Below, in pieces: positions 1 to 62,552 of a stretch of DNA of 62,552 nt. The stretch's first letter is position 1; every line of letters begins with the position of its first letter. Source of the DNA: Pseudobacteriovorax antillogorgiicola (GTDB lineage Bacteria; Bdellovibrionota_B; Oligoflexia; Oligoflexales; RGVZ01); assembly GCA_945865565.1 (NCBI GenBank), contig CAMBEK010000009.1, positions 1-62,552 of the forward strand, given 5' to 3'. Under the pieces are notes generated by a model. It saw only the letters and a list, made by a program, of their open reading frames with translations, was not told the origin of the DNA and did no database searches. A program made the position numbers and the translations under genes.

Positions 1-396
1 GTAGATGAAAAATGCGCAGAACCATCGAAGGCCAGTCGCTATATTCCCGCAGCGTTGCGCCGGGCTGTAGCGCAGCGGGATGGATACCGATGCAGCTATG
101 TTCCTCTTGTTACCTCCATTGACGGCGTTGACGGCGTTGACGGCGTTGACGGCGTTGACGGCGTTGAATTCAACGATGCCAACGTAAATGGCGCGGGAAA
201 AATGCTGATTGGAAATTCTGAGGCGAAGCGCTGTGAGGCCATCCACCGCCTTGAGTTTGATCACGTTACGCCGCGGGCGTTTGGAGGACAAAACACCTTG
301 GGGAATTTGCGCCTTCTGTGTCGCGCCCATAATAATTTGGCGGCGAAAGACGCGATGGGAAAAGAATTTATCGAATCGCAGTTTGCGCGAGGCTGA
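1..396 (+). CDS. HNH endonuclease, C-terminal part (5' truncated by window edge)
   Basis: This is the last 131 codons of an HNH nuclease gene; the reading frame is open from base 1, so the gene starts outside the window. The HNH fold is visible as LEFDHVTPRAFGG followed by NLRLLCRAHN, the usual Asp-His...Asn...His metal-binding arrangement. About nine in ten residues match the C-terminus of the complete paralogue at 42520-43815, which supports both the frame and the assignment. The main difference is an insertion of three extra DGV triplets caused by a 9-bp tandem repeat. A composite palindromic repeat begins 137 bases after the stop, as it does after the paralogue. The substrate and biological role of this family are unknown. 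Confidence 0.85.
   Translation, partial: VDEKCAEPSKASRYIPAALRRAVAQRDGYRCSYVPLVTSIDGVDGVDGVDGVDGVEFNDANVNGAGKMLIGNSEAKRCEAIHRLEFDHVTPRAFGGQNTLGNLRLLCRAHNNLAAKDAMGKEFIESQFARG
121..165 (+). repeat. 9-bp tandem repeat x5 inside HNH gene
   Basis: Five perfect copies of gacggcgtt encode (Asp-Gly-Val)x5 between the first Cys region and the HNH core. The paralogue at 42520-43815 has only two units (EGV-DGV) at the same place, so the copy number has changed since the genes duplicated. The unit length keeps the reading frame. Confidence 0.95.
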
Positions 397-532
397 CCCC
401 TGTGGATACTTCGGCAAAAGGCCGTCTAGTGGGGGGCCGCCTGATGAGGATCGAATGACCGCGCAGGATCGCGGAGGACCATCGGTTAAGGAACGAAAGA
501 TGGCGCAGAGTGCTCGTTGGGATGGGTAGGGG

Positions 533-639
533 GACTTTCCGCGGAAAGTCGAGAATCAGTCCTACTGAGACGAAGCCGAAAAATCCTGTTCCGCGGCGGA
601 GAAGAAAGGATTCTTCGGCCTTTGGCCTCAGAATGACGG
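533..639 (+). repeat. Composite palindromic repeat, copy 1
   Basis: It starts with the perfect 18-bp palindrome gactttccgcggaaagtc (533-550). Then come a small hairpin (TCAG, 5 bases, CTGA), a GC-rich hairpin (tccgc-g-gcgga), and a REP-like hairpin at 608-639 with arms ATTCT/AGAAT and GGCC/GGCC around TTT, ending in gacgg. Nearly the same ~105 bases recur inverted at 10633-10739 and directly at 43832-43935. The remaining non-coding bases between 397 and 532 show no gene. Confidence 0.85.
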
Positions 640-648
640 ATTAGGAAA

Positions 649-733
649 GGATTCTTCGCTGCGCTCAGGATGACGGGGTGTGGTTCAGGATGACTGGGGA
701 AGAGAGGATCCTTCGCTGCGCTCAGGATGACGG
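649..733 (+). repeat. REP-like hairpin cluster downstream of BCCP gene
   Basis: Two full hairpin units (649-676 and 706-733, core ggatccttcgctgcgctcag then gatgacgg) and one half unit (about 684-697) lie in the same orientation. The last unit ends 8 bases before the stop codon of the minus-strand BCCP gene, so transcripts of the carboxylase operon would run into it. A role in 3'-end stability or termination is possible but not shown. Confidence 0.8.
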
Positions 734-741
734 CGAGGAGA

Positions 742-1407
742 TCAGGCGGGCGGGGAGGCCTCAAGGCGCAGGAGTTCATCGCCCGAGGAGACGCTCGCTC
801 CGACCTTCACGGTGACGGATGTGATTTTCACACGAGCAGGGGCCAGGATGCGGTTTTCCATTTTCATGGCCTCGATCACAAGCAGCAGGGTGCCTTCTTC
901 GACGACCGTGCCTTCAGTGGCGCTGATGCTTAAAACTTTGCCTGTGATTTGAGAGCGCAAGACGGGACTTCGAAGCCCCTTGTCCTTGCGCTTGTTCTTA
1001 CTCCCACCATTTTCTGCGGATCCAGATGCTGCGCCCATTCCAGGAATGAATTTAGCTGCCGCAGCCTTGATGCTGCTCGACGTGCTGCTCGATGATTTCT
1101 CTCCACTAACCGCTGGTAAAAAACATTCGATGTCGCATGTGGCCTCTGCCTCGCCTGCGAACCTTGTGACGCGCATCGTGCGGACCGGAATAGAATGTTC
1201 GACCATGGAATGTTCGATCATGGTATGTTCGATTTTTGACGGATCCAGTGCCGACAAGCTTAAAACGGAATTCACACGGCTCCAGCGGGCCATATATCCA
1301 CGACCATCAACCGTGACATGAAAAGGCTGACCGTCGGCCAGATGATCAGGCATCTCGACCACGAGGGGCTCGGTACCTTTTTGATCCAGCTGGATTTGAA
1401 TTTTCAC
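742..1407 (-). CDS. Biotin carboxyl carrier protein of acyl-CoA carboxylase
   Basis: This 221-residue protein carries the biotin that shuttles CO2 between the carboxylase and carboxyltransferase subunits encoded just upstream. The C-terminal ~75 residues form a biotinyl domain with the canonical EAMKM motif, whose Lys is the biotinylation site. The N-terminal half is unlike AccB of E. coli and resembles the linker region of a split PccA-type alpha chain. It includes a Ser/Ala-rich stretch and the short repeat IEHTMIEHSMVEHSI made by a 15-bp tandem repeat. It is the last gene of a three-gene minus-strand operon, 49 bases after the biotin carboxylase. Whether the enzyme uses acetyl-, propionyl- or another acyl-CoA cannot be told. 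Confidence 0.88.
   Translation of the reverse strand: MKIQIQLDQKGTEPLVVEMPDHLADGQPFHVTVDGRGYMARWSRVNSVLSLSALDPSKIEHTMIEHSMVEHSIPVRTMRVTRFAGEAEATCDIECFLPAVSGEKSSSSTSSSIKAAAAKFIPGMGAASGSAENGGSKNKRKDKGLRSPVLRSQITGKVLSISATEGTVVEEGTLLLVIEAMKMENRILAPARVKITSVTVKVGASVSSGDELLRLEASPPA
1193..1237 (+). repeat. 15-bp tandem repeat x3 inside BCCP gene
   Basis: Units gaatgttcgaccatg, gaatgttcgatcatg and gtatgttcgattttt follow each other and encode, on the minus strand, the EH-x-M repeats of the carrier protein. It is in frame and lies outside the biotinyl domain. Confidence 0.85.
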
Positions 1408-1456
1408 GGTGTCTCCTGATGTCTTATGGCGACGCCCTCAAGGGTCGCGCAGAATT

Positions 1457-2998
1457 CTAGCTTCTGAAATTTCGCAGAGCGGCAAAGCGCGCCGCGTCCG
1501 CCCAACGGCTGCCAACCTCTTTGGATGCTTTTTCCTTTTGCGATGGCGTTGCGTCGGACGTCATCATGAATCCGATGGCGGCCAAGATGGCAGCCGCGTC
1601 ACTGCCAAGGTTGCTGGCTGAATTTCTCTCAAAAAAAGCGTCAAACCAGGACTGTTCTTCCTCGAGAAATTTCGTCGTCACGTCGCCTTTGATAAAGGCC
1701 GGGTGTTGGAGCAAGGCCTCATGAAACTTCGCAGTGGTGGGCACGCCCGATACCTGAAGTTCCGCGAGGCAGCGTTGAGCGCGCGCCATGACTTCCTCTC
1801 GCGTCGCACCCGTCACAATCATTTTCGCAACCATCGAGTCATACTCGGACGGGATGGTGTAGCCAGGATACATGTGGCTGTCGATCCGGACGTTTGGGCC
1901 AGCGGGAAATACCAGTTGTGCCACGCGGCCCGGGGCCGGAGCAAATCCCTTCGCCGGATCTTCTGCGTTGATGCGCAGTTCCATGGCGCAACCGCGAAGG
2001 ACAATGTCTTTTTGGGTGAAAGGCAATTTTTCGCCGCAGGCGACCAAAATCTGCTGACGGATCAAGTCCACGCCGGTGATGCTTTCCGTTACCGGGTGTT
2101 CGACTTGAATGCGCGTGTTCATCTCCATGAAGTAAATTTTTTCAGGAGAATCACAGATAAATTCAATGGTGCCGGCATTGCTGTAGCCCGCCGCCTTTGC
2201 GGCCTTCACGGCAGTGGCGCCAAGGGTGTCACGTTGGGCCTGATTTAAAAAGGGACTGGGGGCCTCTTCGACCAGTTTTTGATGGCGGCGTTGGATGGAA
2301 CAATCGCGCTCGAACAAGTGAACGCCGTTGCCATGTTCGTCAAACAAGACTTGAATTTCAATGTGGCGCGGGCGTTCTATGTAGCGCTCACAAAAAACAG
2401 CCGGGTTGCCAAACCAGGCCAGAGCCTCGCGCTGGCAAGCGGTCAAAGCTGGTGCGATTTCGTCATCGCGGCGGACGACGCGCATTCCACGGCCACCGCC
2501 GCCGGCAGCCGCCTTTAAAATTAGTGGGTAGCCAATCTGGCCGGCAATGGATTTGATTTCTTCGGGCGACTCAAGTGGTTGATCCGACCCGGGAACTACC
2601 GGAACTCCGGTTTTCTTCATCAGGGTTTTTGCGGCAATCTTGTCGCCCATGAGGCGCATGGCGGCTGGCGATGGACCAATGAACTTCGCCCCCGCGGCGG
2701 CGACGGCTTCTGCAAATTCAGCATTTTCAGACAGAAAACCATAGCCAGGGTGGACCGCGTCGGCGCCCGACGTTTTGATGGCCGCAACCAGTGCTGGCAC
2801 GTTCAAGTAGGTATCGGTGGACAGGCGTCCCGGCAAACGAATGGCCATGTCGGCCAGACGAACATGCATGCTGCTTTCATCGGCGTCGGAATATACGGCG
2901 ACGCTTTGAATGCCGAGTTCTTTTAAGGCGCGGATGACGCGAACCGCAATTTCGCCGCGGTTCGCGATCAGGACGCGTTTAAAGCGGGATGTTGCCAT
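1457..2998 (-). CDS. accC: Biotin carboxylase subunit of acyl-CoA carboxylase
   Basis: This 513-residue ATP-grasp enzyme carboxylates biotin with bicarbonate and ATP. The N-terminus [19 protein letters not shown] is the family signature. The glycine-rich ATP loop [12 protein letters not shown], the catalytic region [14 protein letters not shown] and the FAPAPGRV segment of the C-terminal domain are all present. It is longer than AccC (~450) but lacks the fused biotin domain of PccA, which is encoded separately downstream. I chose the ATG at 2998 because GGAG lies 7 bases before it; a longer reading frame would start at 3022. It overlaps the end of the carboxyltransferase gene by 20 bases, implying translational coupling. 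Confidence 0.92.
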
Positions 2999-4610
2999 GC
3001 TTGCGCTCCGGTCCCCGTTCACGTTTGCCGCGACAGGCCCGCAAGCCTGCGATGATTTGCCCGCGGGTTTCTTCGGGCAGAATCACGGCGTCGATGTAGC
3101 CTTTGGCGGCTGCAATATAAGGGTTGGCAAATTTTTCCGCGTATTCCTGCGCAAGTTCCTGGCGGCGCGCGTCGGGATTTTTTGCTGCAGTGATCTCGCC
3201 ACGGAAGATGATGTTGCAGGCCCCTTGGGCGCCCATCACGGCAATTTCAGCGGTCGGCCAAGCTAGATTAACATCGGCGCCAATGTGCTTGCTGCTCATG
3301 ACGTCGTAGGCGCCGCCGTAAGCCTTGCGGGTGATCACCGTCAACTTCGGAACGGTGGCCTCGCAGTACGCGTAAAGAAGTTTCGCGCCGTGGCGGATGA
3401 TTCCATTTTTCTCCTGGTCGCTGCCCGGAAGAAATCCAGGGACATCGACCAGCGTCACAACGGGGATGTTGAAGGCGTCGCAAAACCGGACAAACCGCGC
3501 GCCCTTCACCGAACTGTTGATGTCCAGCACGCCGGCCAGATGGGCGGGGTTGTTGGCGACGATGCCAACCACTTGACCTTCAAATCGTCCGAAGCCCGTA
3601 ATGATATGCGGCGCGAAATTCTTTTTTATTTCAGTGAAAGATTCCGGATCGACGATTCCGTGAATCACTTCCAGCATCGAGTAAGGTTGATTCGGGTTTG
3701 CAGGGATCACGCTGGCAAGTTTCTTTGCGTTGGCCTCGATCTGGCTGTGCCATTCTGGATTTTCTGATGGTGACGGTGTCGCGGTCACGGGCGAGCCATC
3801 CAGATTGTTTGACGGCAAATAGGCCAGGAAATGACGAATTCCTTCCAGTGCCTCGGCGTCATTTGAATACTGCCCATCGGCCACGCCACTTAGCGCCGTG
3901 TGCGTGTGGGCGCCGCCAAGATCATCAAACGAGATCTGTTCGCCGGTGACGGTCTTGATGACGTCCGGGCCAGTGATAAACATGTGGCTGGTTTGATCCA
4001 CCATGAAAACAAAGTCGGTCATGGCGGGTGAGTAAACGGCACCACCGGCACAGGGGCCCATGATGACCGAGATCTGCGGAATGACGCCCGACGATTTTAC
4101 GTTGCGCAGGAATATTTCAGCGTATCCGCCCAGGCTTGCGACGCCTTCTTGGATCCTGGCGCCACCCGAGTCGTTGATGCCGATCACAGGAGCGCCGTTC
4201 TTGACGGCGAGGTCCATGATCTTGCAAACCTTGCGCGACACGGTGGCCGACAGGCTGCCGCCAAAGACGGTGAAGTCCTGGGAGAAAACGTAAATCACCC
4301 GGCCCTGGACGGTGCCGTGGCCAGTGACGACGCCGTCCCCAAGGATCTTTTTTTCGTCCATGCCAAAATCCTGGCAATCGTGAGTGGCAAAGGCGTCGAG
4401 TTCAACAAAGCTGCCGGCATCGAGCAGGACTTCAATCCTTTCGCGTGCGGTCAACTTGCCCTTGCTGCGATGGGCTGCCAGACGTTCCGGGCCGCCGCCC
4501 ATGCGTGATTCTTCGCGCATGGAAAGGAGTCTTGCGCGTGGGTCGAGCTTATTGTGATCTTTCGGGAGATCCGGATTGCCTTTTGCTTTCGACATCGTTT
4601 CGTTTGCCAT
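2979..4610 (-). CDS. pccB: Acyl-CoA (propionyl/acetyl-CoA) carboxylase carboxyltransferase subunit
   Basis: This 543-residue protein transfers the carboxyl group from biotin to an acyl-CoA. It contains both crotonase-like halves of a PccB-type subunit. The N-terminal half has [18 protein letters not shown] and [15 protein letters not shown]; the C-terminal half has [24 protein letters not shown] and [14 protein letters not shown]. It is the first gene of the three-gene carboxylase operon. The ATG at 4610 has AGGGA about 10 bases upstream. Length and motifs favour PccB over the split AccA/AccD type, so propionyl-CoA (methylmalonyl-CoA production) is the likelier substrate, but the specificity residue was not resolved. 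Confidence 0.92.
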
Positions 4611-4650
4611 GGGCTGTATCCCTATATGTAGAGCACAAGAAACAAGAGGA

Positions 4651-5421
4651 TCAGTCGAGCACCAATCGGCCCGGGTAGTCGCGCCAGAAGTCTTGAGTCA
4701 AAGCCCGTTTTATTGGTTCATTCCAGTCGGGGGCTTTCAAATTGGCAGATTTCTCCGGTAAGGCCCTTGCCGTTTCGATCCCGCTTTTGCTGCGTGCCCA
4801 AATTAATTTTCCCGTGGACGTATCAACGAGCCACATTGAAAAATGGACCGATCGAGACAGGGCGATCAATCCGCGGTCGTTGCCGCGATTGTCGGCAGCA
4901 GCGACCAGAATCGGAATCAAGACTGCGTCGGCGTGCTTTTGCACGTCGCTGAACCGGGCAAGCCACATTTGCCAGGCGGCGTTGCCCTGAAGTGCGTCGG
5001 CATAAAGGTCCGCCACTCCGGAGCACATTGGTTTATCCCTGGTGATGCAACGAGGCTTTGAAGTCGCGTCCAAAACGATTCCGAATCCTTCGGAAATCGC
5101 CGTCGGCCATTTGGCCTGGTCGAGAAGTTTGTCGACGACCTTTGGGGAAAATCCGCGCATGTAGGGTTGCGCGCGAAATCCATCCATCACCGATTCGTCC
5201 ATCCTATCGCATAAGATTTTGCGATCGGCGGGAGTGAGTTCGACGTAGCGCCAGGTTTGGCAGGGCAAGACCGCGGTTCGGGCCGGGATGTGGCTGGCAA
5301 ATTCCTGCTGTAGGCCCTCAGAGGTTTTTTGATAGAGCGGGATGCAGGATGCTACAGGCAGTAGAGGCAATAGAGCCAGGGCGACTAGCAATGCAGCTCG
5401 AATGTTGCGAAGTGCGCTCAC
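4651..5421 (-). CDS. Lipoprotein of unknown function
   Basis: This 256-residue predicted lipoprotein has a signal peptide whose lipobox is LPVASC. I place the start at the GTG at 5421, which overlaps the stop of trmH in a GTGA junction. A longer frame to 5499 would put 26 extra polar residues before the signal peptide. The mature part contains the segments [17 protein letters not shown] and [22 protein letters not shown]. These suggest a soluble domain of the kind seen in small envelope lipoproteins of myxobacteria and leptospires, but I do not recognise a defined family. It is co-transcribed downstream of trmH. Confidence 0.8.
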
Positions 5422-6101
5422 TGATTTTTCCGCTGATTTCTTTGGTGGCGAAGGTGTTCCAGTTGGCCTTCCCAGGAACGCAGTTGCTGACACGCCCACG
5501 ATGACAACAGCGCAATGCGCTGACGCTCGGGCAACAGGTAACGCTCGTCGCCCAGTTCAAGGCGGGCCTTGCGCGTCAACTGGCTCAAGGTGACGGCGGC
5601 AGACACTGAAATATTCAGGCTCTCGACCAGTCCGACCATGGGAATCGAAAACGGAATGTCGATGTGCTCGCGCCATTCTTTTGCGACCCCTTCGTGTTCG
5701 TTGCCAAATACAACGGCAATGGGACGATCGACGGGCAGGTCAAACATCGATATTTTTGCGTCTGGATATCCAGCGGCCAGGACAAAACCCTGATTGCGCA
5801 AGTCCGCAACACATCCCGCAATGGTGTCGTGCTTTTGAATTTGCAACCATTCGGCGACGCCTTTTGCGACGGTGGACGGCTCAAATTTTTCCTTCAGGCA
5901 AACCACGTCGACACGCGCCACACCAAAGGCTTCTGCCGATCGCAAACACGCCGATATGTTGTGCGGATGATGGATGTCCTGGACCACGAGCCGGATTTGG
6001 CCCGTGCGGTTTTCAGCCGCGCGGACGAGGCGCGCACGCCGCGACTCGGTCATGGACGGGGAGAGCAGTTCCCAGGCGTCTTCCGGGTACTCAGCGGTCA
6101 T
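5418..6101 (-). CDS. trmH: tRNA (guanosine-2'-O-)-methyltransferase TrmH (SpoU family)
   Basis: This 227-residue SPOUT-class methyltransferase is expected to methylate the 2'-OH of G18 in the D-loop of tRNAs using S-adenosylmethionine. All three SpoU motifs are present: motif 1 DIHHPHNISACLRSAEAFGV, motif 2 VVFGNEHEGV and motif 3 MVGLVESLNISVSAAVTL. The C-terminal basic tail [10 protein letters not shown] resembles the extension of classical TrmH rather than RlmB. The start at 6101 has GAGG 8 bases upstream and lies 3 bases after the upstream coiled-coil gene. Its stop overlaps the start of the following lipoprotein gene, so three genes form one transcription unit. Confidence 0.87.
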   Translation of the reverse strand: MTAEYPEDAWELLSPSMTESRRARLVRAAENRTGQIRLVVQDIHHPHNISACLRSAEAFGVARVDVVCLKEKFEPSTVAKGVAEWLQIQKHDTIAGCVADLRNQGFVLAAGYPDAKISMFDLPVDRPIAVVFGNEHEGVAKEWREHIDIPFSIPMVGLVESLNISVSAAVTLSQLTRKARLELGDERYLLPERQRIALLSSWACQQLRSWEGQLEHLRHQRNQRKNQ

Positions 6102-6104
6102 GGA

Positions 6105-6947
6105 TTAAGCCTCGGATCCGGCGGTGACGTTTTCATGTTGCTCAGTCCGCTCTGGACTCGATGGAAATTGCTCGTGATCGACTTCGACCAGCGACTTTCC
6201 AATGGAGGCGAGGGCACCACCGACGAGCTCCCCAAGGGACATCTTTTTGATGTGCTCGGCGGGCAGGATGGCTTGGTGGTTCAAAGTCCACGTGGACAAG
6301 TCTTTTAGGGCATGTTCCCAGTTGGTGCTGCGCTCTTCGGCCATGATCTTCAGGCTGCGCATGCTCTGGTACAGGCGCTCCAACTGGGTGTTGCGGCGCC
6401 TGGTCTTGTGCATGGTTTCGAGTTCATTGGCGACGGCAGCCTTGACGGCTGTCAGTTCTGCCTGGGTGCGGGCCAGATTTTGCGCCAAAGACGACGCCCG
6501 TTCCTGAGCGGCTTTCAGTTCGCTGGTTAAACCGAGGTCGGCCACGGCTTGGGCATCGGTGGCACGATTTTTAAGGGATTCAATTTGCGCATTGGACGTT
6601 TCCAATTGCGTGATGAACTGATGGCGCTCCTGGGACAGTCGCTCTTTGCTGCGACGTGATTCTGTTTCCAGGATCTGCATCTTCTCAAGAATCTCAGCCA
6701 AATCGCGCCTGGCAGTATCGGCATCGCTGCGGGCCGTTGCCGCACCCGTGCGCAATTGCTTTAACTCCTCAAACTGGTTGCGAGCCGTTTCGCTGAGGCG
6801 CAGGTTTTCCCGGCGAATGTTGTCAAAGGTTGTGGCTGTTTCGACCAGCAACGTGTAATTCGCCGTGGCCTTGCGCCACATGTAAAAGGCCAAAATTCCA
6901 ACAAGTCCGGTGCAGGTAAACGCCAACAAGGAAATCGGTGTGATCAT
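6105..6947 (-). CDS. Membrane-anchored coiled-coil protein
   Basis: This 280-residue protein has one N-terminal membrane segment (about residues 4-22, LLAFTCTGLVGILAFYMW). A long Gln/Glu/Arg/Ala-rich region with strong heptad character follows from about residue 30 to 200. The C-terminal ~60 residues include a conserved-looking stretch KKMSLGELVGGALASIGKSLVEV. No enzymatic motif is visible. It is the first gene of the unit with trmH and the lipoprotein. A structural or scaffolding role at the inner membrane is a guess from architecture only. Confidence 0.8.
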   Translation of the reverse strand: MITPISLLAFTCTGLVGILAFYMWRKATANYTLLVETATTFDNIRRENLRLSETARNQFEELKQLRTGAATARSDADTARRDLAEILEKMQILETESRRSKERLSQERHQFITQLETSNAQIESLKNRATDAQAVADLGLTSELKAAQERASSLAQNLARTQAELTAVKAAVANELETMHKTRRRNTQLERLYQSMRSLKIMAEERSTNWEHALKDLSTWTLNHQAILPAEHIKKMSLGELVGGALASIGKSLVEVDHEQFPSSPERTEQHENVTAGSEA

Positions 6948-6991
6948 GCTAAAAGTACTCCCATGGAGGAGGGGATTTCAGGGACTTAATC

Positions 6992-7765
6992 TCAATATCT
7001 GAAATGCTTGATGGTTTCCCCTTGGACCCCTATTTCTGTCATGGCTTGGATGCCAATTTCAAGGTGCAAGTCCACGTAATTGGCCGTGACACTGCGGTCG
7101 CTGTCCTCGGTCTTGACGCCTTCGGGGGTCATTGGCACGTCGGACACCAGCAGCAAGGCACCCCGGGCGATCTCGTTGACGAGGCCGACCGAGAAAAGGG
7201 TCGCCGTTTCCATGTCGATGCCGATGACCCGCAATTCCTTGAGCCTTTCACGGAACACGGAATCGTGTTCCCAGACCCGGCGGTTGGTCGTGTAAATGAC
7301 TCCCGTCCGGTACTCGAGGCCCGCGTCGACAATTTTTTCTGAGACAAATTTATGCAGTTTGAAGGACGGCATGGCAGGGACTTCCGGCGGAACGTAGTCG
7401 TTCGACGTGCCCTCGCCACGAATGGCAGCCATGGGAAGGATGAAATGTCCGATTTCCGTTGATTTCTTTACGCCGCCGCATTTGCCAAGGAAAAGAACGC
7501 CTTCCGGCTTTACGGCCGTCAGCAAATCCATGATGGTCGCCGCATTGGCAGATCCGATTCCGAAGTTGATGATGGTCAGGCCGTCGCGATTTGTGGCCGT
7601 CTGCATGGGGCGGTCCTTGCCGCGCATGGGCACATCAAACCGCTTGGCGAATTTTTCCACATAGTTGTGAAAGTTGGTCAAGAGGATGTACTTGCCAAAT
7701 TCCTCGAGTGGGGTTCCGGTGTAGCGAGGCAGCCAGTTTTTTACGATTACGTCTTTATCGTGCAT
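6992..7765 (-). CDS. AMP nucleosidase (phosphorylase superfamily)
   Basis: This 257-residue enzyme is predicted to cleave AMP to adenine and ribose 5-phosphate. It belongs to the PNP/UDP phosphorylase fold. Visible are the Gly-rich core INFGIGSANAATIMDLL, the LFLGKCGGVK segment and VIGIDMETATLFSVG, the Glu-containing purine-site motif of the superfamily. The N-terminal PLEEFGKYILLTNFHNYVEKF is typical of the short AMP nucleosidase form. I chose the ATG at 7765 because GGAAGGGA lies 5 bases upstream; a frame extension to 7807 has no good ribosome site. Other phosphorylase specificities cannot be ruled out. It may share a transcript with the coiled-coil gene 44 bases downstream. Confidence 0.82.
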   Translation of the reverse strand: MHDKDVIVKNWLPRYTGTPLEEFGKYILLTNFHNYVEKFAKRFDVPMRGKDRPMQTATNRDGLTIINFGIGSANAATIMDLLTAVKPEGVLFLGKCGGVKKSTEIGHFILPMAAIRGEGTSNDYVPPEVPAMPSFKLHKFVSEKIVDAGLEYRTGVIYTTNRRVWEHDSVFRERLKELRVIGIDMETATLFSVGLVNEIARGALLLVSDVPMTPEGVKTEDSDRSVTANYVDLHLEIGIQAMTEIGVQGETIKHFRY

Positions 7766-7880
7766 GGATTCCCTTCCGTATTGTGGAAGTCTGAGAACTT
7801 TCGACATATAGTATCACGATATCAGATATTTCAATGCGGTCATTGATGTTGGGCAACGATCTTAGGCGACGAGGTTCCTT

Positions 7881-10568
7881 GTGACGGCTAACCTTCGAAC
7901 GAAGTTGATGCAAAAAAGATCCCTTCGTGCAGCGGTAAACGCAGAGCGCAGGGGAAATCCCCTGGCCCTGCTGAAGGAAATTGTTGCGGTCACGCGGGCA
8001 ACGACACGGCTCACGGCCCTGCGCATTCCGTTGGCAGTTGGCAAGTCGTTATGGTCAGATCCGGCCATCGACGGCGCCGGAAATCCCACCCGGACTCTGG
8101 AAGTATTGGGTTCCGCCCTCCTCGATTACATCAACGACCTTGGTCCGATTTACGGCAAAGCTGGTCAGATCCTCCTGAGCCGCCTTGATCCGGAGCGCCA
8201 GGAACTGGCAGCCAAACTGCAGCTCGACCGGCTTTATGGCCAATGGCCGGCCCTGGGAATCGACGAGGTCCTTGAAATCATGGACCGTGACGTTCCCGAA
8301 TGGCGCAAATACCTGAAGCGGATCGAAACAATGCCCCTCGGTATAGCCTCCATCAGTCAGGTTCATGCGGCAACGGATCACGAGGGCAAGGAGTGGGTCG
8401 TCAAAGTCATAAAGCCCGAGGCCCACAAGCGCCTTTCCGAAACGGTCGATGCCATGGAGCAGATTTTGGCTGTCCTGGAACCGTTGACCGTGACGCGGGC
8501 CTCGAAAAAGGCCGTGGGCGAGGCTCGGGAACTCTGTGAATCCTATCGTGGCGAGCTTTCTTTGCGACGCGAACTGGACACCATCCAGCGGGTGCGGTCG
8601 GCAATGAATGACGGGCGCAAACAAAAACTTTTGCGGGTTCCCCGCGTGTTCGAGGAATGCTCTTCGGACCGTGTTCTTTTGGTCGAGCGTTTTCGCGGGG
8701 TTTTATTTTCTGACGTGGTCAGTGGACGTGCCACGATTGACCCGTCGCGCCGCTCGATGCTTGCCCGAAAGGTTTTGCAGGATTTGCTAGTCCAGGTTTT
8801 TGAGTTGGGCCTGTTTCATGCGGATCCCCATGCCGGCAATTTGATCATGATGGACGATGGAACGGTCGGGCTGTTTGATTGGGGACTCAGTGGTGAACTT
8901 TTGCCGTCCGACCGGCGGCACATTGCGTCCGTTTTGCGCGCTCTGATTAGCGTTGATTTGGATGGCCTGGTGGATGCCCTGGCTGGAATTGCCGAGGAAT
9001 CCGGGCGCGAGGTGGATCGCAAGGAAATTGCCCGCGAATTGCGTGGGTTCACCAGCAGCCTTAAGGCCAAAAAGACTAGCAAAGAGACGTCCAAAGAGGC
9101 GGACAAAGAGACGTCCAAAGACACGCAAACATCTGATGCTTCGGCGCCGAAGGCCGAAAAATCCCAGTCCCTGCACAAGATGTTGGATCAATGCCTGCGG
9201 GCAGCCGATCGCCTTGGCATTCCTGTGCCGTCGGGGCTTTTGATGATGGCAAAGACCCTGGTGACCATTGAGGGTTTGGCCCGCGGCATTGATCCGGACA
9301 TCAAGCTGGCCTATGCGGCGACGCCGGTGCTGCTGCGCGTGGCACGTCCAAGCCTTCGCGATTGGTTCAGACTGGCCGGAAAATTGCCGTCTTTGATGAA
9401 GCAATTCAGTAAAATTCTGGTGGCGGGTGTTGGGATGTCGGCGATGGCTCTGGGCCCCCTAGTCCCAGACCTTAATGCTGCAACGGCGATTTTGGGTGAC
9501 AGCCTTGCCACGGGCGGCGCGACCCATCCCCAGCTTTCTTACGACCCGCAAAATATCTGGCGCATCATGAATGGCAGCATTTCGTTGACGGCAAAAGTCA
9601 GCGATATTCCATCGGCCACGGAGTGGAATATCAAGGAGCAAAATCCAGCGGCACCGGTTTCCCTGTTGGCGGGGGTTTCTGAATACCGGGGTTCTACGAG
9701 CAATGTTTTTAGCGCCTTGATTCAGTCGGGTGTGACGGCATTTTTGGGGACTGCCCAGTATGCTTGGGGCTATTTGTTAGCCCGGAAATTTGGCGAGGCA
9801 CCGGATCAGATTTTATTGGCGGCAGAGGACGGCGCCAGGATGGAAGACGCTCCGGCGCAAGCCTGGCGCGTGGTCAATCACGTGGGCGATCACGTGAAAG
9901 GCAAAGGTGTCGGAGAAGGAAGTCTTGCGCGGGTCATGATGCTTTTTGGCGGCAATGATATTTGCGCGCCGGCATACGAGTCGATGACAGAGCCGGCGCA
10001 GTTCAAGGCGTCGGCGTTGGACGCCATGCGGATTTTTATGGCACATCAAAAGGACCGCAGCACCAATTTGGAAATCATGGTGGTGCAGCCGCTGCCCATG
10101 GTGCAATTGATTGCCAGTGATCTGGTCTTGAACAAAAAAGTGATGGCCTATGGCGAGGAGACGACTTGCAAGGACCTGCAGGGGCGGATGTTTTTGCCCA
10201 AAAAGGCGATGGATTTGGGAGAGGCTCCGGACGCCCGGCAGGTGGCGTTGATTTCGCAGTTTCTGCCGCCCAATCCAGCCCTGATGTGCGCCACCCTGTT
10301 TGGACGGGTCGCAGAGGGTGGGGGAGACCGTTTTTCGAAAATCGGAAACCGGCTGCGGGCCTTGCGCGATGCACTGTCGGGTGCCGTGGCGGATGCGCGC
10401 AAAGAGGCAGCACGTGCCGGACTGGCCGATCGGATTTCCTTTAAGCTGATCGAGTCACCAGGGAAGATCGAGCTGACGGCTGACGACATTGCAGGGGATT
10501 GTTTCCACTTGTCGGCCAAGGGGCAGGCAATGCTGGCTCGGACGATCCTGGCGCCGCCGGCGATCTGA
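7881..10568 (+). CDS. ABC1/UbiB-type atypical kinase fused to an SGNH/GDSL hydrolase
   Basis: This 895-residue protein has two domains. Residues ~70-500 are an ABC1/AarF/UbiB atypical kinase: KAGQ motif (YGKAGQILLSRLDPE), an Ala/Ser-rich loop IASISQVHAA, invariant Lys in VVKVIKP, catalytic HADPHAGN (313-320), and LFDWG in place of the usual DFG. A Lys/Thr/Ser/Glu tandem-repeat linker sits at ~398-415. A hydrophobic segment at ~511-535 (ILVAGVGMSAMALGPLV) resembles a signal sequence or membrane anchor. Residues ~536-895 have the SGNH blocks: GDS (Ser541), GGND (Asn692) and DCFH (Asp873, His876), closest to phospholipase B/GDSL lipases. The GTG start has GAGG 6 bases upstream. I infer a cytoplasmic kinase linked to a periplasmic lipid esterase. 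Confidence 0.85.
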   Translation: MTANLRTKLMQKRSLRAAVNAERRGNPLALLKEIVAVTRATTRLTALRIPLAVGKSLWSDPAIDGAGNPTRTLEVLGSALLDYINDLGPIYGKAGQILLSRLDPERQELAAKLQLDRLYGQWPALGIDEVLEIMDRDVPEWRKYLKRIETMPLGIASISQVHAATDHEGKEWVVKVIKPEAHKRLSETVDAMEQILAVLEPLTVTRASKKAVGEARELCESYRGELSLRRELDTIQRVRSAMNDGRKQKLLRVPRVFEECSSDRVLLVERFRGVLFSDVVSGRATIDPSRRSMLARKVLQDLLVQVFELGLFHADPHAGNLIMMDDGTVGLFDWGLSGELLPSDRRHIASVLRALISVDLDGLVDALAGIAEESGREVDRKEIARELRGFTSSLKAKKTSKETSKEADKETSKDTQTSDASAPKAEKSQSLHKMLDQCLRAADRLGIPVPSGLLMMAKTLVTIEGLARGIDPDIKLAYAATPVLLRVARPSLRDWFRLAGKLPSLMKQFSKILVAGVGMSAMALGPLVPDLNAATAILGDSLATGGATHPQLSYDPQNIWRIMNGSISLTAKVSDIPSATEWNIKEQNPAAPVSLLAGVSEYRGSTSNVFSALIQSGVTAFLGTAQYAWGYLLARKFGEAPDQILLAAEDGARMEDAPAQAWRVVNHVGDHVKGKGVGEGSLARVMMLFGGNDICAPAYESMTEPAQFKASALDAMRIFMAHQKDRSTNLEIMVVQPLPMVQLIASDLVLNKKVMAYGEETTCKDLQGRMFLPKKAMDLGEAPDARQVALISQFLPPNPALMCATLFGRVAEGGGDRFSKIGNRLRALRDALSGAVADARKEAARAGLADRISFKLIESPGKIELTADDIAGDCFHLSAKGQAMLARTILAPPAI
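9075..9122 (+). repeat. 12-bp tandem repeat x4 inside kinase-hydrolase gene
   Basis: Four imperfect 12-bp units encode TSKE-TSKE-ADKE-TSKD in the linker of the ABC1 kinase domain. The unit is a multiple of three, so copy changes would keep the frame. Confidence 0.8.
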
Positions 10569-10574
10569 GCTGAG

Positions 10575-10623
10575 GCGTCATCCTGAGCCTCACTCCGTCA
10601 TCCTGAGCGTTAGCGAAGGATCC
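10575..10623 (-). repeat. REP-like hairpins, reverse orientation
   Basis: A half unit (gcgtcatcctgag, 10575-10588) and a full unit (ccgtcatcctgagcgttagc then gaaggatcc, 10595-10623) follow the kinase-hydrolase stop codon. They read in the opposite orientation to those at 10829-10934, so the units face each other across the palindrome of composite copy 2. Confidence 0.8.
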
Positions 10624-10632
10624 TTTCTTAAC

Positions 10633-10739
10633 CCGTCATTCTGAGGCCGTAGGCCGAAGAATCCTTTCTTCTTCGCCGCGCGACAGGATTTTTTGGTTTC
10701 GTCTCAGTAGGACTGATTCTCGACTTTCCGCGGAAAGTC
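10633..10739 (-). repeat. Composite palindromic repeat, copy 2 (inverted)
   Basis: The reverse complement of this stretch matches copy 1 (533-639) and copy 3 (43832-43935) along its whole length. The terminal palindrome gactttccgcggaaagtc is at 10722-10739. The REP-like hairpin at 10633-10664 has loop stems GGCC/GGCC and arms ATTCT/AGAAT. In the GC-rich hairpin the stem is tcgc/gcga here against tccgc/gcgga in copy 1, a paired change that keeps base pairing. This copy is not next to an HNH gene. Confidence 0.85.
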
Positions 10740-10828
10740 CCATTGTCAGACTGCAATCGATGCGGCTTCGGGGGTCATCGTCGCCGCCTACTGCTTTCCT
10801 ATTTCTGTCAAAAAAAAATTTAAAGAAA

Positions 10829-10934
10829 GGATCCTTCGCCTGCGGCTCAGGATGACGGAGTAAGAAAGGATCCTTCGCTAACGCTCAGGATGACGGAGTA
10901 AGAAAGGATCCTTCGCCTGCGGCTCAGGATGACG
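10829..10934 (+). repeat. Three REP-like hairpins in tandem
   Basis: Full units at 10829-10858, 10868-10896 and 10906-10934 are spaced 38-39 bases apart. The first and third have stem GCC/GGC around TGC; the middle one has GC/GC around TAA. They lie between the kinase-hydrolase gene and the stop of the convergent PilZ gene. Bases 10740-10828 between palindrome and array contain no gene and a run of eight or nine A. Confidence 0.85.
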
Positions 10935-10956
10935 AATTTCGTCAGCGAAGGATCTG

Positions 10957-11376
10957 TTATTTTTTTGGTTTGAATTCTTTCAGGGCACTGGCCATTTTCT
11001 GTTCAAAGGCGAACGCCTCAATATCCAACAGGTGGCGATACACGGAAATCAGGCGGTTTTTGCCTTCATCAACCATGACGCCGACGTGGTAGCCCAGTTT
11101 TCCTGGGCGCATTTGGCACCACATCACGTGACCCTTGATGACCATCGGTTTCGGTTTGCCAAGGGTCAGGGTGATTTCCTCGCCTTGTTTCAGCTCCAGG
11201 GGCAACCAGATGCCAACGCCGTCTTCTGAGATGTCCCAGATCAGGAATGGCGCGTGAGCCCGGTCTGTGGCCCGGGTCAGGACGCCTTTGACTTCATGGA
11301 TGCCAACTTCCGTGCGCACACCTTTGCGCCGTGTCTTTCGGCGTGCTTTTGGACTGCGCGACATCACTCCGGCCAT
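10957..11376 (-). CDS. PilZ-domain protein (putative c-di-GMP receptor)
   Basis: This 139-residue single-domain protein looks like a PilZ domain, a c-di-GMP-binding beta barrel. An Arg-rich N-terminus (ARRKTRRKGVR) supplies the RxxxR-like element. The second motif, D/N-x-S-x-x-G, is seen as DISEDGVG at about residue 48. The strand pattern GEEITLTL ... KGHVMWCQM ... YHVGVMV matches the family. The ATG at 11376 is preceded by GGGAGGGGAGTC, a very strong ribosome site. It has no operon partner. A GAF/HD-GYP phosphodiesterase elsewhere in the window (38872-40938) fits c-di-GMP signalling. Binding of the nucleotide by this divergent copy is not certain. Confidence 0.72.
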   Translation of the reverse strand: MAGVMSRSPKARRKTRRKGVRTEVGIHEVKGVLTRATDRAHAPFLIWDISEDGVGIWLPLELKQGEEITLTLGKPKPMVIKGHVMWCQMRPGKLGYHVGVMVDEGKNRLISVYRHLLDIEAFAFEQKMASALKEFKPKK

Positions 11377-11502
11377 GACTCCCCTCCCGGTTAAGAACCC
11401 TCATCTTCATCGTTATATTCAAGGGAAAGTTGAGGTGTTTTTAGGGATACGACTAAAAACGTCAAAAGAATCAGGTTTTTGCGAGGTTGGGCGGATCCAG
11501 CT

Positions 11503-11530
11503 TTGACACTTTTGGCGGGCTCTGTTAACA
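11503..11530 (+). promoter_or_regulatory. Possible promoter of tRNA-Leu
   Basis: A perfect -35 hexamer TTGACA at 11503-11508 is followed 16 bases later by TTAACA, a weak -10. Transcription would begin a few bases before the tRNA at 11544, which is the right distance. Confidence 0.4.
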
Positions 11531-11543
11531 CCAGTGACGTTTG

Positions 11544-11631
11544 GCCACCTTGGCGGAACTGGTAGACGCGCTGGATTCAAAATCCAGTGGGGTTAACCCT
11601 CGTCCGAGTTCGATTCTCGGAGGTGGCACCA
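11544..11631 (+). tRNA. tRNA-Leu (anticodon CAA)
   Basis: The acceptor stem GCCACCT (11544-11550) pairs with AGGTGGC (11621-11627), followed by the discriminator A and an encoded CCA. The anticodon arm ctgga-ttcaaaa-tccag gives anticodon CAA, reading UUG. A long variable arm and the T arm (ctcg... gttcgattc) complete a class II tRNA of 88 bases with CCA. Confidence 0.96.
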
Positions 11632-11650
11632 AACACTTCTTCTTTTTCCT

Positions 11651-11682
11651 CTTCTTCTTCTTCTTCTTCTTCTTCTTCTTCT
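11651..11682 (+). repeat. CTT trinucleotide microsatellite
   Basis: Thirty-two bases of uninterrupted (CTT)n lie 20 bases after the tRNA and end 3 bases before the stop codon of the convergent membrane-protein gene, preceded by a pyrimidine-rich stretch. Confidence 0.95.
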
Positions 11683-11685
11683 GAA

Positions 11686-12351
11686 TCATTCTTTTTTCAA
11701 TCGATGAAAAAACACGCAGAGCATGACGGACATCACCGCGGCACTGATGCACCAAATTGAGATAAAAGCATAATACGATACCGTGTAACTGATGATTCCA
11801 GCGACCGTGGTGCAAACGCCAAATGCTTTTAGTTCTTTGCTAGTGCTGGCGATCAACGGAACGAGAATAATCGTCGCGTAAAATATGTGCCAGGCTGGTG
11901 CCGGTAAAGTCGAAATCAAGGGTAGGTAGTTGAAATGGTACTGAATCGAATGACGGGCGACGGTCGTGGTCAGTTGCCCCTCCGCTGGATCGACGACCGG
12001 TAAATAAAGCATCAGACCAAAAATCAAACCCAACATTGCCATGACGGCGAATGCCCGCTTCAGGGCTTTCCTTTTTTCAATGAGGGCGATGCTGAGCGGG
12101 ATCCACCACAGCCAAAAAAAGAGTGCGAAAAAGAGAAATCCAAAAGCGCCCGCAAGGGAAAGGTTGGGATTGTTTTCATGGATTCCGAGCCAAACAAGGC
12201 CTTCGCACAATTGTTGGATTCCGAACGCGCCTGGAATGAAGGACAAAGGGATATAGCGGTGGTTATTTTTGACGGCCTTCGTCGTGCAGTAGACGCCTGC
12301 CAAAAGAAGGTTGGCACCAGTAAACGTGCTGATTTCTGGCGAATAGCACAT
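11686..12351 (-). CDS. Seven-helix-type membrane protein, DUF6629 family
   Basis: This 221-residue integral membrane protein has roughly seven hydrophobic segments spread over its whole length. The N-terminus MCYSPEISTFTGANLLLAGV and the motif QQLCEGLVWLGI at about residues 46-57 are the conserved features I associate with DUF6629, a family of unknown function. The basic C-terminal end FFHRLKKE would face the cytoplasm by the positive-inside rule. It stands 33 bases upstream of nothing on its strand, but follows the DUF962 gene (start 12699) in the same direction with a 33-base gap, so the two may be co-transcribed. Confidence 0.8.
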   Translation of the reverse strand: MCYSPEISTFTGANLLLAGVYCTTKAVKNNHRYIPLSFIPGAFGIQQLCEGLVWLGIHENNPNLSLAGAFGFLFFALFFWLWWIPLSIALIEKRKALKRAFAVMAMLGLIFGLMLYLPVVDPAEGQLTTTVARHSIQYHFNYLPLISTLPAPAWHIFYATIILVPLIASTSKELKAFGVCTTVAGIISYTVSYYAFISIWCISAAVMSVMLCVFFHRLKKE

Positions 12352-12384
12352 TTAAGAAATTCGCCTTAATTGGAATCGGCAGTT

Positions 12385-12699
12385 TTACGAAGCGATTTTT
12401 TTGACCTCGGCGTCCATTCTTCCGGTGACGATCAAACCAAACATTTTTAAATCGGCAATCAATGACCAAAACGGGTGTTTGAAGGCAGCAGGACGGTTTT
12501 TCTCAACCGCGAAGTGACCGAACCACGCAAATCCGTAACCAAATACTGGCGCCAAGGCAAAACAGAGGGGATTCATCGTGGCGACACCCCACCCAACGCA
12601 AACCATAGCAAGAAAGGTGCCCGTGAAGTGGATTTTGCGATTCAACGGATTGCGATGCTCGTGGACGTAGAAGGTCCAGAATTCACCAAAATTTTTCAT
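12385..12699 (-). CDS. Mpo1-like (DUF962) membrane protein
   Basis: This 104-residue protein belongs to the Mpo1/YGL010w family (DUF962). The family signature is clear: F-x-x-FY-x-x-H at the start (FWTFYVHEHRNPLNRKIHF), then AWFGHFAVEKNRPAAF and WSLIADLKMF. The His residues correspond to the iron-binding ligands of the yeast fatty-acid alpha-dioxygenase Mpo1. Two central hydrophobic segments span about residues 27-60. Activity in bacteria is unproven. It is divergent from the hydrolase gene with only 28 bases between start codons. Confidence 0.87.
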   Translation of the reverse strand: MKNFGEFWTFYVHEHRNPLNRKIHFTGTFLAMVCVGWGVATMNPLCFALAPVFGYGFAWFGHFAVEKNRPAAFKHPFWSLIADLKMFGLIVTGRMDAEVKKIAS

Positions 12700-12727
12700 C
12701 TTGATACTCCAGTCAGTCCCTTACATC

Positions 12728-13648
12728 ATGGAAGCCATGAATCAGAACAATAACACCACTGATGCGGAATTGTCGCAAACTTCCCCGAACACGCCAGCGG
12801 CGATTGAAGAGGCCGTTCTGTTTCCGGATTTTAACGGACGGATCTTTCGTCCGCCACCCGGTTCGCCGCGCCCGGTCAAAGGCCGTGTCGTGTTGGTGCA
12901 TGGGCTTAACTTGGCCCCGGCGACGATGGATCCTCTGGCACAGTGGCTTGCGGCTCAGGGTTTTGTGGTAGCCCGCGCGGCCTTGTCAGGCCATCGGGAT
13001 CGCTTCATGGATTTGGTCCGGATCAGCCATGAGGCCTGGCAACACGACGTGGCCCTGGCTGTTGCGGCCTTGAACCGGTTGGAAGTTGATGTGCGCGAGG
13101 CGCCTCTTTCCGGTGTCGGTTTTTCTTTGGGGGGACTTCTTCTTTCTCATCATGCGCGCAAGCACGCCGCCCACGAGTCATGGCATGGGCTGGCGCTGCT
13201 GGCTCCGGCATTTATGCCGCGCCTGGCCACGGGATTTCCCGTTGGAGTGTTGCCCCGTTGGCTGCCTTATTTCAGTTTCACCCCGAGGCGCTTCCGGCGG
13301 TGGGCGTTTTGCCCCCACAGTGCTTACCTTGCCATTGGCCGCCTCATGCGGTCTCATGCACACCTGGTTCGCAAGGCAAAGGGGCCGGCGGAGTCAACCG
13401 TGTCAGCAGCGGATTTGAAGAGGCCAAAATGTCTGGTCTTGATTCATCCGCGGGATGAACTGGTCCATGCCGGCCGGTTGGTGGACCCCGAGTTTGGCAA
13501 TGGCTTTGATTCCTACGAAGTTCGATACATGCGGGATGTTCATCGCTCTTGGACGGTGGCCCGTCATCTGATTTGCCATCCGTCGTCCCTCACCGATGTG
13601 GCATGGGGCGACATGTGCCATCAGATCCTGCAAGTGATTCAGCCCTAG
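12728..13648 (+). CDS. Alpha/beta hydrolase
   Basis: This 306-residue enzyme has the alpha/beta hydrolase fold: oxyanion-hole motif VLVHGLN near residue 60, nucleophile elbow GFSLGG near residue 140, an acidic residue in HPRDELVH and a late His in RDVHRSW. This completes a plausible Ser-Asp-His triad. No signal peptide is evident, so it is probably cytoplasmic. The start is uncertain: ATGs at 12728 and 12737 and a TTG at 12701 are all in frame and none has a strong ribosome site. It ends 4 bases inside the convergent Rieske oxygenase gene. The substrate is unknown; a lysophospholipase or carboxylesterase role is possible. Confidence 0.83.
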   Translation: MEAMNQNNNTTDAELSQTSPNTPAAIEEAVLFPDFNGRIFRPPPGSPRPVKGRVVLVHGLNLAPATMDPLAQWLAAQGFVVARAALSGHRDRFMDLVRISHEAWQHDVALAVAALNRLEVDVREAPLSGVGFSLGGLLLSHHARKHAAHESWHGLALLAPAFMPRLATGFPVGVLPRWLPYFSFTPRRFRRWAFCPHSAYLAIGRLMRSHAHLVRKAKGPAESTVSAADLKRPKCLVLIHPRDELVHAGRLVDPEFGNGFDSYEVRYMRDVHRSWTVARHLICHPSSLTDVAWGDMCHQILQVIQP

Positions 13649-14838
13649 CCTGAAATCTCCGGGCAGTCGTAGGCTTTCCGGATCAAATTCTGAAAATGAT
13701 GCATGCCGTGCTCGTAGGTCACGCAGATGCGACCACGGTCGTAAGATCCAGATCCAAGGCCACGCTGCACGTGCTCGCAGATGGCAATGTCTTCGGCCTG
13801 TACGAGGTCGCTGAATTCAATGTCGCGCGCCATCTGATTCGACGCCCCTGGGGTTTCGATGTCGTCGTAAAAATAATCGAAAATAATGTCGGTGCGGTCG
13901 GCACTGCGAGGGACGATCAAGTTGACCTGAAGGCGACTTCCCGTCAGGTTCAGCATGAAATTGGGATAGACGCAGTAGTAGACCATTTCTTTTTCTTTTT
14001 CTTTTTCTTTTCCTTTTCCTTGCGGATCATCCTGGGACACAGATCCGTCCGCGGCATAAGGATTCGTTCCGCCTTTGCTGAAGGGGCTTGTTTGCAAGAT
14101 GTAATGCGGATGGATATCCGTGATGTAGTTGTCAAATTGCAGGACGCTGGTCAGACCCGGATGAACAAAAGGGACGTGATACCCCTCGAGGTAATTGTCC
14201 ATGTAGACCTTCCAGTTGCACGCTGCCTGATAAACAATCCGGCGGTGAAACCTTTTTGTGTGGACCGGGCAGTCCTTGGTCCGTTCCCGTGCCCCGGCAA
14301 AGACCTCTTCAATGGTGTGAGATGGATTTTTGGCGAGGTTGACGAAAACCAAGGTCTCCCACGTGGTCAGGTTGACCTCGGCCAGCTTGCAGTTTTTCCG
14401 GTCAAAGTCGGCGACGTTGTCAAAGTGGGGCGTCCCGGCAAGGCGGCCGTCCAGTGAATAGGACCAGCCGTGATAGCGGCATTGCAACACCCGCCCCGAA
14501 CCATCGGAGGTGGCAAGGGGGCCACCCCGGTGGCGGCAGACGTTAAAAAAAGCGCGCAGTTTCTGGTCGTTGCCGCGGACGATGATCAGGGGTTTACCGG
14601 CGACCTCAGCCAAAAACCAGTCGCCAGGGTTTGGGGCTTTGGCCTCGTATCCGACATATTGCCAGGTCCGGCCAAAAATAAGTTCGCGGTCCAGGGCGTC
14701 AAATTCGGGGTCGGTGTACCATGAAGCGGGCAGAGTCTCGGCCTTTTCCACGGGCAGGATGCGGCGCGCCTCGGCCAAGATGCTTTTTCTTGCGATTGAT
14801 GTCAGTGTTGACGATGAAATCGACGGTGTGGCGGACAT
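13645..14838 (-). CDS. Rieske non-heme iron oxygenase, alpha subunit type
   Basis: This 397-residue protein has an N-terminal Rieske [2Fe-2S] domain with CRHRGG and CRYHGW as cluster ligands. The C-terminal catalytic domain has the mononuclear iron site DNYLEGYHVPFVHPG. It resembles the choline-monooxygenase/aromatic-ring-hydroxylating oxygenase group; no reductase or beta subunit gene is adjacent, so the electron donor and substrate are unknown. I chose the ATG at 14838 because AAGGAAAGG lies 5 bases upstream; the frame is open to 15045 but that extension is basic and overlaps the divergent kinase gene. A Lys-Glu repeat (GKGKEKEKEKE) made by a 6-bp microsatellite interrupts the catalytic domain. 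Confidence 0.88.
   Translation of the reverse strand: MSATPSISSSTLTSIARKSILAEARRILPVEKAETLPASWYTDPEFDALDRELIFGRTWQYVGYEAKAPNPGDWFLAEVAGKPLIIVRGNDQKLRAFFNVCRHRGGPLATSDGSGRVLQCRYHGWSYSLDGRLAGTPHFDNVADFDRKNCKLAEVNLTTWETLVFVNLAKNPSHTIEEVFAGARERTKDCPVHTKRFHRRIVYQAACNWKVYMDNYLEGYHVPFVHPGLTSVLQFDNYITDIHPHYILQTSPFSKGGTNPYAADGSVSQDDPQGKGKEKEKEKEMVYYCVYPNFMLNLTGSRLQVNLIVPRSADRTDIIFDYFYDDIETPGASNQMARDIEFSDLVQAEDIAICEHVQRGLGSGSYDRGRICVTYEHGMHHFQNLIRKAYDCPEISG
13986..14021 (+). repeat. 6-bp microsatellite inside Rieske oxygenase gene
   Basis: About six units of tttttc (the last two altered to ttttcc) encode alternating Lys-Glu/Lys-Gly on the minus strand. Copy changes would keep the reading frame. Confidence 0.9.
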
Positions 14839-14923
14839 GATAGCCTTTCCTTGACGGGCGACAGCCCAGCGGCGACAAGATAGTCCAAAGTTCCGGTTTT
14901 GTCTGCACAACGGAGTAATTTTT

Positions 14924-15934
14924 TTGACGGATTTAACCTCAATATCGCCGAATTTGACCGGTTTTACAGAACTCCTGCCAGAGCGTATTTTCACCTTTGC
15001 CGAACGGTTTGGCGGGGTTGCCACGGGACGCTTTTTGGGACTCAACGCCCTTGAGAATCGGGTTTACGAAGTTGAGATGGAATACGATGACGGCGGCGAA
15101 GAGTCCGGCCGCATGGAAAAGCGCATTGTGAAGTTCTACCGGCCGGGCAGGTGGTCTCGCGCATCCATCGAATCGGAACACCGTTTTCTGCGGGCTTGTG
15201 CCGAGGCAGAAGTCCCCGTGGTGCAGCCCATCGCAAACGATCAGGGTGAGACCCTGTTTGAAGATGACGGGATTTTTTGCGCGGCATTTCCCAAAATGCG
15301 CGGTCGGCTGGAAAGCGATTTGAACAAAACGCAGTTGGAACGTCTGGGACGTTATCTGGCCCGCCTGCATCAAGTGGGTGCGGGGATGCCCGCGCAACCG
15401 CGCCAGCGTCTGGATGCTGACACGTTCGGTCGTGGACCGCTGGCTTTTATGATCGAATCGGGAGCCATGCCGCGCGACATCATTCCGCGCTACGAACCCA
15501 TCGCTAGCCGCATCATTGATGTTTGCGACCGCATCATCAAGCCATTTGCCGCGCAACTGGTCCACGGCGACTGCCATCAGGGCAATGTTTTGTGGAACGG
15601 TGACGAGCCAGTTTTTATCGATTTTGACGATATTCTTTATGCCCCGCCCGTGCAGGACATCTGGATGCTGACGGGTGGTGATCCCGAAGAGGAATCAACA
15701 AAGCGTACCCATATGCTCAAGGGCTATGAGGAGATCATGGATTTCAACGAAGATTCCCTCGCGATCATCGAGGCCCTTCGTTCTTTGCGAATGATTCACT
15801 TTGCAGGCTGGCTGATCCGCCGCCGCGAAGACGGTGCCATTCGCCTTGCCTTTCCGACGGTCGGGACCGACCGGTTTTGGGGCGAACAGCTCGAAGGGCT
15901 TTACGCCCAAGCCGAGCGCCTGCGGGTGAATTGA
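14924..15934 (+). CDS. srkA: SrkA-like serine/threonine protein kinase
   Basis: This 336-residue protein matches the stress-response kinase A (YihE/RdoA) family, an aminoglycoside-phosphotransferase-like fold. The N-terminal nucleotide-binding part has LNALENRVYEVEM and the Lys in KRIVKFYRPGRW. The catalytic loop is LVHGDCHQGNVLW and the metal-binding motif is FIDFDD. The C-terminal MIHFAGWLIRR is also typical. In E. coli the kinase protects against stress-induced death. The start is a TTG at 14924 with GGAG 8 bases upstream. The gene stands alone on the plus strand, divergent from the Rieske oxygenase. Confidence 0.9.
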   Translation: MTDLTSISPNLTGFTELLPERIFTFAERFGGVATGRFLGLNALENRVYEVEMEYDDGGEESGRMEKRIVKFYRPGRWSRASIESEHRFLRACAEAEVPVVQPIANDQGETLFEDDGIFCAAFPKMRGRLESDLNKTQLERLGRYLARLHQVGAGMPAQPRQRLDADTFGRGPLAFMIESGAMPRDIIPRYEPIASRIIDVCDRIIKPFAAQLVHGDCHQGNVLWNGDEPVFIDFDDILYAPPVQDIWMLTGGDPEEESTKRTHMLKGYEEIMDFNEDSLAIIEALRSLRMIHFAGWLIRRREDGAIRLAFPTVGTDRFWGEQLEGLYAQAERLRVN

Positions 15935-15954
15935 TTTCTGAGCCTTCTGAAATT

Positions 15955-17334
15955 TCAGGGAAACCGTGCGCCGTTGTCTTCCTCACCTTCGACGACGCTC
16001 AAAGTGTCTGCGTCCACGTCTGCCAGGATTTGGCGATAGGATGTATTTGATCCGGCAAATGCCGACAAAATCTTTACCGAAGGCGGCGCATCGTCAAAGG
16101 GTGCCGGTAGTGCATTGCTCATGACATCGGCATATTTTGACGCCGGCGATCCCGGATTGGCCGCCTTCACTTTTTCGTTCAGGGCGGCGTTCATGTAGTC
16201 AAAAGAATTGCATCCGTCGAAAAAATACAAGCGATACAATCCTGCTGGATATTCCAGGAAGTCAAACAGTCCGCGAATGTTGCGTCCATAACCGGAATGA
16301 CCACCGTAATAAATGAACTCTGCATCTCGCGATGCTGCGCCGATAACTTCGGGATTCGCCATGCCTTCAATGGAATCCACCAAAAGCATTTTAACTTTCA
16401 TGGTTTTGGTTCCATCAGTGCCGATGTTTCCAAAAATTAATTCAGCACTATTTTTTTCTGGAAACGGACCTTTTCCATCGCCGTATATTTTTGCGCCGTT
16501 TGTGCTCTTGCCAAATGCATTCATCAGATTGGCGTAGGCCCGGTTGAATTCAGCGCTGCCCACATCGTCTGGACTGTTGGATCCGGGTGCATCCTTCGCA
16601 TAGATCAAGAGGGCGTTCATTTGACCGTCCTCCCACACGCGATCGTATTCAGGGTTTTTATCGGGTTTTGCGGGTTGAAGGACTGCTGCAATGCGTGATC
16701 TCGATACCGGGATTGTGCTCATGTTCAGGATGCCATAGGCCGTTCCTGGGCCAGAGGCCAATGGTGCCAGTGGACACTTGCTTTCCTCTGGCCGGTAATG
16801 CCATGGATTTGAAATGTCCGTTTCTTCGCCGTCGTTGCAGTTTTCGCTAAATGTTTCAGTGAATTTCGTGAACCCTGTCCCCTTCACGGTGCCCGGCATG
16901 ATGACGGAAAATATTTTTGGAAACTCCGTGCCCTTTGGCCAAGCCATGGTGAATCGAACGCTGTAGTGGACTTCCACGAGATTTCTGCCAGACACCGGTG
17001 CGTCTAAGTCGGACCCGGTTCGGCTGATGATAGTAATTTGTGCGCGATTGAAATCAGATCCAGCCGATCGACCTTTAAGTTGGCCGACAAAAAAATACTT
17101 CAACTGCATGCGGATCTGATCCATCACGGCGTCATTGTCCGTGGCATCAGATGCTTCAATCTGAATGACAGCGTCGGGGATGACTGCGTCCAGAAAGTCG
17201 GCCGTGGCGGAAAGGTTGCGCAGGTCGCTGGAGACTCGCGATTTACAGCCCGAGAGCAGGACGATCATGGCCATCCCCATCATCCTGAGCCTTAACCCCG
17301 TCATCCTGAGCGTAGCGAAGGATCCTTTCTTCAT
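15955..17334 (-). CDS. Lipoprotein with a caspase-like His/Cys pair
   Basis: This 459-residue protein has a lipobox LLSGC after a hydrophobic stretch, so it is a predicted lipoprotein. Near the C-terminus the segment FIYYGGHSGYGRN (His346) followed by LYRLYFFDGCNSFDY (Cys375) resembles the His-Gly...Cys dyad of clan CD proteases (caspases, gingipains). Strand-like hydrophobic segments lie before both, as in that fold. This is a motif reading and needs structural support. The first ~12 residues (MKKGSFATLRMTG) are encoded by a REP-like repeat, so an alternative start within MMGMAMIVLLSGC is possible. No operon partner. Function unknown. Confidence 0.75.
   Translation of the reverse strand: MKKGSFATLRMTGLRLRMMGMAMIVLLSGCKSRVSSDLRNLSATADFLDAVIPDAVIQIEASDATDNDAVMDQIRMQLKYFFVGQLKGRSAGSDFNRAQITIISRTGSDLDAPVSGRNLVEVHYSVRFTMAWPKGTEFPKIFSVIMPGTVKGTGFTKFTETFSENCNDGEETDISNPWHYRPEESKCPLAPLASGPGTAYGILNMSTIPVSRSRIAAVLQPAKPDKNPEYDRVWEDGQMNALLIYAKDAPGSNSPDDVGSAEFNRAYANLMNAFGKSTNGAKIYGDGKGPFPEKNSAELIFGNIGTDGTKTMKVKMLLVDSIEGMANPEVIGAASRDAEFIYYGGHSGYGRNIRGLFDFLEYPAGLYRLYFFDGCNSFDYMNAALNEKVKAANPGSPASKYADVMSNALPAPFDDAPPSVKILSAFAGSNTSYRQILADVDADTLSVVEGEEDNGARFP
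17298..17325 (-). repeat. REP-like hairpin forming the 5' end of a lipoprotein gene
   Basis: The unit ccgtcatcctgagcgtagcg then aaggatcc lies inside the lipoprotein reading frame. Read on the minus strand it encodes roughly residues 4-13 of the signal peptide n-region, and a second partial unit continues to about 17281. Confidence 0.85.
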
Positions 17335-17516
17335 CTCTCAACCCCCAAAAAAACGGAATTTTCCAAGACCCAAATTCAATTGTCTCACACCCTTTTCAAA
17401 ATGATCAGTCTTCATGGGATGTTACGGCGGTCGATTTAGACCTCGGTTTTTGTAAATAAAACTAAAGTTTTTTGTGAAAATGCCGATAAGGGGCCCAAGT
17501 TGGAGGATGTTGTCCC

Positions 17517-18275
17517 ATGAAAAAGTTGCCAGTATATCTCACAGTCGTCGTTTCGAGTTTCGCCGCCCTTGCCGCCACTGGTTGCAAGCCCGCTGGGAAA
17601 AAGAACAACAATGCAAACCAGTCGGATCCGAACCAGGGCATTTCAATTGCTCCGGTTGGGGTGACTGGATCGGAAATCCAAGTTGCCGGGTCATCTTTTC
17701 CGGCTCGAATTCAGTTCAAGATTTCTGGTGTGAGCGACCCATCCACGATAGCCCTTGCGATGGTTGAACGCCCCGCGAATACCATGATTGAATCGCGTGC
17801 CACCCTTCAGCCAGTGCTCTTGTGGACGCCATCAATTAGTCAGCCGCAAGCCTACGTTCAATTTGTGATTCGTGACATGAAGCGCTGTGAAGCCGCCACG
17901 GGCAACCGTGCCACCTGTTCTTTGGTTGATGGTCAGATTAGTTCCGGATCGCCAGTGCAGCCTTACGATAAACTTTCGACGCGTTACCTCTTGCGGTTTA
18001 CCGGCGACAGCCGCGTTCTGCAAGCCAGCAACAACGCAGTTGTACCAGGCAATCAAGTGGTCCCTGGCACGAACGGTGGGTCTACCATCGGTGGCGCCGT
18101 GTTTGATGCGGTGGGCAATCAGGTCATGGCTGGCGCAGGGCGCATGGCATACACGTTCATCGGCAACGGATTCAGCACCAACGGCATGACCTGGCAACAG
18201 ATCCTGCAGGGTGGTTTCGGTATCCCGTCAACGACACCGCCTGTGGCTGGAACTGGCACCAGCGGCATCAGGTAA
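17517..18275 (+). CDS. Lipoprotein of unknown function
   Basis: This 252-residue protein has a clear lipoprotein signal peptide (MKKLPVYLTVVVSSFAALAATGC). The mature part begins with a polar Asn/Gln/Lys stretch. It contains two Cys (MKRCEAATGNRATC) that could form a disulfide, and ends in a Gly/Thr/Pro-rich tail (PPVAGTGTSGIR). I recognise no family. The upstream AT-rich region 17400-17516 is the shared divergent promoter region with the lipoprotein at 15955-17334. A strong intrinsic terminator follows the stop codon by about 15 bases, so it is a single-gene transcript. Confidence 0.82.
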   Translation: MKKLPVYLTVVVSSFAALAATGCKPAGKKNNNANQSDPNQGISIAPVGVTGSEIQVAGSSFPARIQFKISGVSDPSTIALAMVERPANTMIESRATLQPVLLWTPSISQPQAYVQFVIRDMKRCEAATGNRATCSLVDGQISSGSPVQPYDKLSTRYLLRFTGDSRVLQASNNAVVPGNQVVPGTNGGSTIGGAVFDAVGNQVMAGAGRMAYTFIGNGFSTNGMTWQQILQGGFGIPSTTPPVAGTGTSGIR

Positions 18276-18290
18276 CTTTTCCAAAAAACA

Positions 18291-18325
18291 AAACCCCGCT
18301 CTCTCACGAGGGCGGGGTTTTTTTA
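18291..18325 (+). terminator. Rho-independent terminator
   Basis: The stem aaaccccgc-t-ctc pairs with gag-g-gcggggttt around the loop tcac and is followed by a T run. It lies directly after the lipoprotein gene 17517-18275. Confidence 0.9.
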
Positions 18326-18364
18326 TGTGTTAGCATGATGCCATCAATCAACGGGAGGCCGGCG

Positions 18365-18829
18365 ATGGCAGAACCGACAAAGTCCATCTGGTTCAAGGAA
18401 TACCGTGTCGAAGATTTAAAAGCATCATCGAGATCTCCCGGTCAGGCCAATATGGACAGCATCCTGGGAATTGAAGTTATCGAAGTGGGTACTGATTTTC
18501 TTAAAGCCAGAATGCCAGTCTCGGAGCGCGTGCGGCAGCCCCTGGGCATCGTGCACGGTGGGGCCAATTGCGTGCTTGCAGAGAGCATTGGATCCATCGC
18601 CAGTTGGATGTCCATTGATCCCGAGAAATTCGTCGCATTGGGCCTTGAAATCAATGCGAATCACCTGCGCCCGGTCCGCGATGGTGCGGTTGTTGCCGTT
18701 TGCCGCCCCATTCATAAAGGCCGGACAACCCACGTGTGGGATATCCGGTTGCATGATGAAGCGACGGGGAAGTTGAGTTGCATCAGCCGGCTGACGGTTC
18801 AAGTGGTGGATCGATCAAAAGTGACATAA
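18365..18829 (+). CDS. Hotdog-fold thioesterase (PaaI/YbdB type)
   Basis: This 154-residue protein has the hotdog-fold signature of PaaI/4-hydroxybenzoyl-CoA-type thioesterases: RQPLGIVHGGANCVLAES, with the central helix following HGG, then LGLEINANHLRPVRDG and TTHVWDIRLHDE. These enzymes hydrolyse acyl-CoA thioesters; the acid group of the active site is probably the Glu in LAES. I chose the ATG at 18365 because GGGAGG lies 6 bases upstream. The frame is open 10 codons further upstream but that would begin beside the terminator. No operon partner. Confidence 0.88.
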   Translation: MAEPTKSIWFKEYRVEDLKASSRSPGQANMDSILGIEVIEVGTDFLKARMPVSERVRQPLGIVHGGANCVLAESIGSIASWMSIDPEKFVALGLEINANHLRPVRDGAVVAVCRPIHKGRTTHVWDIRLHDEATGKLSCISRLTVQVVDRSKVT

Positions 18830-18832
18830 ATT

Positions 18833-18877
18833 CTTAAAGCGCCTCAATGCGGATGTCTGGATGGTATTCGTGGCGCA
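18833..18877. repeat. 45-bp duplicate of the nfu gene end
   Basis: Bases 18833-18877 equal 27943-27987 except for one mismatch at 18839 (g for c), including gcctcaatgcggatgtctgg and the 17 bases that follow. Similarity ends abruptly at both edges. Confidence 0.93.
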
Positions 18878-18995
18878 TGACACCCCAGATTGACACCCCA
18901 CCGATTGTGGTGAACGCCCCCCACATAAAGATCGGTGCCAGTGACCGCGAGAGCTGCAAGCCTGCATTCACGATGCCAGCCGGGGGACGCGGAAA
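18834..18995 (-). pseudogene. Orphan reading-frame remnant ending in a copy of the nfu 3' end
   Basis: A minus-strand frame of 53 codons without a convincing start encodes a hydrophobic stretch (LAPIFMWGAFTTIGGVSIWGVM) followed by RHEYHPDIRIEAL and a stop. The last 13 codons are the C-terminus of the Nfu protein at 27944-28498, and the DNA is nearly identical over 45 bases. The upstream part looks like the end of a membrane protein, not of Nfu. The rest of the gap 18996-19211 contains only degenerate half-units of the REP-like repeat (near 19048 and 19188). Confidence 0.4.
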
Positions 18996-19211
18996 TCATC
19001 TTACGCCAGGGACTGGATCTGTTTCTGCAGTAAAGGCCGAGTCCTGAATGGACTCCGTCATCCTGGCTCAGAATTACGAGGTCGCCCGCACATCCAGCGA
19101 CGAGGGGAACCCCCGTCGCCAACCGTCAATTAATGAGCGACCAAAGTGAAAACCACCAACCGACTCGAAAGCAAAATGCAATAAAACGGATGACGGGGAA
19201 CCACACTCTAA

Positions 19212-22200
19212 CTACTTAACACAAACAACCGCGTTGGGGATTAGCTCAAACAAGCTGGTGCTGACACCGTTCGCTAAGTTCACGAGAAACGCGTAGCCAT
19301 AAATGTTGTTTGCGCGAGGCGACCAAAAATAATCATTCATCTGGCTGGTCGTCATCCAATTCACATTTGCTGTGCCATAGATCCCATTGCCGTATGCCGC
19401 TATCAGTTCATCTACCGTCGGCAAACGCCATCCCGTTACCCCACCGTAATTCAAAGTATTGCAGTGATCTTTCGCACCCTGCAAGGTTGCGTTAGGTCGC
19501 TTGTTCGACCACATCAATCCCCCGAAGCTTTTTATGGCTGCGGGCGTCGTGTCGATAAAAAGACTGCTACCGCTTGGACTGGTGGGGTAAACGTAATCAG
19601 AATAGCTTGTGGGGACTTCACGGCAAAGGCCATCGCAGTCGGGGTCTTCGATCCGGTATCCATAAACCGCTCTTAATCTAAAATTAGAAGTACTCGTCGT
19701 CGAGGAATTAAAGTGGGTCGTTTGTGACGGGGGAAGTACACGGAGATACAAGTGATCCTCCGGCGACATGTTAAATTCGTAGTAACCGGTTCGGTAATTG
19801 TATCGAATAAACCAATTTAGTGGCGCCACCGGAGTCGAAACTTCATAATGTAGTAAGGTCGAGTTATTTCCGGACGGTGCGGTCCATGAAAAAGTGTGGT
19901 TTCTTATCCAACAGTCGTCTTGGCATACATCCGTTGAAGTTGTCGTAACCACAAAATTTGACGGAGCGGCAGTACTGCTCGTACCCCCGGTCGAACTGCT
20001 GCTCGAACTGCCACCCGTGCTGGTGCTCGAACTGCTGCTCGAACTGCTGCTCGAACCCATGCCACCCGAACTGCTGCCGCTTGAACTACTTCCCATGTCG
20101 TAACCGCCGCTTGAACTGCCGCTCGAACCCCCGGTCGAACTGCTACTAGAGGTAGCAGTGGTTGAAGGTGTCACATACATGCTGTTGATGTTGAATCTGT
20201 TCGAACCGCCACCATTTCCATCGTTATCAAAATAGTGGCTAACTTCTATTACATCTCCCTCAACAACAGATGTTGTGCCGGTCACATTCGTTGTTGGTCC
20301 AGGCGCGCCCGCTATTGGTGTGGTCGTGTTTGTCGACAGCACGACTTTCTTTAAGTATCCAATATCCCAACCACCCATCGAAGCGGTTAAATCATAATGT
20401 AACGTTCCCGTCTCCGTAATCATGAACCTCAGTGCGTTCTGCAATCCTGCATAACCAGATATTGGTGATGCGAGTGTTCCTAGCCCAGACCGGGCAGAAC
20501 TTGGTGTTTGGTAACCCGAGTTTAATGAATAAAACTCTATAAATTTATTTTTTGTCGCTGTTGCGGAAACATACAGACTGTTAATGATGAACCGATCCAG
20601 GTTGCCACCTTGACTGCCATCGCCATAATAATCAAACCCCTGATATATGCGTATGATATCTCCAACCTCAACCGGAGTTGTTCCAGTGACATTCGCTGTT
20701 GGTTGCCAATTTGAGGTGGCTATTTGTGTGGATTGCGTGACGGTGATAGACGTTGAAGTTTGCGGCCTAAGCCTCGTTAAAACACCAAGATCATTCGAAC
20801 TCATTGACGCAGTAAGCCTGTAGTTTAGTGTTCCAGATTCAGTGACTAAAAAATCAAGAAAGTTGCCTTTACCGACGTGACCCGTGATGGGCAAGGCCTC
20901 TGTGCCGTCACCAGATTGAAGGGATAGGTTTCCGAAATCGGAGTACCAACTGTATGATCTTTGCAAATAAACTAAGTTTGCTCCAGTCGACGTTGGCGTT
21001 GGTGTTGTCCAGGTAAACAGCGTGTTTGCGGCGTTGGTTCCACCAGGGGTGGTGACTAAAACACTAGCAGCACCTGCGGTACCGCCAGCAGCAGTGATCG
21101 CAGTGATTGTGGTTGCGCTAACCACGGTGACATTGGTCGCCGCAATGCCACCAATGGTGACCGCCGTTGCTCCAGTCAAGTTAGTCCCTGTGAGGGTAAC
21201 GGTCGTGCCGCCCGCCGTGGTGCCAGTGTTTGGTAAAATAGAAGTTACCGTTGGCGTTGGTATCGTCCTGAGAAACAGCGTGTTTGCGGGGTTGGTTCCA
21301 CCAGGGGTGGTGACTAAAACACTCGCAGCACCTGCGGTACCGCCAGCAGATGTGATCGCAGTGATTGTGGTTGCGTTCACCACGATGACATTGGTCGCGG
21401 CAATCCCACCAATGGTGACCGCCGTAGCTCCAGTCAAGTTCGTGCCTGTGAGGGTAACGGTCGTGCCGCCCGCCGTGGTGCCAGTATTTGGTAAAATAGA
21501 AGTTACCGTTGGCGTTGGGACAACATAAGTGTAACTCCTGCTTACAATGCCCGAAGCGTTTCCGGTAGTATCACAAATTATGGCGCGCAGTGGAGAGAAC
21601 GATCCTGAAATTGGTATCTCCAACTCTGCCGGTTTCGAGCGTGTTGGTGGTGGTGAAGGAATCGCGCTGATGTTAACAGCCTCTGCAGTCGCCGAGCAAT
21701 TCAACGTAGAAATTTGATCGAGTGCGTATCGAAATTCTTTTGCATCAGAAGCGATCGTGCTCTCACTGATGGTTGCCTTTATACCGCTCGTAAAAGTCTG
21801 GTTGGCTGTAACTGTTGGATCCGCTGGTGGCGTCGTGTCGATGGTCCTCGAAGTTGTTCCCAACGTGAACGTCGGATTCAATTCCACTCCGGTGCCGGCC
21901 CCAAGCGATCCGCCCCGCAATTGTCCTGCGGCCCAAGCCACAAGTCCGTTGTCTCCGGATGCCGTCGTGTAATTGAAAGTCAGGCTGCTGGTTCCGCTGC
22001 CGCTCGCGTAGACGGCTAGTTTTTCAGTGGTACCGATTTTAAATGGCAGCTTAGTCTGAGCTGTCAGGCCGGACGTAATCGCCTTGGATGTGGTCACGGT
22101 AAAACTCAGAACGGTTTCGGCACCCGACCGACCTGTACCAGTGGGCAATGCCAAAGAAATCGCGGTGATTGTGGCAGGACCCGTACCACTTGTGGTGGAG

Positions 22201-25200
22201 GAGACAATGAACGTCGGGCTGACGCTCGGGGATAGTTGCGATGCCTTGTTTCCTACATTGTCCACCGCAGTGCCTGGCGCAATCGAAATCCCGAGGGTGC
22301 CAGTTCCCCTGAACGACTTTAGGGTAACGATCCTTTTCATCGGATCAGGGGGGAGGGCCGTATCCATCGAAACAGTGGGTGCGAGGTTAGTCCATGCGCT
22401 TCCGGTGTATTCCCGTTTGATGTTGGCACTGCTCAGGGTTATTTTATCAGCCCCTGAGTAGGTAACGGTATAGGTGACGGCAACCGTCGCAGGCGTGGCT
22501 TCCGTGACCGACGGTGCGCTGACGGCGATCGTCGGTGGCGTGAGATCTAATGTATAGGTTGCCGTGGTTGGCAGAGATTTGTTGCCGGCACGGTCGCAAG
22601 CAATCGCTGCGACGGTCGTCGTGGCCGCAGTGATCGCGACACTTCCGCCGGAAGCCAACATCGTCCCAGAGGCGCAGTTATCAGGCGCCGTTGCGGACGT
22701 GCCAAGGGCCGTCACATATCGAATTTCTTTGAACGATGCGTCAGCCGCTGTGGCTTTACTGATTTTTGCGATGAAGGCTTTATTAAAATCTTTTGAAGCA
22801 GTCAAAATCGGGGCGCTAGGTGCGGTGTTATCGACCGTAAAGGTTTTCTCGGCAGTCGTTTCGGTTGCAAAGACGCCTACATGATCCGATGCCGTGCCTC
22901 TCAGAATTTTGATCTTAATGGTGCCGTCGCCGGTGAAACCAGACAGGGTCACCCTTCTAATTTCGGTACGAGTTGTGCCTGAGCCGGAACCCTGTTCAGA
23001 TGTCACATTGTAGGTCGCATTGGCCGTCCCGGTTTTAATCAATAGGACATCTGAATTGGCAAGGGTGACATTGCTAACCCGGGTATAACTTACGTCGTAA
23101 GTCACCGTAGAATCGGCCTTGGCATCGGCAATGGATGGGTTACCGACGAAGATGGTTGGGATGGCGGCGTCAACCTTGAAGGCTTTGACGGCTCGGGGCG
23201 CGGGGGCCTTGTTTCCCGCGTCATCACTGGCCGTATCTTTCAAGATCTGGATCGTGATATCGCCCTTGCCCGTGAAACTAGAAAGGGTCACGGTACGAGT
23301 CACGGTTCCGCTCGTGCCGGTGCCCGAGACATCGAAAATCGCGTTGGCCGTTCCTGTTTTTTTCAACGTGACGTGTGAATTGTCCAGAGTGACAGCCGTC
23401 ACACCGTTATAAGTTATCGTATAAGTCACCGTGGAGGCGTCTCTGGCGGTGGCGAGGGATGGATTGCCGACAGTGATCGTTGGGATACCCGTGTCGACGA
23501 TAACAGTTGCGCTGTCTTGTGTGCCTGCAGCCGCAAAATTTCCCGCCCAATCTGACGCAGATTTGGCAGCGATGGATATGCCAAGGGTCCCGTTATTTTT
23601 GAAACCCGAGAGGGTCACAAGCTTCTTCATTGGATCTGGAACTACCGTGCATGGCCCAGGATTGCAGCCAACTCCTGGATCCGGTGTGACTTTGATAGCG
23701 GCAGAGGCGAATTTTCCCTGAGCGTGGTTACTAGAGTTGAGTGTGATGTCTGTCGGGGCAAGTGTGATGGCCCTCGTGGCTCCGGTGTAGGTCACAGTGT
23801 AGGTTACGATGGAAGATGGGTTTGCGTAAGCTTGCGACGGTCCGCTGACGGTGAACGTGGGTAAGGTGTTGTCATGGATGATGGTGTCGTTGATACAGTC
23901 GCTCTCGTTGCCCGCAGCATCTTTGAACTTGACGTAGACGGTTGCGGTGCCGTTGGTTTGGCCCAGTGTCCATGATTTCGCCGTGGCATAGTCTTCGTAC
24001 GATCCGTTGCTGCTGCAGCCGGCGGTGTTGGTGATGTACATCTTGGATGCGCCTGTGGCGGCCAAGGTCAACGTGGCTGCGGTGGAATTGGTGTAAGCAG
24101 CGGCTTTGTTGATGGAAATGCTGGTAGCCGAAGGCGCGGTGTTATCGAGCACAAAGGTTTTTCCTGTGACGGATGAACTATTGCCGGCGGAGTCAGAGGC
24201 CGCGCCGCTTGCGACGACGATGACGGTTGCAGAGCCGTCGCCGGTGACATTGTTCAGCGTCAGAATTCTTTCAGTGTCTCCGGAACCAGTGACGGCAATG
24301 CTGGCCACACTGGATCCCTTAAGCGTGATCTTTGAGGCAAGAACGCTGTTGGAGGGGATGGTGTCTGCACCCACGAAAGTCATTTTGTAGGTGATCGTCG
24401 ATACGTTGTTTGCCAAAGCCAGAGGTGTCGTGCCATCGCTTGCAAACGGGCCTGTCACACCCACCGTTGGCGCGGTCTTATCGAGGGTGTAGGTCGCAGT
24501 GGTGGCTGACGATTTATTTCCTGTCGTTTTTCCGCATGCAATCACGGAAACGGAGGTTGTCTCCTTAATCGAGATTTGCCCGTTGGAAGGCACGGCGGTC
24601 CCTGACGTGCAGTTTGCTGGTGCAGCTGGTGGAGTCGTTGTAGAATTTTTCGTGTAACGAAATTCCTTGAATTCGGAGGTAACGGAGCCCGCTCCCTGGG
24701 TCACGACGGGGGTGAGGGTCGCGTTGAAGGACTTTGAAGCCGGTAAAATAGTCGGAGCGGTCAGTTGACCCACCTGATATTCAAACCAAACCCACGCCAC
24801 TGGCGAATCGTTTCCCGGAATCGTGCTGCAGGAAATGACGGAAATGGTTGAAGTCACCATGTTCCGTGTCGTGCGTGGGGTTATGATTGGCGGAAACATG
24901 AGACGGCCGAAACCGTTGGGATCGTTCTGGTTCGCCAGTACCGTGCCATTCTGGCATGTCAGCACCCCGGCTGGCTCCTTCGCATTCTCCGTGATCATGT
25001 AGCGAAACTCTTTCAAGTCCGGAGCGCCCGAGCCTGGGACTACGATGAACTCGAAAGGTGCTGAAAAGGTCGTAAAGCCATCTGAGAAGTTTGGACCGGG
25101 CAGTGGTGCAGCCTGCGCCGCTGAAACGAGCCCAAAGACCGACAAGGTATAAGCAGCAACAATCGTACCCATGATGCTTAAGGCATCCGCGGAGAACCTG

Positions 25201-25223
25201 AATTTTTTGGTCACATGGGTCAT
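19212..25223 (-). CDS. Giant secreted Ig-like/IPT repeat protein with C-terminal DUF1566
   Basis: This 2003-residue protein starts with a Sec signal peptide (cleavage after SAAQA). The first ~1300 residues are Ig-like modules, recognisable by recurring linkers such as DKTAPTV, DNTAPSAT, DLTPPTIAVSAP and DTTPPADP and by SAATTATYTLD-like ends with Cys pairs. Two nearly identical IPT/TIG domains follow (PTVTSILPNTGTTAGGTTVTL). Then come two paired ~90-residue modules with DRFIINSLYVSAT/NRFNINSMYVTPS, a Ser/Gly-rich low-complexity linker, and a final DUF1566 domain (GWRLPTVDEL ... VVCVK). It is probably a surface or secreted adhesin-like protein. A response regulator gene starts divergently 196 bases away. 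Confidence 0.88.
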   Translation of the reverse strand: MTHVTKKFRFSADALSIMGTIVAAYTLSVFGLVSAAQAAPLPGPNFSDGFTTFSAPFEFIVVPGSGAPDLKEFRYMITENAKEPAGVLTCQNGTVLANQNDPNGFGRLMFPPIITPRTTRNMVTSTISVISCSTIPGNDSPVAWVWFEYQVGQLTAPTILPASKSFNATLTPVVTQGAGSVTSEFKEFRYTKNSTTTPPAAPANCTSGTAVPSNGQISIKETTSVSVIACGKTTGNKSSATTATYTLDKTAPTVGVTGPFASDGTTPLALANNVSTITYKMTFVGADTIPSNSVLASKITLKGSSVASIAVTGSGDTERILTLNNVTGDGSATVIVVASGAASDSAGNSSSVTGKTFVLDNTAPSATSISINKAAAYTNSTAATLTLAATGASKMYITNTAGCSSNGSYEDYATAKSWTLGQTNGTATVYVKFKDAAGNESDCINDTIIHDNTLPTFTVSGPSQAYANPSSIVTYTVTYTGATRAITLAPTDITLNSSNHAQGKFASAAIKVTPDPGVGCNPGPCTVVPDPMKKLVTLSGFKNNGTLGISIAAKSASDWAGNFAAAGTQDSATVIVDTGIPTITVGNPSLATARDASTVTYTITYNGVTAVTLDNSHVTLKKTGTANAIFDVSGTGTSGTVTRTVTLSSFTGKGDITIQILKDTASDDAGNKAPAPRAVKAFKVDAAIPTIFVGNPSIADAKADSTVTYDVSYTRVSNVTLANSDVLLIKTGTANATYNVTSEQGSGSGTTRTEIRRVTLSGFTGDGTIKIKILRGTASDHVGVFATETTAEKTFTVDNTAPSAPILTASKDFNKAFIAKISKATAADASFKEIRYVTALGTSATAPDNCASGTMLASGGSVAITAATTTVAAIACDRAGNKSLPTTATYTLDLTPPTIAVSAPSVTEATPATVAVTYTVTYSGADKITLSSANIKREYTGSAWTNLAPTVSMDTALPPDPMKRIVTLKSFRGTGTLGISIAPGTAVDNVGNKASQLSPSVSPTFIVSSTTSGTGPATITAISLALPTGTGRSGAETVLSFTVTTSKAITSGLTAQTKLPFKIGTTEKLAVYASGSGTSSLTFNYTTASGDNGLVAWAAGQLRGGSLGAGTGVELNPTFTLGTTSRTIDTTPPADPTVTANQTFTSGIKATISESTIASDAKEFRYALDQISTLNCSATAEAVNISAIPSPPPTRSKPAELEIPISGSFSPLRAIICDTTGNASGIVSRSYTYVVPTPTVTSILPNTGTTAGGTTVTLTGTNLTGATAVTIGGIAATNVIVVNATTITAITSAGGTAGAASVLVTTPGGTNPANTLFLRTIPTPTVTSILPNTGTTAGGTTVTLTGTNLTGATAVTIGGIAATNVTVVSATTITAITAAGGTAGAASVLVTTPGGTNAANTLFTWTTPTPTSTGANLVYLQRSYSWYSDFGNLSLQSGDGTEALPITGHVGKGNFLDFLVTESGTLNYRLTASMSSNDLGVLTRLRPQTSTSITVTQSTQIATSNWQPTANVTGTTPVEVGDIIRIYQGFDYYGDGSQGGNLDRFIINSLYVSATATKNKFIEFYSLNSGYQTPSSARSGLGTLASPISGYAGLQNALRFMITETGTLHYDLTASMGGWDIGYLKKVVLSTNTTTPIAGAPGPTTNVTGTTSVVEGDVIEVSHYFDNDGNGGGSNRFNINSMYVTPSTTATSSSSSTGGSSGSSSGGYDMGSSSSGSSSGGMGSSSSSSSSSSTSTGGSSSSSSTGGTSSTAAPSNFVVTTTSTDVCQDDCWIRNHTFSWTAPSGNNSTLLHYEVSTPVAPLNWFIRYNYRTGYYEFNMSPEDHLYLRVLPPSQTTHFNSSTTSTSNFRLRAVYGYRIEDPDCDGLCREVPTSYSDYVYPTSPSGSSLFIDTTPAAIKSFGGLMWSNKRPNATLQGAKDHCNTLNYGGVTGWRLPTVDELIAAYGNGIYGTANVNWMTTSQMNDYFWSPRANNIYGYAFLVNLANGVSTSLFELIPNAVVCVK
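19974..20156 (-). repeat. Ser/Gly low-complexity repeat region in giant protein gene
   Basis: Degenerate tandem units such as gaactgctgctc encode (Ser)n with Gly-Gly/Thr-Gly-Gly steps, a flexible linker of about 60 residues. Confidence 0.85.
20993..21510 (-). repeat. 258-bp tandem duplication encoding two IPT/TIG domains
   Basis: Two copies with a period of 258 bp (86 residues) differ at only a handful of bases; for example gttaccgttggcgttgg recurs at about 21244 and 21502. Such near identity means a recent duplication or gene conversion. Confidence 0.88.
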
Positions 25224-25285
25224 CGTGGCATCCTTTGAAACTTCCGCCTCTGTTTTCTCTAAAGTGTAAGAGCGGTCAAATCATA

Positions 25286-25312
25286 GACTTGTTAAGTCAA
25301 GATCTGTTCAAG
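25286..25312. promoter_or_regulatory. Possible operator between giant protein and response regulator genes
   Basis: The inverted repeat gactt-gtt-aagtc (25286-25298) overlaps a direct pair cttgttaag / ctgttcaag spaced 16 bases. It sits in the 196-base divergent gap and could bind the adjacent OmpR-type regulator. This is only a pattern. Confidence 0.25.
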
Positions 25313-25403
25313 TTTATCCAAGGGTCAATCCACCGATTTTATGATGATTTATGGTATTTTAGTTCTTGGTTCGTGTCGGTGTGGCGTCTTGTTGGCTTCA
25401 GGC

Positions 25404-25411
25404 AGGGAGGT
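25404..25411 (+). promoter_or_regulatory. Ribosome binding site fixing a GTG start
   Basis: AGGGAGGT lies 8 bases before the GTG at 25420 and decides that start against the longer frame beginning at 25366. Confidence 0.8.
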
Positions 25412-25419
25412 CATTTGTT

Positions 25420-26100
25420 GTGTCTACGATTTTAGTGGTCGAAGATGACTTGGATATCGCGCGCCTTGTCAGCCACAACCTGACGGTGGCTGGGCACGTT
25501 GTGGTCGACGTCCATGATTTTGATGCGGCACACGAAATACTTAAAACACAAACCTTCGATCTCATGGTTCTGGATTGGATGTTGCCAGAGGGTCTGTCTG
25601 GGATAGACCTGCTATCGAAAAATCCAAATAAAATCCCCGCGATTATGATGACTGCAAAAGACACTGTCGAAGACGAACTGACGGCATTTCAGTTGGGGGT
25701 CGTTGATTTCATCTCTAAACCATTTTCCATTTCAGTGCTCATCTCGCGGGTTGAAAATATTTTGAAGCTGACTGCAATCAGCAAAATGCAAAAGGATGGG
25801 CCAGAAATACTGGAGTTTGATGAGCTTGAAATTTTTCTGCTGCGCAGGATTGTCAAGTGTAAAGGAAAAGCGGTCTCATTGACGAAAACAGAATTTTCCA
25901 TCCTGGCTGAACTGGCTCAGACTGCTGGCAATGTGTTGAGTAGAGAAGATTTGATAATTCTCTGTCGCGGTTCGGGAGTGAATGTTTCTCTTCGAACCAT
26001 AGACACCCACGTTTACACGTTGCGTAAAAAACTCGGTAAATTCAATCGCGTCGAGACTACCCGCGGTTTTGGGTATCATTTTCGATTGAGTTCAAAATAA
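25420..26100 (+). CDS. OmpR/PhoB-family response regulator
   Basis: This 226-residue transcription factor has an N-terminal receiver domain and a C-terminal winged helix. The acidic pocket is VVEDD, the phospho-acceptor is Asp52 (VLDWMLPEG), and the Thr and Lys switch residues are in MMTAKD and FISKPF. The DNA-binding domain has LTKTEFSILAELAQTAGNVLSREDL and RTIDTHVYTLRKKLG, ending with RGFGYHF. The GTG start is set by a strong ribosome site. Its stop overlaps the start of the histidine kinase gene (TAATG), so the two form a two-component system. The neighbouring divergent giant protein gene is a natural candidate target, which is an inference from position only. Confidence 0.93.
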   Translation: MSTILVVEDDLDIARLVSHNLTVAGHVVVDVHDFDAAHEILKTQTFDLMVLDWMLPEGLSGIDLLSKNPNKIPAIMMTAKDTVEDELTAFQLGVVDFISKPFSISVLISRVENILKLTAISKMQKDGPEILEFDELEIFLLRRIVKCKGKAVSLTKTEFSILAELAQTAGNVLSREDLIILCRGSGVNVSLRTIDTHVYTLRKKLGKFNRVETTRGFGYHFRLSSK

Positions 26101-27893
26101 TGGAAAAGAAATCAACTTTTCCGCGACGCGTCTTTTTGTTGATTTTTGCCCTTAACGTTTTTTTGACGACTTCGGTTGGCGTTGCAGCGGCGCTGTGGAG
26201 TCACCAGCACTTTTACGAAGAATTGATTTCAGGTGTCAGGGCTCAGTCCAGAATAAATCTGAATTTAATTCGAGTGGCGTTGCGTCCGCCCAACACAGCA
26301 AAACGGGATGCGTGTTCGGAGTTCCGTTCTTTAACCGATGCCCGGATAACATTGATCGGGATGGATGGGCGGGTGTCATGTGACTCCAACGCTGACCCAG
26401 CGAAGATGGATAACCACCTGAATCGGCCTGAAGTTATACAGGCCATAAAAGAAAATGGCTTTGGCGAATCGCAACGTTTCAGTGACACAAGAAAAGAAGA
26501 GTTTTTGTATACGGCGCTGGTGGCTCCGGAAGATGGCTTTATTCTGCGTATTGCCGTCTCGATGAGTGCGCTCAAACAGGCCCTGTGGGAATTTGACAGG
26601 TTGGTGTTCACGGTGATTTTTGTTGTCGGGATGGTCTGGGTTTTTTTTCTGGTCAGCGGCATATATTTACAGCTTCGGCCGATGCGCGAATTGTTGGATA
26701 AAACAAAAAGTATCAAGCTTCCTGCAGTAAAAAGTGCGTCAACGAAAGCGACATCAGATGTCACTGGGTTCGGTGAGTGGAAAGATCTTTTCTCCGCATT
26801 TGACGCCATGCAGCAAGGTGTAGTTGATGCGAAAAATGAGCTTGTGGCACGTGATACCGATCAGGCATTGCTCTTTGCCCGGTTATCGGACGCGGTTGTC
26901 GGGTACGATCGGGAAGGTAACGTTGCCTGGTACAATCAACATTTTCTCAATATGTTCCCGGACGTTGTTAAAGGTGTCGATCGATCGGCGTCACGGTTTT
27001 TTAAGAACCAAGAGCTGCTGGACGCTTTTAGTGGGGCTCTGAAGTCTCAGGTTTCGACGTCTTTCGACATCAGTCTGAATAAAAAGGATGGAGTCAAGGT
27101 CGACTACTCCGTGTTTGTTTTGCCTCTTGCCAGGAGAACTGGTGAGGCTGTCGGTGTGATTTTTCTTTTTCAGGAAAAATCCGACGTAGGCGACGTGGAG
27201 AAACGCAGGTTGGGCACGATTGTGTCAATTTCTCACGAGTTAAAAACTCCGCTGACGTCAATACGTGGATTCGCGGAAACTTTGATGAATCGGGGCGCTA
27301 ATCTGGGTGCAGAGGAAAAGGGTTTTCTTGAGGCAATTGTTAGAAATGTGGATCGTATGAGTTTTGCGATTCAAAGTATTTTGAGGGCTTCGAATGATCC
27401 CAAGATAAGTTCTTCGAAATCCCGATGGGTTTCATTGGAGGAAATCAATGCGACGGTTCTGGAAAACCTCTCCGCATTGATCGTGGAAAGGCAGGCGAAA
27501 ATTTCGAACCATTTTCTGGTTTCATCGCTGTTTATCGATGAACAATTGGTTGAGATAGTTCTGTCGAACTTGGTTAGAAACGCATTGCTTCACTCTGGAC
27601 TTAATCCTGTCATAGATATTTGTTGGTCGAGCCTGCCGGGTTTTGTGGAGCTCACCGTGACGGACCACGGCACAGGTGTTGGCAACACTTCTTTGAAAAA
27701 TATTTTCGAGAAATTTTTTACGGTGCATGGTGGGGTTGAGATGGATACCGAGGTAAGCGGCTATGGCCTTTCCATTGTCCGTGATTTGCTCCAACGCATT
27801 GGTGGGACGATTCGCACCCGGAATGTTGAAGGAGCAGGATTCAGCGTTGTTTGCGCTTTTCCACAGGACAGTGCGTCTCTTCCAAAGGCGTAG
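26100..27893 (+). CDS. Membrane sensor histidine kinase (PhoR-like)
   Basis: This 597-residue sensor has two membrane segments (about residues 11-32 and 168-190) enclosing a ~135-residue periplasmic sensor region. A PAS-like domain follows (~255-360). The dimerisation/phosphoacceptor domain has ISHELKTPLTSIRGFAETL with the phosphorylated His at 379. The ATPase domain has the N box SNLVRNALLHSG, G1 DHGTGVG and G2 GYGLSIVRDLLQRIGG. It is translationally coupled to the response regulator upstream. The signal sensed is unknown. Domain order matches PhoR/PhoP-type kinases. Only a 50-base gap separates it from the end of the convergent suf operon. Confidence 0.92.
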   Translation: MEKKSTFPRRVFLLIFALNVFLTTSVGVAAALWSHQHFYEELISGVRAQSRINLNLIRVALRPPNTAKRDACSEFRSLTDARITLIGMDGRVSCDSNADPAKMDNHLNRPEVIQAIKENGFGESQRFSDTRKEEFLYTALVAPEDGFILRIAVSMSALKQALWEFDRLVFTVIFVVGMVWVFFLVSGIYLQLRPMRELLDKTKSIKLPAVKSASTKATSDVTGFGEWKDLFSAFDAMQQGVVDAKNELVARDTDQALLFARLSDAVVGYDREGNVAWYNQHFLNMFPDVVKGVDRSASRFFKNQELLDAFSGALKSQVSTSFDISLNKKDGVKVDYSVFVLPLARRTGEAVGVIFLFQEKSDVGDVEKRRLGTIVSISHELKTPLTSIRGFAETLMNRGANLGAEEKGFLEAIVRNVDRMSFAIQSILRASNDPKISSSKSRWVSLEEINATVLENLSALIVERQAKISNHFLVSSLFIDEQLVEIVLSNLVRNALLHSGLNPVIDICWSSLPGFVELTVTDHGTGVGNTSLKNIFEKFFTVHGGVEMDTEVSGYGLSIVRDLLQRIGGTIRTRNVEGAGFSVVCAFPQDSASLPKA

Positions 27894-27943
27894 GGACTCA
27901 CGAATGCCACGAAGGCCACCGCAGGGCGAAGTTGCAGGCAGGC

Positions 27944-28498
27944 TTAAACCGCCTCAATGCGGATGTCTGGATGGTATTCGTGGCGCAAGATGCCGGTGAT
28001 GCCGTCCAGGGTAGCCGTCTGGGCGCTCGGGCAGCTGCCGCATGCGCCTTCGTAACGAACGATAAGCAGATTATTGGTGAATTCCAACACTTCGATGTCG
28101 CCGCCGTCTGCCTGGAGTCCAGGCCTGATCGTACGGTCTAGGATCTCCTCGATTTGGACCATTTCCGGCGTCATGTGGGCGCGGGACTTGACCTCGTCCA
28201 CCGCAAAGTCGGGATTGTGGGCGGGTAGAAGTTCCTGGATGGTGTGGATCACGGCCTCTTCGATCGCAGGCCAGTCACCGATTCCGTCTTGGGTGACGGT
28301 GATGACGTTTTCAAAAAAATGCACCTGGGTGATGTGTGGTACACCCAAAAGTCCAGCTGCGAGAGGCACGTTCAGGCATTCCGCAGGATGGCCGTACGAA
28401 ACCTTGCCTTTAGCCTTCACGTCTTTTGCCGTGATGAACTTCAAGGCGTTGGGATTTGGCGTGCCTTGGGTAATGACTTTATAGTGTGCAGTCGTCAT
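27944..28498 (-). CDS. nfu: Nfu-type iron-sulfur cluster carrier
   Basis: This 184-residue protein has an N-terminal Nfu_N domain (TQGTPNPNALKFI ... VPHITQVHFFENVITVTQ) and a C-terminal NifU-like domain with the CxxC motif GACGSCPSA that binds a shared [4Fe-4S] cluster. Such proteins deliver clusters made by the SUF machinery to client enzymes. It is the last gene of the suf operon, 6 bases after sufU. The final 13 codons and the stop region are duplicated at 18833-18877. Confidence 0.9.
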   Translation of the reverse strand: MTTAHYKVITQGTPNPNALKFITAKDVKAKGKVSYGHPAECLNVPLAAGLLGVPHITQVHFFENVITVTQDGIGDWPAIEEAVIHTIQELLPAHNPDFAVDEVKSRAHMTPEMVQIEEILDRTIRPGLQADGGDIEVLEFTNNLLIVRYEGACGSCPSAQTATLDGITGILRHEYHPDIRIEAV

Positions 28499-28504
28499 GG
28501 GAAT

Positions 28505-28954
28505 TCATTCCGTAGAAATGGTGGCTTCGTTGCTCAGTGCGCCGTTCATGGTATGCCACGCCAAGGCAGCGCACTTGACGCGGGCAGGGTATTTCCAGAT
28601 ACCGGAAAAGATCGCGAGGCGGCCCAACACATGGGCATCTTTCTCGGGGTCCAACTGACCCAAAACCATTTTGTGAAAGTCGTTGAAAATTGCTGTGGAT
28701 TCGGCAACGGTCTTGCCTTTTAAATTTTGCGTCATCATCGATGCTGAGGCTTTGCTGATTGCGCAACCATCGCCTTCAAAGCTGATGTCTTCAATCGTGC
28801 CAGCGGCATTGACATTGATATAGACCCACAAATGATCGCCGCACAGTGGATTGAATCCCTCGGCCTGGTGGGAGGGCTTTTCGATCTTGCGAAAGTTACG
28901 CGGTTTTTTGTGATGGTCGATGATCACCTGCTGATAAAGGTCCTGGGTGGTCAT
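28505..28954 (-). CDS. sufU: SufU-type scaffold / sulfur-transfer protein
   Basis: This 149-residue NifU-N/IscU-like protein has the three conserved Cys: NPLCGD, GDGCAISKAS and RVKCAALAW, with the Asp after the first Cys. The spacing between second and third Cys is the longer one typical of SufU rather than IscU. In Firmicutes SufU is a zinc-dependent sulfurtransferase that activates SufS; here its position directly after sufS fits the same role. It overlaps sufS by 4 bases. Confidence 0.92.
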   Translation of the reverse strand: MTTQDLYQQVIIDHHKKPRNFRKIEKPSHQAEGFNPLCGDHLWVYINVNAAGTIEDISFEGDGCAISKASASMMTQNLKGKTVAESTAIFNDFHKMVLGQLDPEKDAHVLGRLAIFSGIWKYPARVKCAALAWHTMNGALSNEATISTE

Positions 28955-30204
28955 GCGAACACCTCGATGGCTTTTTTGATGGCGTGGACCAAGGCATCGG
29001 CATCAGCCCGGGTGTTATAAAAGGAAAAGGAAGCTCTTGTTGTGGCCGGGATTTTAAAACGCGCCATGACTGGCTGAGTGCAATGGTGGCCAGCGCGCAC
29101 GGCGACGCCTTCTGCATCCAGCAACGTACCCATGTCGTGAGGATGAATGCCGTCGACAACAAAAGAGATAATGGCAGTCTTTTCCGCTGCAGTGCCAATG
29201 ATGCGAATTCCAGGAAGTTCAGACAGCAAGCCGGTCGCATAGGCGAGCAGATCTTTTTCCTGATCGGCAATCGCTGCGAATCCGATTTTTTGGATGTAGT
29301 CGATCGCAGCCCCAAGTCCGATGGCGCCGCCAATGGCCGGGGTTCCCGCCTCCAGGCGTGCGGGCAGGCCCGCATAGGTCGTCTTCTCAAACGTCACGCT
29401 TTTGATCATGTCGCCGCCGCCCATTAAAGGCGGCATGGCTTCCAGGACGGCGCGCTTTCCGTAAAGAACACCAACACCCGATGTGGCAAAAAGTTTGTGT
29501 CCGGAAAACACGAGGAAATCACAGTCGAGGCTCTGGACATCAACTTTCGTGTGGGCAACGGTTTGGGCCGCATCAAGAAGTACTGCCGCGCCATGAACCT
29601 TGGCTAGTCGGATGATGTCGCGCACGGGGTTGATGGTCCCAAGGGAGTTTGACGTGTACACCACGGCCACCATTTTAGTGCGTGGCGTGATCAAGGATTC
29701 AAACGCAGCCATGTCAAGTTCGCCGCGGTCGTTGATGGGCGCGATTTTAAGAACGCAGCCAGTTTCCTCGCGGAGCATCTGCCATGGAACAATATTTGCG
29801 TGATGTTCCATGTGGGTGATGATGATTTCATCGCCGGCAGAAACGTTTTTCCGGCCCCAGCTTTTGGCGACCAGATTGATCGCAGAAGTCGTCCCTGACG
29901 TGAAAATGACTTCTGCCGTTTCCCGGGCATTGATAAACCGGCGGACGGTTTCCCGTGCGCCCTCATACAATTTCGTAGCCTCTTCACTCAGAAAATGGAC
30001 GCCGCGGTGGATGTTCGATGCGCCGTAGGCATAGTGGTCGTAAACGACGTCCAGAACCTGGCGTGGCTTGAGTGTGGTCGCAGCATTGTCCAGATAGATC
30101 AGATTTTTCCCGTCGCGGACCTGGCGCGATAAAATTGGAAAATCACGCCGGATGGCATCAAGGTCCATGGTGGAAGGGGTCGAATTTAAAGTGTGTTGGT
30201 TCAT
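28951..30204 (-). CDS. sufS: Cysteine desulfurase SufS
   Basis: This 417-residue PLP enzyme (group II) takes sulfur from cysteine for Fe-S cluster assembly. The N-terminal LIYLDNAATTLKPRQV, the PLP-binding Lys in FSGHKLFATSGVGVLYG, the Asp/Gln pocket in LLDAAQTVAHTKVDV and the persulfide-forming Cys in RAGHHCTQPVM are all present. It overlaps its neighbours sufD and sufU by 4 bases each, which indicates tight translational coupling in the operon. Confidence 0.95.
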   Translation of the reverse strand: MNQHTLNSTPSTMDLDAIRRDFPILSRQVRDGKNLIYLDNAATTLKPRQVLDVVYDHYAYGASNIHRGVHFLSEEATKLYEGARETVRRFINARETAEVIFTSGTTSAINLVAKSWGRKNVSAGDEIIITHMEHHANIVPWQMLREETGCVLKIAPINDRGELDMAAFESLITPRTKMVAVVYTSNSLGTINPVRDIIRLAKVHGAAVLLDAAQTVAHTKVDVQSLDCDFLVFSGHKLFATSGVGVLYGKRAVLEAMPPLMGGGDMIKSVTFEKTTYAGLPARLEAGTPAIGGAIGLGAAIDYIQKIGFAAIADQEKDLLAYATGLLSELPGIRIIGTAAEKTAIISFVVDGIHPHDMGTLLDAEGVAVRAGHHCTQPVMARFKIPATTRASFSFYNTRADADALVHAIKKAIEVFA

Positions 30205-31622
30205 TTAAAAAATCCCGCCAATTCATTCTTCGTCAGGGATTCCAGCCATGGATCCTCTGCCGACTGCCAGATTTCTGCGGCAAAAGCGTCGCAAAGCATG
30301 GCCTCGGCCTTGGAGTGGGGAATTCCGCGGCTGCGCAGGTAAAACATCTCGTCTTGATTAAGTTGTGCAACGGTTGCGCCATGGGCACAGCGGACGTCGT
30401 CGGCTTCGATTTCAAGCTGTGGCTTGGTATCGATTTCGGCATCGCTGCTGAGCAGCAACGATTTTGATTGCTGATGCGCGACCGTTTTTTGAGCGTCACG
30501 GCGGACAAAAATCTTGCCAGAGAATACGACGCGCGATTTGTCCTTTAAAATACTTTTGTAAAGCTGCCGGCTCGTGGTGTTGGGGACCCGGTGATCGATC
30601 ACCGAATGGGTGTCCAAAACCTGTTCGCCCTGGGCTGTGGTCAAGCCGTTGAGGATGACGTCAGCACCCTCGCCCTCGATCATCGCCGTGATGTCGTGGC
30701 GGCCAATGCGGCTGTTCAGGTTGAGGGCCAGGGCGTGATATTTTGCGCCGGCGGCAAGGGTCACATTTGTGCTCCCAAAGTGCAGGCTGGCGCCGGACGC
30801 CAAAATCCGGTCGTGCCGGAGCGTGCTATTAGGGCCCAGGATGACGGACGTCTCGCTGAAACAAGCGCGCGGTGTTGTGTCGTCAGGCAGAGCCGGCGTG
30901 ACTTTGGTGTTATTCAGATGGCCAAGGCTCAGATAAGTTTCGCTGATCCGGGAACTCGATGCGGCGCCGCCAAGGATCAAGTGCCGCGTGAACCCAACGG
31001 TGGCCCGTCCCGATTGCACGTGAGCCAGGCGGATGGGTACCGGTACGACGCAATTATCGCTAATGTGAATCACGACGCCGTCATTCATGAAAGCGCTGCC
31101 GAGGTGCTCCAACGTCGTTTCCTGTGGGGCAACGTGGGCTAGGGGCACGGGTAATTTACTGCGGGCCGCGGCGATGTCTTGAAGGATTGATTGGACCACC
31201 TCTGCAGATGGGCCGCGAAGGGCTTCGCTCAGGTCTTCGACATGAACCGCGTCATAAAGGGACCAGTTTTTCTCGCCATTCAGGTCGACTTCTGGACCGG
31301 CTCCCGAAAGCTCATGAACGAAAGTCCCGTCCACAAAAACGAGATTGAGCCCGGCCGGGTCAAGCAATTCACGAAGGCGATTGCCAGCCTCGTCGGAAAG
31401 AAATTCCCACGGGGATTCCGGCGCAAAAGTTGCGGTCAGTCCTGCCAAGGGGCGCAGGCTGGTATAGCGATACGATTCATGGCGCGTCGTCGGAAGTCCT
31501 GCCGTGACCGCTTTTTGCCAGGCGTCTTCTTGAATGGCCTTCAGCCACGCCGGTGCAGCCACGCGTGGTGGTTCCGCGCGGCGGTTCTTCAGGGAATCCA
31601 GAAAAGAAGCAGCCGTTGTCAT
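30201..31622 (-). CDS. sufD: Fe-S cluster assembly protein SufD
   Basis: This 473-residue protein is the SufD partner of the SufBC2D scaffold complex. The beta-helix core is seen in VVIHISDNCVVPVPIRLAHV, LRHDRILASGASLHFGSTNV and QVLDTHSVIDHRVPNTTSRQLYKSIL. The C-terminal signature is CAHGATVAQLNQDEMFYLRSRGIPHSKAEAML. It overlaps sufC by 4 bases upstream and sufS by 4 bases downstream. Confidence 0.93.
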   Translation of the reverse strand: MTTAASFLDSLKNRRAEPPRVAAPAWLKAIQEDAWQKAVTAGLPTTRHESYRYTSLRPLAGLTATFAPESPWEFLSDEAGNRLRELLDPAGLNLVFVDGTFVHELSGAGPEVDLNGEKNWSLYDAVHVEDLSEALRGPSAEVVQSILQDIAAARSKLPVPLAHVAPQETTLEHLGSAFMNDGVVIHISDNCVVPVPIRLAHVQSGRATVGFTRHLILGGAASSSRISETYLSLGHLNNTKVTPALPDDTTPRACFSETSVILGPNSTLRHDRILASGASLHFGSTNVTLAAGAKYHALALNLNSRIGRHDITAMIEGEGADVILNGLTTAQGEQVLDTHSVIDHRVPNTTSRQLYKSILKDKSRVVFSGKIFVRRDAQKTVAHQQSKSLLLSSDAEIDTKPQLEIEADDVRCAHGATVAQLNQDEMFYLRSRGIPHSKAEAMLCDAFAAEIWQSAEDPWLESLTKNELAGFFK

Positions 31623-32479
31623 CCCTGTAAACCCCCGCCGGCAGGAGTTTCCTGGGACGTCTGGTAATCTTTGATCAGCGCGTCGTAGCCCTGTTCTTCA
31701 ATTTGCAGCGCCAGGGACTTGTCGCCTGACTTGATGATCTGGCCCTTGTAAAGGACATGAACCCGATCCGGGACAATATAATTGAGGATGCGCTGGTAGT
31801 GGGTGATCAAAACCACGGCGTTGTTTTTCGTTCGAAGTTTATTAACGCCGTCGGATACGATGCGCAGGCTGTCGACATCCAGACCTGAATCTGTTTCATC
31901 GAGGATGGCCAGGCGCGGTGACAAGATGGCCATCTGCAAAATCTCGTTGCGTTTCTTTTCGCCGCCAGAAAAATCCACGTTGACGGCGCGCGAGATGAAC
32001 GCCTCGCTCATGCCGAGGAGTTTCAATTTCATCTTCAGAAAATCGTCAAACTCAAGGGGGTCCATTTCATCGGCGCCTTGATGCTTGCAAATTTCATTGA
32101 AGGCCGCGCGCAGAAATTCAGCGTTGGAAACGCCGGGAATCTCGACGGGATATTGATAGGCCAGGAAAACGCCGTTGCGGGCTCGTTCTTCGGGCAACAT
32201 GTCGAGCAGGTTTTTCTGGCGGAAATTTACTTCCAGATCGACCGTTCCGGCCGTGACTTCATAATCAGGATGACCGGCCAGGATTTTGCTAAGTGTACTT
32301 TTGCCTGAGCCGTTTGGTCCCATGATGGCGTGGACTTCACCGGCGTTGATCGTCAGGTCAAGCCCTCGGATGATCTGCTTGTCTGAGTCAGCCACTTGGG
32401 CCTTGAGGCCTTTGACCGTCAGGATTGTATCCACATTCGAGTTTTGCGGCGTCGAGTTTTTTATCGTCGAGGTTTGCAT
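31619..32479 (-). CDS. sufC: Fe-S cluster assembly ATPase SufC
   Basis: This ~286-residue ABC-type ATPase powers the SufBCD scaffold. It has Walker A (MGPNGSGKSTL), the Q-loop region AYQYPVEIPGV, the signature FSGGEKKRNE, Walker B (LAILDETDSGLD) and the H-loop ITHYQ. The start is unresolved: the ATG at 32479 gives 22 residues before the conserved core, while a GTG at 32494 lies inside the end of sufB with GGA close upstream. A Gly-rich C-terminal tail ends the protein. It overlaps sufD by 4 bases. Confidence 0.95.
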   Translation of the reverse strand: MQTSTIKNSTPQNSNVDTILTVKGLKAQVADSDKQIIRGLDLTINAGEVHAIMGPNGSGKSTLSKILAGHPDYEVTAGTVDLEVNFRQKNLLDMLPEERARNGVFLAYQYPVEIPGVSNAEFLRAAFNEICKHQGADEMDPLEFDDFLKMKLKLLGMSEAFISRAVNVDFSGGEKKRNEILQMAILSPRLAILDETDSGLDVDSLRIVSDGVNKLRTKNNAVVLITHYQRILNYIVPDRVHVLYKGQIIKSGDKSLALQIEEQGYDALIKDYQTSQETPAGGGLQG

Positions 32480-32483
32480 TGCT

Positions 32484-33971
<1,488 letters not shown>

Positions 33972-33976
33972 GGGTC

Positions 33977-34531
33977 TTAGCCTCCCCGGCATTCGCGGAT
34001 ACCGCCAGCGGGACACATCCGGTGTTCGTCCGCCCACCGGAAGGTCGCATCTGCCAATGTCATTTTAATCAGCGGCGCCTGCATTGATTCGAAGATCTCG
34101 GTCCAGGGCCCGCGGGTGATGCAGGAGTTTTCAAAACCGCACCGGTCGCCGTGGGCGACGCATTCGACGGGAAATATGCTGTCTTCAACGGAGGCAAATA
34201 CGTCCCATAAGGTGATGGACTCGGCGTTGCGACCCAGGCGGTACCCACCGGCCCGCCCGCGAACGCTGTCCACCAGGTTGGCCCCACGCAGGCGCATCAT
34301 GATCTGGTCCAGATACTCGGTCGGGATGCCCTGACGCCGGGCGATGTCATTTCTGCGGATGATGGCGGACCCAGGTGTTTTTCCCGTGGCAGAACCGTTT
34401 TCAAGCGTCGTTGCCAAAAGGCCTGGAAGCGGGCCTGGAAGCGGGCTTGGAAGCGGGCCTGGAAGCGGGCTGTAATGGGCTAAATCCATCATGATTTTAA
34501 GGGCATAACGACTTTTGGATGTGATGTTCAC
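33977..34531 (-). CDS. Rrf2-family regulator of the suf operon
   Basis: This 184-residue regulator is the first gene of the suf operon and probably senses Fe-S status to control it. The family features are [16 protein letters not shown] (helix 1), [27 protein letters not shown] (wing helix) and [12 protein letters not shown]. Three Cys in ECVAHGDRC and FENSC are placed like the cluster ligands of IscR, though the first gap is six rather than five residues. A ~35-residue Pro/Leu/Gly insertion made by a 12-bp tandem repeat separates helix 1 from helix 2, which is abnormal. The start is a GTG at 34531 with GGAAG close upstream. Confidence 0.9.
34420..34467 (+). repeat. 12-bp tandem repeat x4 inside the rrf2 gene
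   Basis: Four units of ggcctggaagcg (one with t for c) encode Pro-Leu-Pro-Gly/Ser on the minus strand, inside the DNA-binding domain of the regulator. Confidence 0.92.
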
Positions 34532-34701
34532 GGGCTTCCGCTCGTCTCCTGGTTGGGCTGTTGTTTACTAATTGGCTCAACATTTGTCATCAAGAAGTCT
34601 TTGGTCTGGCAAAGCTCGATTAAAAATTGGGTTGCACCAGCCTTTAGCGTGCAGCTAATCTCCTGCAAACTCTTGAAATCTTCAAGAATGGGGGCGCTAC
34701 C

Positions 34702-37700
34702 GTGGCTTTGAATCAACCGGGTCGTATCGTTGCAATTGGGACAAGTGTTTTCCTTGTTTTGTCAGCATCGCCCACCCTGGGTGCCGGGCCTGCATGGCGC
34801 GGAAAAATCCACCCGTTCCACGCCGAAGAATCGCCTGCCGTGGCATCTGACGCCTCCCAGCCTGCCGCCACATCTGCCATTCATGATGCGCCGGCAACGG
34901 TGAAGGCGGGTGCTGAAACAACTTTCCTGACTGGGACCCGCCAGCTGACTTTTGCTGGTGCCAGATCCGGCGAAGGCTACTTCAGCCAAGACGGTTCAAT
35001 GATGATTTTCCAGAGCGAACGGGAAGCCGAGAATCCGTTTTACCAGATTTACCTGCTGGACTTGGCCACCGGGAATAGCAAGCGGATGTCGCCCGGAACC
35101 GGGCGGACAACTTGCGCGTGGATTCATCCTTCGAAAACGAAAGTCCTGTTTGCGTCGAGCCATCTTGACCCCGAGGCCAAAGCCAAGCAGGAGCAGGAAT
35201 TTGAACGGCGCCGGACCGGTGGACAGGGCAGCTACGCTTGGGATTTTGACGACCAATACGACATTTTCGAAACCGACACGAACGGAAGCAATATGCGTCA
35301 ATTGACGACAGAGCCGGGTTACGATGCCGAAGCCAGTTGGTCCCCGGACGGCCAGAAAATTGCCTTTGCCAGCAATCGCACTGGATTTACGGACGACCTG
35401 ACGGATGAGCAGCGCGCGGCATTTGAAAAAAATCCGTCGGGCTGGATGGACATATACATCATGAACGCCGATGGCACCGGTGTTGTGCGTTTGACCAGCG
35501 AAGCCGGTTACGACGGCGGCCCATTTTTTTCCAGTGATGGCCAGAAAATCACGTGGCGTCATTTCAGTGAAGACGGTTCGACGGCTGAAATTTGGACGAT
35601 GAATGTGGACGGCACGGACAAACGCCAGTTGTCGCGCCTTGGGAAAATGTCGTGGGCACCATACTTTCACCCGACCGGCGATTATTTGATTTTTGCTTCC
35701 AACTTGGAAGGCCACCGCAACTTTGAACTTTATGTGGTCGATGCGGCCGGCCAACACGAGCCAGTCCGCGTGACGTGGACCGACGGTTTTGATGGCTTGC
35801 CGGTATTCACTCCAGATGGCGAACACGTTTCATGGACGTCCAACCGGACGGCAGAAAAAGTTTCTCAGATCTTTATCTCGGAATGGAACGATGCAGCAGC
35901 CCGGGCCGCGTTGAACTTGCCCGTGCGCAAACCAAAGCTGGCCGGGTTCAGCAAAGAGATAACCGAAGCAGACTTGCGCGCCCACGTGAAGTATTTGAGT
36001 TCTCCTGCCCTCGATGGCCGCCTGACTGGAACACCGGGTGAGACGCTTGCCACGGAATACGGTGCAGAAGTTTTTGCGCGCCTGGGACTTGAACCGGCTG
36101 GTGACCATGGAACCTACTTTCAAAGTTTTGAATTTACAGCAGGGGTGAAGGCCGGTGCTGAGAACCGCTTGTCAGCCGGTGCAACAGCCCTTGAGATGAA
36201 TCGGGACTGGCGTCCGCTTGCATTTTCTTCGGATGCGACGCTGGAAAATGAAACGGTGGTTTTTGCTGGTTACGGAATCGTGGCTCCGGCTGCGGCGTCT
36301 GGAAATGGCAACCTCAGCGATCCGAATGGTGAGGCGTATGATTCGTTTGTTCATCTGGATGTCAAAGACAAATGGGTCATTGCCTTTCGCTTTGTGCCAG
36401 AAAATTTGAGCGTCCCTCGCAAGCAGTACTTGAACCAGTTTGCCAGCATGCGCCAAAAGGCCATGTATGCCAGGGACCGCGGCGCAAAGGGCATCATCTT
36501 TGTTCACGGGCCGAATTCTGGCGTTACCGATCAACTGATCAACCTGCGGATGGACGCTTCGGCCGCGGCAATGAGCTTGGGCGGGATCTCGTTGACGGAT
36601 GATGCGGCCCAGGGTCTTTTTGCTGGGTCGGATAAGAATCTGAAGTCCTTGCAGGATGCCCTTGATGGGGGCGAGCTCAGTCAAGGGTTTGACTTGCCCG
36701 TGAAGATCAGCGGAAAAACGCAAGTGCTGCAAGAAAAGCGCACGGGACGCAATGTTTTGGCACGCCTGAGGGCCGCCAATTATCCATGCCGTGCCCCGGT
36801 GACGGGCAGTGTTTTAATCGGTGCTCACGTGGACCACTTGGGCAGCGAAGCCGGCATGGGAATCTTTTCAGGGGCCGACGACAATGCCTCTGGTGTCGCA
36901 TCGGTTTTGGAGATCGCACAAAATGTCGTGACGATGGATCAGGCGCAACGCGGCGAACTCGGACGCGATATTATTTTTGCGCTTTGGTCCGGAGAAGAGC
37001 TTGGTTTGATTGGTTCGTCGCATTTCACCAAAGACTTGGCAGCGCGCAGCGGCGGGACGATTTATCCTGCTTTATCGGCAGCCTTAAACCTCGATATGGT
37101 TGGCCGCCTTCGTGACGCGGTCACCATGCAGTCGGTTGCTGCAAGTTCCCGGTGGCCGGGCCTGATCGAACAGACCAGCATGCGCCACGATCTGCGAGTC
37201 GTTGTTCAGGCAGATCCTTATTTGCCGACCGACTCGACGTCGTTCTACGTGCAAGGTGTTCCCACTTTAAATGCCTTCACGGGATCCCACGACGACTACC
37301 ACACACCTCGCGATACCTGGGAAAAACTAAACTACGATGGCATGCGTCGCATTGCCGGAGTGATGGGGGATGTTCTCCTTGATGTTGCGCAGGATTCCGG
37401 TGCACCACCTTTCAATCGTGTGAAGGACCCAAATTCCGGCGGCGGCGTTGGCAGTGGTTTCAAGGCGTATTTGGGTACCGTTCCTGATTACGGCAATACC
37501 GTCGTCAAGGGCGTGCTGCTGTCTGGCGTGAAGGCTGACAGTCCTGCAGAGATGGCAGGCCTGAAGGGCGGTGACATCATCGTGTCCCTTGGAGGGCAGA
37601 AGATTGAAAATATTTATGACTACACCGCCGTGCTCGGTGTCTTGAAAATTGGTGAGCCGGTTGAAATTGAGATCTTGCGCGGATCGGATAGCCTCAAGTT

Positions 37701-37728
37701 TTCGGTGACGCCTGCCTCAAGGGGCTGA
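34702..37728 (+). CDS. Secreted beta-propeller / M28 zinc peptidase / PDZ protein
   Basis: This 1008-residue protein has a signal peptide ending about SPTLGA. Residues ~75-400 form TolB/PD40-like propeller repeats (SPDGQKIAFASNR, SSDGQKITWRHF, TPDGEHVSWTSN). Residues ~420-900 are an M28 metallopeptidase with a PA-like insert; the zinc ligands appear in GAHVDHLG, GADDNASG, SGEELGLIGS, LDMVGR and SHDDYHTPRDT. The C-terminal ~85 residues are a PDZ domain (AEMAGLKGGDIIVSLGG). It is expected to be an exported aminopeptidase, fitting a predatory or protein-degrading lifestyle. The start is a GTG at 34702, divergent from the suf operon (170-base gap, no further gene called). Confidence 0.9.
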   Translation: MALNQPGRIVAIGTSVFLVLSASPTLGAGPAWRGKIHPFHAEESPAVASDASQPAATSAIHDAPATVKAGAETTFLTGTRQLTFAGARSGEGYFSQDGSMMIFQSEREAENPFYQIYLLDLATGNSKRMSPGTGRTTCAWIHPSKTKVLFASSHLDPEAKAKQEQEFERRRTGGQGSYAWDFDDQYDIFETDTNGSNMRQLTTEPGYDAEASWSPDGQKIAFASNRTGFTDDLTDEQRAAFEKNPSGWMDIYIMNADGTGVVRLTSEAGYDGGPFFSSDGQKITWRHFSEDGSTAEIWTMNVDGTDKRQLSRLGKMSWAPYFHPTGDYLIFASNLEGHRNFELYVVDAAGQHEPVRVTWTDGFDGLPVFTPDGEHVSWTSNRTAEKVSQIFISEWNDAAARAALNLPVRKPKLAGFSKEITEADLRAHVKYLSSPALDGRLTGTPGETLATEYGAEVFARLGLEPAGDHGTYFQSFEFTAGVKAGAENRLSAGATALEMNRDWRPLAFSSDATLENETVVFAGYGIVAPAAASGNGNLSDPNGEAYDSFVHLDVKDKWVIAFRFVPENLSVPRKQYLNQFASMRQKAMYARDRGAKGIIFVHGPNSGVTDQLINLRMDASAAAMSLGGISLTDDAAQGLFAGSDKNLKSLQDALDGGELSQGFDLPVKISGKTQVLQEKRTGRNVLARLRAANYPCRAPVTGSVLIGAHVDHLGSEAGMGIFSGADDNASGVASVLEIAQNVVTMDQAQRGELGRDIIFALWSGEELGLIGSSHFTKDLAARSGGTIYPALSAALNLDMVGRLRDAVTMQSVAASSRWPGLIEQTSMRHDLRVVVQADPYLPTDSTSFYVQGVPTLNAFTGSHDDYHTPRDTWEKLNYDGMRRIAGVMGDVLLDVAQDSGAPPFNRVKDPNSGGGVGSGFKAYLGTVPDYGNTVVKGVLLSGVKADSPAEMAGLKGGDIIVSLGGQKIENIYDYTAVLGVLKIGEPVEIEILRGSDSLKFSVTPASRG

Positions 37729-37739
37729 TTTAGCCGTAG

Positions 37740-38249
37740 TCAGGTGGCGTTTTTTTTCAACGACAGGGTCAAGACAAACCGGGCAACTGGCTGATCGCCG
37801 GATTTGTCCGGACAAGTCGCCGTGATGGTGACTGGCAAGTTCTGCCGGTCTTTTGACTGGACCGTGCGATTGACCAGTTCGCGAACGGCGGGGCCATCGC
37901 TGCAGGTGAATAGAACGTCGCCTTCTGGACGTTTTAAAAACTCGCCCTTGATATCTTTGAAGACAAACGAGACGTTGGCTCCCATTTCTCGCAGCATCAT
38001 GATGGCAAGCATCCCACCGGCAATATCCGCACCGATCGCGAGCGTGCCGAAATACATCGAGTTCAAGTGATTTTTTGTGCGGTGGCGCAGCCGGATCTTA
38101 ATCACGACACGTTGCTCATTGAGCTCAATGACTTTTGGCCGGACGTACCATATCAGCGGAACCTTGAAGATTCCAAAGAGCCGGATGAAAGCCGTCGCCT
38201 TCCAGGGCGCGATGGAAAATGGCTTGGGTGAATCAATCTCTGAATTCAT
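37740..38249 (-). CDS. DUF4442 hotdog-fold protein
   Basis: This 169-residue protein shows the DUF4442 signature RTKNHLNSMYFGTLAIGADIAGG followed by MLAIMML. The family has a hotdog fold related to thioesterases (YiiD C-terminal domain) and probably binds or hydrolyses acyl-CoA, but no function has been established. The helix after NSMYFG corresponds to the hotdog core helix. It lies 18 bases downstream of aat on the same strand, so the order of transcription would place it first (start 38249) and it may not be co-transcribed with aat, whose start is at 38851. Confidence 0.85.
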   Translation of the reverse strand: MNSEIDSPKPFSIAPWKATAFIRLFGIFKVPLIWYVRPKVIELNEQRVVIKIRLRHRTKNHLNSMYFGTLAIGADIAGGMLAIMMLREMGANVSFVFKDIKGEFLKRPEGDVLFTCSDGPAVRELVNRTVQSKDRQNLPVTITATCPDKSGDQPVARFVLTLSLKKNAT

Positions 38250-38266
38250 GTCGTGCCCTCTTTTTT

Positions 38267-38851
38267 TTAGAAACGAGCCGGTGATGCCATCGCATCCTGC
38301 AACATCTTAATATAACTTTCGTCCGATATCTCGATTGCGCCCAGTGATTTCAAATGTGGGGTCAGGAACTGGACCTCGAGCAAAGTCATCGCGTTTTTCT
38401 GCATGCGGGTGATCAGGTGAAATAGGGCGACTTTGGATGCGTCTGTGGCCTTGTGGTACATGCTTTCGGCAAAAAAACCGCCGCTCAGGGCAACACCGTA
38501 AAGGCCGCCGACGAGTTCCTCTTGAAGCCAGACCTCGACGGAATGAGCGTAGCCGCGCCGGTGCAGTTCACAGTAGGCGCCAATAAACTCTTCATTGATC
38601 CATGTGCCCTCGCGGTCCGCACAGGCTTTTATTATGTCGGCAAAGGCATGGTCGAAAGTGACGCGAAATGGAACGCGCTTCAGAGTGCGGCGCAGGGATC
38701 TGGATGCATGAAAGCCATCGACAGGGATGATGGCGCGGGGATCGGGGCGGAACCAGCCTATCTGGCCTGTCCCTGCGTCTGGCATTGGAAAATAGCCATT
38801 GGAATAGGCGTAAACGAGGAGCTGGGGCGACAATGGCGACCTGTTGGACAT
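38267..38851 (-). CDS. aat: Leucyl/phenylalanyl-tRNA--protein transferase
   Basis: This 194-residue enzyme attaches Leu or Phe from aminoacyl-tRNA to proteins with N-terminal Arg or Lys, marking them for ClpS/ClpAP degradation (N-end rule). The signatures are AYSNGYFPMPD, GWFRPDPRAIIP, WINEEFIGAYCELHRRGYAHSVEVW, LVGGLYGVALSGGFFAESMYH and LLEVQFLTPHLKSLGA. It is somewhat shorter than the E. coli enzyme (234) at the N-terminus, as in other short forms. It starts 20 bases after the HD-GYP gene stop, so the two are likely co-transcribed. Confidence 0.94.
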   Translation of the reverse strand: MSNRSPLSPQLLVYAYSNGYFPMPDAGTGQIGWFRPDPRAIIPVDGFHASRSLRRTLKRVPFRVTFDHAFADIIKACADREGTWINEEFIGAYCELHRRGYAHSVEVWLQEELVGGLYGVALSGGFFAESMYHKATDASKVALFHLITRMQKNAMTLLEVQFLTPHLKSLGAIEISDESYIKMLQDAMASPARF

Positions 38852-38871
38852 GGACCGGCTTTCGTTATCCG

Positions 38872-40938
38872 TCAGGAGGCTTTTTTCTGGCCCGTTTTAT
38901 TCGCGCCCTGGTGCACCACCATGTAGGCCTTTGACTCCACAAAAAGTTGGAAGAGATCGGCGTCGATTTTTCCCGCCTTGACCTCCATTTCAAGGATCTC
39001 CAGGGATTTTTCGGGCGGAAGTGATTTCTTGTACGGACGATCGGCTGCGGAAAGGGCGTCATAGATATCAGAAATCGTCATCATCCTGGATTGGACGGGG
39101 ATCTGTTCGGCAACGGCACTGGTTGGATATCCGCTGCCGTCCAGTTTTTCGTGATGCTTCGCAGCAATTTGTGGAACGTTGGCGAGTTTTTTGCCCCACG
39201 GAATTTTACGCAGAAACTCGTAAGTGTGGACAACGTGACTTTGAATTTCGGCGAATTCCTCTGCCGTCAATGATCCGCGTGATACCGACAGGGCCTTCAC
39301 TTCGTGGTCTTGAAGCAGGCGCCGTTCTTCGTTGTTGATGTCGTGGAAGTGAATGTTGGCAATGTCTTTCAGGCGGTCAAATCCGCCCTGCTCAAGAACC
39401 GTCGGCTGATTGGCCCGCTGAATGAAAGTCATGAATTCGTCGAGCATGCGATTGCGCTGGTCGCGTTCGGCCTGGAGCTGTTCGGGGTTCATCCCCAAGG
39501 CCATCATGTCAGGCCTCTGCATGATGTTGAGCTGGGTTTTGAGGTAGTCGATCTCATAACTTGCCCGGACCAGGTTGAAGCGTTCTTGAATCAGGGCCAG
39601 GTCTTCCGGGTAAAGCTTGTTTGCCTTGACCAGGACGGCCTCACGTACGCCCAGTTTGCCGAAGTCGTGGAGCAGAGACGCGTAACGAATTTCGCGCATT
39701 TCGTCTTCGTTGAAGGAGACCTTTCCGTATTTTCCAGTGTCGGTCTGGTCCACCACGCGGGCCAGTTCGACGGTAAGGGCTGACACGCGGTGTGAATGTC
39801 CGCTCGTTGTGGGATCTCGCTGTTCGATGGCGGTGACCGAGGCGTCCACTAGACCGTCGAAAAGCTTCTGAATTTCTTCGGTCATCCGGGCGTTTTCAAG
39901 GGCGATGCCTGCCTGTTGGGCGACAATTTCCACATAGGAAACAGATTTTGCATCGAACGGGCAAACTTCACTGGCGAAGTCGGCAGGCGTCAACAGGCGT
40001 TTCGCTGCATTTTTTTTGCAATTGATCAGCTGAATGACGCCGATAACCTGATGGGAAATATCAAACATCGGCAGGGTCAGCATGGAACGCGATTGGTAGG
40101 CGATGCGCTCATCCCAGCTGCGATCGTGACGGATTTTAAAGGGGTTTTTTTCCGGGTCTGAGTCCAGCGCATACAGGTCCGGAATGTTGATGGTATCGCG
40201 ATTCAAAACGGCATTGCCGACAATGGAATTGCGGTTGATGGGTAATTTGAATTCGCTGAGGTTTTGTTTTACGGAATGATTCTGAGTGAACCGGAAATGC
40301 AAAATCTCATCGTCCGGTTTGTGATGGGCAGTGATGCCGTTGGTTTCAACGGAGGATTCAATCGTGTAAATGGATCCAGCATCCGCGCGGCAGACTTCGC
40401 GGGCCTTGAGCAAAATCAGGTTGAGCAGTTTTGGGATGTCTCTTTCGCCGTTGAGTTCGCGGGATATCGACATCACCGATTTGATGTTTTCAGAATCGCT
40501 GCGCAGGTCGTCGCCGATCTTGTCAGACTTCAGAAAAAATTTGTGAAGTTGCAGGATATTGTTGATCGTGGAGCGCCAGACGGCGCCTGTTGTCGGCAGG
40601 GTCGCGGTCTGGACAGGCGCCTCAGCCATCCATTGGGGGATTGCGCCCGGGGTGGCCAAAACATCATTGAGGTTGTTCATGGTGGACGTCTTGTTGGTCA
40701 GCATCAAAACCACAGTTCCGGTGGATGGACCGGGATTTGTTACTTTTTTGAGCAGATTTGGCTTGGTCCAAATTTCTGGGGGTAGCGCGAGGATGTGCAG
40801 GGACTCGTTTTTGATATGGATGAACCCACTCTCGTCCAAGGCGCTTAAAGCGACGGTGAAGCCCTTCAGGGCTTCATCTTGGGCCGTGAACGCGATAACT
40901 TGCGCGATGCTTTCGAGAGGGTGCGTTTCGGCGGCCAT
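38872..40938 (-). CDS. GAF / HD-GYP domain cyclic-di-GMP phosphodiesterase
   Basis: This 688-residue protein has an N-terminal ~150-residue region without a recognised domain. A GAF domain lies at ~165-330 (ILLKAREVCRADAGSIYTIE ... MLTLPMFDISHQVIGVIQLIN). The C-terminal HD-GYP domain carries SGHSHRVSALTVELA, the HD pair LLHDFGKLGVREAVL and the GYP motif HHEKLDGSGYP, then DIYDALSAADRPYKKS. Between the HD helix and the GYP loop there is an insertion of about 100 residues rich in Glu/Gln. The expected reaction is hydrolysis of c-di-GMP. The PilZ protein at 10957-11376 is a possible downstream receptor. No membrane segment is seen. Confidence 0.88.
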   Translation of the reverse strand: MAAETHPLESIAQVIAFTAQDEALKGFTVALSALDESGFIHIKNESLHILALPPEIWTKPNLLKKVTNPGPSTGTVVLMLTNKTSTMNNLNDVLATPGAIPQWMAEAPVQTATLPTTGAVWRSTINNILQLHKFFLKSDKIGDDLRSDSENIKSVMSISRELNGERDIPKLLNLILLKAREVCRADAGSIYTIESSVETNGITAHHKPDDEILHFRFTQNHSVKQNLSEFKLPINRNSIVGNAVLNRDTINIPDLYALDSDPEKNPFKIRHDRSWDERIAYQSRSMLTLPMFDISHQVIGVIQLINCKKNAAKRLLTPADFASEVCPFDAKSVSYVEIVAQQAGIALENARMTEEIQKLFDGLVDASVTAIEQRDPTTSGHSHRVSALTVELARVVDQTDTGKYGKVSFNEDEMREIRYASLLHDFGKLGVREAVLVKANKLYPEDLALIQERFNLVRASYEIDYLKTQLNIMQRPDMMALGMNPEQLQAERDQRNRMLDEFMTFIQRANQPTVLEQGGFDRLKDIANIHFHDINNEERRLLQDHEVKALSVSRGSLTAEEFAEIQSHVVHTYEFLRKIPWGKKLANVPQIAAKHHEKLDGSGYPTSAVAEQIPVQSRMMTISDIYDALSAADRPYKKSLPPEKSLEILEMEVKAGKIDADLFQLFVESKAYMVVHQGANKTGQKKAS

Positions 40939-41039
40939 GGGGTACCTTCAGGAGTTGTCTGGGTGTTCTTTAATGATACCTTTTTGCCAATTTCGAGTTA
41001 AGGTTTCGTCGGCTACAAGTCGCTGATTTTGGAGTGAAA

Positions 41040-41774
41040 ATGGAAGTCGGAGTTATTGTCGATTTGGAAACAACCGGCGTTGATCCCAAGGTGGATCAGG
41101 TGGTTGAGGTTGGTATCGTGGAATTTGCAGTGTCGTCGGCTCCCGCGGGCGGTTTGCGTGCAGACATGATCGGGAGCTATTCGGCCCTGCAGGATCCGGG
41201 GCGTCCCTTGCCGCCGGAAATCGTCAAGCTGACCGGTTTGTCGGACGAACTACTGGTGGGCCGTTCTGTCGATTGGACTTTGGTGCGCCAGATGTTGTCG
41301 CGGGCCAGTGTCATCATCGCTCATAACGCGGCTTTTGATCGTGGGTTTTTGGAGCGCCGTCCGGAGCTCGAGGGTCTTGCCGCTCATTGGGCTTGTTCGG
41401 TGAAGCATATCAATTGGAGAAAACACGGTTTCCGTACGAGGGCGCTGAACTATCTGGCAGCCGATCAAGGATTCGTGAATCCTTTTGCCCATCGCGCCTT
41501 GTTCGATTGTGCGACGACCTTTCGTGTCGTTACGCCTTATTTCGAAGAACTGATCCGGCGGAGTTACCTGCGGGAATATTTGGTGAGTGCAACGGGGGCT
41601 GCGTTTGAAACCAAGGATGTCCTGCGTGAGCATGGATACCGATGGAATCCCGATGCGCGGGTTTGGGCCAAGACCTTGCTGGAAGACGAGTTGGAAGAAG
41701 AGCGGGCGTTCCTGGCAAGCGATGTCTACAAGGGTGCGAGCCGCCACAAGGAAGAAGAAATCCGCAATCCGTAG
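41040..41774 (+). CDS. DnaQ-like 3'-5' exonuclease (DEDDh)
   Basis: This 244-residue protein has the DEDDh exonuclease motifs: ExoI VDLETTG, ExoII HNAAFDRGF, and ExoIII AHRALFDC with the catalytic His and Asp. The C-terminal ~70 residues (VLREHGYRWNPDARVW ... EERAFLASDVY) form an extra helical region seen in stand-alone members of the family. It could proofread or trim DNA or RNA ends; it is not the full epsilon subunit with a polymerase-binding tail. I chose the ATG at 41040 with GGAG 5 bases upstream over the GTG at 41034. No operon partner. Confidence 0.88.
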   Translation: MEVGVIVDLETTGVDPKVDQVVEVGIVEFAVSSAPAGGLRADMIGSYSALQDPGRPLPPEIVKLTGLSDELLVGRSVDWTLVRQMLSRASVIIAHNAAFDRGFLERRPELEGLAAHWACSVKHINWRKHGFRTRALNYLAADQGFVNPFAHRALFDCATTFRVVTPYFEELIRRSYLREYLVSATGAAFETKDVLREHGYRWNPDARVWAKTLLEDELEEERAFLASDVYKGASRHKEEEIRNP

Positions 41775-41780
41775 GGCCCT

Positions 41781-41851
41781 GCGTCATCCTGAGCTGCGCT
41801 TTGCGTCATCCTGAGCGTTCACCCGTCATCCTGAGCGTTAGCGAAGGATCC
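41781..41851 (-). repeat. REP-like hairpins, reverse orientation
   Basis: Two half units (gcgtcatcctgagc at 41781 and 41803) and one full unit (41823-41851) follow the exonuclease stop codon. Their orientation is opposite to the units at 42361 and 43907, so the HNH locus is enclosed by units facing inwards. Confidence 0.8.
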
Positions 41852-41878
41852 TTTCTTCAACGCCGCCAGCGAATGCTT

Positions 41879-42010
41879 CATTGGGCCGGCGCTCGCCCAT
41901 GGTGCCCCCCGCAGTCGCGTCATGCGCAAAGTGCTCCTCAACTTTTAACACCAAATTCCGTGCCGCGCATGACCGCTCTGCGGGGCCTCCCATGGCCGGC
42001 TGCCCCAATG
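41879..42010. repeat. Long imperfect inverted repeat
   Basis: Arms 41879-41927 and 41965-42010 are imperfect reverse complements. The outer ends are cattggg/cccaatg, the middle ccatgg, gcccc-cgcag, and the inner ends gtcatgcgc/gcgcatgac, separated by a ~37-base loop. No gene is recognised here. The rest of the 745-base gap 41775-42519 contains REP units, a palindrome core and otherwise nothing identifiable. Confidence 0.65.
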
Positions 42011-42074
42011 GATCCTTCGCCGGAGGCAGCATTGTGCCTTCGAATACGAAAGTCACGGATACGCGACCGGGAAT

Positions 42075-42090
42075 ACTTTCCGCGGAAAGT
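42075..42090. repeat. Palindrome core actttccgcggaaagt
   Basis: This is the inner 16 bases of the 18-bp palindrome that begins the composite repeats at 533, 10739 and 43832. Here it stands alone, without the rest of the composite, 430 bases upstream of the complete HNH gene. Confidence 0.88.
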
Positions 42091-42360
42091 CGCGGGCTAT
42101 CCGATGCTAGGCGATGCGATTATCATTTCTGATGTATCCGATTTTTCTTGACAGGAAAATAGAGGCCATTTTTCGCAAACGATTTGCGTCCTTGCTGGCT
42201 AGCGTTTTCGCTATGGCAGACGTCCAAATTAAGGCGTAGATCGACGGGAAATAATTTTAGCCGACGGTGCAGGTCCGCACTGCGAACCGGCGACGGCAGA
42301 CCGCTTTGCGCGATCCAAAAAAACCCGTGGTAAGAGTTTTATGCGACGCATGCGAAGAAA

Positions 42361-42470
42361 GGATCCTTCGCTAACGCTCAGGATGACGGGTGGGAATGCA
42401 GCAGGATGACGGGTGGGAATGCAGCAGGATGACGGGTGGGAATGCAGCAGGATGACGGGTGGGAATCTAG
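42361..42470 (+). repeat. REP-like hairpin followed by 23-bp tandem repeat x4
   Basis: A full REP-like unit (42361-42389) runs into four 23-bp units with core ggatgacgggtgggaatgca (42379-42401, 42402-42424, 42425-42447, 42448-42470). The tandem unit begins with the end of the hairpin, so it arose by amplification of a REP edge. There are no variable spacers, so it is not a CRISPR array. Confidence 0.92.
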
Positions 42471-42519
42471 TAAAATGACGGCAATGGCGGATGGAACGAT
42501 AAAACAGACGAGGTCGAAT

Positions 42520-43815
42520 ATGGAATTGATAGAAATCGGTGCGACAAAAAAGCTTTCCGATGCCGATCTGACCACGACGTTGAAAAAAGCCATCGCCGCA
42601 GAGCGCAATAACATTGCGACGTCCATCGCATGCCTGATTGAAATCACGGCGCGTGATCTGCACACCCGGATGGGCGCGTCGTCGCTTTTTGTCTACCTGA
42701 CACGCGAGTTGAAGATGTCGGAATCGTCGGCATCGAAACGCTGCGCTGCAATCCGTGCCGTTCGCGATTTCCCGGAGATATTGCCGCTGATTCAATCTGG
42801 CGGCCTGCACCTTTCAAATATTTCGCTGATCTCACGCCATCTGACGCGCGAAAATGCGGCGCGTTTGATTGGCCTGGCGCAAACGGAAACCCAGCGGGGA
42901 CTTGAAAAGGCGTTGGCTGTTGAATTTCCTGTGGTTGCAAAACGCGACATCCTGCGTCCGGTGGTCTGCACGTCGCAGCGCAGCACCTTTGCTCTGCGAG
43001 TTGGCGATACGGCGCGATTTGATAACCGCAGTGACGATCGGCGTGATACCGACGAAAATTCCAGCGACCAAGCTAGCGAAAGTTTTGATGGTGGTGCCGG
43101 CGAGTCGCACTTGGGGTTTTTTGCATTGGAAGGTGCGGCGCCGCAGGCGACGCTGGGGGTTCGCGTGCATGCCACCCTCAATGCCGAAGCGGCGGAGGCT
43201 CTGGAGTTTCTTGCGGGGGCGATGCCCGGAAGATCGGCGTCCGAAATTTTATCTTTGGCCGTTTGTGAACTCCGCAGGCATCGTGATGCGGCGCGTCGGA
43301 TTCCCATGAATCTCAAGAAGGTGGCAAAGGACAAAAAACCTGAGTTTGAGACGTCAGATCGTGAAGTATTGGAACGCAAAAAAAAGTTGTTTGAAAAAAA
43401 AGCTACCACCAAAAACACTCTCATAAAATTGGGAGCAAAAAAACGCGTAGCTGAAAAATTCGCAGAGCCATCGAAGGCCAGTCGCTATATTCCCACGGCG
43501 TTGCGCCGGGCAGTGGCGCAGCGTGATGAATACCGCTGCAGCTATGTTCCTCACGTTACCTCTATTGAAGGCGTTGACGGCGTTGAATTCAACGATGCCA
43601 ACGTAAATGGCGCGGGAGAAATTGCGAATGGAAATTCTGAAGCGAAGCGCTGTGAAGCCATCCACCGCCTTGAATTTGATCACGTGACGCCGCGGGCGTT
43701 TGGGGGACAAAATACCTTGGGGAATTTGCGGCTGCTTTGTCGCGCCCATAATAATTTGGCGGCGAAAGACGCGATGGGAAAAGAATTTATCGAAGCGCAT
43801 TTTGGGCGAGGCTGA
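42520..43815 (+). CDS. HNH endonuclease with N-terminal helical domain (complete copy)
   Basis: This 431-residue protein combines an N-terminal helical domain (SDADLTTTLKKAIAAERNN ... LIEITARDLHTRMGASSLFVYLTRELKMSES) with a variable middle region. A C-terminal HNH nuclease domain follows (RDEYRCSYV ... LEFDHVTPRAFGG ... NLRLLCRAHN, about residues 335-411). The first Cys pair normally seen in related HNH domains is reduced to one Cys. This architecture is common and often multicopy in Bdellovibrio-like genomes. I chose the ATG at 42520 with GAGG 6 bases upstream; the frame is open to 42436 through repeat DNA. A composite palindromic repeat starts 16 bases after the stop. Substrate and function are unknown; a selfish-element or DNA-processing role is possible. 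Confidence 0.88.
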   Translation: MELIEIGATKKLSDADLTTTLKKAIAAERNNIATSIACLIEITARDLHTRMGASSLFVYLTRELKMSESSASKRCAAIRAVRDFPEILPLIQSGGLHLSNISLISRHLTRENAARLIGLAQTETQRGLEKALAVEFPVVAKRDILRPVVCTSQRSTFALRVGDTARFDNRSDDRRDTDENSSDQASESFDGGAGESHLGFFALEGAAPQATLGVRVHATLNAEAAEALEFLAGAMPGRSASEILSLAVCELRRHRDAARRIPMNLKKVAKDKKPEFETSDREVLERKKKLFEKKATTKNTLIKLGAKKRVAEKFAEPSKASRYIPTALRRAVAQRDEYRCSYVPHVTSIEGVDGVEFNDANVNGAGEIANGNSEAKRCEAIHRLEFDHVTPRAFGGQNTLGNLRLLCRAHNNLAAKDAMGKEFIEAHFGRG

Positions 43816-43831
43816 CCACGGGGAGGCCTGG

Positions 43832-43935
43832 GACTTTCCGCGGAAAGTCGAGCATCAGTGCTTCTGAGACGAAGTCGAAAAATCCTGTCCCGCGGCGGAG
43901 AAGAAAGGATCCTTCGCTAACGCTCAGGATGACGG
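43832..43935 (+). repeat. Composite palindromic repeat, copy 3
   Basis: Palindrome gactttccgcggaaagtc (43832-43849), the TCAG/CTGA hairpin, the GC-rich element and a REP-like hairpin at 43907-43935 occur in the same order and orientation as copy 1. In this copy the REP hairpin is the ATCCT/AGGAT, GC-TAA-GC type. Confidence 0.88.
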
Positions 43936-43937
43936 AG

Positions 43938-44029
43938 CGGCTCAGGATGACGGGTTAAGAAAGGATCCTTCGCTAACGCTCAGGATGACGGAGCGGCTCA
44001 GGATGACGGGGTGGTACTCAGGATGACGG
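43938..44029 (+). repeat. REP-like hairpin cluster after composite copy 3
   Basis: One full unit (43963-43991) and three half units ending in ggatgacgg (43938-43953, 43994-44009, 44016-44029) follow copy 3 in the same orientation. Confidence 0.82.
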
Positions 44030-44052
44030 GACGCGGAGGATCACGAAGGATC

Positions 44053-44087
44053 GTCGTTCGTCGTTCGTCGTTCGTCGTTCGTCGTTC
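44053..44087. repeat. 7-bp tandem repeat x5
   Basis: Five perfect copies of gtcgttc end one base before the stop codon of the minus-strand DedA gene. The unit is not a multiple of three, so expansion into the gene would shift the frame at its very end. Confidence 0.93.
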
Positions 44088-44088
44088 G

Positions 44089-44712
44089 TCAGACGGCAGG
44101 ACGACGACGACGGAGGCGGATGAAGTAGATGGTGATCAAAACCACGATGACCGTCGCCAAAATCGAGTAGATCCCAATTTGAAAGCGACGGGTGGTTTTT
44201 TCTAACTGCTCAAGATTTGCGCCGAAGAAAAAGCCAAGATAGACCCAGACTGGCACAGAGATGAGGGCCGCAAATCCGTCTAAACCGATGAAAACCCACC
44301 ACTTTACATGAAACATTCCAGCGGTCAAAAAGATTGGCATCCGCAGGCCCGGCATGAAACGCGCCATGAAAATGACTTTGGTCCCATATTTACGGAAGAC
44401 TTCTGTGACCTTGGCGTCGCGTTCAGGGGTCAAAATTTTCTTGAATGGAGCGCGGCTTTTAAGTTGCGGGCCAAGTTTCAAGCCCAGGGTGTAGATGATC
44501 CCATCCCCGATAATGACACCAGCAAAACAGACCAAGTGAGCGTGATGGAGGTGGACGATGCCGTGGGAGGCCAAAATCCCAGCACTGAGTAAGATGATGT
44601 CTTCGGGCATGGGCAAACCAAAACCGCAGGCCAGCAGGATCCCAAAAATCAACATCAAGCTGTGAGTGCCGTAGGGCATCAGAAAATCAAGGAGCTCTAA
44701 CATTGTCTGCAT
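44089..44712 (-). CDS. DedA-family membrane protein
   Basis: This 207-residue inner-membrane protein belongs to the DedA/SNARE-associated (VTT) family of lipid scramblase/flippase-like proteins. The signature is GFGLPMPEDIILLSAG near the N-terminus, then GDGIIYTLGLKLG and FRKYGTKVIFMARFMPGLRMPIFLTAGM with the conserved Arg-Phe-x-Pro-Gly-x-Arg. Several hydrophobic segments and a basic C-terminal tail (RLRRRRPAV) are present. Family members recycle undecaprenyl phosphate or phospholipids. The last codons run into the 7-bp tandem repeat. Confidence 0.93.
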   Translation of the reverse strand: MQTMLELLDFLMPYGTHSLMLIFGILLACGFGLPMPEDIILLSAGILASHGIVHLHHAHLVCFAGVIIGDGIIYTLGLKLGPQLKSRAPFKKILTPERDAKVTEVFRKYGTKVIFMARFMPGLRMPIFLTAGMFHVKWWVFIGLDGFAALISVPVWVYLGFFFGANLEQLEKTTRRFQIGIYSILATVIVVLITIYFIRLRRRRPAV

Positions 44713-44747
44713 CAGTCGTTACCTGCGGGTCGATTGAATGGGTCAGC

Positions 44748-44984
44748 TCAAGAATGGCCGTTGGACGACCGGAAAACCGCCAGTATTGCTTTGATTGTCG
44801 ACCTATCGATATCGACGATTCCAGAAAGAATCAATGAAGTGATGAGGATGCCGCCGAAAAAACCAACCACGGCTGCCAGGATCGCCATGCGGCTGGCTGC
44901 CTGAGCCAATTCCACGTTGCCATCGATGAAGTCAAAGCGCTTGATGCGTTTTGAATCTGCCGAGAAGGGATTGTCCTGTTCCAT
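44748..44984 (-). CDS. Small membrane protein, unknown
   Basis: This 78-residue protein has a polar N-terminus (FSADSKRIKRFDFIDGN) followed by one long hydrophobic segment at about residues 33-56 (MAILAAVVGFFGGILITSLIL). The ATG at 44984 has AGGGTGG 3-4 bases upstream. Codon use looks normal and the frame lies between two same-strand genes (gaps 106 and 35 bases), so it is probably real. No family is recognised. Confidence 0.6.
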   Translation of the reverse strand: MEQDNPFSADSKRIKRFDFIDGNVELAQAASRMAILAAVVGFFGGILITSLILSGIVDIDRSTIKAILAVFRSSNGHS

Positions 44985-45090
44985 GGGCCACCCTGAACTG
45001 CATGAACCGGTTGAAAGTCACCAATCAGCATGATGACTTGGGCGACGGGCAAAATCAAGTTGGCGATCTAATTTGATCGCCGCTTTTGGG

Positions 45091-47073
45091 TCAATTCCTG
45101 TCGTCAGGTTTATGACGCAAATCCAAGCTGGGATTGGCGTCGGAGTGATCTGACGGCCAGCCTCCCGCAGCCGCGATGCCAGCACTGCGAATATCTTCAA
45201 CGAGGCGGTTGACTTTTATCATAGCTGGGTCAATCAGGCCGAGGTCGTCGGCGCCAAAGTCCGCCAGGAGAGGAACCAATTTTTGGACAGGATGCTGTGA
45301 ACCGTCATTCCCAAGGCCCATTGCAGGGGCCAATGTTGGTACATGGGAAAGAATCGAAGTCACAATCTCGGCCTGTTCGCCCGCAGCAGAACGCAGCCTT
45401 TGGATCGCATCAAGATATTCACCAGCAGAGATCACGCCATCTCGCGAGGCCTCCAGACTGATCGCCGTCATGCCCAGTGGGCGCATGGCCTGGCTGACCC
45501 GGTTGAGCTGCTTTTGAAACGCATTCCAATCAATACGGCTGGCGGCAGGCTCGCCTGCGTGTGCCTGATTGGTGAAAGCGCGTAGCTCGACGCGTCCGCT
45601 GGTTGGCATGTCGGCACGATGGGCTGCTTTATGAATCAAGTGCAGGCTCGGGTCTGTTGCATCATCAGCAGCGGTTTCGATCAAGCGACGCACTCCGGCC
45701 TTGGCAAGATCCGCAAACCCATTTTCAATTGGTATTGAAGCTGATTCCATGAGTCTGGATGTTGCCGTCAGCCCGGCGAGGATGATTTGGCGCGGACCAT
45801 CAGGACAGGGCATGGCTGCCATCTGCTCGCACGTCGTCAGCAAATGTTTCCAGTCAATATTTGCCGGGTCGTCGACATTCAGTTGAACGGTGTTCGATGT
45901 CGTCGCAAACGATAATTTGCGGGCACGCGCAACCGGCAACATAAGGGGCGACGCATCACCTGCGCTGGCGCGCATTTCAGCGGCCCTGGCCAGAGATTTT
46001 TCAAGATCTATCGGACGGTAAAGGGTGTCGCGTTCCACCGGGGTGCGCCCAGCCCGCAGGATCAAGTGCTCCAAGTCGCTACGGCTCATGACCATGCCGG
46101 CACGCCCGCCGGCCATCCGCGAGATTTTTTCTTCGGTGACCGTTCCATCAAAATCATTGGCACCAAAGCTCAGACCGAGCTGGGCAATATCCTGACCGAG
46201 CATGACCCAGTAGGATTTGATGTTGGTAAAGTTGTCCAGATACAACCGCGCCACGGCGATCGTCTTCAGGTCGTCAAATCCAAAGGTGTAACGACCAATG
46301 CCCATGTCATTTTGATAAGGCTGGAAAGCCAGCGGAATGAATACGTTGAAGCCGCCGGTCTCGTCTTGAAGTTCACGCAGACGACGCATGTGGTCCACAC
46401 GGTGCTCGTAGCGCTCGATGTGCCCATACAGCATGGTGCAATTTGAACGCAGTCCCATAGAGTGCGCCAGACGATGCGTGTCGATCCACTGCTCTGCGCT
46501 GACTTTCGTGTCACAAATCACATCGCGTATTTCCGGATGGAAAATTTCAGCGCCGCCCCCCGGAAGAGATCCAAGGCCAGCATTTTTCAAATCCTGCAGA
46601 ATCTCGCCTAAAGTCCGGCGTTCCCGGCGCGCCATCCAATCCAGTTCAACGGCGGTGAAAGCCTTCAAATGCACTGCAGGAAATTCCTGGTGCATCGTCG
46701 AGATCATGTCCAGATAGCGTTTAAACGGCCAGCGGGGGTGCAGGCCACCGACCATGTGAAGTTCAGTCGCGCCTTGATTAACGGCGGTGCGTGCCTTTTC
46801 CACCATCTCATCGATTTCGTAGGCGTAAGCACCTTCCTCGCCGGGTTTGCGCGAGAACGCGCAGAATTTGCAAGAAAGCGCACAAATGTTCGTTGGGTTG
46901 ATGTGACGGTTGATGTTGTAAAAGATGCGGTCTTGATTTTTCTCGCGATTGACGCGGTCGGCCAAAGCCCCAATCCGCAACAGGTCAGGCGATTCAAACA
47001 AAAAAAGCGCATCGGCATCATTCAGGCGAATTCCCGATTCAATCTTTTTTTCTATTTCGCGCATTTGGTTCAT
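45091..47073 (-). CDS. mqnE: Aminofutalosine synthase MqnE with a ~300-residue C-terminal extension
   Basis: Residues 1-~356 are a radical-SAM aminofutalosine synthase of the futalosine menaquinone pathway. The [4Fe-4S] ligands are in CALSCKFCAFSRKPGEEGAY. Other signatures are MVGGLHPRWPF, GLGSLPGGGAEIFHPEIR, CTMLYGHIERYEHRVDHM and FNVFIPLAFQPY. Residues ~357-660 form an extension without a CxxxCxxC motif. Its end (LVPLLADFGADDLG ... LVEDIRSAGIAAAGG) resembles the end of the first domain (GLSFGANDFDG ... LILRAGRTPVERD), suggesting a degenerate second radical-SAM barrel. The ATG at 47073 follows AGAGGAAA; the frame is open to 47175, overlapping mqnD. It is the last gene of the mevalonate/menaquinone operon. 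Confidence 0.88.
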   Translation of the reverse strand: MNQMREIEKKIESGIRLNDADALFLFESPDLLRIGALADRVNREKNQDRIFYNINRHINPTNICALSCKFCAFSRKPGEEGAYAYEIDEMVEKARTAVNQGATELHMVGGLHPRWPFKRYLDMISTMHQEFPAVHLKAFTAVELDWMARRERRTLGEILQDLKNAGLGSLPGGGAEIFHPEIRDVICDTKVSAEQWIDTHRLAHSMGLRSNCTMLYGHIERYEHRVDHMRRLRELQDETGGFNVFIPLAFQPYQNDMGIGRYTFGFDDLKTIAVARLYLDNFTNIKSYWVMLGQDIAQLGLSFGANDFDGTVTEEKISRMAGGRAGMVMSRSDLEHLILRAGRTPVERDTLYRPIDLEKSLARAAEMRASAGDASPLMLPVARARKLSFATTSNTVQLNVDDPANIDWKHLLTTCEQMAAMPCPDGPRQIILAGLTATSRLMESASIPIENGFADLAKAGVRRLIETAADDATDPSLHLIHKAAHRADMPTSGRVELRAFTNQAHAGEPAASRIDWNAFQKQLNRVSQAMRPLGMTAISLEASRDGVISAGEYLDAIQRLRSAAGEQAEIVTSILSHVPTLAPAMGLGNDGSQHPVQKLVPLLADFGADDLGLIDPAMIKVNRLVEDIRSAGIAAAGGWPSDHSDANPSLDLRHKPDDRN

Positions 47074-47107
47074 GGGCCTGTTTCCTCTCTGCCGGGGCAT
47101 CACAATG

Positions 47108-47959
47108 TCACAATGCCACAACGTGGTTTCTGATTTCAATTGCCGGGTAAAGTCCCAGGCGGGATCCTTCGCCAAGCAGTTGATCCAGTGAATTCAAAAC
47201 GTCGTCATGCAATTCGAGGCTGCGGTGGTTGACGTACATCGAGATGTAACGATCCCCAAGATTCTCATCCAATTTGGCCATGGCGGTCGAGATGGCGCCT
47301 TTCAGGGTTTCTTGTCGTCCCGCCAAACCAGCCTCGATGCTGGCCTTGAATATTCTGGTCAATTCACTGATCGTTTGGGTGCCAAGGCTTCTGCGGATGG
47401 CGTTGCCCCCGAGCGGGAGCGGCATGGCAAAGCGTTCCAGCCACAAGGCGCCAAGGTCAAAGCATTTTGCCAGTCCGTGATTTTCGCAATCGATTTGCAT
47501 TTCGTGAATTAAAATTCCGGCGTCAACTTCGCCTTCTTCCACGGCATGGGCGATGTCCATGAAGTACATCGGAACTGGTTCAAAGTCGCCAAGCAGAGTC
47601 CGTGCCGATAGAAATGCTGATGTACGCAGGCCTGGAATTGCAACGCGAAGTCCTGCCAGCGATTTTGTCCCAAGGGGAATTCGCCGGTCTTTGCGCGTGA
47701 CGACGGCGGGGCCAAAACCATCGCCAATGCTACTTCCGACGGGCATCAACAAATACTCGTTAATCAAATCGGGATAGGCAGCCATGCTGATGGCGGTGAT
47801 GTCGTATTTGCCAGACTTTGCAGCGTCGTTTAATTCCTGAATGTCGCCAACAATAAACTCAAATTCATAATTAGCACAGTCAATGCGGCCATCGCGCAGG
47901 GCCTGCACCATGAATTGGTCATCCGTATCTGGGCTGAATGCTAAACTGATTTTTGTCAT
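47108..47959 (-). CDS. mqnD: 1,4-dihydroxy-6-naphthoate synthase MqnD
   Basis: This 283-residue protein converts cyclic de-hypoxanthine futalosine to 1,4-dihydroxy-6-naphthoate. The fold is that of periplasmic binding proteins without a signal peptide. The family features are ISLAFSPDTDDQFMVQAL, KYDITAISMAAYPDL, GFGPAVVTRKD, LAGLRVAIPGLRTSAFL, ILIHEMQI and LPLGGNAI. The N-terminal motif differs from the usual SPCPNDTF form. It overlaps the end of the mevalonate kinase gene by 4 bases and is followed by mqnE after 34 bases. mqnA, mqnB and mqnC are not in the window. Confidence 0.9.
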   Translation of the reverse strand: MTKISLAFSPDTDDQFMVQALRDGRIDCANYEFEFIVGDIQELNDAAKSGKYDITAISMAAYPDLINEYLLMPVGSSIGDGFGPAVVTRKDRRIPLGTKSLAGLRVAIPGLRTSAFLSARTLLGDFEPVPMYFMDIAHAVEEGEVDAGILIHEMQIDCENHGLAKCFDLGALWLERFAMPLPLGGNAIRRSLGTQTISELTRIFKASIEAGLAGRQETLKGAISTAMAKLDENLGDRYISMYVNHRSLELHDDVLNSLDQLLGEGSRLGLYPAIEIRNHVVAL

Positions 47960-48897
47960 GGATACGGAGTTCCCTTCAACGTAACGGGAATCAGCGGACG
48001 TGCCCCAAGGTGATTGTCCAGCCGGTTCAAAAATTTTTTTGCGCCTTCGGGATCTTGCGCTGGCAGCAGAGCCAGCAAACAGCCTCCGCCGCCCGCACCG
48101 GTGAGCTTGGTGGCCAAGGCACCGCTGGCCATCGCCGCGTCACGCAACTCGTGCAAGACCGGTGTCATGGCGCCGGCTTCGGAAAGCAGATGGGACGCAT
48201 CGTTCATCGCTTTGGCAAGTTCGTCATGATTCGCGGACTCAAGGGCGTTGATTGCCGACGCCGCCAGGCCGTTGAAACGGTCGATCCGCCTCTGCGAAGT
48301 TTCTGGATTACGAAACCAAGGTGCGACGCGCTCAATCATGATGTTGGTCGCGCAGCGCTCGCCACTGTCGATTAACGCAAATTGCCAGTTGCCCCGGACC
48401 GAAACTGGGCGCGAGCCGCCTTGCCTTGTAAACCCAATGACGCGTTCGTGGGCGACAACGTTGGTATCAAGCCCCGAAGGTGTTCCATGAAACGCCTGCT
48501 CCAGCTGGTTGGCCAGACGGGCCAGGTCTTCATTGGAAATTTCGCGCCCATAAACGCCAGCCATGGCCCGCAGTAAGGCCACGCATAGGGCTGCCGAAGA
48601 TCCCAGACCGGCACCAGTCAAGATGCTCGAGTTGCCGGCGATCTTGAGCCCCGGGTTGGGAATGTCGAGGAGTCGTGCAGCCTCCCGTGCGACTTCCACC
48701 AGTTGAGGTGACACAGGTTGTCCGCCCAGCTCGATGTGCAAAAGCGGGCGATTGTTGTCGTGAGATTCCTGGCGGACAGAAAGCTCAAGGCGCATGTCGT
48801 GAAGTGGCATGGCCACAGCATCGGCGCCATAGACAACGGCATGCTCGCCAACGAGGATGGTTTTGGCGCAGGCTGTATAACGGCGCTCAATAACCAT
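47956..48897 (-). CDS. mvk: Mevalonate kinase
   Basis: This 313-residue GHMP kinase phosphorylates mevalonate. It has the substrate motif CAKTILVGEHAVVYG, the GHMP glycine-rich loop LTGAGLGSSAALCVALL, FHGTPSGLDTNV with the catalytic Asp, and the C-terminal KLTGAGGGGCLLAL. I chose the ATG at 48897 (AAGGCG 6 bases upstream) because it gives the normal family N-terminus; the frame is open to 48969 within the preceding gene. It overlaps mvaD by 11 bases and mqnD by 4. Confidence 0.92.
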   Translation of the reverse strand: MVIERRYTACAKTILVGEHAVVYGADAVAMPLHDMRLELSVRQESHDNNRPLLHIELGGQPVSPQLVEVAREAARLLDIPNPGLKIAGNSSILTGAGLGSSAALCVALLRAMAGVYGREISNEDLARLANQLEQAFHGTPSGLDTNVVAHERVIGFTRQGGSRPVSVRGNWQFALIDSGERCATNIMIERVAPWFRNPETSQRRIDRFNGLAASAINALESANHDELAKAMNDASHLLSEAGAMTPVLHELRDAAMASGALATKLTGAGGGGCLLALLPAQDPEGAKKFLNRLDNHLGARPLIPVTLKGTPYP

Positions 48898-50005
48898 CGG
48901 AGTCGCCTTGATGTCTGGTGCTAGTTTCTTGAGAGGTTTGAAGGGTGGCACCAAATCCAGTTTGGTCATGGATAGTGGTGGACCCCGGAAATTTGTCCAG
49001 AATCATAGCATTGATGGCCGCGGCATCCTGCGGGCGGCAGATTACGTGTGGATTGGGTCCTGCATCAAGGGTGAACCACGCGGCCAGATTTCCTGCGGCG
49101 CGGGATTCGCGCAGCCACCGTATGAATGCAATGGTGGGCGCGCTAAAATAATCCGTGCGCGGGTGCGAGGTCATCATCACAGAGTGCATTTCAATGGCTT
49201 CGGATTCGATGATGGTTCCAAGGCGTTCCAAGTCGCGCATTTCGATGGCTTGAGCGGCGTCCTTGAGGCGTTCGCCCAATCCCGCCATGCGCACATTCAT
49301 CAGCGGGCTGGTGAAGGCGCGCGCGTGACCTTCAGTCGAGCTTATGGACTTTGCCCCGCGGTCGATCAAGACAATCAAGTCGGCAAGCGGCCAATGATCT
49401 GGCGAAAAAACGGCACTGACTTTCTGCGCAGTTGGAGCCTCGCCACGAACCCAGTGGACAAAACCACCGTGGATGCTGCGGCAGGCGCTTCCCGAACCGC
49501 GGCGCGCCCACGCCGATAAAATGTCCTGCGTTATTCCCAGCCTGTGAAGCTCATCAAGATTTTTCGTTCCAGTCCAGGCTGCGGCGGCAGCAATGGTAAG
49601 TGCCGCAAATCCGCTGGCGCTGCTGGCGATACCGCAGCTTGACGGGAAACTATTGTGGGTCAGGATGTCCAAGGCACCCTCGGCGGATCCGAAGGGTCTG
49701 ACTTCATTTCGCAACCATTCCAGATAGCGCGTGGTCTTCCCCAAGTCGCGCACGGGAATGGTCCCCGCCCCAGTCGTTTTGAATGCCATGCGATGGGCGT
49801 CTGGAGTCTTGGCGTCAGGCTGCACGTTCGCGGTGGTGGTTGTCTTGGCCTGGCTCAACGTCATCGATAAAGAATCGTTGGCTGGCCAATTCAGACTGGC
49901 GTCTGATTTTCCCCAGTATTTAATCAACGCAATGTTGCTCGGTGCGGTGGCCGTCACGTGCAGTGTCGTTTGTATTGCTTTTTTGCCAGTGGGTTGGTTC
50001 ACCAT
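48887..50005 (-). CDS. mvaD: Diphosphomevalonate decarboxylase
   Basis: This 372-residue GHMP-family enzyme makes isopentenyl diphosphate from mevalonate diphosphate. The signatures are APSNIALIKYWGK near the N-terminus, NSLSMTL-like NDSLSMTLS, SFPSSCGIASSASGFAALT and GSGSACRSIHGGFVHW. The conserved Asp for decarboxylation is expected in the C-terminal segment TLDAGPNPHVI. It overlaps the phosphomevalonate kinase gene by 7 bases. Confidence 0.93.
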   Translation of the reverse strand: MVNQPTGKKAIQTTLHVTATAPSNIALIKYWGKSDASLNWPANDSLSMTLSQAKTTTTANVQPDAKTPDAHRMAFKTTGAGTIPVRDLGKTTRYLEWLRNEVRPFGSAEGALDILTHNSFPSSCGIASSASGFAALTIAAAAAWTGTKNLDELHRLGITQDILSAWARRGSGSACRSIHGGFVHWVRGEAPTAQKVSAVFSPDHWPLADLIVLIDRGAKSISSTEGHARAFTSPLMNVRMAGLGERLKDAAQAIEMRDLERLGTIIESEAIEMHSVMMTSHPRTDYFSAPTIAFIRWLRESRAAGNLAAWFTLDAGPNPHVICRPQDAAAINAMILDKFPGSTTIHDQTGFGATLQTSQETSTRHQGDSDGY

Positions 50006-51027
50006 GTGGTGAGTCCTTGCTGCGTGAACTTAAATGGCGATTGGTGCCAGCCAATCCGGGCCAGAGCCAGGCGCGGTTCTATGAGGGCCGCCGCAGCTCC
50101 AATTAAGAGAACTGCATCCTCGCCACCGGCACCCGTGGTTTTCCATGTCCACGACACGTCCAAACCGGGAATATTTTCCAGTGCAGTGGCAACCCGTTGA
50201 GGGAACACCGGGGACTCGGCCATGAATGCGCGATGCTCTGCCACTGCCTTTATCAGTGCGGGCAGGGCAGTGTTTTCTGACGCGCTGAGAAATTCCTGCC
50301 ACGCATCAACCATCGATTCGGAGAGCTGCATCAGTTCGGTTTGGGACGCCCGGACCACGAGCCATTCCATGAAAATCTTCATCGTTGGACCGGTTGGGGC
50401 GCCGATGCCGCCGACCATGAGCGTTACGCAACTTGCCAGTTTGTCCAGGTGGTCTTCCGAACGAAGTGAGAGCGACCTAGAGGCACCTCGGCGAAATTCG
50501 ATCAATCCGCCCCGGCTTTGAACGGCAATGTCGTAGCCCGAGGCCGCCGGTTGTCCGCGTCGTTGAAGTTCAAGGGCCGAATCAGCCAATTCAGCGAGGT
50601 TGATCAGGGATCCCGCAGCAATGTGTTTGGCCGAAGCAAGGACGGCAAGGCGCAAGGCCGAAGAAGATCCCGCGCCGTGGGTTGGGTCGAGGTTTGCGCT
50701 GACTTGAAAAATAACCTTTGCCGGTTTGCTGGCCCATGCCGAAAGCGCGCTGATTGCGGCGTCGACATAAGGATCTTCCGACGAGATTTCTTCATCATGG
50801 TCAATAATAATCGTTTTTGGCTCAGGCCAAAGGTTGCTGTGAAGTTCCAAAACTGTTGTCGCCGATCCCGAGGCCCCAGTTTCGTGAAAGGCATCGCAGC
50901 GCACTTGCAATTCGCCGTCCAGGGCAACAGCCAAGGCGCGGCCGCCATCGAGAACAGAGTACTCACCTGCGAGCATCAGTTTGCCGGGGGCAGAGGCGTG
51001 GCCTGTCATGGTGAATTCAGATTGCAT
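49999..51027 (-). CDS. Phosphomevalonate kinase (GHMP family)
   Basis: This 342-residue GHMP kinase is expected to convert mevalonate 5-phosphate to the diphosphate, completing the classical pathway with its neighbours. It has SAPGKLMLAGEYSVLDGGRALAVAL, the loop THGAGSSSALRLAVL, GQPAASGYDIAVQSRGGLIEF and the C-terminal KTTGAGGEDAVLLIG. Its ATG shares bases with the HMG-CoA reductase stop (TGATG). Assignment rests on motif pattern and operon position. Confidence 0.88.
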   Translation of the reverse strand: MQSEFTMTGHASAPGKLMLAGEYSVLDGGRALAVALDGELQVRCDAFHETGASGSATTVLELHSNLWPEPKTIIIDHDEEISSEDPYVDAAISALSAWASKPAKVIFQVSANLDPTHGAGSSSALRLAVLASAKHIAAGSLINLAELADSALELQRRGQPAASGYDIAVQSRGGLIEFRRGASRSLSLRSEDHLDKLASCVTLMVGGIGAPTGPTMKIFMEWLVVRASQTELMQLSESMVDAWQEFLSASENTALPALIKAVAEHRAFMAESPVFPQRVATALENIPGLDVSWTWKTTGAGGEDAVLLIGAAAALIEPRLALARIGWHQSPFKFTQQGLTTW

Positions 51028-52226
51028 CAGATTCTTGTCGCTCCTGTGAGCGGGCGGTCTGTGGCCATCAGTTCCAAGTTTTTTTTGTGCAGGCCCATGT
51101 GACCGCGTTGAATGCCTTCCGAAGCCAAAGCACGCAGGGCTGAAAGGTTTTGAGCCAGGCCCACGGCGCAGCAGATGCCGGCAAGTTGGCGCGCGTCGGG
51201 AAGCCCCATGAGGCGCAGAGCAGCTTTTGCAGTCGGATGAAGTTTAGTCACGCCACCAACGGTGCCAACGGCCATTGGCAGCTCCAACGATCCGGCGAGG
51301 TTGCCGTTGCCGTCCTGCGACCATTTTGCCATGGGGCGATAGGTTCCGTCACGGCAGGTCCAGGCATGAGCACCGGCTTCGATCGCGCGCCAGTCATTTC
51401 CTGTGGCGATGAGAACCGGATCGATACCGTTCATGATTCCCTTGTTGTTGGTTGTGGCGCGGTAGACGTCAAACCAGGCGAATTCCCATGCCTTGACGAT
51501 TCGCTCAACGACATCAACGCCACGGTATTCGCGGGAATCAAATTCTTCTTTCAAGATCAGGCATTCTGCTTTCGCAAGGCGCCTTTCGTTCAAGTTGGTC
51601 AAAATGCGAAGGCCGGTCTGGCAGCACAAGAGGCCAGCCAGCATCGAGGCAAGTTTCTCGCACATCGTGTTGACGATGTTGGCACCCATGGCGTCGCGCG
51701 TATCAATGTGCAGATGGACGATGATGCTTTTAATTTCGGGGATCCACCGCCATTCAATGTCACGGGCACCACCGCCTCGCGCAATCAGCGAGTCGTGTCC
51801 GCGGTTTGCGTAGGCGATGAGTTTTTCACGATTGGCTTCTAATATGGCGCGATCTTCGGCTGTGTATTCGTCAACAAAGAGTTGAATTTGGCCGGTCATC
51901 ACTGGATCGGTTGCCGTGCACGTGAATCCGCCGGCAGCGCGGGCTAGTTTTGCTCCGTGGCTGGCAGCAGCCAAGACGGAGGTTTCTTCCACCGCCATCG
52001 GGATCAAGATGTCTTTTTCGTTGATCAAAAAATTTGTGGCAACTCCAAGCGGCAGGCTGAAAGTGCCAACTGCATTTTCAATAAAGACGTCAGTCAATTC
52101 GGGAGACAACACTCCAAATTGACCTAGTGGGCTGGCCTCACTTTCGCTGAGTCCAGCAAACCGGCTGGCCACGCCGAGGCGTTCAGAGTGAGGCAGTTCG
52201 TAAAATCCGGGCAGTCGTGACTTCAT
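51027..52226 (-). CDS. mvaA: Hydroxymethylglutaryl-CoA reductase, class II type
   Basis: This 399-residue enzyme reduces HMG-CoA to mevalonate. The class II catalytic residues can be placed: Glu in MAVEETSVLAAAS (80/81), Lys262 in TTNNKGIMNGID, Asp278 in ATGNDWRA and His376 in GIQRGHMGLH. The substrate motif DAMGANIVNTMCE is also present. The short length and lack of membrane anchor fit the bacterial class II enzyme, usually NADH-linked, but here acting biosynthetically by context. HMG-CoA synthase is not encoded in the window. It overlaps fni by 4 bases. Confidence 0.94.
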   Translation of the reverse strand: MKSRLPGFYELPHSERLGVASRFAGLSESEASPLGQFGVLSPELTDVFIENAVGTFSLPLGVATNFLINEKDILIPMAVEETSVLAAASHGAKLARAAGGFTCTATDPVMTGQIQLFVDEYTAEDRAILEANREKLIAYANRGHDSLIARGGGARDIEWRWIPEIKSIIVHLHIDTRDAMGANIVNTMCEKLASMLAGLLCCQTGLRILTNLNERRLAKAECLILKEEFDSREYRGVDVVERIVKAWEFAWFDVYRATTNNKGIMNGIDPVLIATGNDWRAIEAGAHAWTCRDGTYRPMAKWSQDGNGNLAGSLELPMAVGTVGGVTKLHPTAKAALRLMGLPDARQLAGICCAVGLAQNLSALRALASEGIQRGHMGLHKKNLELMATDRPLTGATRI

Positions 52227-53680
52227 GGCAGCGTCCCCCTTGTTGGATTATGGCTGGGACCCGTTTTGATCACCGCCCCGGCAAGGTCAGACAGTTGACG
52301 GGCACCGGTGCAAATCATCACGGTTTTTAGACCTTTGATGAAGTTGCCCAGGACAGCATCAACTTCGTTAGTGTCCTTGAGCGCCGCGCGAAATAAAGGC
52401 AGTCCGACGCCGGCCATCGTTGCGCCGAGAGCAACAACCTTTGCGACATCGACGCCGCTGCGGATTCCGCCCGTAGCCACAAGCTGGCACTGGGTTTCCA
52501 TCGGTATCGCTTGCCGGGCCGTGGTCAGGGCCATGCCGGTGGTGAGTCCCCAGTCGCGAAAACCCTTGGCCAATTCAAAGGTCATGGGGTCTGTTGCACG
52601 CAGGCCTTCTATCCAACCCCAAGAAGTTCCGCCGCGTCCACCGACATCGATGGCATGCACCGCCGTTCCAAGACGAGAGGCGAGACGCGTTGCGGTACGA
52701 GGATCCATTCCAGCCCCGACTTCCTTGATCATCAAGGGAACTGGAAAATCCCGCGCGATGAAGGCAATGCAATCGAGGACACCACGAAAATCACGGTCGC
52801 CTTCGGTTTGAATCATTTCTTGCAGGACGTTGACGTGAATCGCCATGGCATCGGCAGAAATCATGTTAATCGCACGAAGGCAAATTTCGCGAGCTTTCTC
52901 GTGACTGCGGCTGCCGACCAATTGAGCGGCCCCGATGTTGCCGATCAGGAAAACGCCGGGGACTTCTTTTTTAACGTTGAAGATGCCAGCGAAGCGTTCG
53001 TCGTCCAGGGCAAGGCGCTGCGATCCGACGCCCATGGGAATCCCGGCCGCCGCCGCCGCCCGGGCCAGATTGTGGTTGATGTGGCGACCGCGTTCGACGC
53101 CGCCCGTCATGCCGGTGATCAAAATAGGCGCTTCAAATTCACGACCAAGAAATTTTGTCTTCGTGTCGAGGTCATCCCACGCCAATTCCGGCAAGGCGCA
53201 GGGCATGAATGAGTATTCCCGAAGTCCTTGGTCACGATCGCTGGATTCAACGTCGCGATTTTCGCAAATTTCGATGTGATGAACCTTGCGCTGGCTTCCA
53301 ATCAGGGCATCCAGCGCCGGGCCTTGGGCCGTTGACGAAAGTTTTATCGTGACAGGGTTTTGGACGGTGGCGGAAGCAGGTGTTGCAATGATTTCGGCAT
53401 CAAATTGAAAGCCGGCACCGGTGAGTGAGCAGAGGGTCCCTTGGGGGATCGCCATCATGGCGCCGGACTCGGCGTTGATCCCGTTGTCGGTCTCGGCGTT
53501 GGTCTCGAGCACCAACAACCCTGAACCCGCCAGAACAGCCCAAGCGTGAAACTCGCTGAAGTCGGTTTTTTTTGTGGTCGAGGCAGAAGACGCAAGGTCA
53601 CCTTTGCGCGAAACTTTGACTGCCAGGCGCGGGGTTACGGCGATCAAGTTGGGTCCCTTTTGGGGTACCAGTTCGGGCAT
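52223..53680 (-). CDS. fni: Type 2 isopentenyl-diphosphate isomerase with N-terminal cupin-like extension
   Basis: Residues ~131-485 are an FMN-dependent IPP/DMAPP isomerase: RKVHHIEICENRDV, PILITGMTGG, GIPMGVGSQR, IHVNVLQEMIQTEGDRDF, IKEVGAGMD, IDVGGRGGTSWGWIE, TGGIRSGVDVAKVVALGA. Residues 1-130 are an extension absent from ordinary Fni. It contains strands and turns (FHAWAVLAGSGLLVLET ... SGAMMAIPQGTLCSLTG) that look like a cupin barrel, but no His metal triad is obvious. It is the first gene of the fni-mvaA-pmk-mvaD-mvk-mqnD-mqnE operon, divergent from an ABC ATPase gene. Confidence 0.9.
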   Translation of the reverse strand: MPELVPQKGPNLIAVTPRLAVKVSRKGDLASSASTTKKTDFSEFHAWAVLAGSGLLVLETNAETDNGINAESGAMMAIPQGTLCSLTGAGFQFDAEIIATPASATVQNPVTIKLSSTAQGPALDALIGSQRKVHHIEICENRDVESSDRDQGLREYSFMPCALPELAWDDLDTKTKFLGREFEAPILITGMTGGVERGRHINHNLARAAAAAGIPMGVGSQRLALDDERFAGIFNVKKEVPGVFLIGNIGAAQLVGSRSHEKAREICLRAINMISADAMAIHVNVLQEMIQTEGDRDFRGVLDCIAFIARDFPVPLMIKEVGAGMDPRTATRLASRLGTAVHAIDVGGRGGTSWGWIEGLRATDPMTFELAKGFRDWGLTTGMALTTARQAIPMETQCQLVATGGIRSGVDVAKVVALGATMAGVGLPLFRAALKDTNEVDAVLGNFIKGLKTVMICTGARQLSDLAGAVIKTGPSHNPTRGTLP

Positions 53681-53740
53681 CGGTAGACGGGGCTCCCTTG
53701 TCCGTTAATATCAGTGGTGTCAATATGAATGGAGTAGGGC

Positions 53741-53745
53741 AGGAG
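53741..53745 (+). promoter_or_regulatory. Ribosome binding site fixing a TTG start
   Basis: AGGAG lies 6 bases before the TTG at 53752. The upstream in-frame TTG (53698) and ATG (53725) have no comparable site. Confidence 0.7.
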
Positions 53746-53751
53746 TCAACA

Positions 53752-54615
53752 TTGATTTCTTTAAAATCGGTTAAAAAAACATTCCCTGGATCGGCCTCCG
53801 GACTGGCTTCTGGCGGTGCCGGAGGGATGGAGGTCCTCAGGGGGATCTCCTTTGAGCTCCATCCAGGGGAGCGGGTCAGCCTGCTTGGGCCCGGCGGGTG
53901 CGGCAAATCGACGGTTTTGAAGATCGCTGTGGGCCTGCTGCCGCCTGATAAATTAGACGACGGCGAAATCCCCAGGGGGAGCGTAACCCTCGGAAATATC
54001 GACATGTTTCACGGCGCGGCGGCGGACCGGGCCCGCGTCCTGCGCCAGGTGGGAATGGCCTTTCAGCAGGGGGCCCTGTTTGATTTTATGACCGTCCGGG
54101 AGAATTTGCTCTTTGCCATGGAGAACATGACGACCATGTCTCCTGCCGAAATGGAAGGGGTCCTGAAGGGGCTGCTGACAGGGGTCAAGTTGGGGCATAC
54201 GGAAAGCATGTTTCCTTATGAATTGTCCGGGGGGATGCAGCGCCGGGTCGGGATCGCCCGGGCTCTGGCCACAAGTCCCAGTATTGCCATCTTTGATGAG
54301 CCAACGGCCGGGCTGGATCCTGTGACTTCGACGATCATCCTGAACATGATTCACGAACTTGGGGCAAGTCAGGCGGGCAATCCTCGGACTCTTTTGGTGG
54401 CCACATCAAACGTCGAAATTGCCATCCGCTTCGCAGACCGGGTTATTTTAATGAACGAGGGAGTGGTTATCGCCGACGGACCGTGGCGGGACTTGATTCT
54501 GCACGGCAGCGAATGGGTTCGTCATTTTCTCGGCGTACGTTTGATTGGACTTGACCTTGACTACGCGCGGGGGCTTAACCTGCCGAAAGAGTTTTTGAAT
54601 GCCCACTGGGGCTAA
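53752..54615 (+). CDS. ABC transporter ATP-binding protein (MlaF-like)
   Basis: This 287-residue ATPase has Walker A LLGPGGCGKSTVLK, the Q-loop GMAFQQGALFDFMTVRENL, signature YELSGGMQRRVGIARAL, Walker B SIAIFDEPTAGLDPVTS and an H-loop position occupied by Ser/Asn (LLVATSNVEIA) instead of His. The FQQGALFDFMTVRENL segment is characteristic of the MlaF/Ttg2A group that energises phospholipid transport between membranes. No permease or MlaD-type gene is adjacent. The loss of the H-loop His, if the alignment is right, would lower ATPase turnover. The C-terminal ~35 residues are an extension. The next gene follows after 51 bases. Confidence 0.87.
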   Translation: MISLKSVKKTFPGSASGLASGGAGGMEVLRGISFELHPGERVSLLGPGGCGKSTVLKIAVGLLPPDKLDDGEIPRGSVTLGNIDMFHGAAADRARVLRQVGMAFQQGALFDFMTVRENLLFAMENMTTMSPAEMEGVLKGLLTGVKLGHTESMFPYELSGGMQRRVGIARALATSPSIAIFDEPTAGLDPVTSTIILNMIHELGASQAGNPRTLLVATSNVEIAIRFADRVILMNEGVVIADGPWRDLILHGSEWVRHFLGVRLIGLDLDYARGLNLPKEFLNAHWG

Positions 54616-54666
54616 TTTTGAGACAGTATTGCTGGATGCGCCGGCGATGGAAGTGACCAGAAAATA

Positions 54667-55569
54667 ATGGCTGTAAAACTGATTGTCACCGACATCGACA
54701 ACACAGTCTTTGACTGGGTGACTTATTACGTCCGGTCTTTTCATGCTTTGCTCAATGAAGTGGAATCCATCACTGGAATTCCATACGCACAGTTGGCCAG
54801 CGAATCTCGCGATGCCTTCACGCGGCATGGCTCGATTGAATATCCCTTCTTGATTCAAGAGCTGCCCAGTGTTGACCGTCATTATGCGGATGACTTTGAC
54901 CGCATGCTTGCCGAAGCCGTTGATCGCGGGCGAAAGGTTTTTCTAAAGACAGCGGAATCGTTGCTTGTGCCTTACAAGGGCGTTCGCGAGACGCTGGAAG
55001 AAATTCGCAGGCGGTTTCCGGATGTGCCATTGGTTGCTTTGACGGACGCGCCTCGTTATGTCGCGATGTGGAAACTAAACAAGCTCGGACTCCTGCCATA
55101 CTTCACGTCCGTTTATGGACTTGCGGATCCACGCATTCCGACATCCGAACGCAATGGCCGTGTGAAGGTCGATCCTGAAATCCTGCTGAAGCATTTGCAA
55201 CAGTCGAATTTTGGTTTCAAAGGACGCATCAGGATTTTGCCGGATGAATATGAAAAACCAGGAACGCGCGGATTAAAAACAGTGCTGATGGATCACAACC
55301 TTGATGAAGATCCTGCGCATCGCGGAACGGTGATGTGGGTTGGCGACAACCTGCGCAAGGATGTCGGGCTTGGTGAGCGCCTCGGTGTTCGGACGGCATG
55401 GGCAAAATACGGAGTCTTGATGGATCAAGAGTTGTACCGCTTGCTTCATGAATTCAGCCCGGTAGCCAATGTGCACAAAAATGCTAGCTTTGCAGACGGC
55501 GCACCGGATGCTCCGCAACCGACCTATAGCCTTGAGCAATTTGCAGACTTATTAAAATTCCTAATCTAA
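54667..55569 (+). CDS. HAD-superfamily hydrolase
   Basis: This 300-residue protein has the haloacid dehalogenase motifs: motif I VTDIDNTVFDW (nucleophile Asp), motif II VALTDAPR, a Lys candidate in NGRVKVDPE and motif IV MWVGDNLRKDVGLG. The cap lies between motifs I and II (residues ~20-110). It is probably a phosphatase of unknown substrate. It follows the ABC ATPase gene by 51 bases and may share its transcript. Confidence 0.85.
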   Translation: MAVKLIVTDIDNTVFDWVTYYVRSFHALLNEVESITGIPYAQLASESRDAFTRHGSIEYPFLIQELPSVDRHYADDFDRMLAEAVDRGRKVFLKTAESLLVPYKGVRETLEEIRRRFPDVPLVALTDAPRYVAMWKLNKLGLLPYFTSVYGLADPRIPTSERNGRVKVDPEILLKHLQQSNFGFKGRIRILPDEYEKPGTRGLKTVLMDHNLDEDPAHRGTVMWVGDNLRKDVGLGERLGVRTAWAKYGVLMDQELYRLLHEFSPVANVHKNASFADGAPDAPQPTYSLEQFADLLKFLI

Positions 55570-55651
55570 TTTTTGGCCCTCTGCGCATTGTTTAGGCACA
55601 TCAACGGTGCGAAAATAGGAGAGATCTCCTGTTTTCAAAGTTGAGGTGCCG

Positions 55652-56701
55652 GTGCTACTTGCAAGCCCCAAAGTGGCGATCCAAAATAAGGCGGCTACAA
55701 AATTTGTAGTGGCCAATGTGGCTGCCATTGCAGCAGCATTTTCTTTTGCCGGCAATGGCTTGGCTGCGAACTCGTCGCAAGTTGATGTGAAACAAACTCT
55801 TGGCGGATACGCCGACAACGCTGGTCAGTCCCGTGCGAAGGCTGGCTTCGATGTTGCCAGTGGACCATTTGCCTTCGGGATTTCGCGCGAACGCGTGGCT
55901 GATGCCAAATGGCGCGACAACAAGTATCTGCAGGCCGTGTACGGAGAAGGCATTCGCCTTAACGACAGTTGGTCTCTTGGGGCGACCAGAACCTTCGATA
56001 AACTGACCGACACGCGGCTCGCCGCCGGCGGATCTTCTGACGGAGTGATCAAGTCACAGAATTTTGGTTTTGGAGTTTCGCACTGGATGATCCACGAGAC
56101 CTTCCAAGCCGGCCTTGACTTGTCACGCTCCATCATCGACAGGCCTGAGTATGAAATTCTTGATTTCGATGCGACCGTCTTGACCGCTCCGTCCATGGTC
56201 AGTTCAAGTGGCGCAACCGTCACGGCCAGGCATCTTTCTACACCAACCATGATGACTTTGGCATCTGCCTCGATCAATCAGAGTTCGGACCGGCCTCTGG
56301 CACGTGTCTATCAGGCAGGCGTCCGGCAATATGTTCCGGCCGTTGGCGGTTCGATTCATGGATCGGTTTACCGCGGGTTAAACCAGGGCAGCCTGTCGAC
56401 CAAAACGCTTTACGGCGAGGTTAATTCTTGGGCGACAGACCTGGCATGGATCCAAGAATTCAGCCGGGCAACGCAGGTTCGTGCCGGATGGCGCGTCTAT
56501 CAAGAGCGCGAAACGGGGCGTGCCTACAGAGATGAAACCCAGTTTGGTTCAGATCTTTTTTCGGTGGGCATTGTGCACGATGTGAAACCTGAACTCATTG
56601 CAGGCAACGGAGTAACGGTTGAAGCAGGAATCGCAAGGTACTTGAGCAACAAAGACTTGATGGCAACGACGGCAAACTTTGGCGTATCAGGAAAATTTTG
56701 A
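55652..56701 (+). CDS. DUF3570-like outer-membrane beta-barrel protein
   Basis: This 349-residue protein has a signal peptide ending about GNGLA. The remainder is rich in alternating strands with aromatic ends (ARVYQAGVRQYVPAVGGSIHGSVYRGL, TQVRAGWRVYQERETGRAYRDE) and finishes with a Phe (NFGVSGKF), the usual signature of an outer-membrane barrel. Together with the following DUF4266 lipoprotein and TlpA-like genes this matches the DUF3570 family as I remember it. The start is a GTG at 55652 with TTGAGG 5 bases upstream. It is the first gene of a four-gene operon. Confidence 0.75.
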   Translation: MLLASPKVAIQNKAATKFVVANVAAIAAAFSFAGNGLAANSSQVDVKQTLGGYADNAGQSRAKAGFDVASGPFAFGISRERVADAKWRDNKYLQAVYGEGIRLNDSWSLGATRTFDKLTDTRLAAGGSSDGVIKSQNFGFGVSHWMIHETFQAGLDLSRSIIDRPEYEILDFDATVLTAPSMVSSSGATVTARHLSTPTMMTLASASINQSSDRPLARVYQAGVRQYVPAVGGSIHGSVYRGLNQGSLSTKTLYGEVNSWATDLAWIQEFSRATQVRAGWRVYQERETGRAYRDETQFGSDLFSVGIVHDVKPELIAGNGVTVEAGIARYLSNKDLMATTANFGVSGKF

Positions 56702-56711
56702 GGTCACTTCA

Positions 56712-56969
56712 ATGATGAAATCTCGATTGACCTGGTTGACACGGATGATCGTGACCGGCCTGCTTGCCGTGGCGACGATGGCGTTGGAGGCATGCCGGAC
56801 TCTGCGTCCATATGAGAAAGAACATCTCTTGAAACCATCGATGGACGATGCCCGGATCGGGTCCCTTGAACCGGCATACGCAAAATCCACAGCAGCGCAG
56901 TTTGAAAAGTTGGCAGCAGGCACGGCGCAAGGCGGTGGAGGGTCCTCATGTCCAACTTGCGGAATCTGA
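56712..56969 (+). CDS. DUF4266-like small lipoprotein with Gly/Cys-rich tail
   Basis: This 85-residue predicted lipoprotein has a signal peptide with lipobox LEAC, followed by TLRPYEKEHLLKPSM, the conserved element of DUF4266, and a C-terminus GGGGSSCPTCGI. Family members usually end in a glycine run plus Cys residues. The free CPTC motif suggests a metal-binding or redox-active tail acted on by the thioredoxin-like proteins encoded next. The ATG at 56712 follows GAGGT by 8 bases. It overlaps the next gene by 22 bases. Confidence 0.78.
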   Translation: MMKSRLTWLTRMIVTGLLAVATMALEACRTLRPYEKEHLLKPSMDDARIGSLEPAYAKSTAAQFEKLAAGTAQGGGGSSCPTCGI

Positions 56970-58759
56970 TCATCACATCGACTGCGGCCTTGGTGCTTGC
57001 CGGCTGTGGGTCGCGCCTGCCCAGTGAAATCAACATCAAGCGTCCCGTCGCAGATGGCTCTCAGGACGCAACCCGGATTGACCTGAACCTGATTGACTTC
57101 ACTGATATCGAAACCGGTGCAACGGTTAATGCCGGGGCCTGGATGGACCAGCAAAAGACCAGCTTCATGCTGCTGACGTTCGGATCGCGTGCATGCTCTG
57201 CGTGCAATAAGAAAGCGCGATTGATCCGTGATAATTACCTGTCGACTGACAAAAATTTTCTTTCTGGAATGGAATCCCGTCTGGCCATTGTCGGGGTTAA
57301 CACCGATTCTGACTCCCTCAACTTGACCCAGCGTTTTATTCGAAGCGAAGGCTTTGATTTCATCCGCTGGTCCGATCCGCGCGGATCAAAGATGCTGCAG
57401 TGGTTTATGCCGGGGGGGCGCAGCTACGGCGTTCCCTTGACCGTCATGGTGAGCCGCCAGGGAATCTTGTGGGCCTATACCAATGACTCCACCGCGACTG
57501 TGGCTGAAATCATGGCGCGGGCACGCGCAACGGTTGAAGGCGACGCGTCGGTGCACGACCCTGATGACGGTGATGATGACGGTGATGATGGCGACGACGA
57601 TGATCCACACGAACCAAATCCCGTGGCCTTGCCGCCGGCATTGGCATTCGAAGGGGCGGACAGGATGCGGGACGTGATGGTCTCCACGTGCGGTGTCAAC
57701 CGGGGAGTCCAGCAACGCCTTGATGTCGTGCAGCCACTAAGTTACGTCGCGACTTTCTTTCATGTGGAACGTGAGGCTTGCGGGGAAATTTGCCGCAACA
57801 ACCGCGCCATCTTGCAACGTAAGGTGGAGTCGTTCTTGACGGGAGACGTTGGGGCAGGATTTCTTTACGCCGGACAAGCTCCAGTGGACTGCCTCAAAAT
57901 CAAACCGGATGAAAACGAGAAATCCCGGATTCAGTCATTGGCGGGGGGCGCAGAATTCTTTGATGCCTTTGCAACCCACTTTGACTGGAGTCATGAGATC
58001 GTCGAAACAAATGGCGGGGCCCTTTCCGTGGCGCCGTTGGCCCCTGCCATCACACTGGCATTCAGCCGCGATGGAAAACTTTTGTTCTCGGCAGAGGGTG
58101 CGATTGATGAGGCGCGCCTGGACGGTTTTCTAAGAAGCATCTGGATACCCGGGACCGGGAAACAGGCGCCGGCCTTCGCGCGCGGGCCAGCCTGGAATTT
58201 CCATGGCCTGCCCCAGGGACAGACCCAAGGGGGCCTAGTTGATTTTAGCGAGTGGCGCAATCATGCGACCTATAGCGTCATCAACGTTTTTGGCGAGAGT
58301 TGCAGCAGCTGCATGGCAGAACTCAAGCATTGGTCCCGTCCTGACGGCATGTTCGACCTGTGCAACAAGAATCCAGATTTCTGCATCGTCGGGACCGTCG
58401 AAAACGGTCTTCCAGATTCTGCCTATGTTGCTCCAGGGCCGGTCGACATCAAGGAAATGGATACCTATTTGGGGCGGATCAGCGAGGCTTTAAATGCCCG
58501 CGGAGTTTCTGCGCCAATCATCATGCTGGATCCGTATTCTCCCGAGAATGACAGCGGTCGGGGTTATTTGAAGCGCTTCTTTGACGGATATTTGAGCGCA
58601 AAGAATCCTGAGTTTGGATTTGATTTCAGGACAATTGTCAGCGACCGGGAGGGCAAGATCCTCGGTGTTTTCAAGGCAACGCCGCCCGAGGGGACAAAGG
58701 TCGATCATGTTGAGGAATTTTTGCTGCGGTTGCGCAGCCGGAAAGGGGCATTGCAATGA
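56948..58759 (+). CDS. Multi-thioredoxin-domain lipoprotein
   Basis: This 603-residue predicted lipoprotein (lipobox LAGC) contains at least two thioredoxin-like domains. The first (~40-195) has a CxxC in GSRACSACNKK. An Asp-rich linker (DPDDGDDDGDDGDDDD) follows. The middle part (~230-400) has CGEIC in a helix context and may be a third, degenerate domain. The last (~405-600) has a CxxC in FGESCSSCMAEL. It probably acts in the periplasm on disulfides, perhaps on the Cys tail of the DUF4266 protein with which it overlaps by 22 bases. Confidence 0.82.
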   Translation: MSNLRNLIITSTAALVLAGCGSRLPSEINIKRPVADGSQDATRIDLNLIDFTDIETGATVNAGAWMDQQKTSFMLLTFGSRACSACNKKARLIRDNYLSTDKNFLSGMESRLAIVGVNTDSDSLNLTQRFIRSEGFDFIRWSDPRGSKMLQWFMPGGRSYGVPLTVMVSRQGILWAYTNDSTATVAEIMARARATVEGDASVHDPDDGDDDGDDGDDDDPHEPNPVALPPALAFEGADRMRDVMVSTCGVNRGVQQRLDVVQPLSYVATFFHVEREACGEICRNNRAILQRKVESFLTGDVGAGFLYAGQAPVDCLKIKPDENEKSRIQSLAGGAEFFDAFATHFDWSHEIVETNGGALSVAPLAPAITLAFSRDGKLLFSAEGAIDEARLDGFLRSIWIPGTGKQAPAFARGPAWNFHGLPQGQTQGGLVDFSEWRNHATYSVINVFGESCSSCMAELKHWSRPDGMFDLCNKNPDFCIVGTVENGLPDSAYVAPGPVDIKEMDTYLGRISEALNARGVSAPIIMLDPYSPENDSGRGYLKRFFDGYLSAKNPEFGFDFRTIVSDREGKILGVFKATPPEGTKVDHVEEFLLRLRSRKGALQ

Positions 58760-59310
58760 GTTCAGGTAAAAAATGGTCACGAGTTATAGTTCCCTTTATG
58801 GCGTTCAGCGCAATCGGGATGCATTCACTCACGGCATTTGCCGGGGCACCTGCAGCAGGGTCGGACTTCCCCGCGATGGAAGTGACACACATTAGCAGTG
58901 GAAAAAAAATCCAGACGATTAAACCTGGTTCAGTCACCATGGTGAACCTTTGGGCAACGTGGTGCGAGGCATGCAAAGTCGAACTGGCCGAGATGGAAAA
59001 AAGTTTGCTGTCGATCACTGGTCCGAATGGCAGCAAGCCAAACCTGATGTTTGTTTCACTCGACAAGGAACCTTCCAAGGCTCGTGAGTGGTTCAAGCAG
59101 AACACCAAAGCGACGGATGCAATGATCGAAAACCTCTATTCCGACGCTGGCTTTGAACTCGCCGAAAAGCTGGAAGCCGACTCTTTCCCAATGACGGTGG
59201 TCATCGGGAAAGATGGCAAGATCTTGCACATTGAACGTGGATTCAAGGAAGGGAAAGAGGGCACTGCGCAGGTCAAAAAGATTGCGGACTTGATGCAAGC
59301 CTCACTTTGA
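58756..59310 (+). CDS. TlpA-like thiol-disulfide oxidoreductase
   Basis: This 184-residue exported protein has a signal peptide ending about TAFAG and a TlpA/ResA-type thioredoxin fold: VNLWATWCEACKVELAEM with the active-site CEAC, a cis-Pro segment DSFPMTVVIGKDGKI and a helical C-terminus. It overlaps the upstream gene by 4 bases, so all four genes of the DUF3570 operon are coupled. Its final 9 bases overlap the convergent peroxiredoxin gene. Confidence 0.9.
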   Translation: MSSGKKWSRVIVPFMAFSAIGMHSLTAFAGAPAAGSDFPAMEVTHISSGKKIQTIKPGSVTMVNLWATWCEACKVELAEMEKSLLSITGPNGSKPNLMFVSLDKEPSKAREWFKQNTKATDAMIENLYSDAGFELAEKLEADSFPMTVVIGKDGKILHIERGFKEGKEGTAQVKKIADLMQASL

Positions 59311-59844
59311 TTTTTTTTGCAGGTCTTCCAGAAGCTTCGCGGTTTTTTTCGCGTCCAAGGCCGGATCAACATCTTTTTCGATATTGCGGATGTTGAGTTC
59401 CGGATCGATCACGAATGTCCATCTTTTGGCAATTCCAATCACCGGCATTTTTACGCCGAATTTTCCTGCAACTTCTGCCTTCTCGTCGCACAGCAGGCCG
59501 AAATTGATCTTGTGCTTGGTGTGAAACTTTTTCTGGTCGGTTTGCGAATCGACTGAGATCCCGTAAATCTCTGCGTTTTTTGCCTGAATCGCTTTGATTG
59601 AGTCGCGAAAAGCGCATGCCTGTTTTGTGCATCCGGGGGTGTCTGCCTTTGGATAGAAATAAAGAACCGTCCAACCTTTGCCCTTACGGTCGGAAAGTTT
59701 GAATGCCTGGCCGTCTTGATCCGGAAGGGTGAATTCCGGGGCCTTGTCCCCCGATTTCAAACTCGTGTCGGCTGCGGTTGCGGTGCTTAAAGGCGCGACA
59801 TACATACCGATCGTCAGTAAAGGCAGCAGTATTTTAATCAGCAT
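59302..59844 (-). CDS. Exported peroxiredoxin (BCP/PrxQ type)
   Basis: This 180-residue protein reduces peroxides. It has a signal peptide ending about ATAA, then the peroxiredoxin core APEFTLPDQDGQAFKLSD and the active site FYPKADTPGCTKQACAF. The peroxidatic and resolving Cys are five residues apart, as in PrxQ/BCP. The Arg of the active site is in IAKRWTFVIDP. Export is unusual for BCP and fits the neighbouring periplasmic thioredoxin-like proteins as possible reductants. It converges on tlpA with a 9-base overlap. Confidence 0.9.
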   Translation of the reverse strand: MLIKILLPLLTIGMYVAPLSTATAADTSLKSGDKAPEFTLPDQDGQAFKLSDRKGKGWTVLYFYPKADTPGCTKQACAFRDSIKAIQAKNAEIYGISVDSQTDQKKFHTKHKINFGLLCDEKAEVAGKFGVKMPVIGIAKRWTFVIDPELNIRNIEKDVDPALDAKKTAKLLEDLQKKSK

Positions 59845-59894
59845 CGTCTTCTTCTCCGTTGGAATGGGTTGCCTCCGGAGTTTTGCATAACATT

Positions 59895-59939
59895 CAGGCC
59901 CGTGTCATCCCCATCGTGTATATGGACGACACGGGCCTG
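59895..59939 (-). terminator. Stem-loop between OmpA-like and peroxiredoxin genes
   Basis: A perfect 12-bp inverted repeat, caggcccgtgtc and gacacgggcctg, encloses a 21-base loop. It lies 22 bases after the stop of the minus-strand OmpA-like gene and about 50 bases before the peroxiredoxin start. No T run follows, so it is not a classical terminator; it could be a factor-dependent terminator, an RNA-stability element or an operator. Confidence 0.55.
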
Positions 59940-59960
59940 CATGTGGTTCTCGAATGACGT

Positions 59961-60725
59961 TCAGTGGGCCACTTCGGTTTTGATTTCAACATCGACCCGG
60001 CGTTGCAGTTGCATGTGACCTGGTCCCATCATGGCACCGCGCCCGCCCCGGTGACGTCCCATGTAGGCAGTCTGGATCTTCACCCGGGTTGGATCGATAC
60101 CCCGGGCGCGCAACTCTTTGGCAACGACTTCAGCGCGTGCCAGGCACAGGTGCTCGTTTATCGCGGCAGGTCCCATCGGGTCCGCCCGGCCAATGACCGT
60201 CACGATCATTTTTGGCTCTTTGAGCATGATTTTAGCCAGATCATCGACGGATTTTTTACCTTCGGTGCTCAGGCGTGAACTGGCTGTGTTGAAGTAGGCT
60301 ACGGGCTTATTGAACGATAGCTCATCGAGCCTGGCACCCACCGGTGCCTCGGTTGCTGCGGTTGAAGCGGCTGCCTTACCTGCAGTATCTTCGACAAAGG
60401 ATTCAATGTTCTCATCCCAGCCTCGGATTTTTGCGTTGGCATTGCGCGCGTCTTCGGCGATTTTCGCTGCGGCCCAGGCCTTCCCGGTTGCTGCTTCTTT
60501 GGCTTTTGGTGCGTCTGCTTTGCGCCAGTCATCAGACGCCTGAGCCAATTTTTTTTCAGCCGATCTCACGGTCTTTGGCAGGATATCATCGACGTTCTCT
60601 TTTTTAGCCGAGCTGATTTCTTTTTCGGCGCGAGAAAATTCAGCGGGAGCGTCCTTTGGAATGGTGGAGCACGCAATAAAACTCAAAGTGATGACGGGGG
60701 TTGAAAGACGAAGGATGGGGTTCAT
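59961..60725 (-). CDS. OmpA-family lipoprotein
   Basis: This 254-residue predicted lipoprotein (lipobox SFIAC) has an Ala/Lys/Glu-rich helical middle (residues ~30-140) and a C-terminal OmpA domain that binds peptidoglycan. The OmpA motifs are VAYFNTASSRLSTEGKKSVDDLA, VIGRADPMGPAAINEHLCLARAEVVAKEL and QLQRRVDVEIK. A Met/Gly/His stretch (GRHRGGRGAMMGPGHM) replaces the usual loop before the last strand. I chose the ATG at 60725 because GCAGGAGGT lies upstream; the frame is open to 60974 without meaning. It tethers the outer membrane to the cell wall. Confidence 0.9.
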   Translation of the reverse strand: MNPILRLSTPVITLSFIACSTIPKDAPAEFSRAEKEISSAKKENVDDILPKTVRSAEKKLAQASDDWRKADAPKAKEAATGKAWAAAKIAEDARNANAKIRGWDENIESFVEDTAGKAAASTAATEAPVGARLDELSFNKPVAYFNTASSRLSTEGKKSVDDLAKIMLKEPKMIVTVIGRADPMGPAAINEHLCLARAEVVAKELRARGIDPTRVKIQTAYMGRHRGGRGAMMGPGHMQLQRRVDVEIKTEVAH

Positions 60726-60967
60726 GTGGCGGGACCTCCTGCAGGGTTGGTGGACCAGATCGCTGGCCGATTTCTGAAGGAGTGGTTTGCAAGGAGCAGG
60801 CCAGTGGTTCCTAAGGATGGGTGAAAATGGTTTGATCGTTTTGTCGAAAGTATTAGCAATTTCGGTAATTTGCGAAAAATATTGGTAGTGGAATCGGGGC
60901 CTTGGGGACGGGTGCGGTCGGGACTGAAATTTGCATGTTGAGCCCATCAACCCGGAGTCTTCAAACC

Positions 60968-62155
60968 ATGGCAAGTCAAGTCGCTAGGCTTTTGAAATTG
61001 AGGGCACAGTCGGGGATCTTTCTGGCCACGCTGTCGATCGCCTTCACTTGGTCATGCGCTCAGAGTCCTTCATTCAAAGCGTCTGGGTCTCGCGCTGGTG
61101 TGGCTGGCGCCAACGCCATGTCCGTTCAAATCAAGTGTGGCGATACAAAGATTCAGGTCGACAAAAAATTACTTGCGGCGGCGGGCGGCCGGCTTCAACT
61201 TTCCGGCGAACTTTGTCCGGTTTCTTCCAGCAGTGTTCACATTCTCTTTGTCTTGGATTTTTCTGATTCCATGAGGACCAACGATCCCACCGTGGGCGTT
61301 GGCGCTGCTGCGAGCTGCGGCAGATCCAAAGCCGTTTCCGCGATCATTGAAAAAATGACAGCCTCACGTGGCAAGGACGACAAGGTTTCTGCATCCATCG
61401 TTGGCTTCGGCACGACGGCGTCGGAAGTCTCGGGTGAGGTTGACCTGGCCCAATTCAAGCCAAGCGCCGAGGCCCTCTGCCGCAGCAATTCTGGCTCAAC
61501 GAATTACAGGGCTGCCTTTGAATTGGCGGCACAGAAACTGGCCGCGTCAACAAAGACCGCCAAGATCATGTATTTCATCTCTGATGGTTTGCCGACCGCC
61601 GGGGGTGTCATGACGACTCCAGTGTTTATCAATCCATTTGATCCCTATGCAACCATCAACGCCATGAATCAAGCGGCTGCAATGAATCAAGATGTTCACT
61701 TCAGAGCTGGCGTGGATGCGGCGGCTTCACTGCGCAGTCAATTTCCTGCGATGGTGTTCAATGCCATGTTGTTGCAATCTGCAGCAGTGGCCCTGCCATA
61801 CGATCCGGCAGTGTATCTGTCCCAATTAACCAATGACGCTTCGCGGGTTCGGATTGTGTCCCAGGCCAGCCAATTGGCGGAAAGTGCCGTGCAACTTCTG
61901 ACCGTTCCTGTGAGTCTGGATGCAGGGAATGTCGATGCCTCTGTGAGCAACGATTCTGGGGCCCGGGAAACGTTGACGATGCGTCAGTTGCTTCAGTCTC
62001 AGGATACAAAGTCCAAGTGGATTTTTGGGACCAGTGATTTCAAGGCGGAAAAAATTGCCGGGTCTGATTTCGCCAAGCCTATCCATTTTGCCATGGAGGC
62101 TGCTGAAACTGGCGGCCGGAAGCATGCTCTCAAGGTCGACATCGAAATCAAATAA
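60968..62155 (+). CDS. VWA-domain lipoprotein
   Basis: This ~395-residue protein has a hydrophobic signal segment ending SIAFTWSC, a lipobox-like sequence. The von Willebrand A domain spans ~95-320 with an intact MIDAS: DFSDSMR (DxSxS), the Thr in GSTNYRAAF and the Asp in FISDGLP. Several Cys (CGDTKI, ELCPV, SCGRSK, ALCRSN) could form disulfides. It is probably a surface or periplasmic binding protein. The start is uncertain: the ATG at 60968 follows GGAG by 10 bases, and the frame is open to 60902. It is divergent from the OmpA-like gene. Confidence 0.82.
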   Translation: MASQVARLLKLRAQSGIFLATLSIAFTWSCAQSPSFKASGSRAGVAGANAMSVQIKCGDTKIQVDKKLLAAAGGRLQLSGELCPVSSSSVHILFVLDFSDSMRTNDPTVGVGAAASCGRSKAVSAIIEKMTASRGKDDKVSASIVGFGTTASEVSGEVDLAQFKPSAEALCRSNSGSTNYRAAFELAAQKLAASTKTAKIMYFISDGLPTAGGVMTTPVFINPFDPYATINAMNQAAAMNQDVHFRAGVDAAASLRSQFPAMVFNAMLLQSAAVALPYDPAVYLSQLTNDASRVRIVSQASQLAESAVQLLTVPVSLDAGNVDASVSNDSGARETLTMRQLLQSQDTKSKWIFGTSDFKAEKIAGSDFAKPIHFAMEAAETGGRKHALKVDIEIK

Positions 62156-62202
62156 GACTGTGGTATTTTTGTAGGAGTCCAACCCCTCATCGAGGAGCCT
62201 CC

Positions 62203-62552
62203 ATGCGCACACAGTTTTTCTCCAAAAGCCTCATTGCAGCCGTCGCTATTCTTTTTTCTTCGTCGAGCCTTGCGGCTCCCAAAGCCGGAGCAAAGCCCAC
62301 GGCAGTGAAAACGGTTGCTGATGGTGTTGAGGTCCGCAAGGATCCAGACAACAAAGCTGAAGTGATTGCGACCTTGAAAAAAGGCGAAAACCTGACGGCG
62401 ACGGATCGCAAGGGCAGCTATTGGAAAGTAAAGCTTTCCGATGGACGCGAAGGTTTTGTTCCGGTGACTTCTGTTCAGACCAAGGCCGGCATCAATGCGA
62501 TCAAAGCTGCCGTCGGAAACACGGGTACGCAGGTTGGCGAGGCTGCGTCAGC
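62203..62552 (+). CDS. Bacterial SH3-domain protein, N-terminal part (3' truncated by window edge)
   Basis: Translation from the ATG at 62203 (GAGGAG 6 bases upstream) gives a signal peptide (MRTQFFSKSLIAAVAILFSS, then SSLAA). An SH3b domain follows: VEVRKDPDNKAEVIATLKKG, YWKVKLSDGREGFVPV. The frame stays open to the last base of the window (116 codons). Such domains bind peptidoglycan or proteins in the envelope. It follows the VWA gene by 47 bases and is probably co-transcribed with it. Confidence 0.85.
   Translation, partial: MRTQFFSKSLIAAVAILFSSSSLAAPKAGAKPTAVKTVADGVEVRKDPDNKAEVIATLKKGENLTATDRKGSYWKVKLSDGREGFVPVTSVQTKAGINAIKAAVGNTGTQVGEAAS

Follow-up and report, generated by a model that had tools for sequence, protein, structure and literature searches.

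An Oligoflexales gene joining an ABC1 kinase-like domain to an AOAH-like SGNH/GDSL hydrolase through a signal-peptide-like segment

In the window, by which we mean the whole 62,552-nucleotide stretch of DNA analysed here, a single open frame of 895 codons encodes, in this order, an ABC1 kinase-like domain, a signal-peptide-like stretch and an SGNH/GDSL hydrolase (Table 1). The frame coincides exactly, on the plus strand, with the gene delimited in a preliminary description made from the sequence, and the motifs lie where that description had placed them, namely KAGQ at residues 93-96, Lys175 and HADPHAGN at 313-320, to which DWG at 333-335 can be added, as well as S541, N692, D873 and H876 of the SGNH set. 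That an ABC1-type kinase and an SGNH hydrolase occupy one polypeptide is borne out by Pfam domains, by these motifs and by the presence of both folds in a predicted model. The GTG start and a purine-rich ribosome-binding site just upstream are kept in both other species that carry the fusion (see below), one of which has, by eye, AGGAGG instead of GAGG at equal spacing. Searches of Rfam revealed no RNA elements at the fused locus itself, and a literature search did not find ABC1-GDSL fusions described.

Several other features of the window were recorded. A dispersed repeat with the core TCATCCTGAGC, often extended to GCGAAGGATC, occurs at 10578-10932, 663-730, 17280-17311 and 41784-44006; the core has 17 exact copies in the window versus 0.05 expected, and the genome holds 43 longer copies, often clustered and in inverted pairs. 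The reverse strand of 11525-11815 encodes a run of lysines and overlaps a predicted tRNA (11544-11628, plus strand). At 742-4610 lie genes for a biotin-carrier protein and two carboxylase-like proteins (naming by eye) that probably constitute an acyl-CoA carboxylase set; in family f10, two loci (L049 and L052) carry homologues of these genes, there flanking the hydrolase on its opposite side.

Table 1. Features of the fused gene and its divergent neighbour (window coordinates).
Feature	Position	Strand	Basis or remark
AMP nucleosidase gene, divergent; marks the orthologous locus	6992..7807	-	NF005500 384 bits, cut-off 264
Ribosome-binding site GAGG	7871..7874	+	By eye
Fused CDS, 895 aa, GTG start	7881..10568	+	Uninterrupted open frame
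ABC1 kinase-like Pfam match, residues 128-364	8262..8972	+	PF03109 129.1 bits, cut-off 22.9
Lys/Glu/Ser/Thr-rich insertion in kinase C-lobe, residues 396-435	9066..9185	+	Poorly conserved, length-variable in alignments
Internal signal-peptide-like segment, residues 506-533	9396..9479	+	MKQFSK / ILVAGVGMSAMALG / PLVPDLNA
Candidate signal peptidase site LNA^AT, before residue 534	junction	+	(-3,-1) pattern
AOAH-like SGNH/GDSL hydrolase domain, residues 534-895	9480..10565	+	Pfam, family alignment, fold
Ser541, predicted nucleophile, GDS block	9501..9503	+	Ser in 27/30
Asn692, predicted oxyanion residue, GND block	9954..9956	+	Asn in 28/30
Cys695	9963..9965	+	30/30 members
Cys763	10167-10169	+	30/30 members
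Cys803	10287-10289	+	30/30 members
Asp873 and His876 of DCFH, predicted acid and base	10497..10508	+	Asp 28/30, His 29/30; one of the 30 sequences incomplete there
Cys874	10500-10502	+	29/29 members with a residue there

The kinase module as a whole comprises residues 1-505. Its predicted model matches MSMEG_1954 (7cz2; Z 21.7, 290 residues, 3.2 A) and COQ8A (Z 20.4), and K93, Q96, K175, E225, E231, D315, N320 and D333 are invariant among 12 kinase members. Residues 415-426, in the C-lobe insertion, have a pLDDT below 50. G95 of the KxGQ motif is Met or Leu in the four kinases (L041, L044, L045 and L050) encoded next to a separate hydrolase gene in the sister genus g2 (see below); these read YGKAMQ or YGKVLQ, unusual in a motif that defines ABC1 proteins. 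The earlier designation as an ABC1/UbiB kinase holds in its first part, given the PF03109 match, the motifs and the fold, but not for UbiB itself: the kinase half scores 199.8 bits against the UbiB equivalog model TIGR01982, whose cut-off is 487.55. Three to five other ABC1 matches are present in the genome, and one of these is far closer to UbiB and the better candidate for it (TIGR01982 390.1 bits). Judged by its sequence, the kinase half is ABC1-type and kinase-like, a predicted ATPase and not UbiB proper. ABC1/UbiB proteins are atypical kinases/ATPases, and COQ8 and its relatives have been proposed to couple ATPase activity to the extraction or deposition of hydrophobic lipids at the inner membrane (PMC8346625); because of this proposal, we infer that the kinase half may likewise act on lipids.

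The hydrolase half matches Lipase_GDSL (PF00657) at 18.5 bits over residues 538-887 in the full protein and at 22.0 bits when the C-terminal part is searched alone, narrowly missing the curated cut-off of 23.6; all 30 members of the hydrolase family match PF00657 (E up to 0.1, best 1e-11), and NCBIfam assigns the half to no family. The Ser, Asn and Asp-x-x-His blocks are conserved and in order, the Gly of block II not being pinned down, and in the model Ser541 opens the helix following the first strand. A putative catalytic geometry is supported by the fold match and by the sequence in which the blocks appear along the predicted strands and helices. Three unfused homologues (L020, L030 and L033) carry Gly, Asp or Arg at the catalytic Ser position and retain the His and the cysteines; they are possible inactive members. 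The four cysteines listed in Table 1 are the sole ones of the hydrolase half.

The model of the hydrolase half alone (pLDDT 88, pTM 0.87) retrieved acyloxyacyl hydrolase (AOAH), an LPS-deacylating enzyme of animals, by Foldseek (E 1e-6) and by VIA (Z 21.0, 271 residues, 4.9 A; next SGNH structure 17.1), the full-length model gave Z 20.9 for AOAH, and the top solved structures matching this half are all SGNH/GDSL-type enzymes. The single hydrolase sequence returned chance matches only when searched against the PDB, AOAH being reached via the family profile and the fold; the profile placed mouse AOAH first (E 0.0038) over one 79-position stretch that includes NGAS...GNDVC. No meaningful PDB match was obtained for L060, a Bdellovibrionales relative that is more distant. 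Pfam reports no saposin domain, and the hydrolase half begins directly after the signal-like segment. As the saposin domain is absent, we refer to the hydrolase as AOAH-like and not as AOAH. The preliminary description had spoken of a phospholipase-B-like esterase, of which the SGNH fold and blocks stand, but AOAH, and not a generic phospholipase B, is the nearest solved structure; neither Pfam, NCBIfam nor the fold list names a phospholipase B family for this half. AOAH strips acyl chains off LPS; in vitro, it also attacks phospholipids, displaying phospholipase A1/A2/B activity (PMC8594946). Bacterial AOAH homologues were not found described in a literature search. A lipid is the likely substrate of the hydrolase half.

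In a set of 96 related genomes, three species of one genus, that of the window included, have the hydrolase half inside a single frame of 894-904 codons. The two species besides that of the window have stop-free frames that (894 and 904 codons) and align end to end with that of the window, are 71-78% identical to it and join the two halves at the identical point. A fourth species (G001) was left out, its contig ending within the kinase. Between the fused species dN was 0.11 versus a dS of 1.70 in the kinase half, 0.17 versus 2.23 in the hydrolase half and 0.27 versus 1.54 at the junction, where the excess of third-position changes is weaker yet clear; dS is saturated in all of these comparisons, so that their direction alone is meaningful. 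Both halves of the fused frame are under purifying selection, and the junction is so more weakly. Since the fused frame recurs in two more species, it is due neither to chance nor to a frameshift, and the same join in three species disposes of the concern, raised at the outset, that a sequencing error had merged two genes. The fusion is a new architecture, specific to one genus of uncultured Oligoflexales, made from two already known enzyme families.

The relatives indicate how the fusion came about. In two other Oligoflexales groups, the sister genus g2 and family f8, the kinase gene is followed by a separate, adjacent and co-directional hydrolase gene; several of these pairs share 4 bases between the stop of the kinase and the start of the hydrolase (for example ACATGATG), and in others a gap of up to about 60 bases separates the two. 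The unfused g2/f8 kinases end in KLPGLARQMMAT before the stop. In the alignment, the fused counterpart of this end is ...KLPSLMKQFSK, at which the hydrolase signal peptide starts. As read from this alignment, the junction is the former kinase C-terminus joined to the former hydrolase signal peptide, and the fused gene arose from two adjacent, co-directional genes. Kinase and hydrolase reside at different loci in families f6 and f9, and a tree unites the fused, the adjacent and the separate f6/f9 kinases in one subfamily. In families f2, f5, f10 and f11 the hydrolase is present and a kinase of the fused subfamily was not found; in 383 genomes from outside Oligoflexales, searches detected no member of the kinase subfamily and, for the hydrolase family, weak partial matches only. 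The named contigs with matches are mostly from Oligoflexales or Oligoflexia metagenome genomes.

A divergent AMP nucleosidase gene adjoins the hydrolase or kinase-hydrolase locus in 18 compared loci, kinase-less ones included, and the fact that this neighbour is kept even without the kinase indicates that the locus is orthologous. Most simply, the kinase entered between nucleosidase and hydrolase and fused later, a direction that we infer. This divergent arrangement of nucleosidase and hydrolase locus is retained in many families of Oligoflexales. The stem branch is longer in the hydrolase half than in the kinase (1.85 versus 0.73 changes per column), which could reflect relaxed or altered function; the hydrolase tree does not resolve the deep order or, with it, the exact sister of the fused clade.

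The segment between the halves had been noted to look like a signal sequence, and indeed it does, as it descends from the signal peptide that the hydrolase had when its gene was separate. With two Lys, an apolar core of 12-14 residues and a (-3,-1) site it resembles the N-termini of unfused hydrolase relatives, most of which begin with a signal-like segment (a comparison of 17 of 26 sequences, the window segment being read by eye against G003 and G002). In the other two fused species, too, the hydrolase is preceded by two lysines, an apolar core of 12 residues and sites with small residues; an LNA^AT-type site is found in two of the three fused species, and in the third the c-region differs and offers several candidates. 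With a mean KD of 1.25-1.56, the hydrophobicity of the 19-residue segment is no more than moderate, which is closer to what a cleavable signal shows than to a strong anchor; owing to this moderate hydropathy and to some 505 folded-type residues upstream, its recognition as an internal signal is not assured. Residues 504-536 are poorly conserved (dN 0.38-0.53), and in the full-length AF2 model a junction pLDDT below 50 and a global pTM of 0.54 leave the relation between the two domains undefined. The cysteines, invariant and even in number, fit disulfides and hence the periplasm, and together with the predicted export of the unfused relatives they favour a periplasmic hydrolase. An N-in/C-out topology, with the kinase inside and the hydrolase outside, is probable on these grounds. 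Given this topology, the balance tips a little towards cleavage at LNA^AT, which we slightly favour over a permanent tether; as the segment is inherited and still looks cleavable, the two halves may no longer be covalently linked once the protein is mature.

The explanation that accounts best for these data, and that we hold to be rather likely, is a gene fusion that places a cytoplasmic kinase, an internal signal and a periplasmic lipid esterase in one frame. Residues 1-505 would form a cytoplasmic kinase-like ATPase of the ABC1 type, located on the cytoplasmic side of the inner membrane, and residues 506-533, once the signal peptide of the hydrolase, would now serve as an internal Sec signal, thereby moving the AOAH-like SGNH esterase (534-895) into the periplasm. 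There, the hydrolase, with two disulfides and a Ser-His-Asp site, would remove acyl chains from a membrane lipid, be it a phospholipid, a lysophospholipid or a lipid A type lipid. Fusion would hold ATPase and esterase at a 1:1 ratio and, with an uncut segment, would target them together. The earlier adjacency of the genes points to a shared lipid task, and their merging suggests that both halves serve one membrane-lipid task; that ATPase and esterase are functional partners is an even bet, and since several families have the hydrolase without this kinase, such a partnership is not obligatory. The coupling of ATP use to lipid hydrolysis that the preliminary description put forward is a hypothesis. 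A single-chain transmembrane machine, in which the ABC1 ATPase extracts or presents lipid to a tethered periplasmic AOAH-like deacylase for lipid remodelling in Oligoflexales, is an improbable form of this coupling.

The strongest competitor, tentative and clearly less probable than the fusion with an exported hydrolase, is that the segment acts as an uncleaved signal anchor, giving one mature membrane protein that works as a coupled machine, with the ATPase inside and the esterase outside, as the preliminary description had pictured it. That three species have the single frame, the positive residues flanking the segment on the kinase side and the membrane association of UbiB relatives, proposed to perform ATP-driven extraction or deposition of hydrophobic lipids (PMC8346625), are consistent with such a tether, but the apolar core of just 12-14 residues is followed by a proline and small residues, and the LNA^AT site in two of the three species, with several candidates in the third, recalls the cleavable signals of unfused hydrolases. 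Were the signal defunct, as its distance of about 505 residues from the N-terminus and the poor conservation of residues 504-536 might suggest, the whole protein would be cytoplasmic and the hydrolase would act, if at all, on the inner leaflet; this is unlikely in view of the four invariant Cys that the fused forms keep and of the fact that all three species retain a hydrophobic core with lysines beside it and candidate sites for cleavage. Less likely still is the production of the fusion plus a separate exported hydrolase restarted at the ATG at 9396 (MKQFSK): ATG-Lys-Gln sits exactly at the old hydrolase start in the window and in G003, downstream of a weak GGAAAA or AGGAAAG at long spacing, but G002 has TTG at that start and no ribosome-binding site, for which reason we down-weight a restart, and no upstream stop codon is present for coupled re-initiation. 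An assembly or sequencing artefact that joined two genes is of negligible probability, for although the assemblies are metagenomic and relatives carry two genes, three independent copies at 71-78% identity share the join point and codon-level constraint.

The role of ABC1/UbiB-type ATPases is a long-standing question, and the fusion names a concrete candidate partner for one ABC1 branch, the halves that are separate, adjacent or joined across relatives being Rosetta-stone type evidence for a link between this branch and an exported lipid-type esterase. Moreover, an AOAH-like catalytic domain occurs inside Gram-negative bacteria, and the fused gene offers a natural, putative internal signal peptide, for which cleavage or retention is directly testable.

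With the ABC1/UbiB/COQ8 proteins (MSMEG_1954, Rv3197, COQ8A), the kinase half shares the Pfam domain, KxGQ, the invariant Lys, the paired Glu, the HxDPHxGN and DWG motifs and, in the predicted model, the fold. Unlike them, it belongs to a subfamily of its own, confined to Oligoflexales among the genomes searched, the unfused members of which are without the C-terminal transmembrane pair (by eye); moreover, the fused kinase falls far under the UbiB equivalog cut-off and is followed by a hydrolase. AOAH (PDB 5w78-5w7f) is the closest fold (Z 20-21) and top profile match to the hydrolase half and has NGAS...GNDVC with its Cys in common with it, but identity over the aligned core is 12-14%, and the hydrolase here is bacterial, saposin-less and preceded by a kinase-like domain. 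ChoE, PlaA, the Vibrio thermolabile hemolysin and TesA share the fold and the Ser/Asn/Asp-His blocks, yet they score under AOAH (Z 15-17) and are without a cytoplasmic ATPase module. The cytochrome b/c1 polyprotein FbcH of Bradyrhizobium is encoded by one gene for inner-membrane and periplasmic parts and is cleaved after an internal signal. The fused gene likewise combines inner-membrane-side and periplasmic parts around an internal signal, predicted in our case, whereas the FbcH parts are subunits of a respiratory complex and their cleavage is established, that of the fused protein being a candidate only. Among known multidomain ABC1 proteins, Usp-ABC1 of Nitrosomonas and RIO1-ABC1 of Thermoplasma (PMC1262709) also join ABC1 to another domain, but their partners are N-terminal and of other kinds, whereas here the partner is a C-terminal hydrolase that is predicted to be exported.
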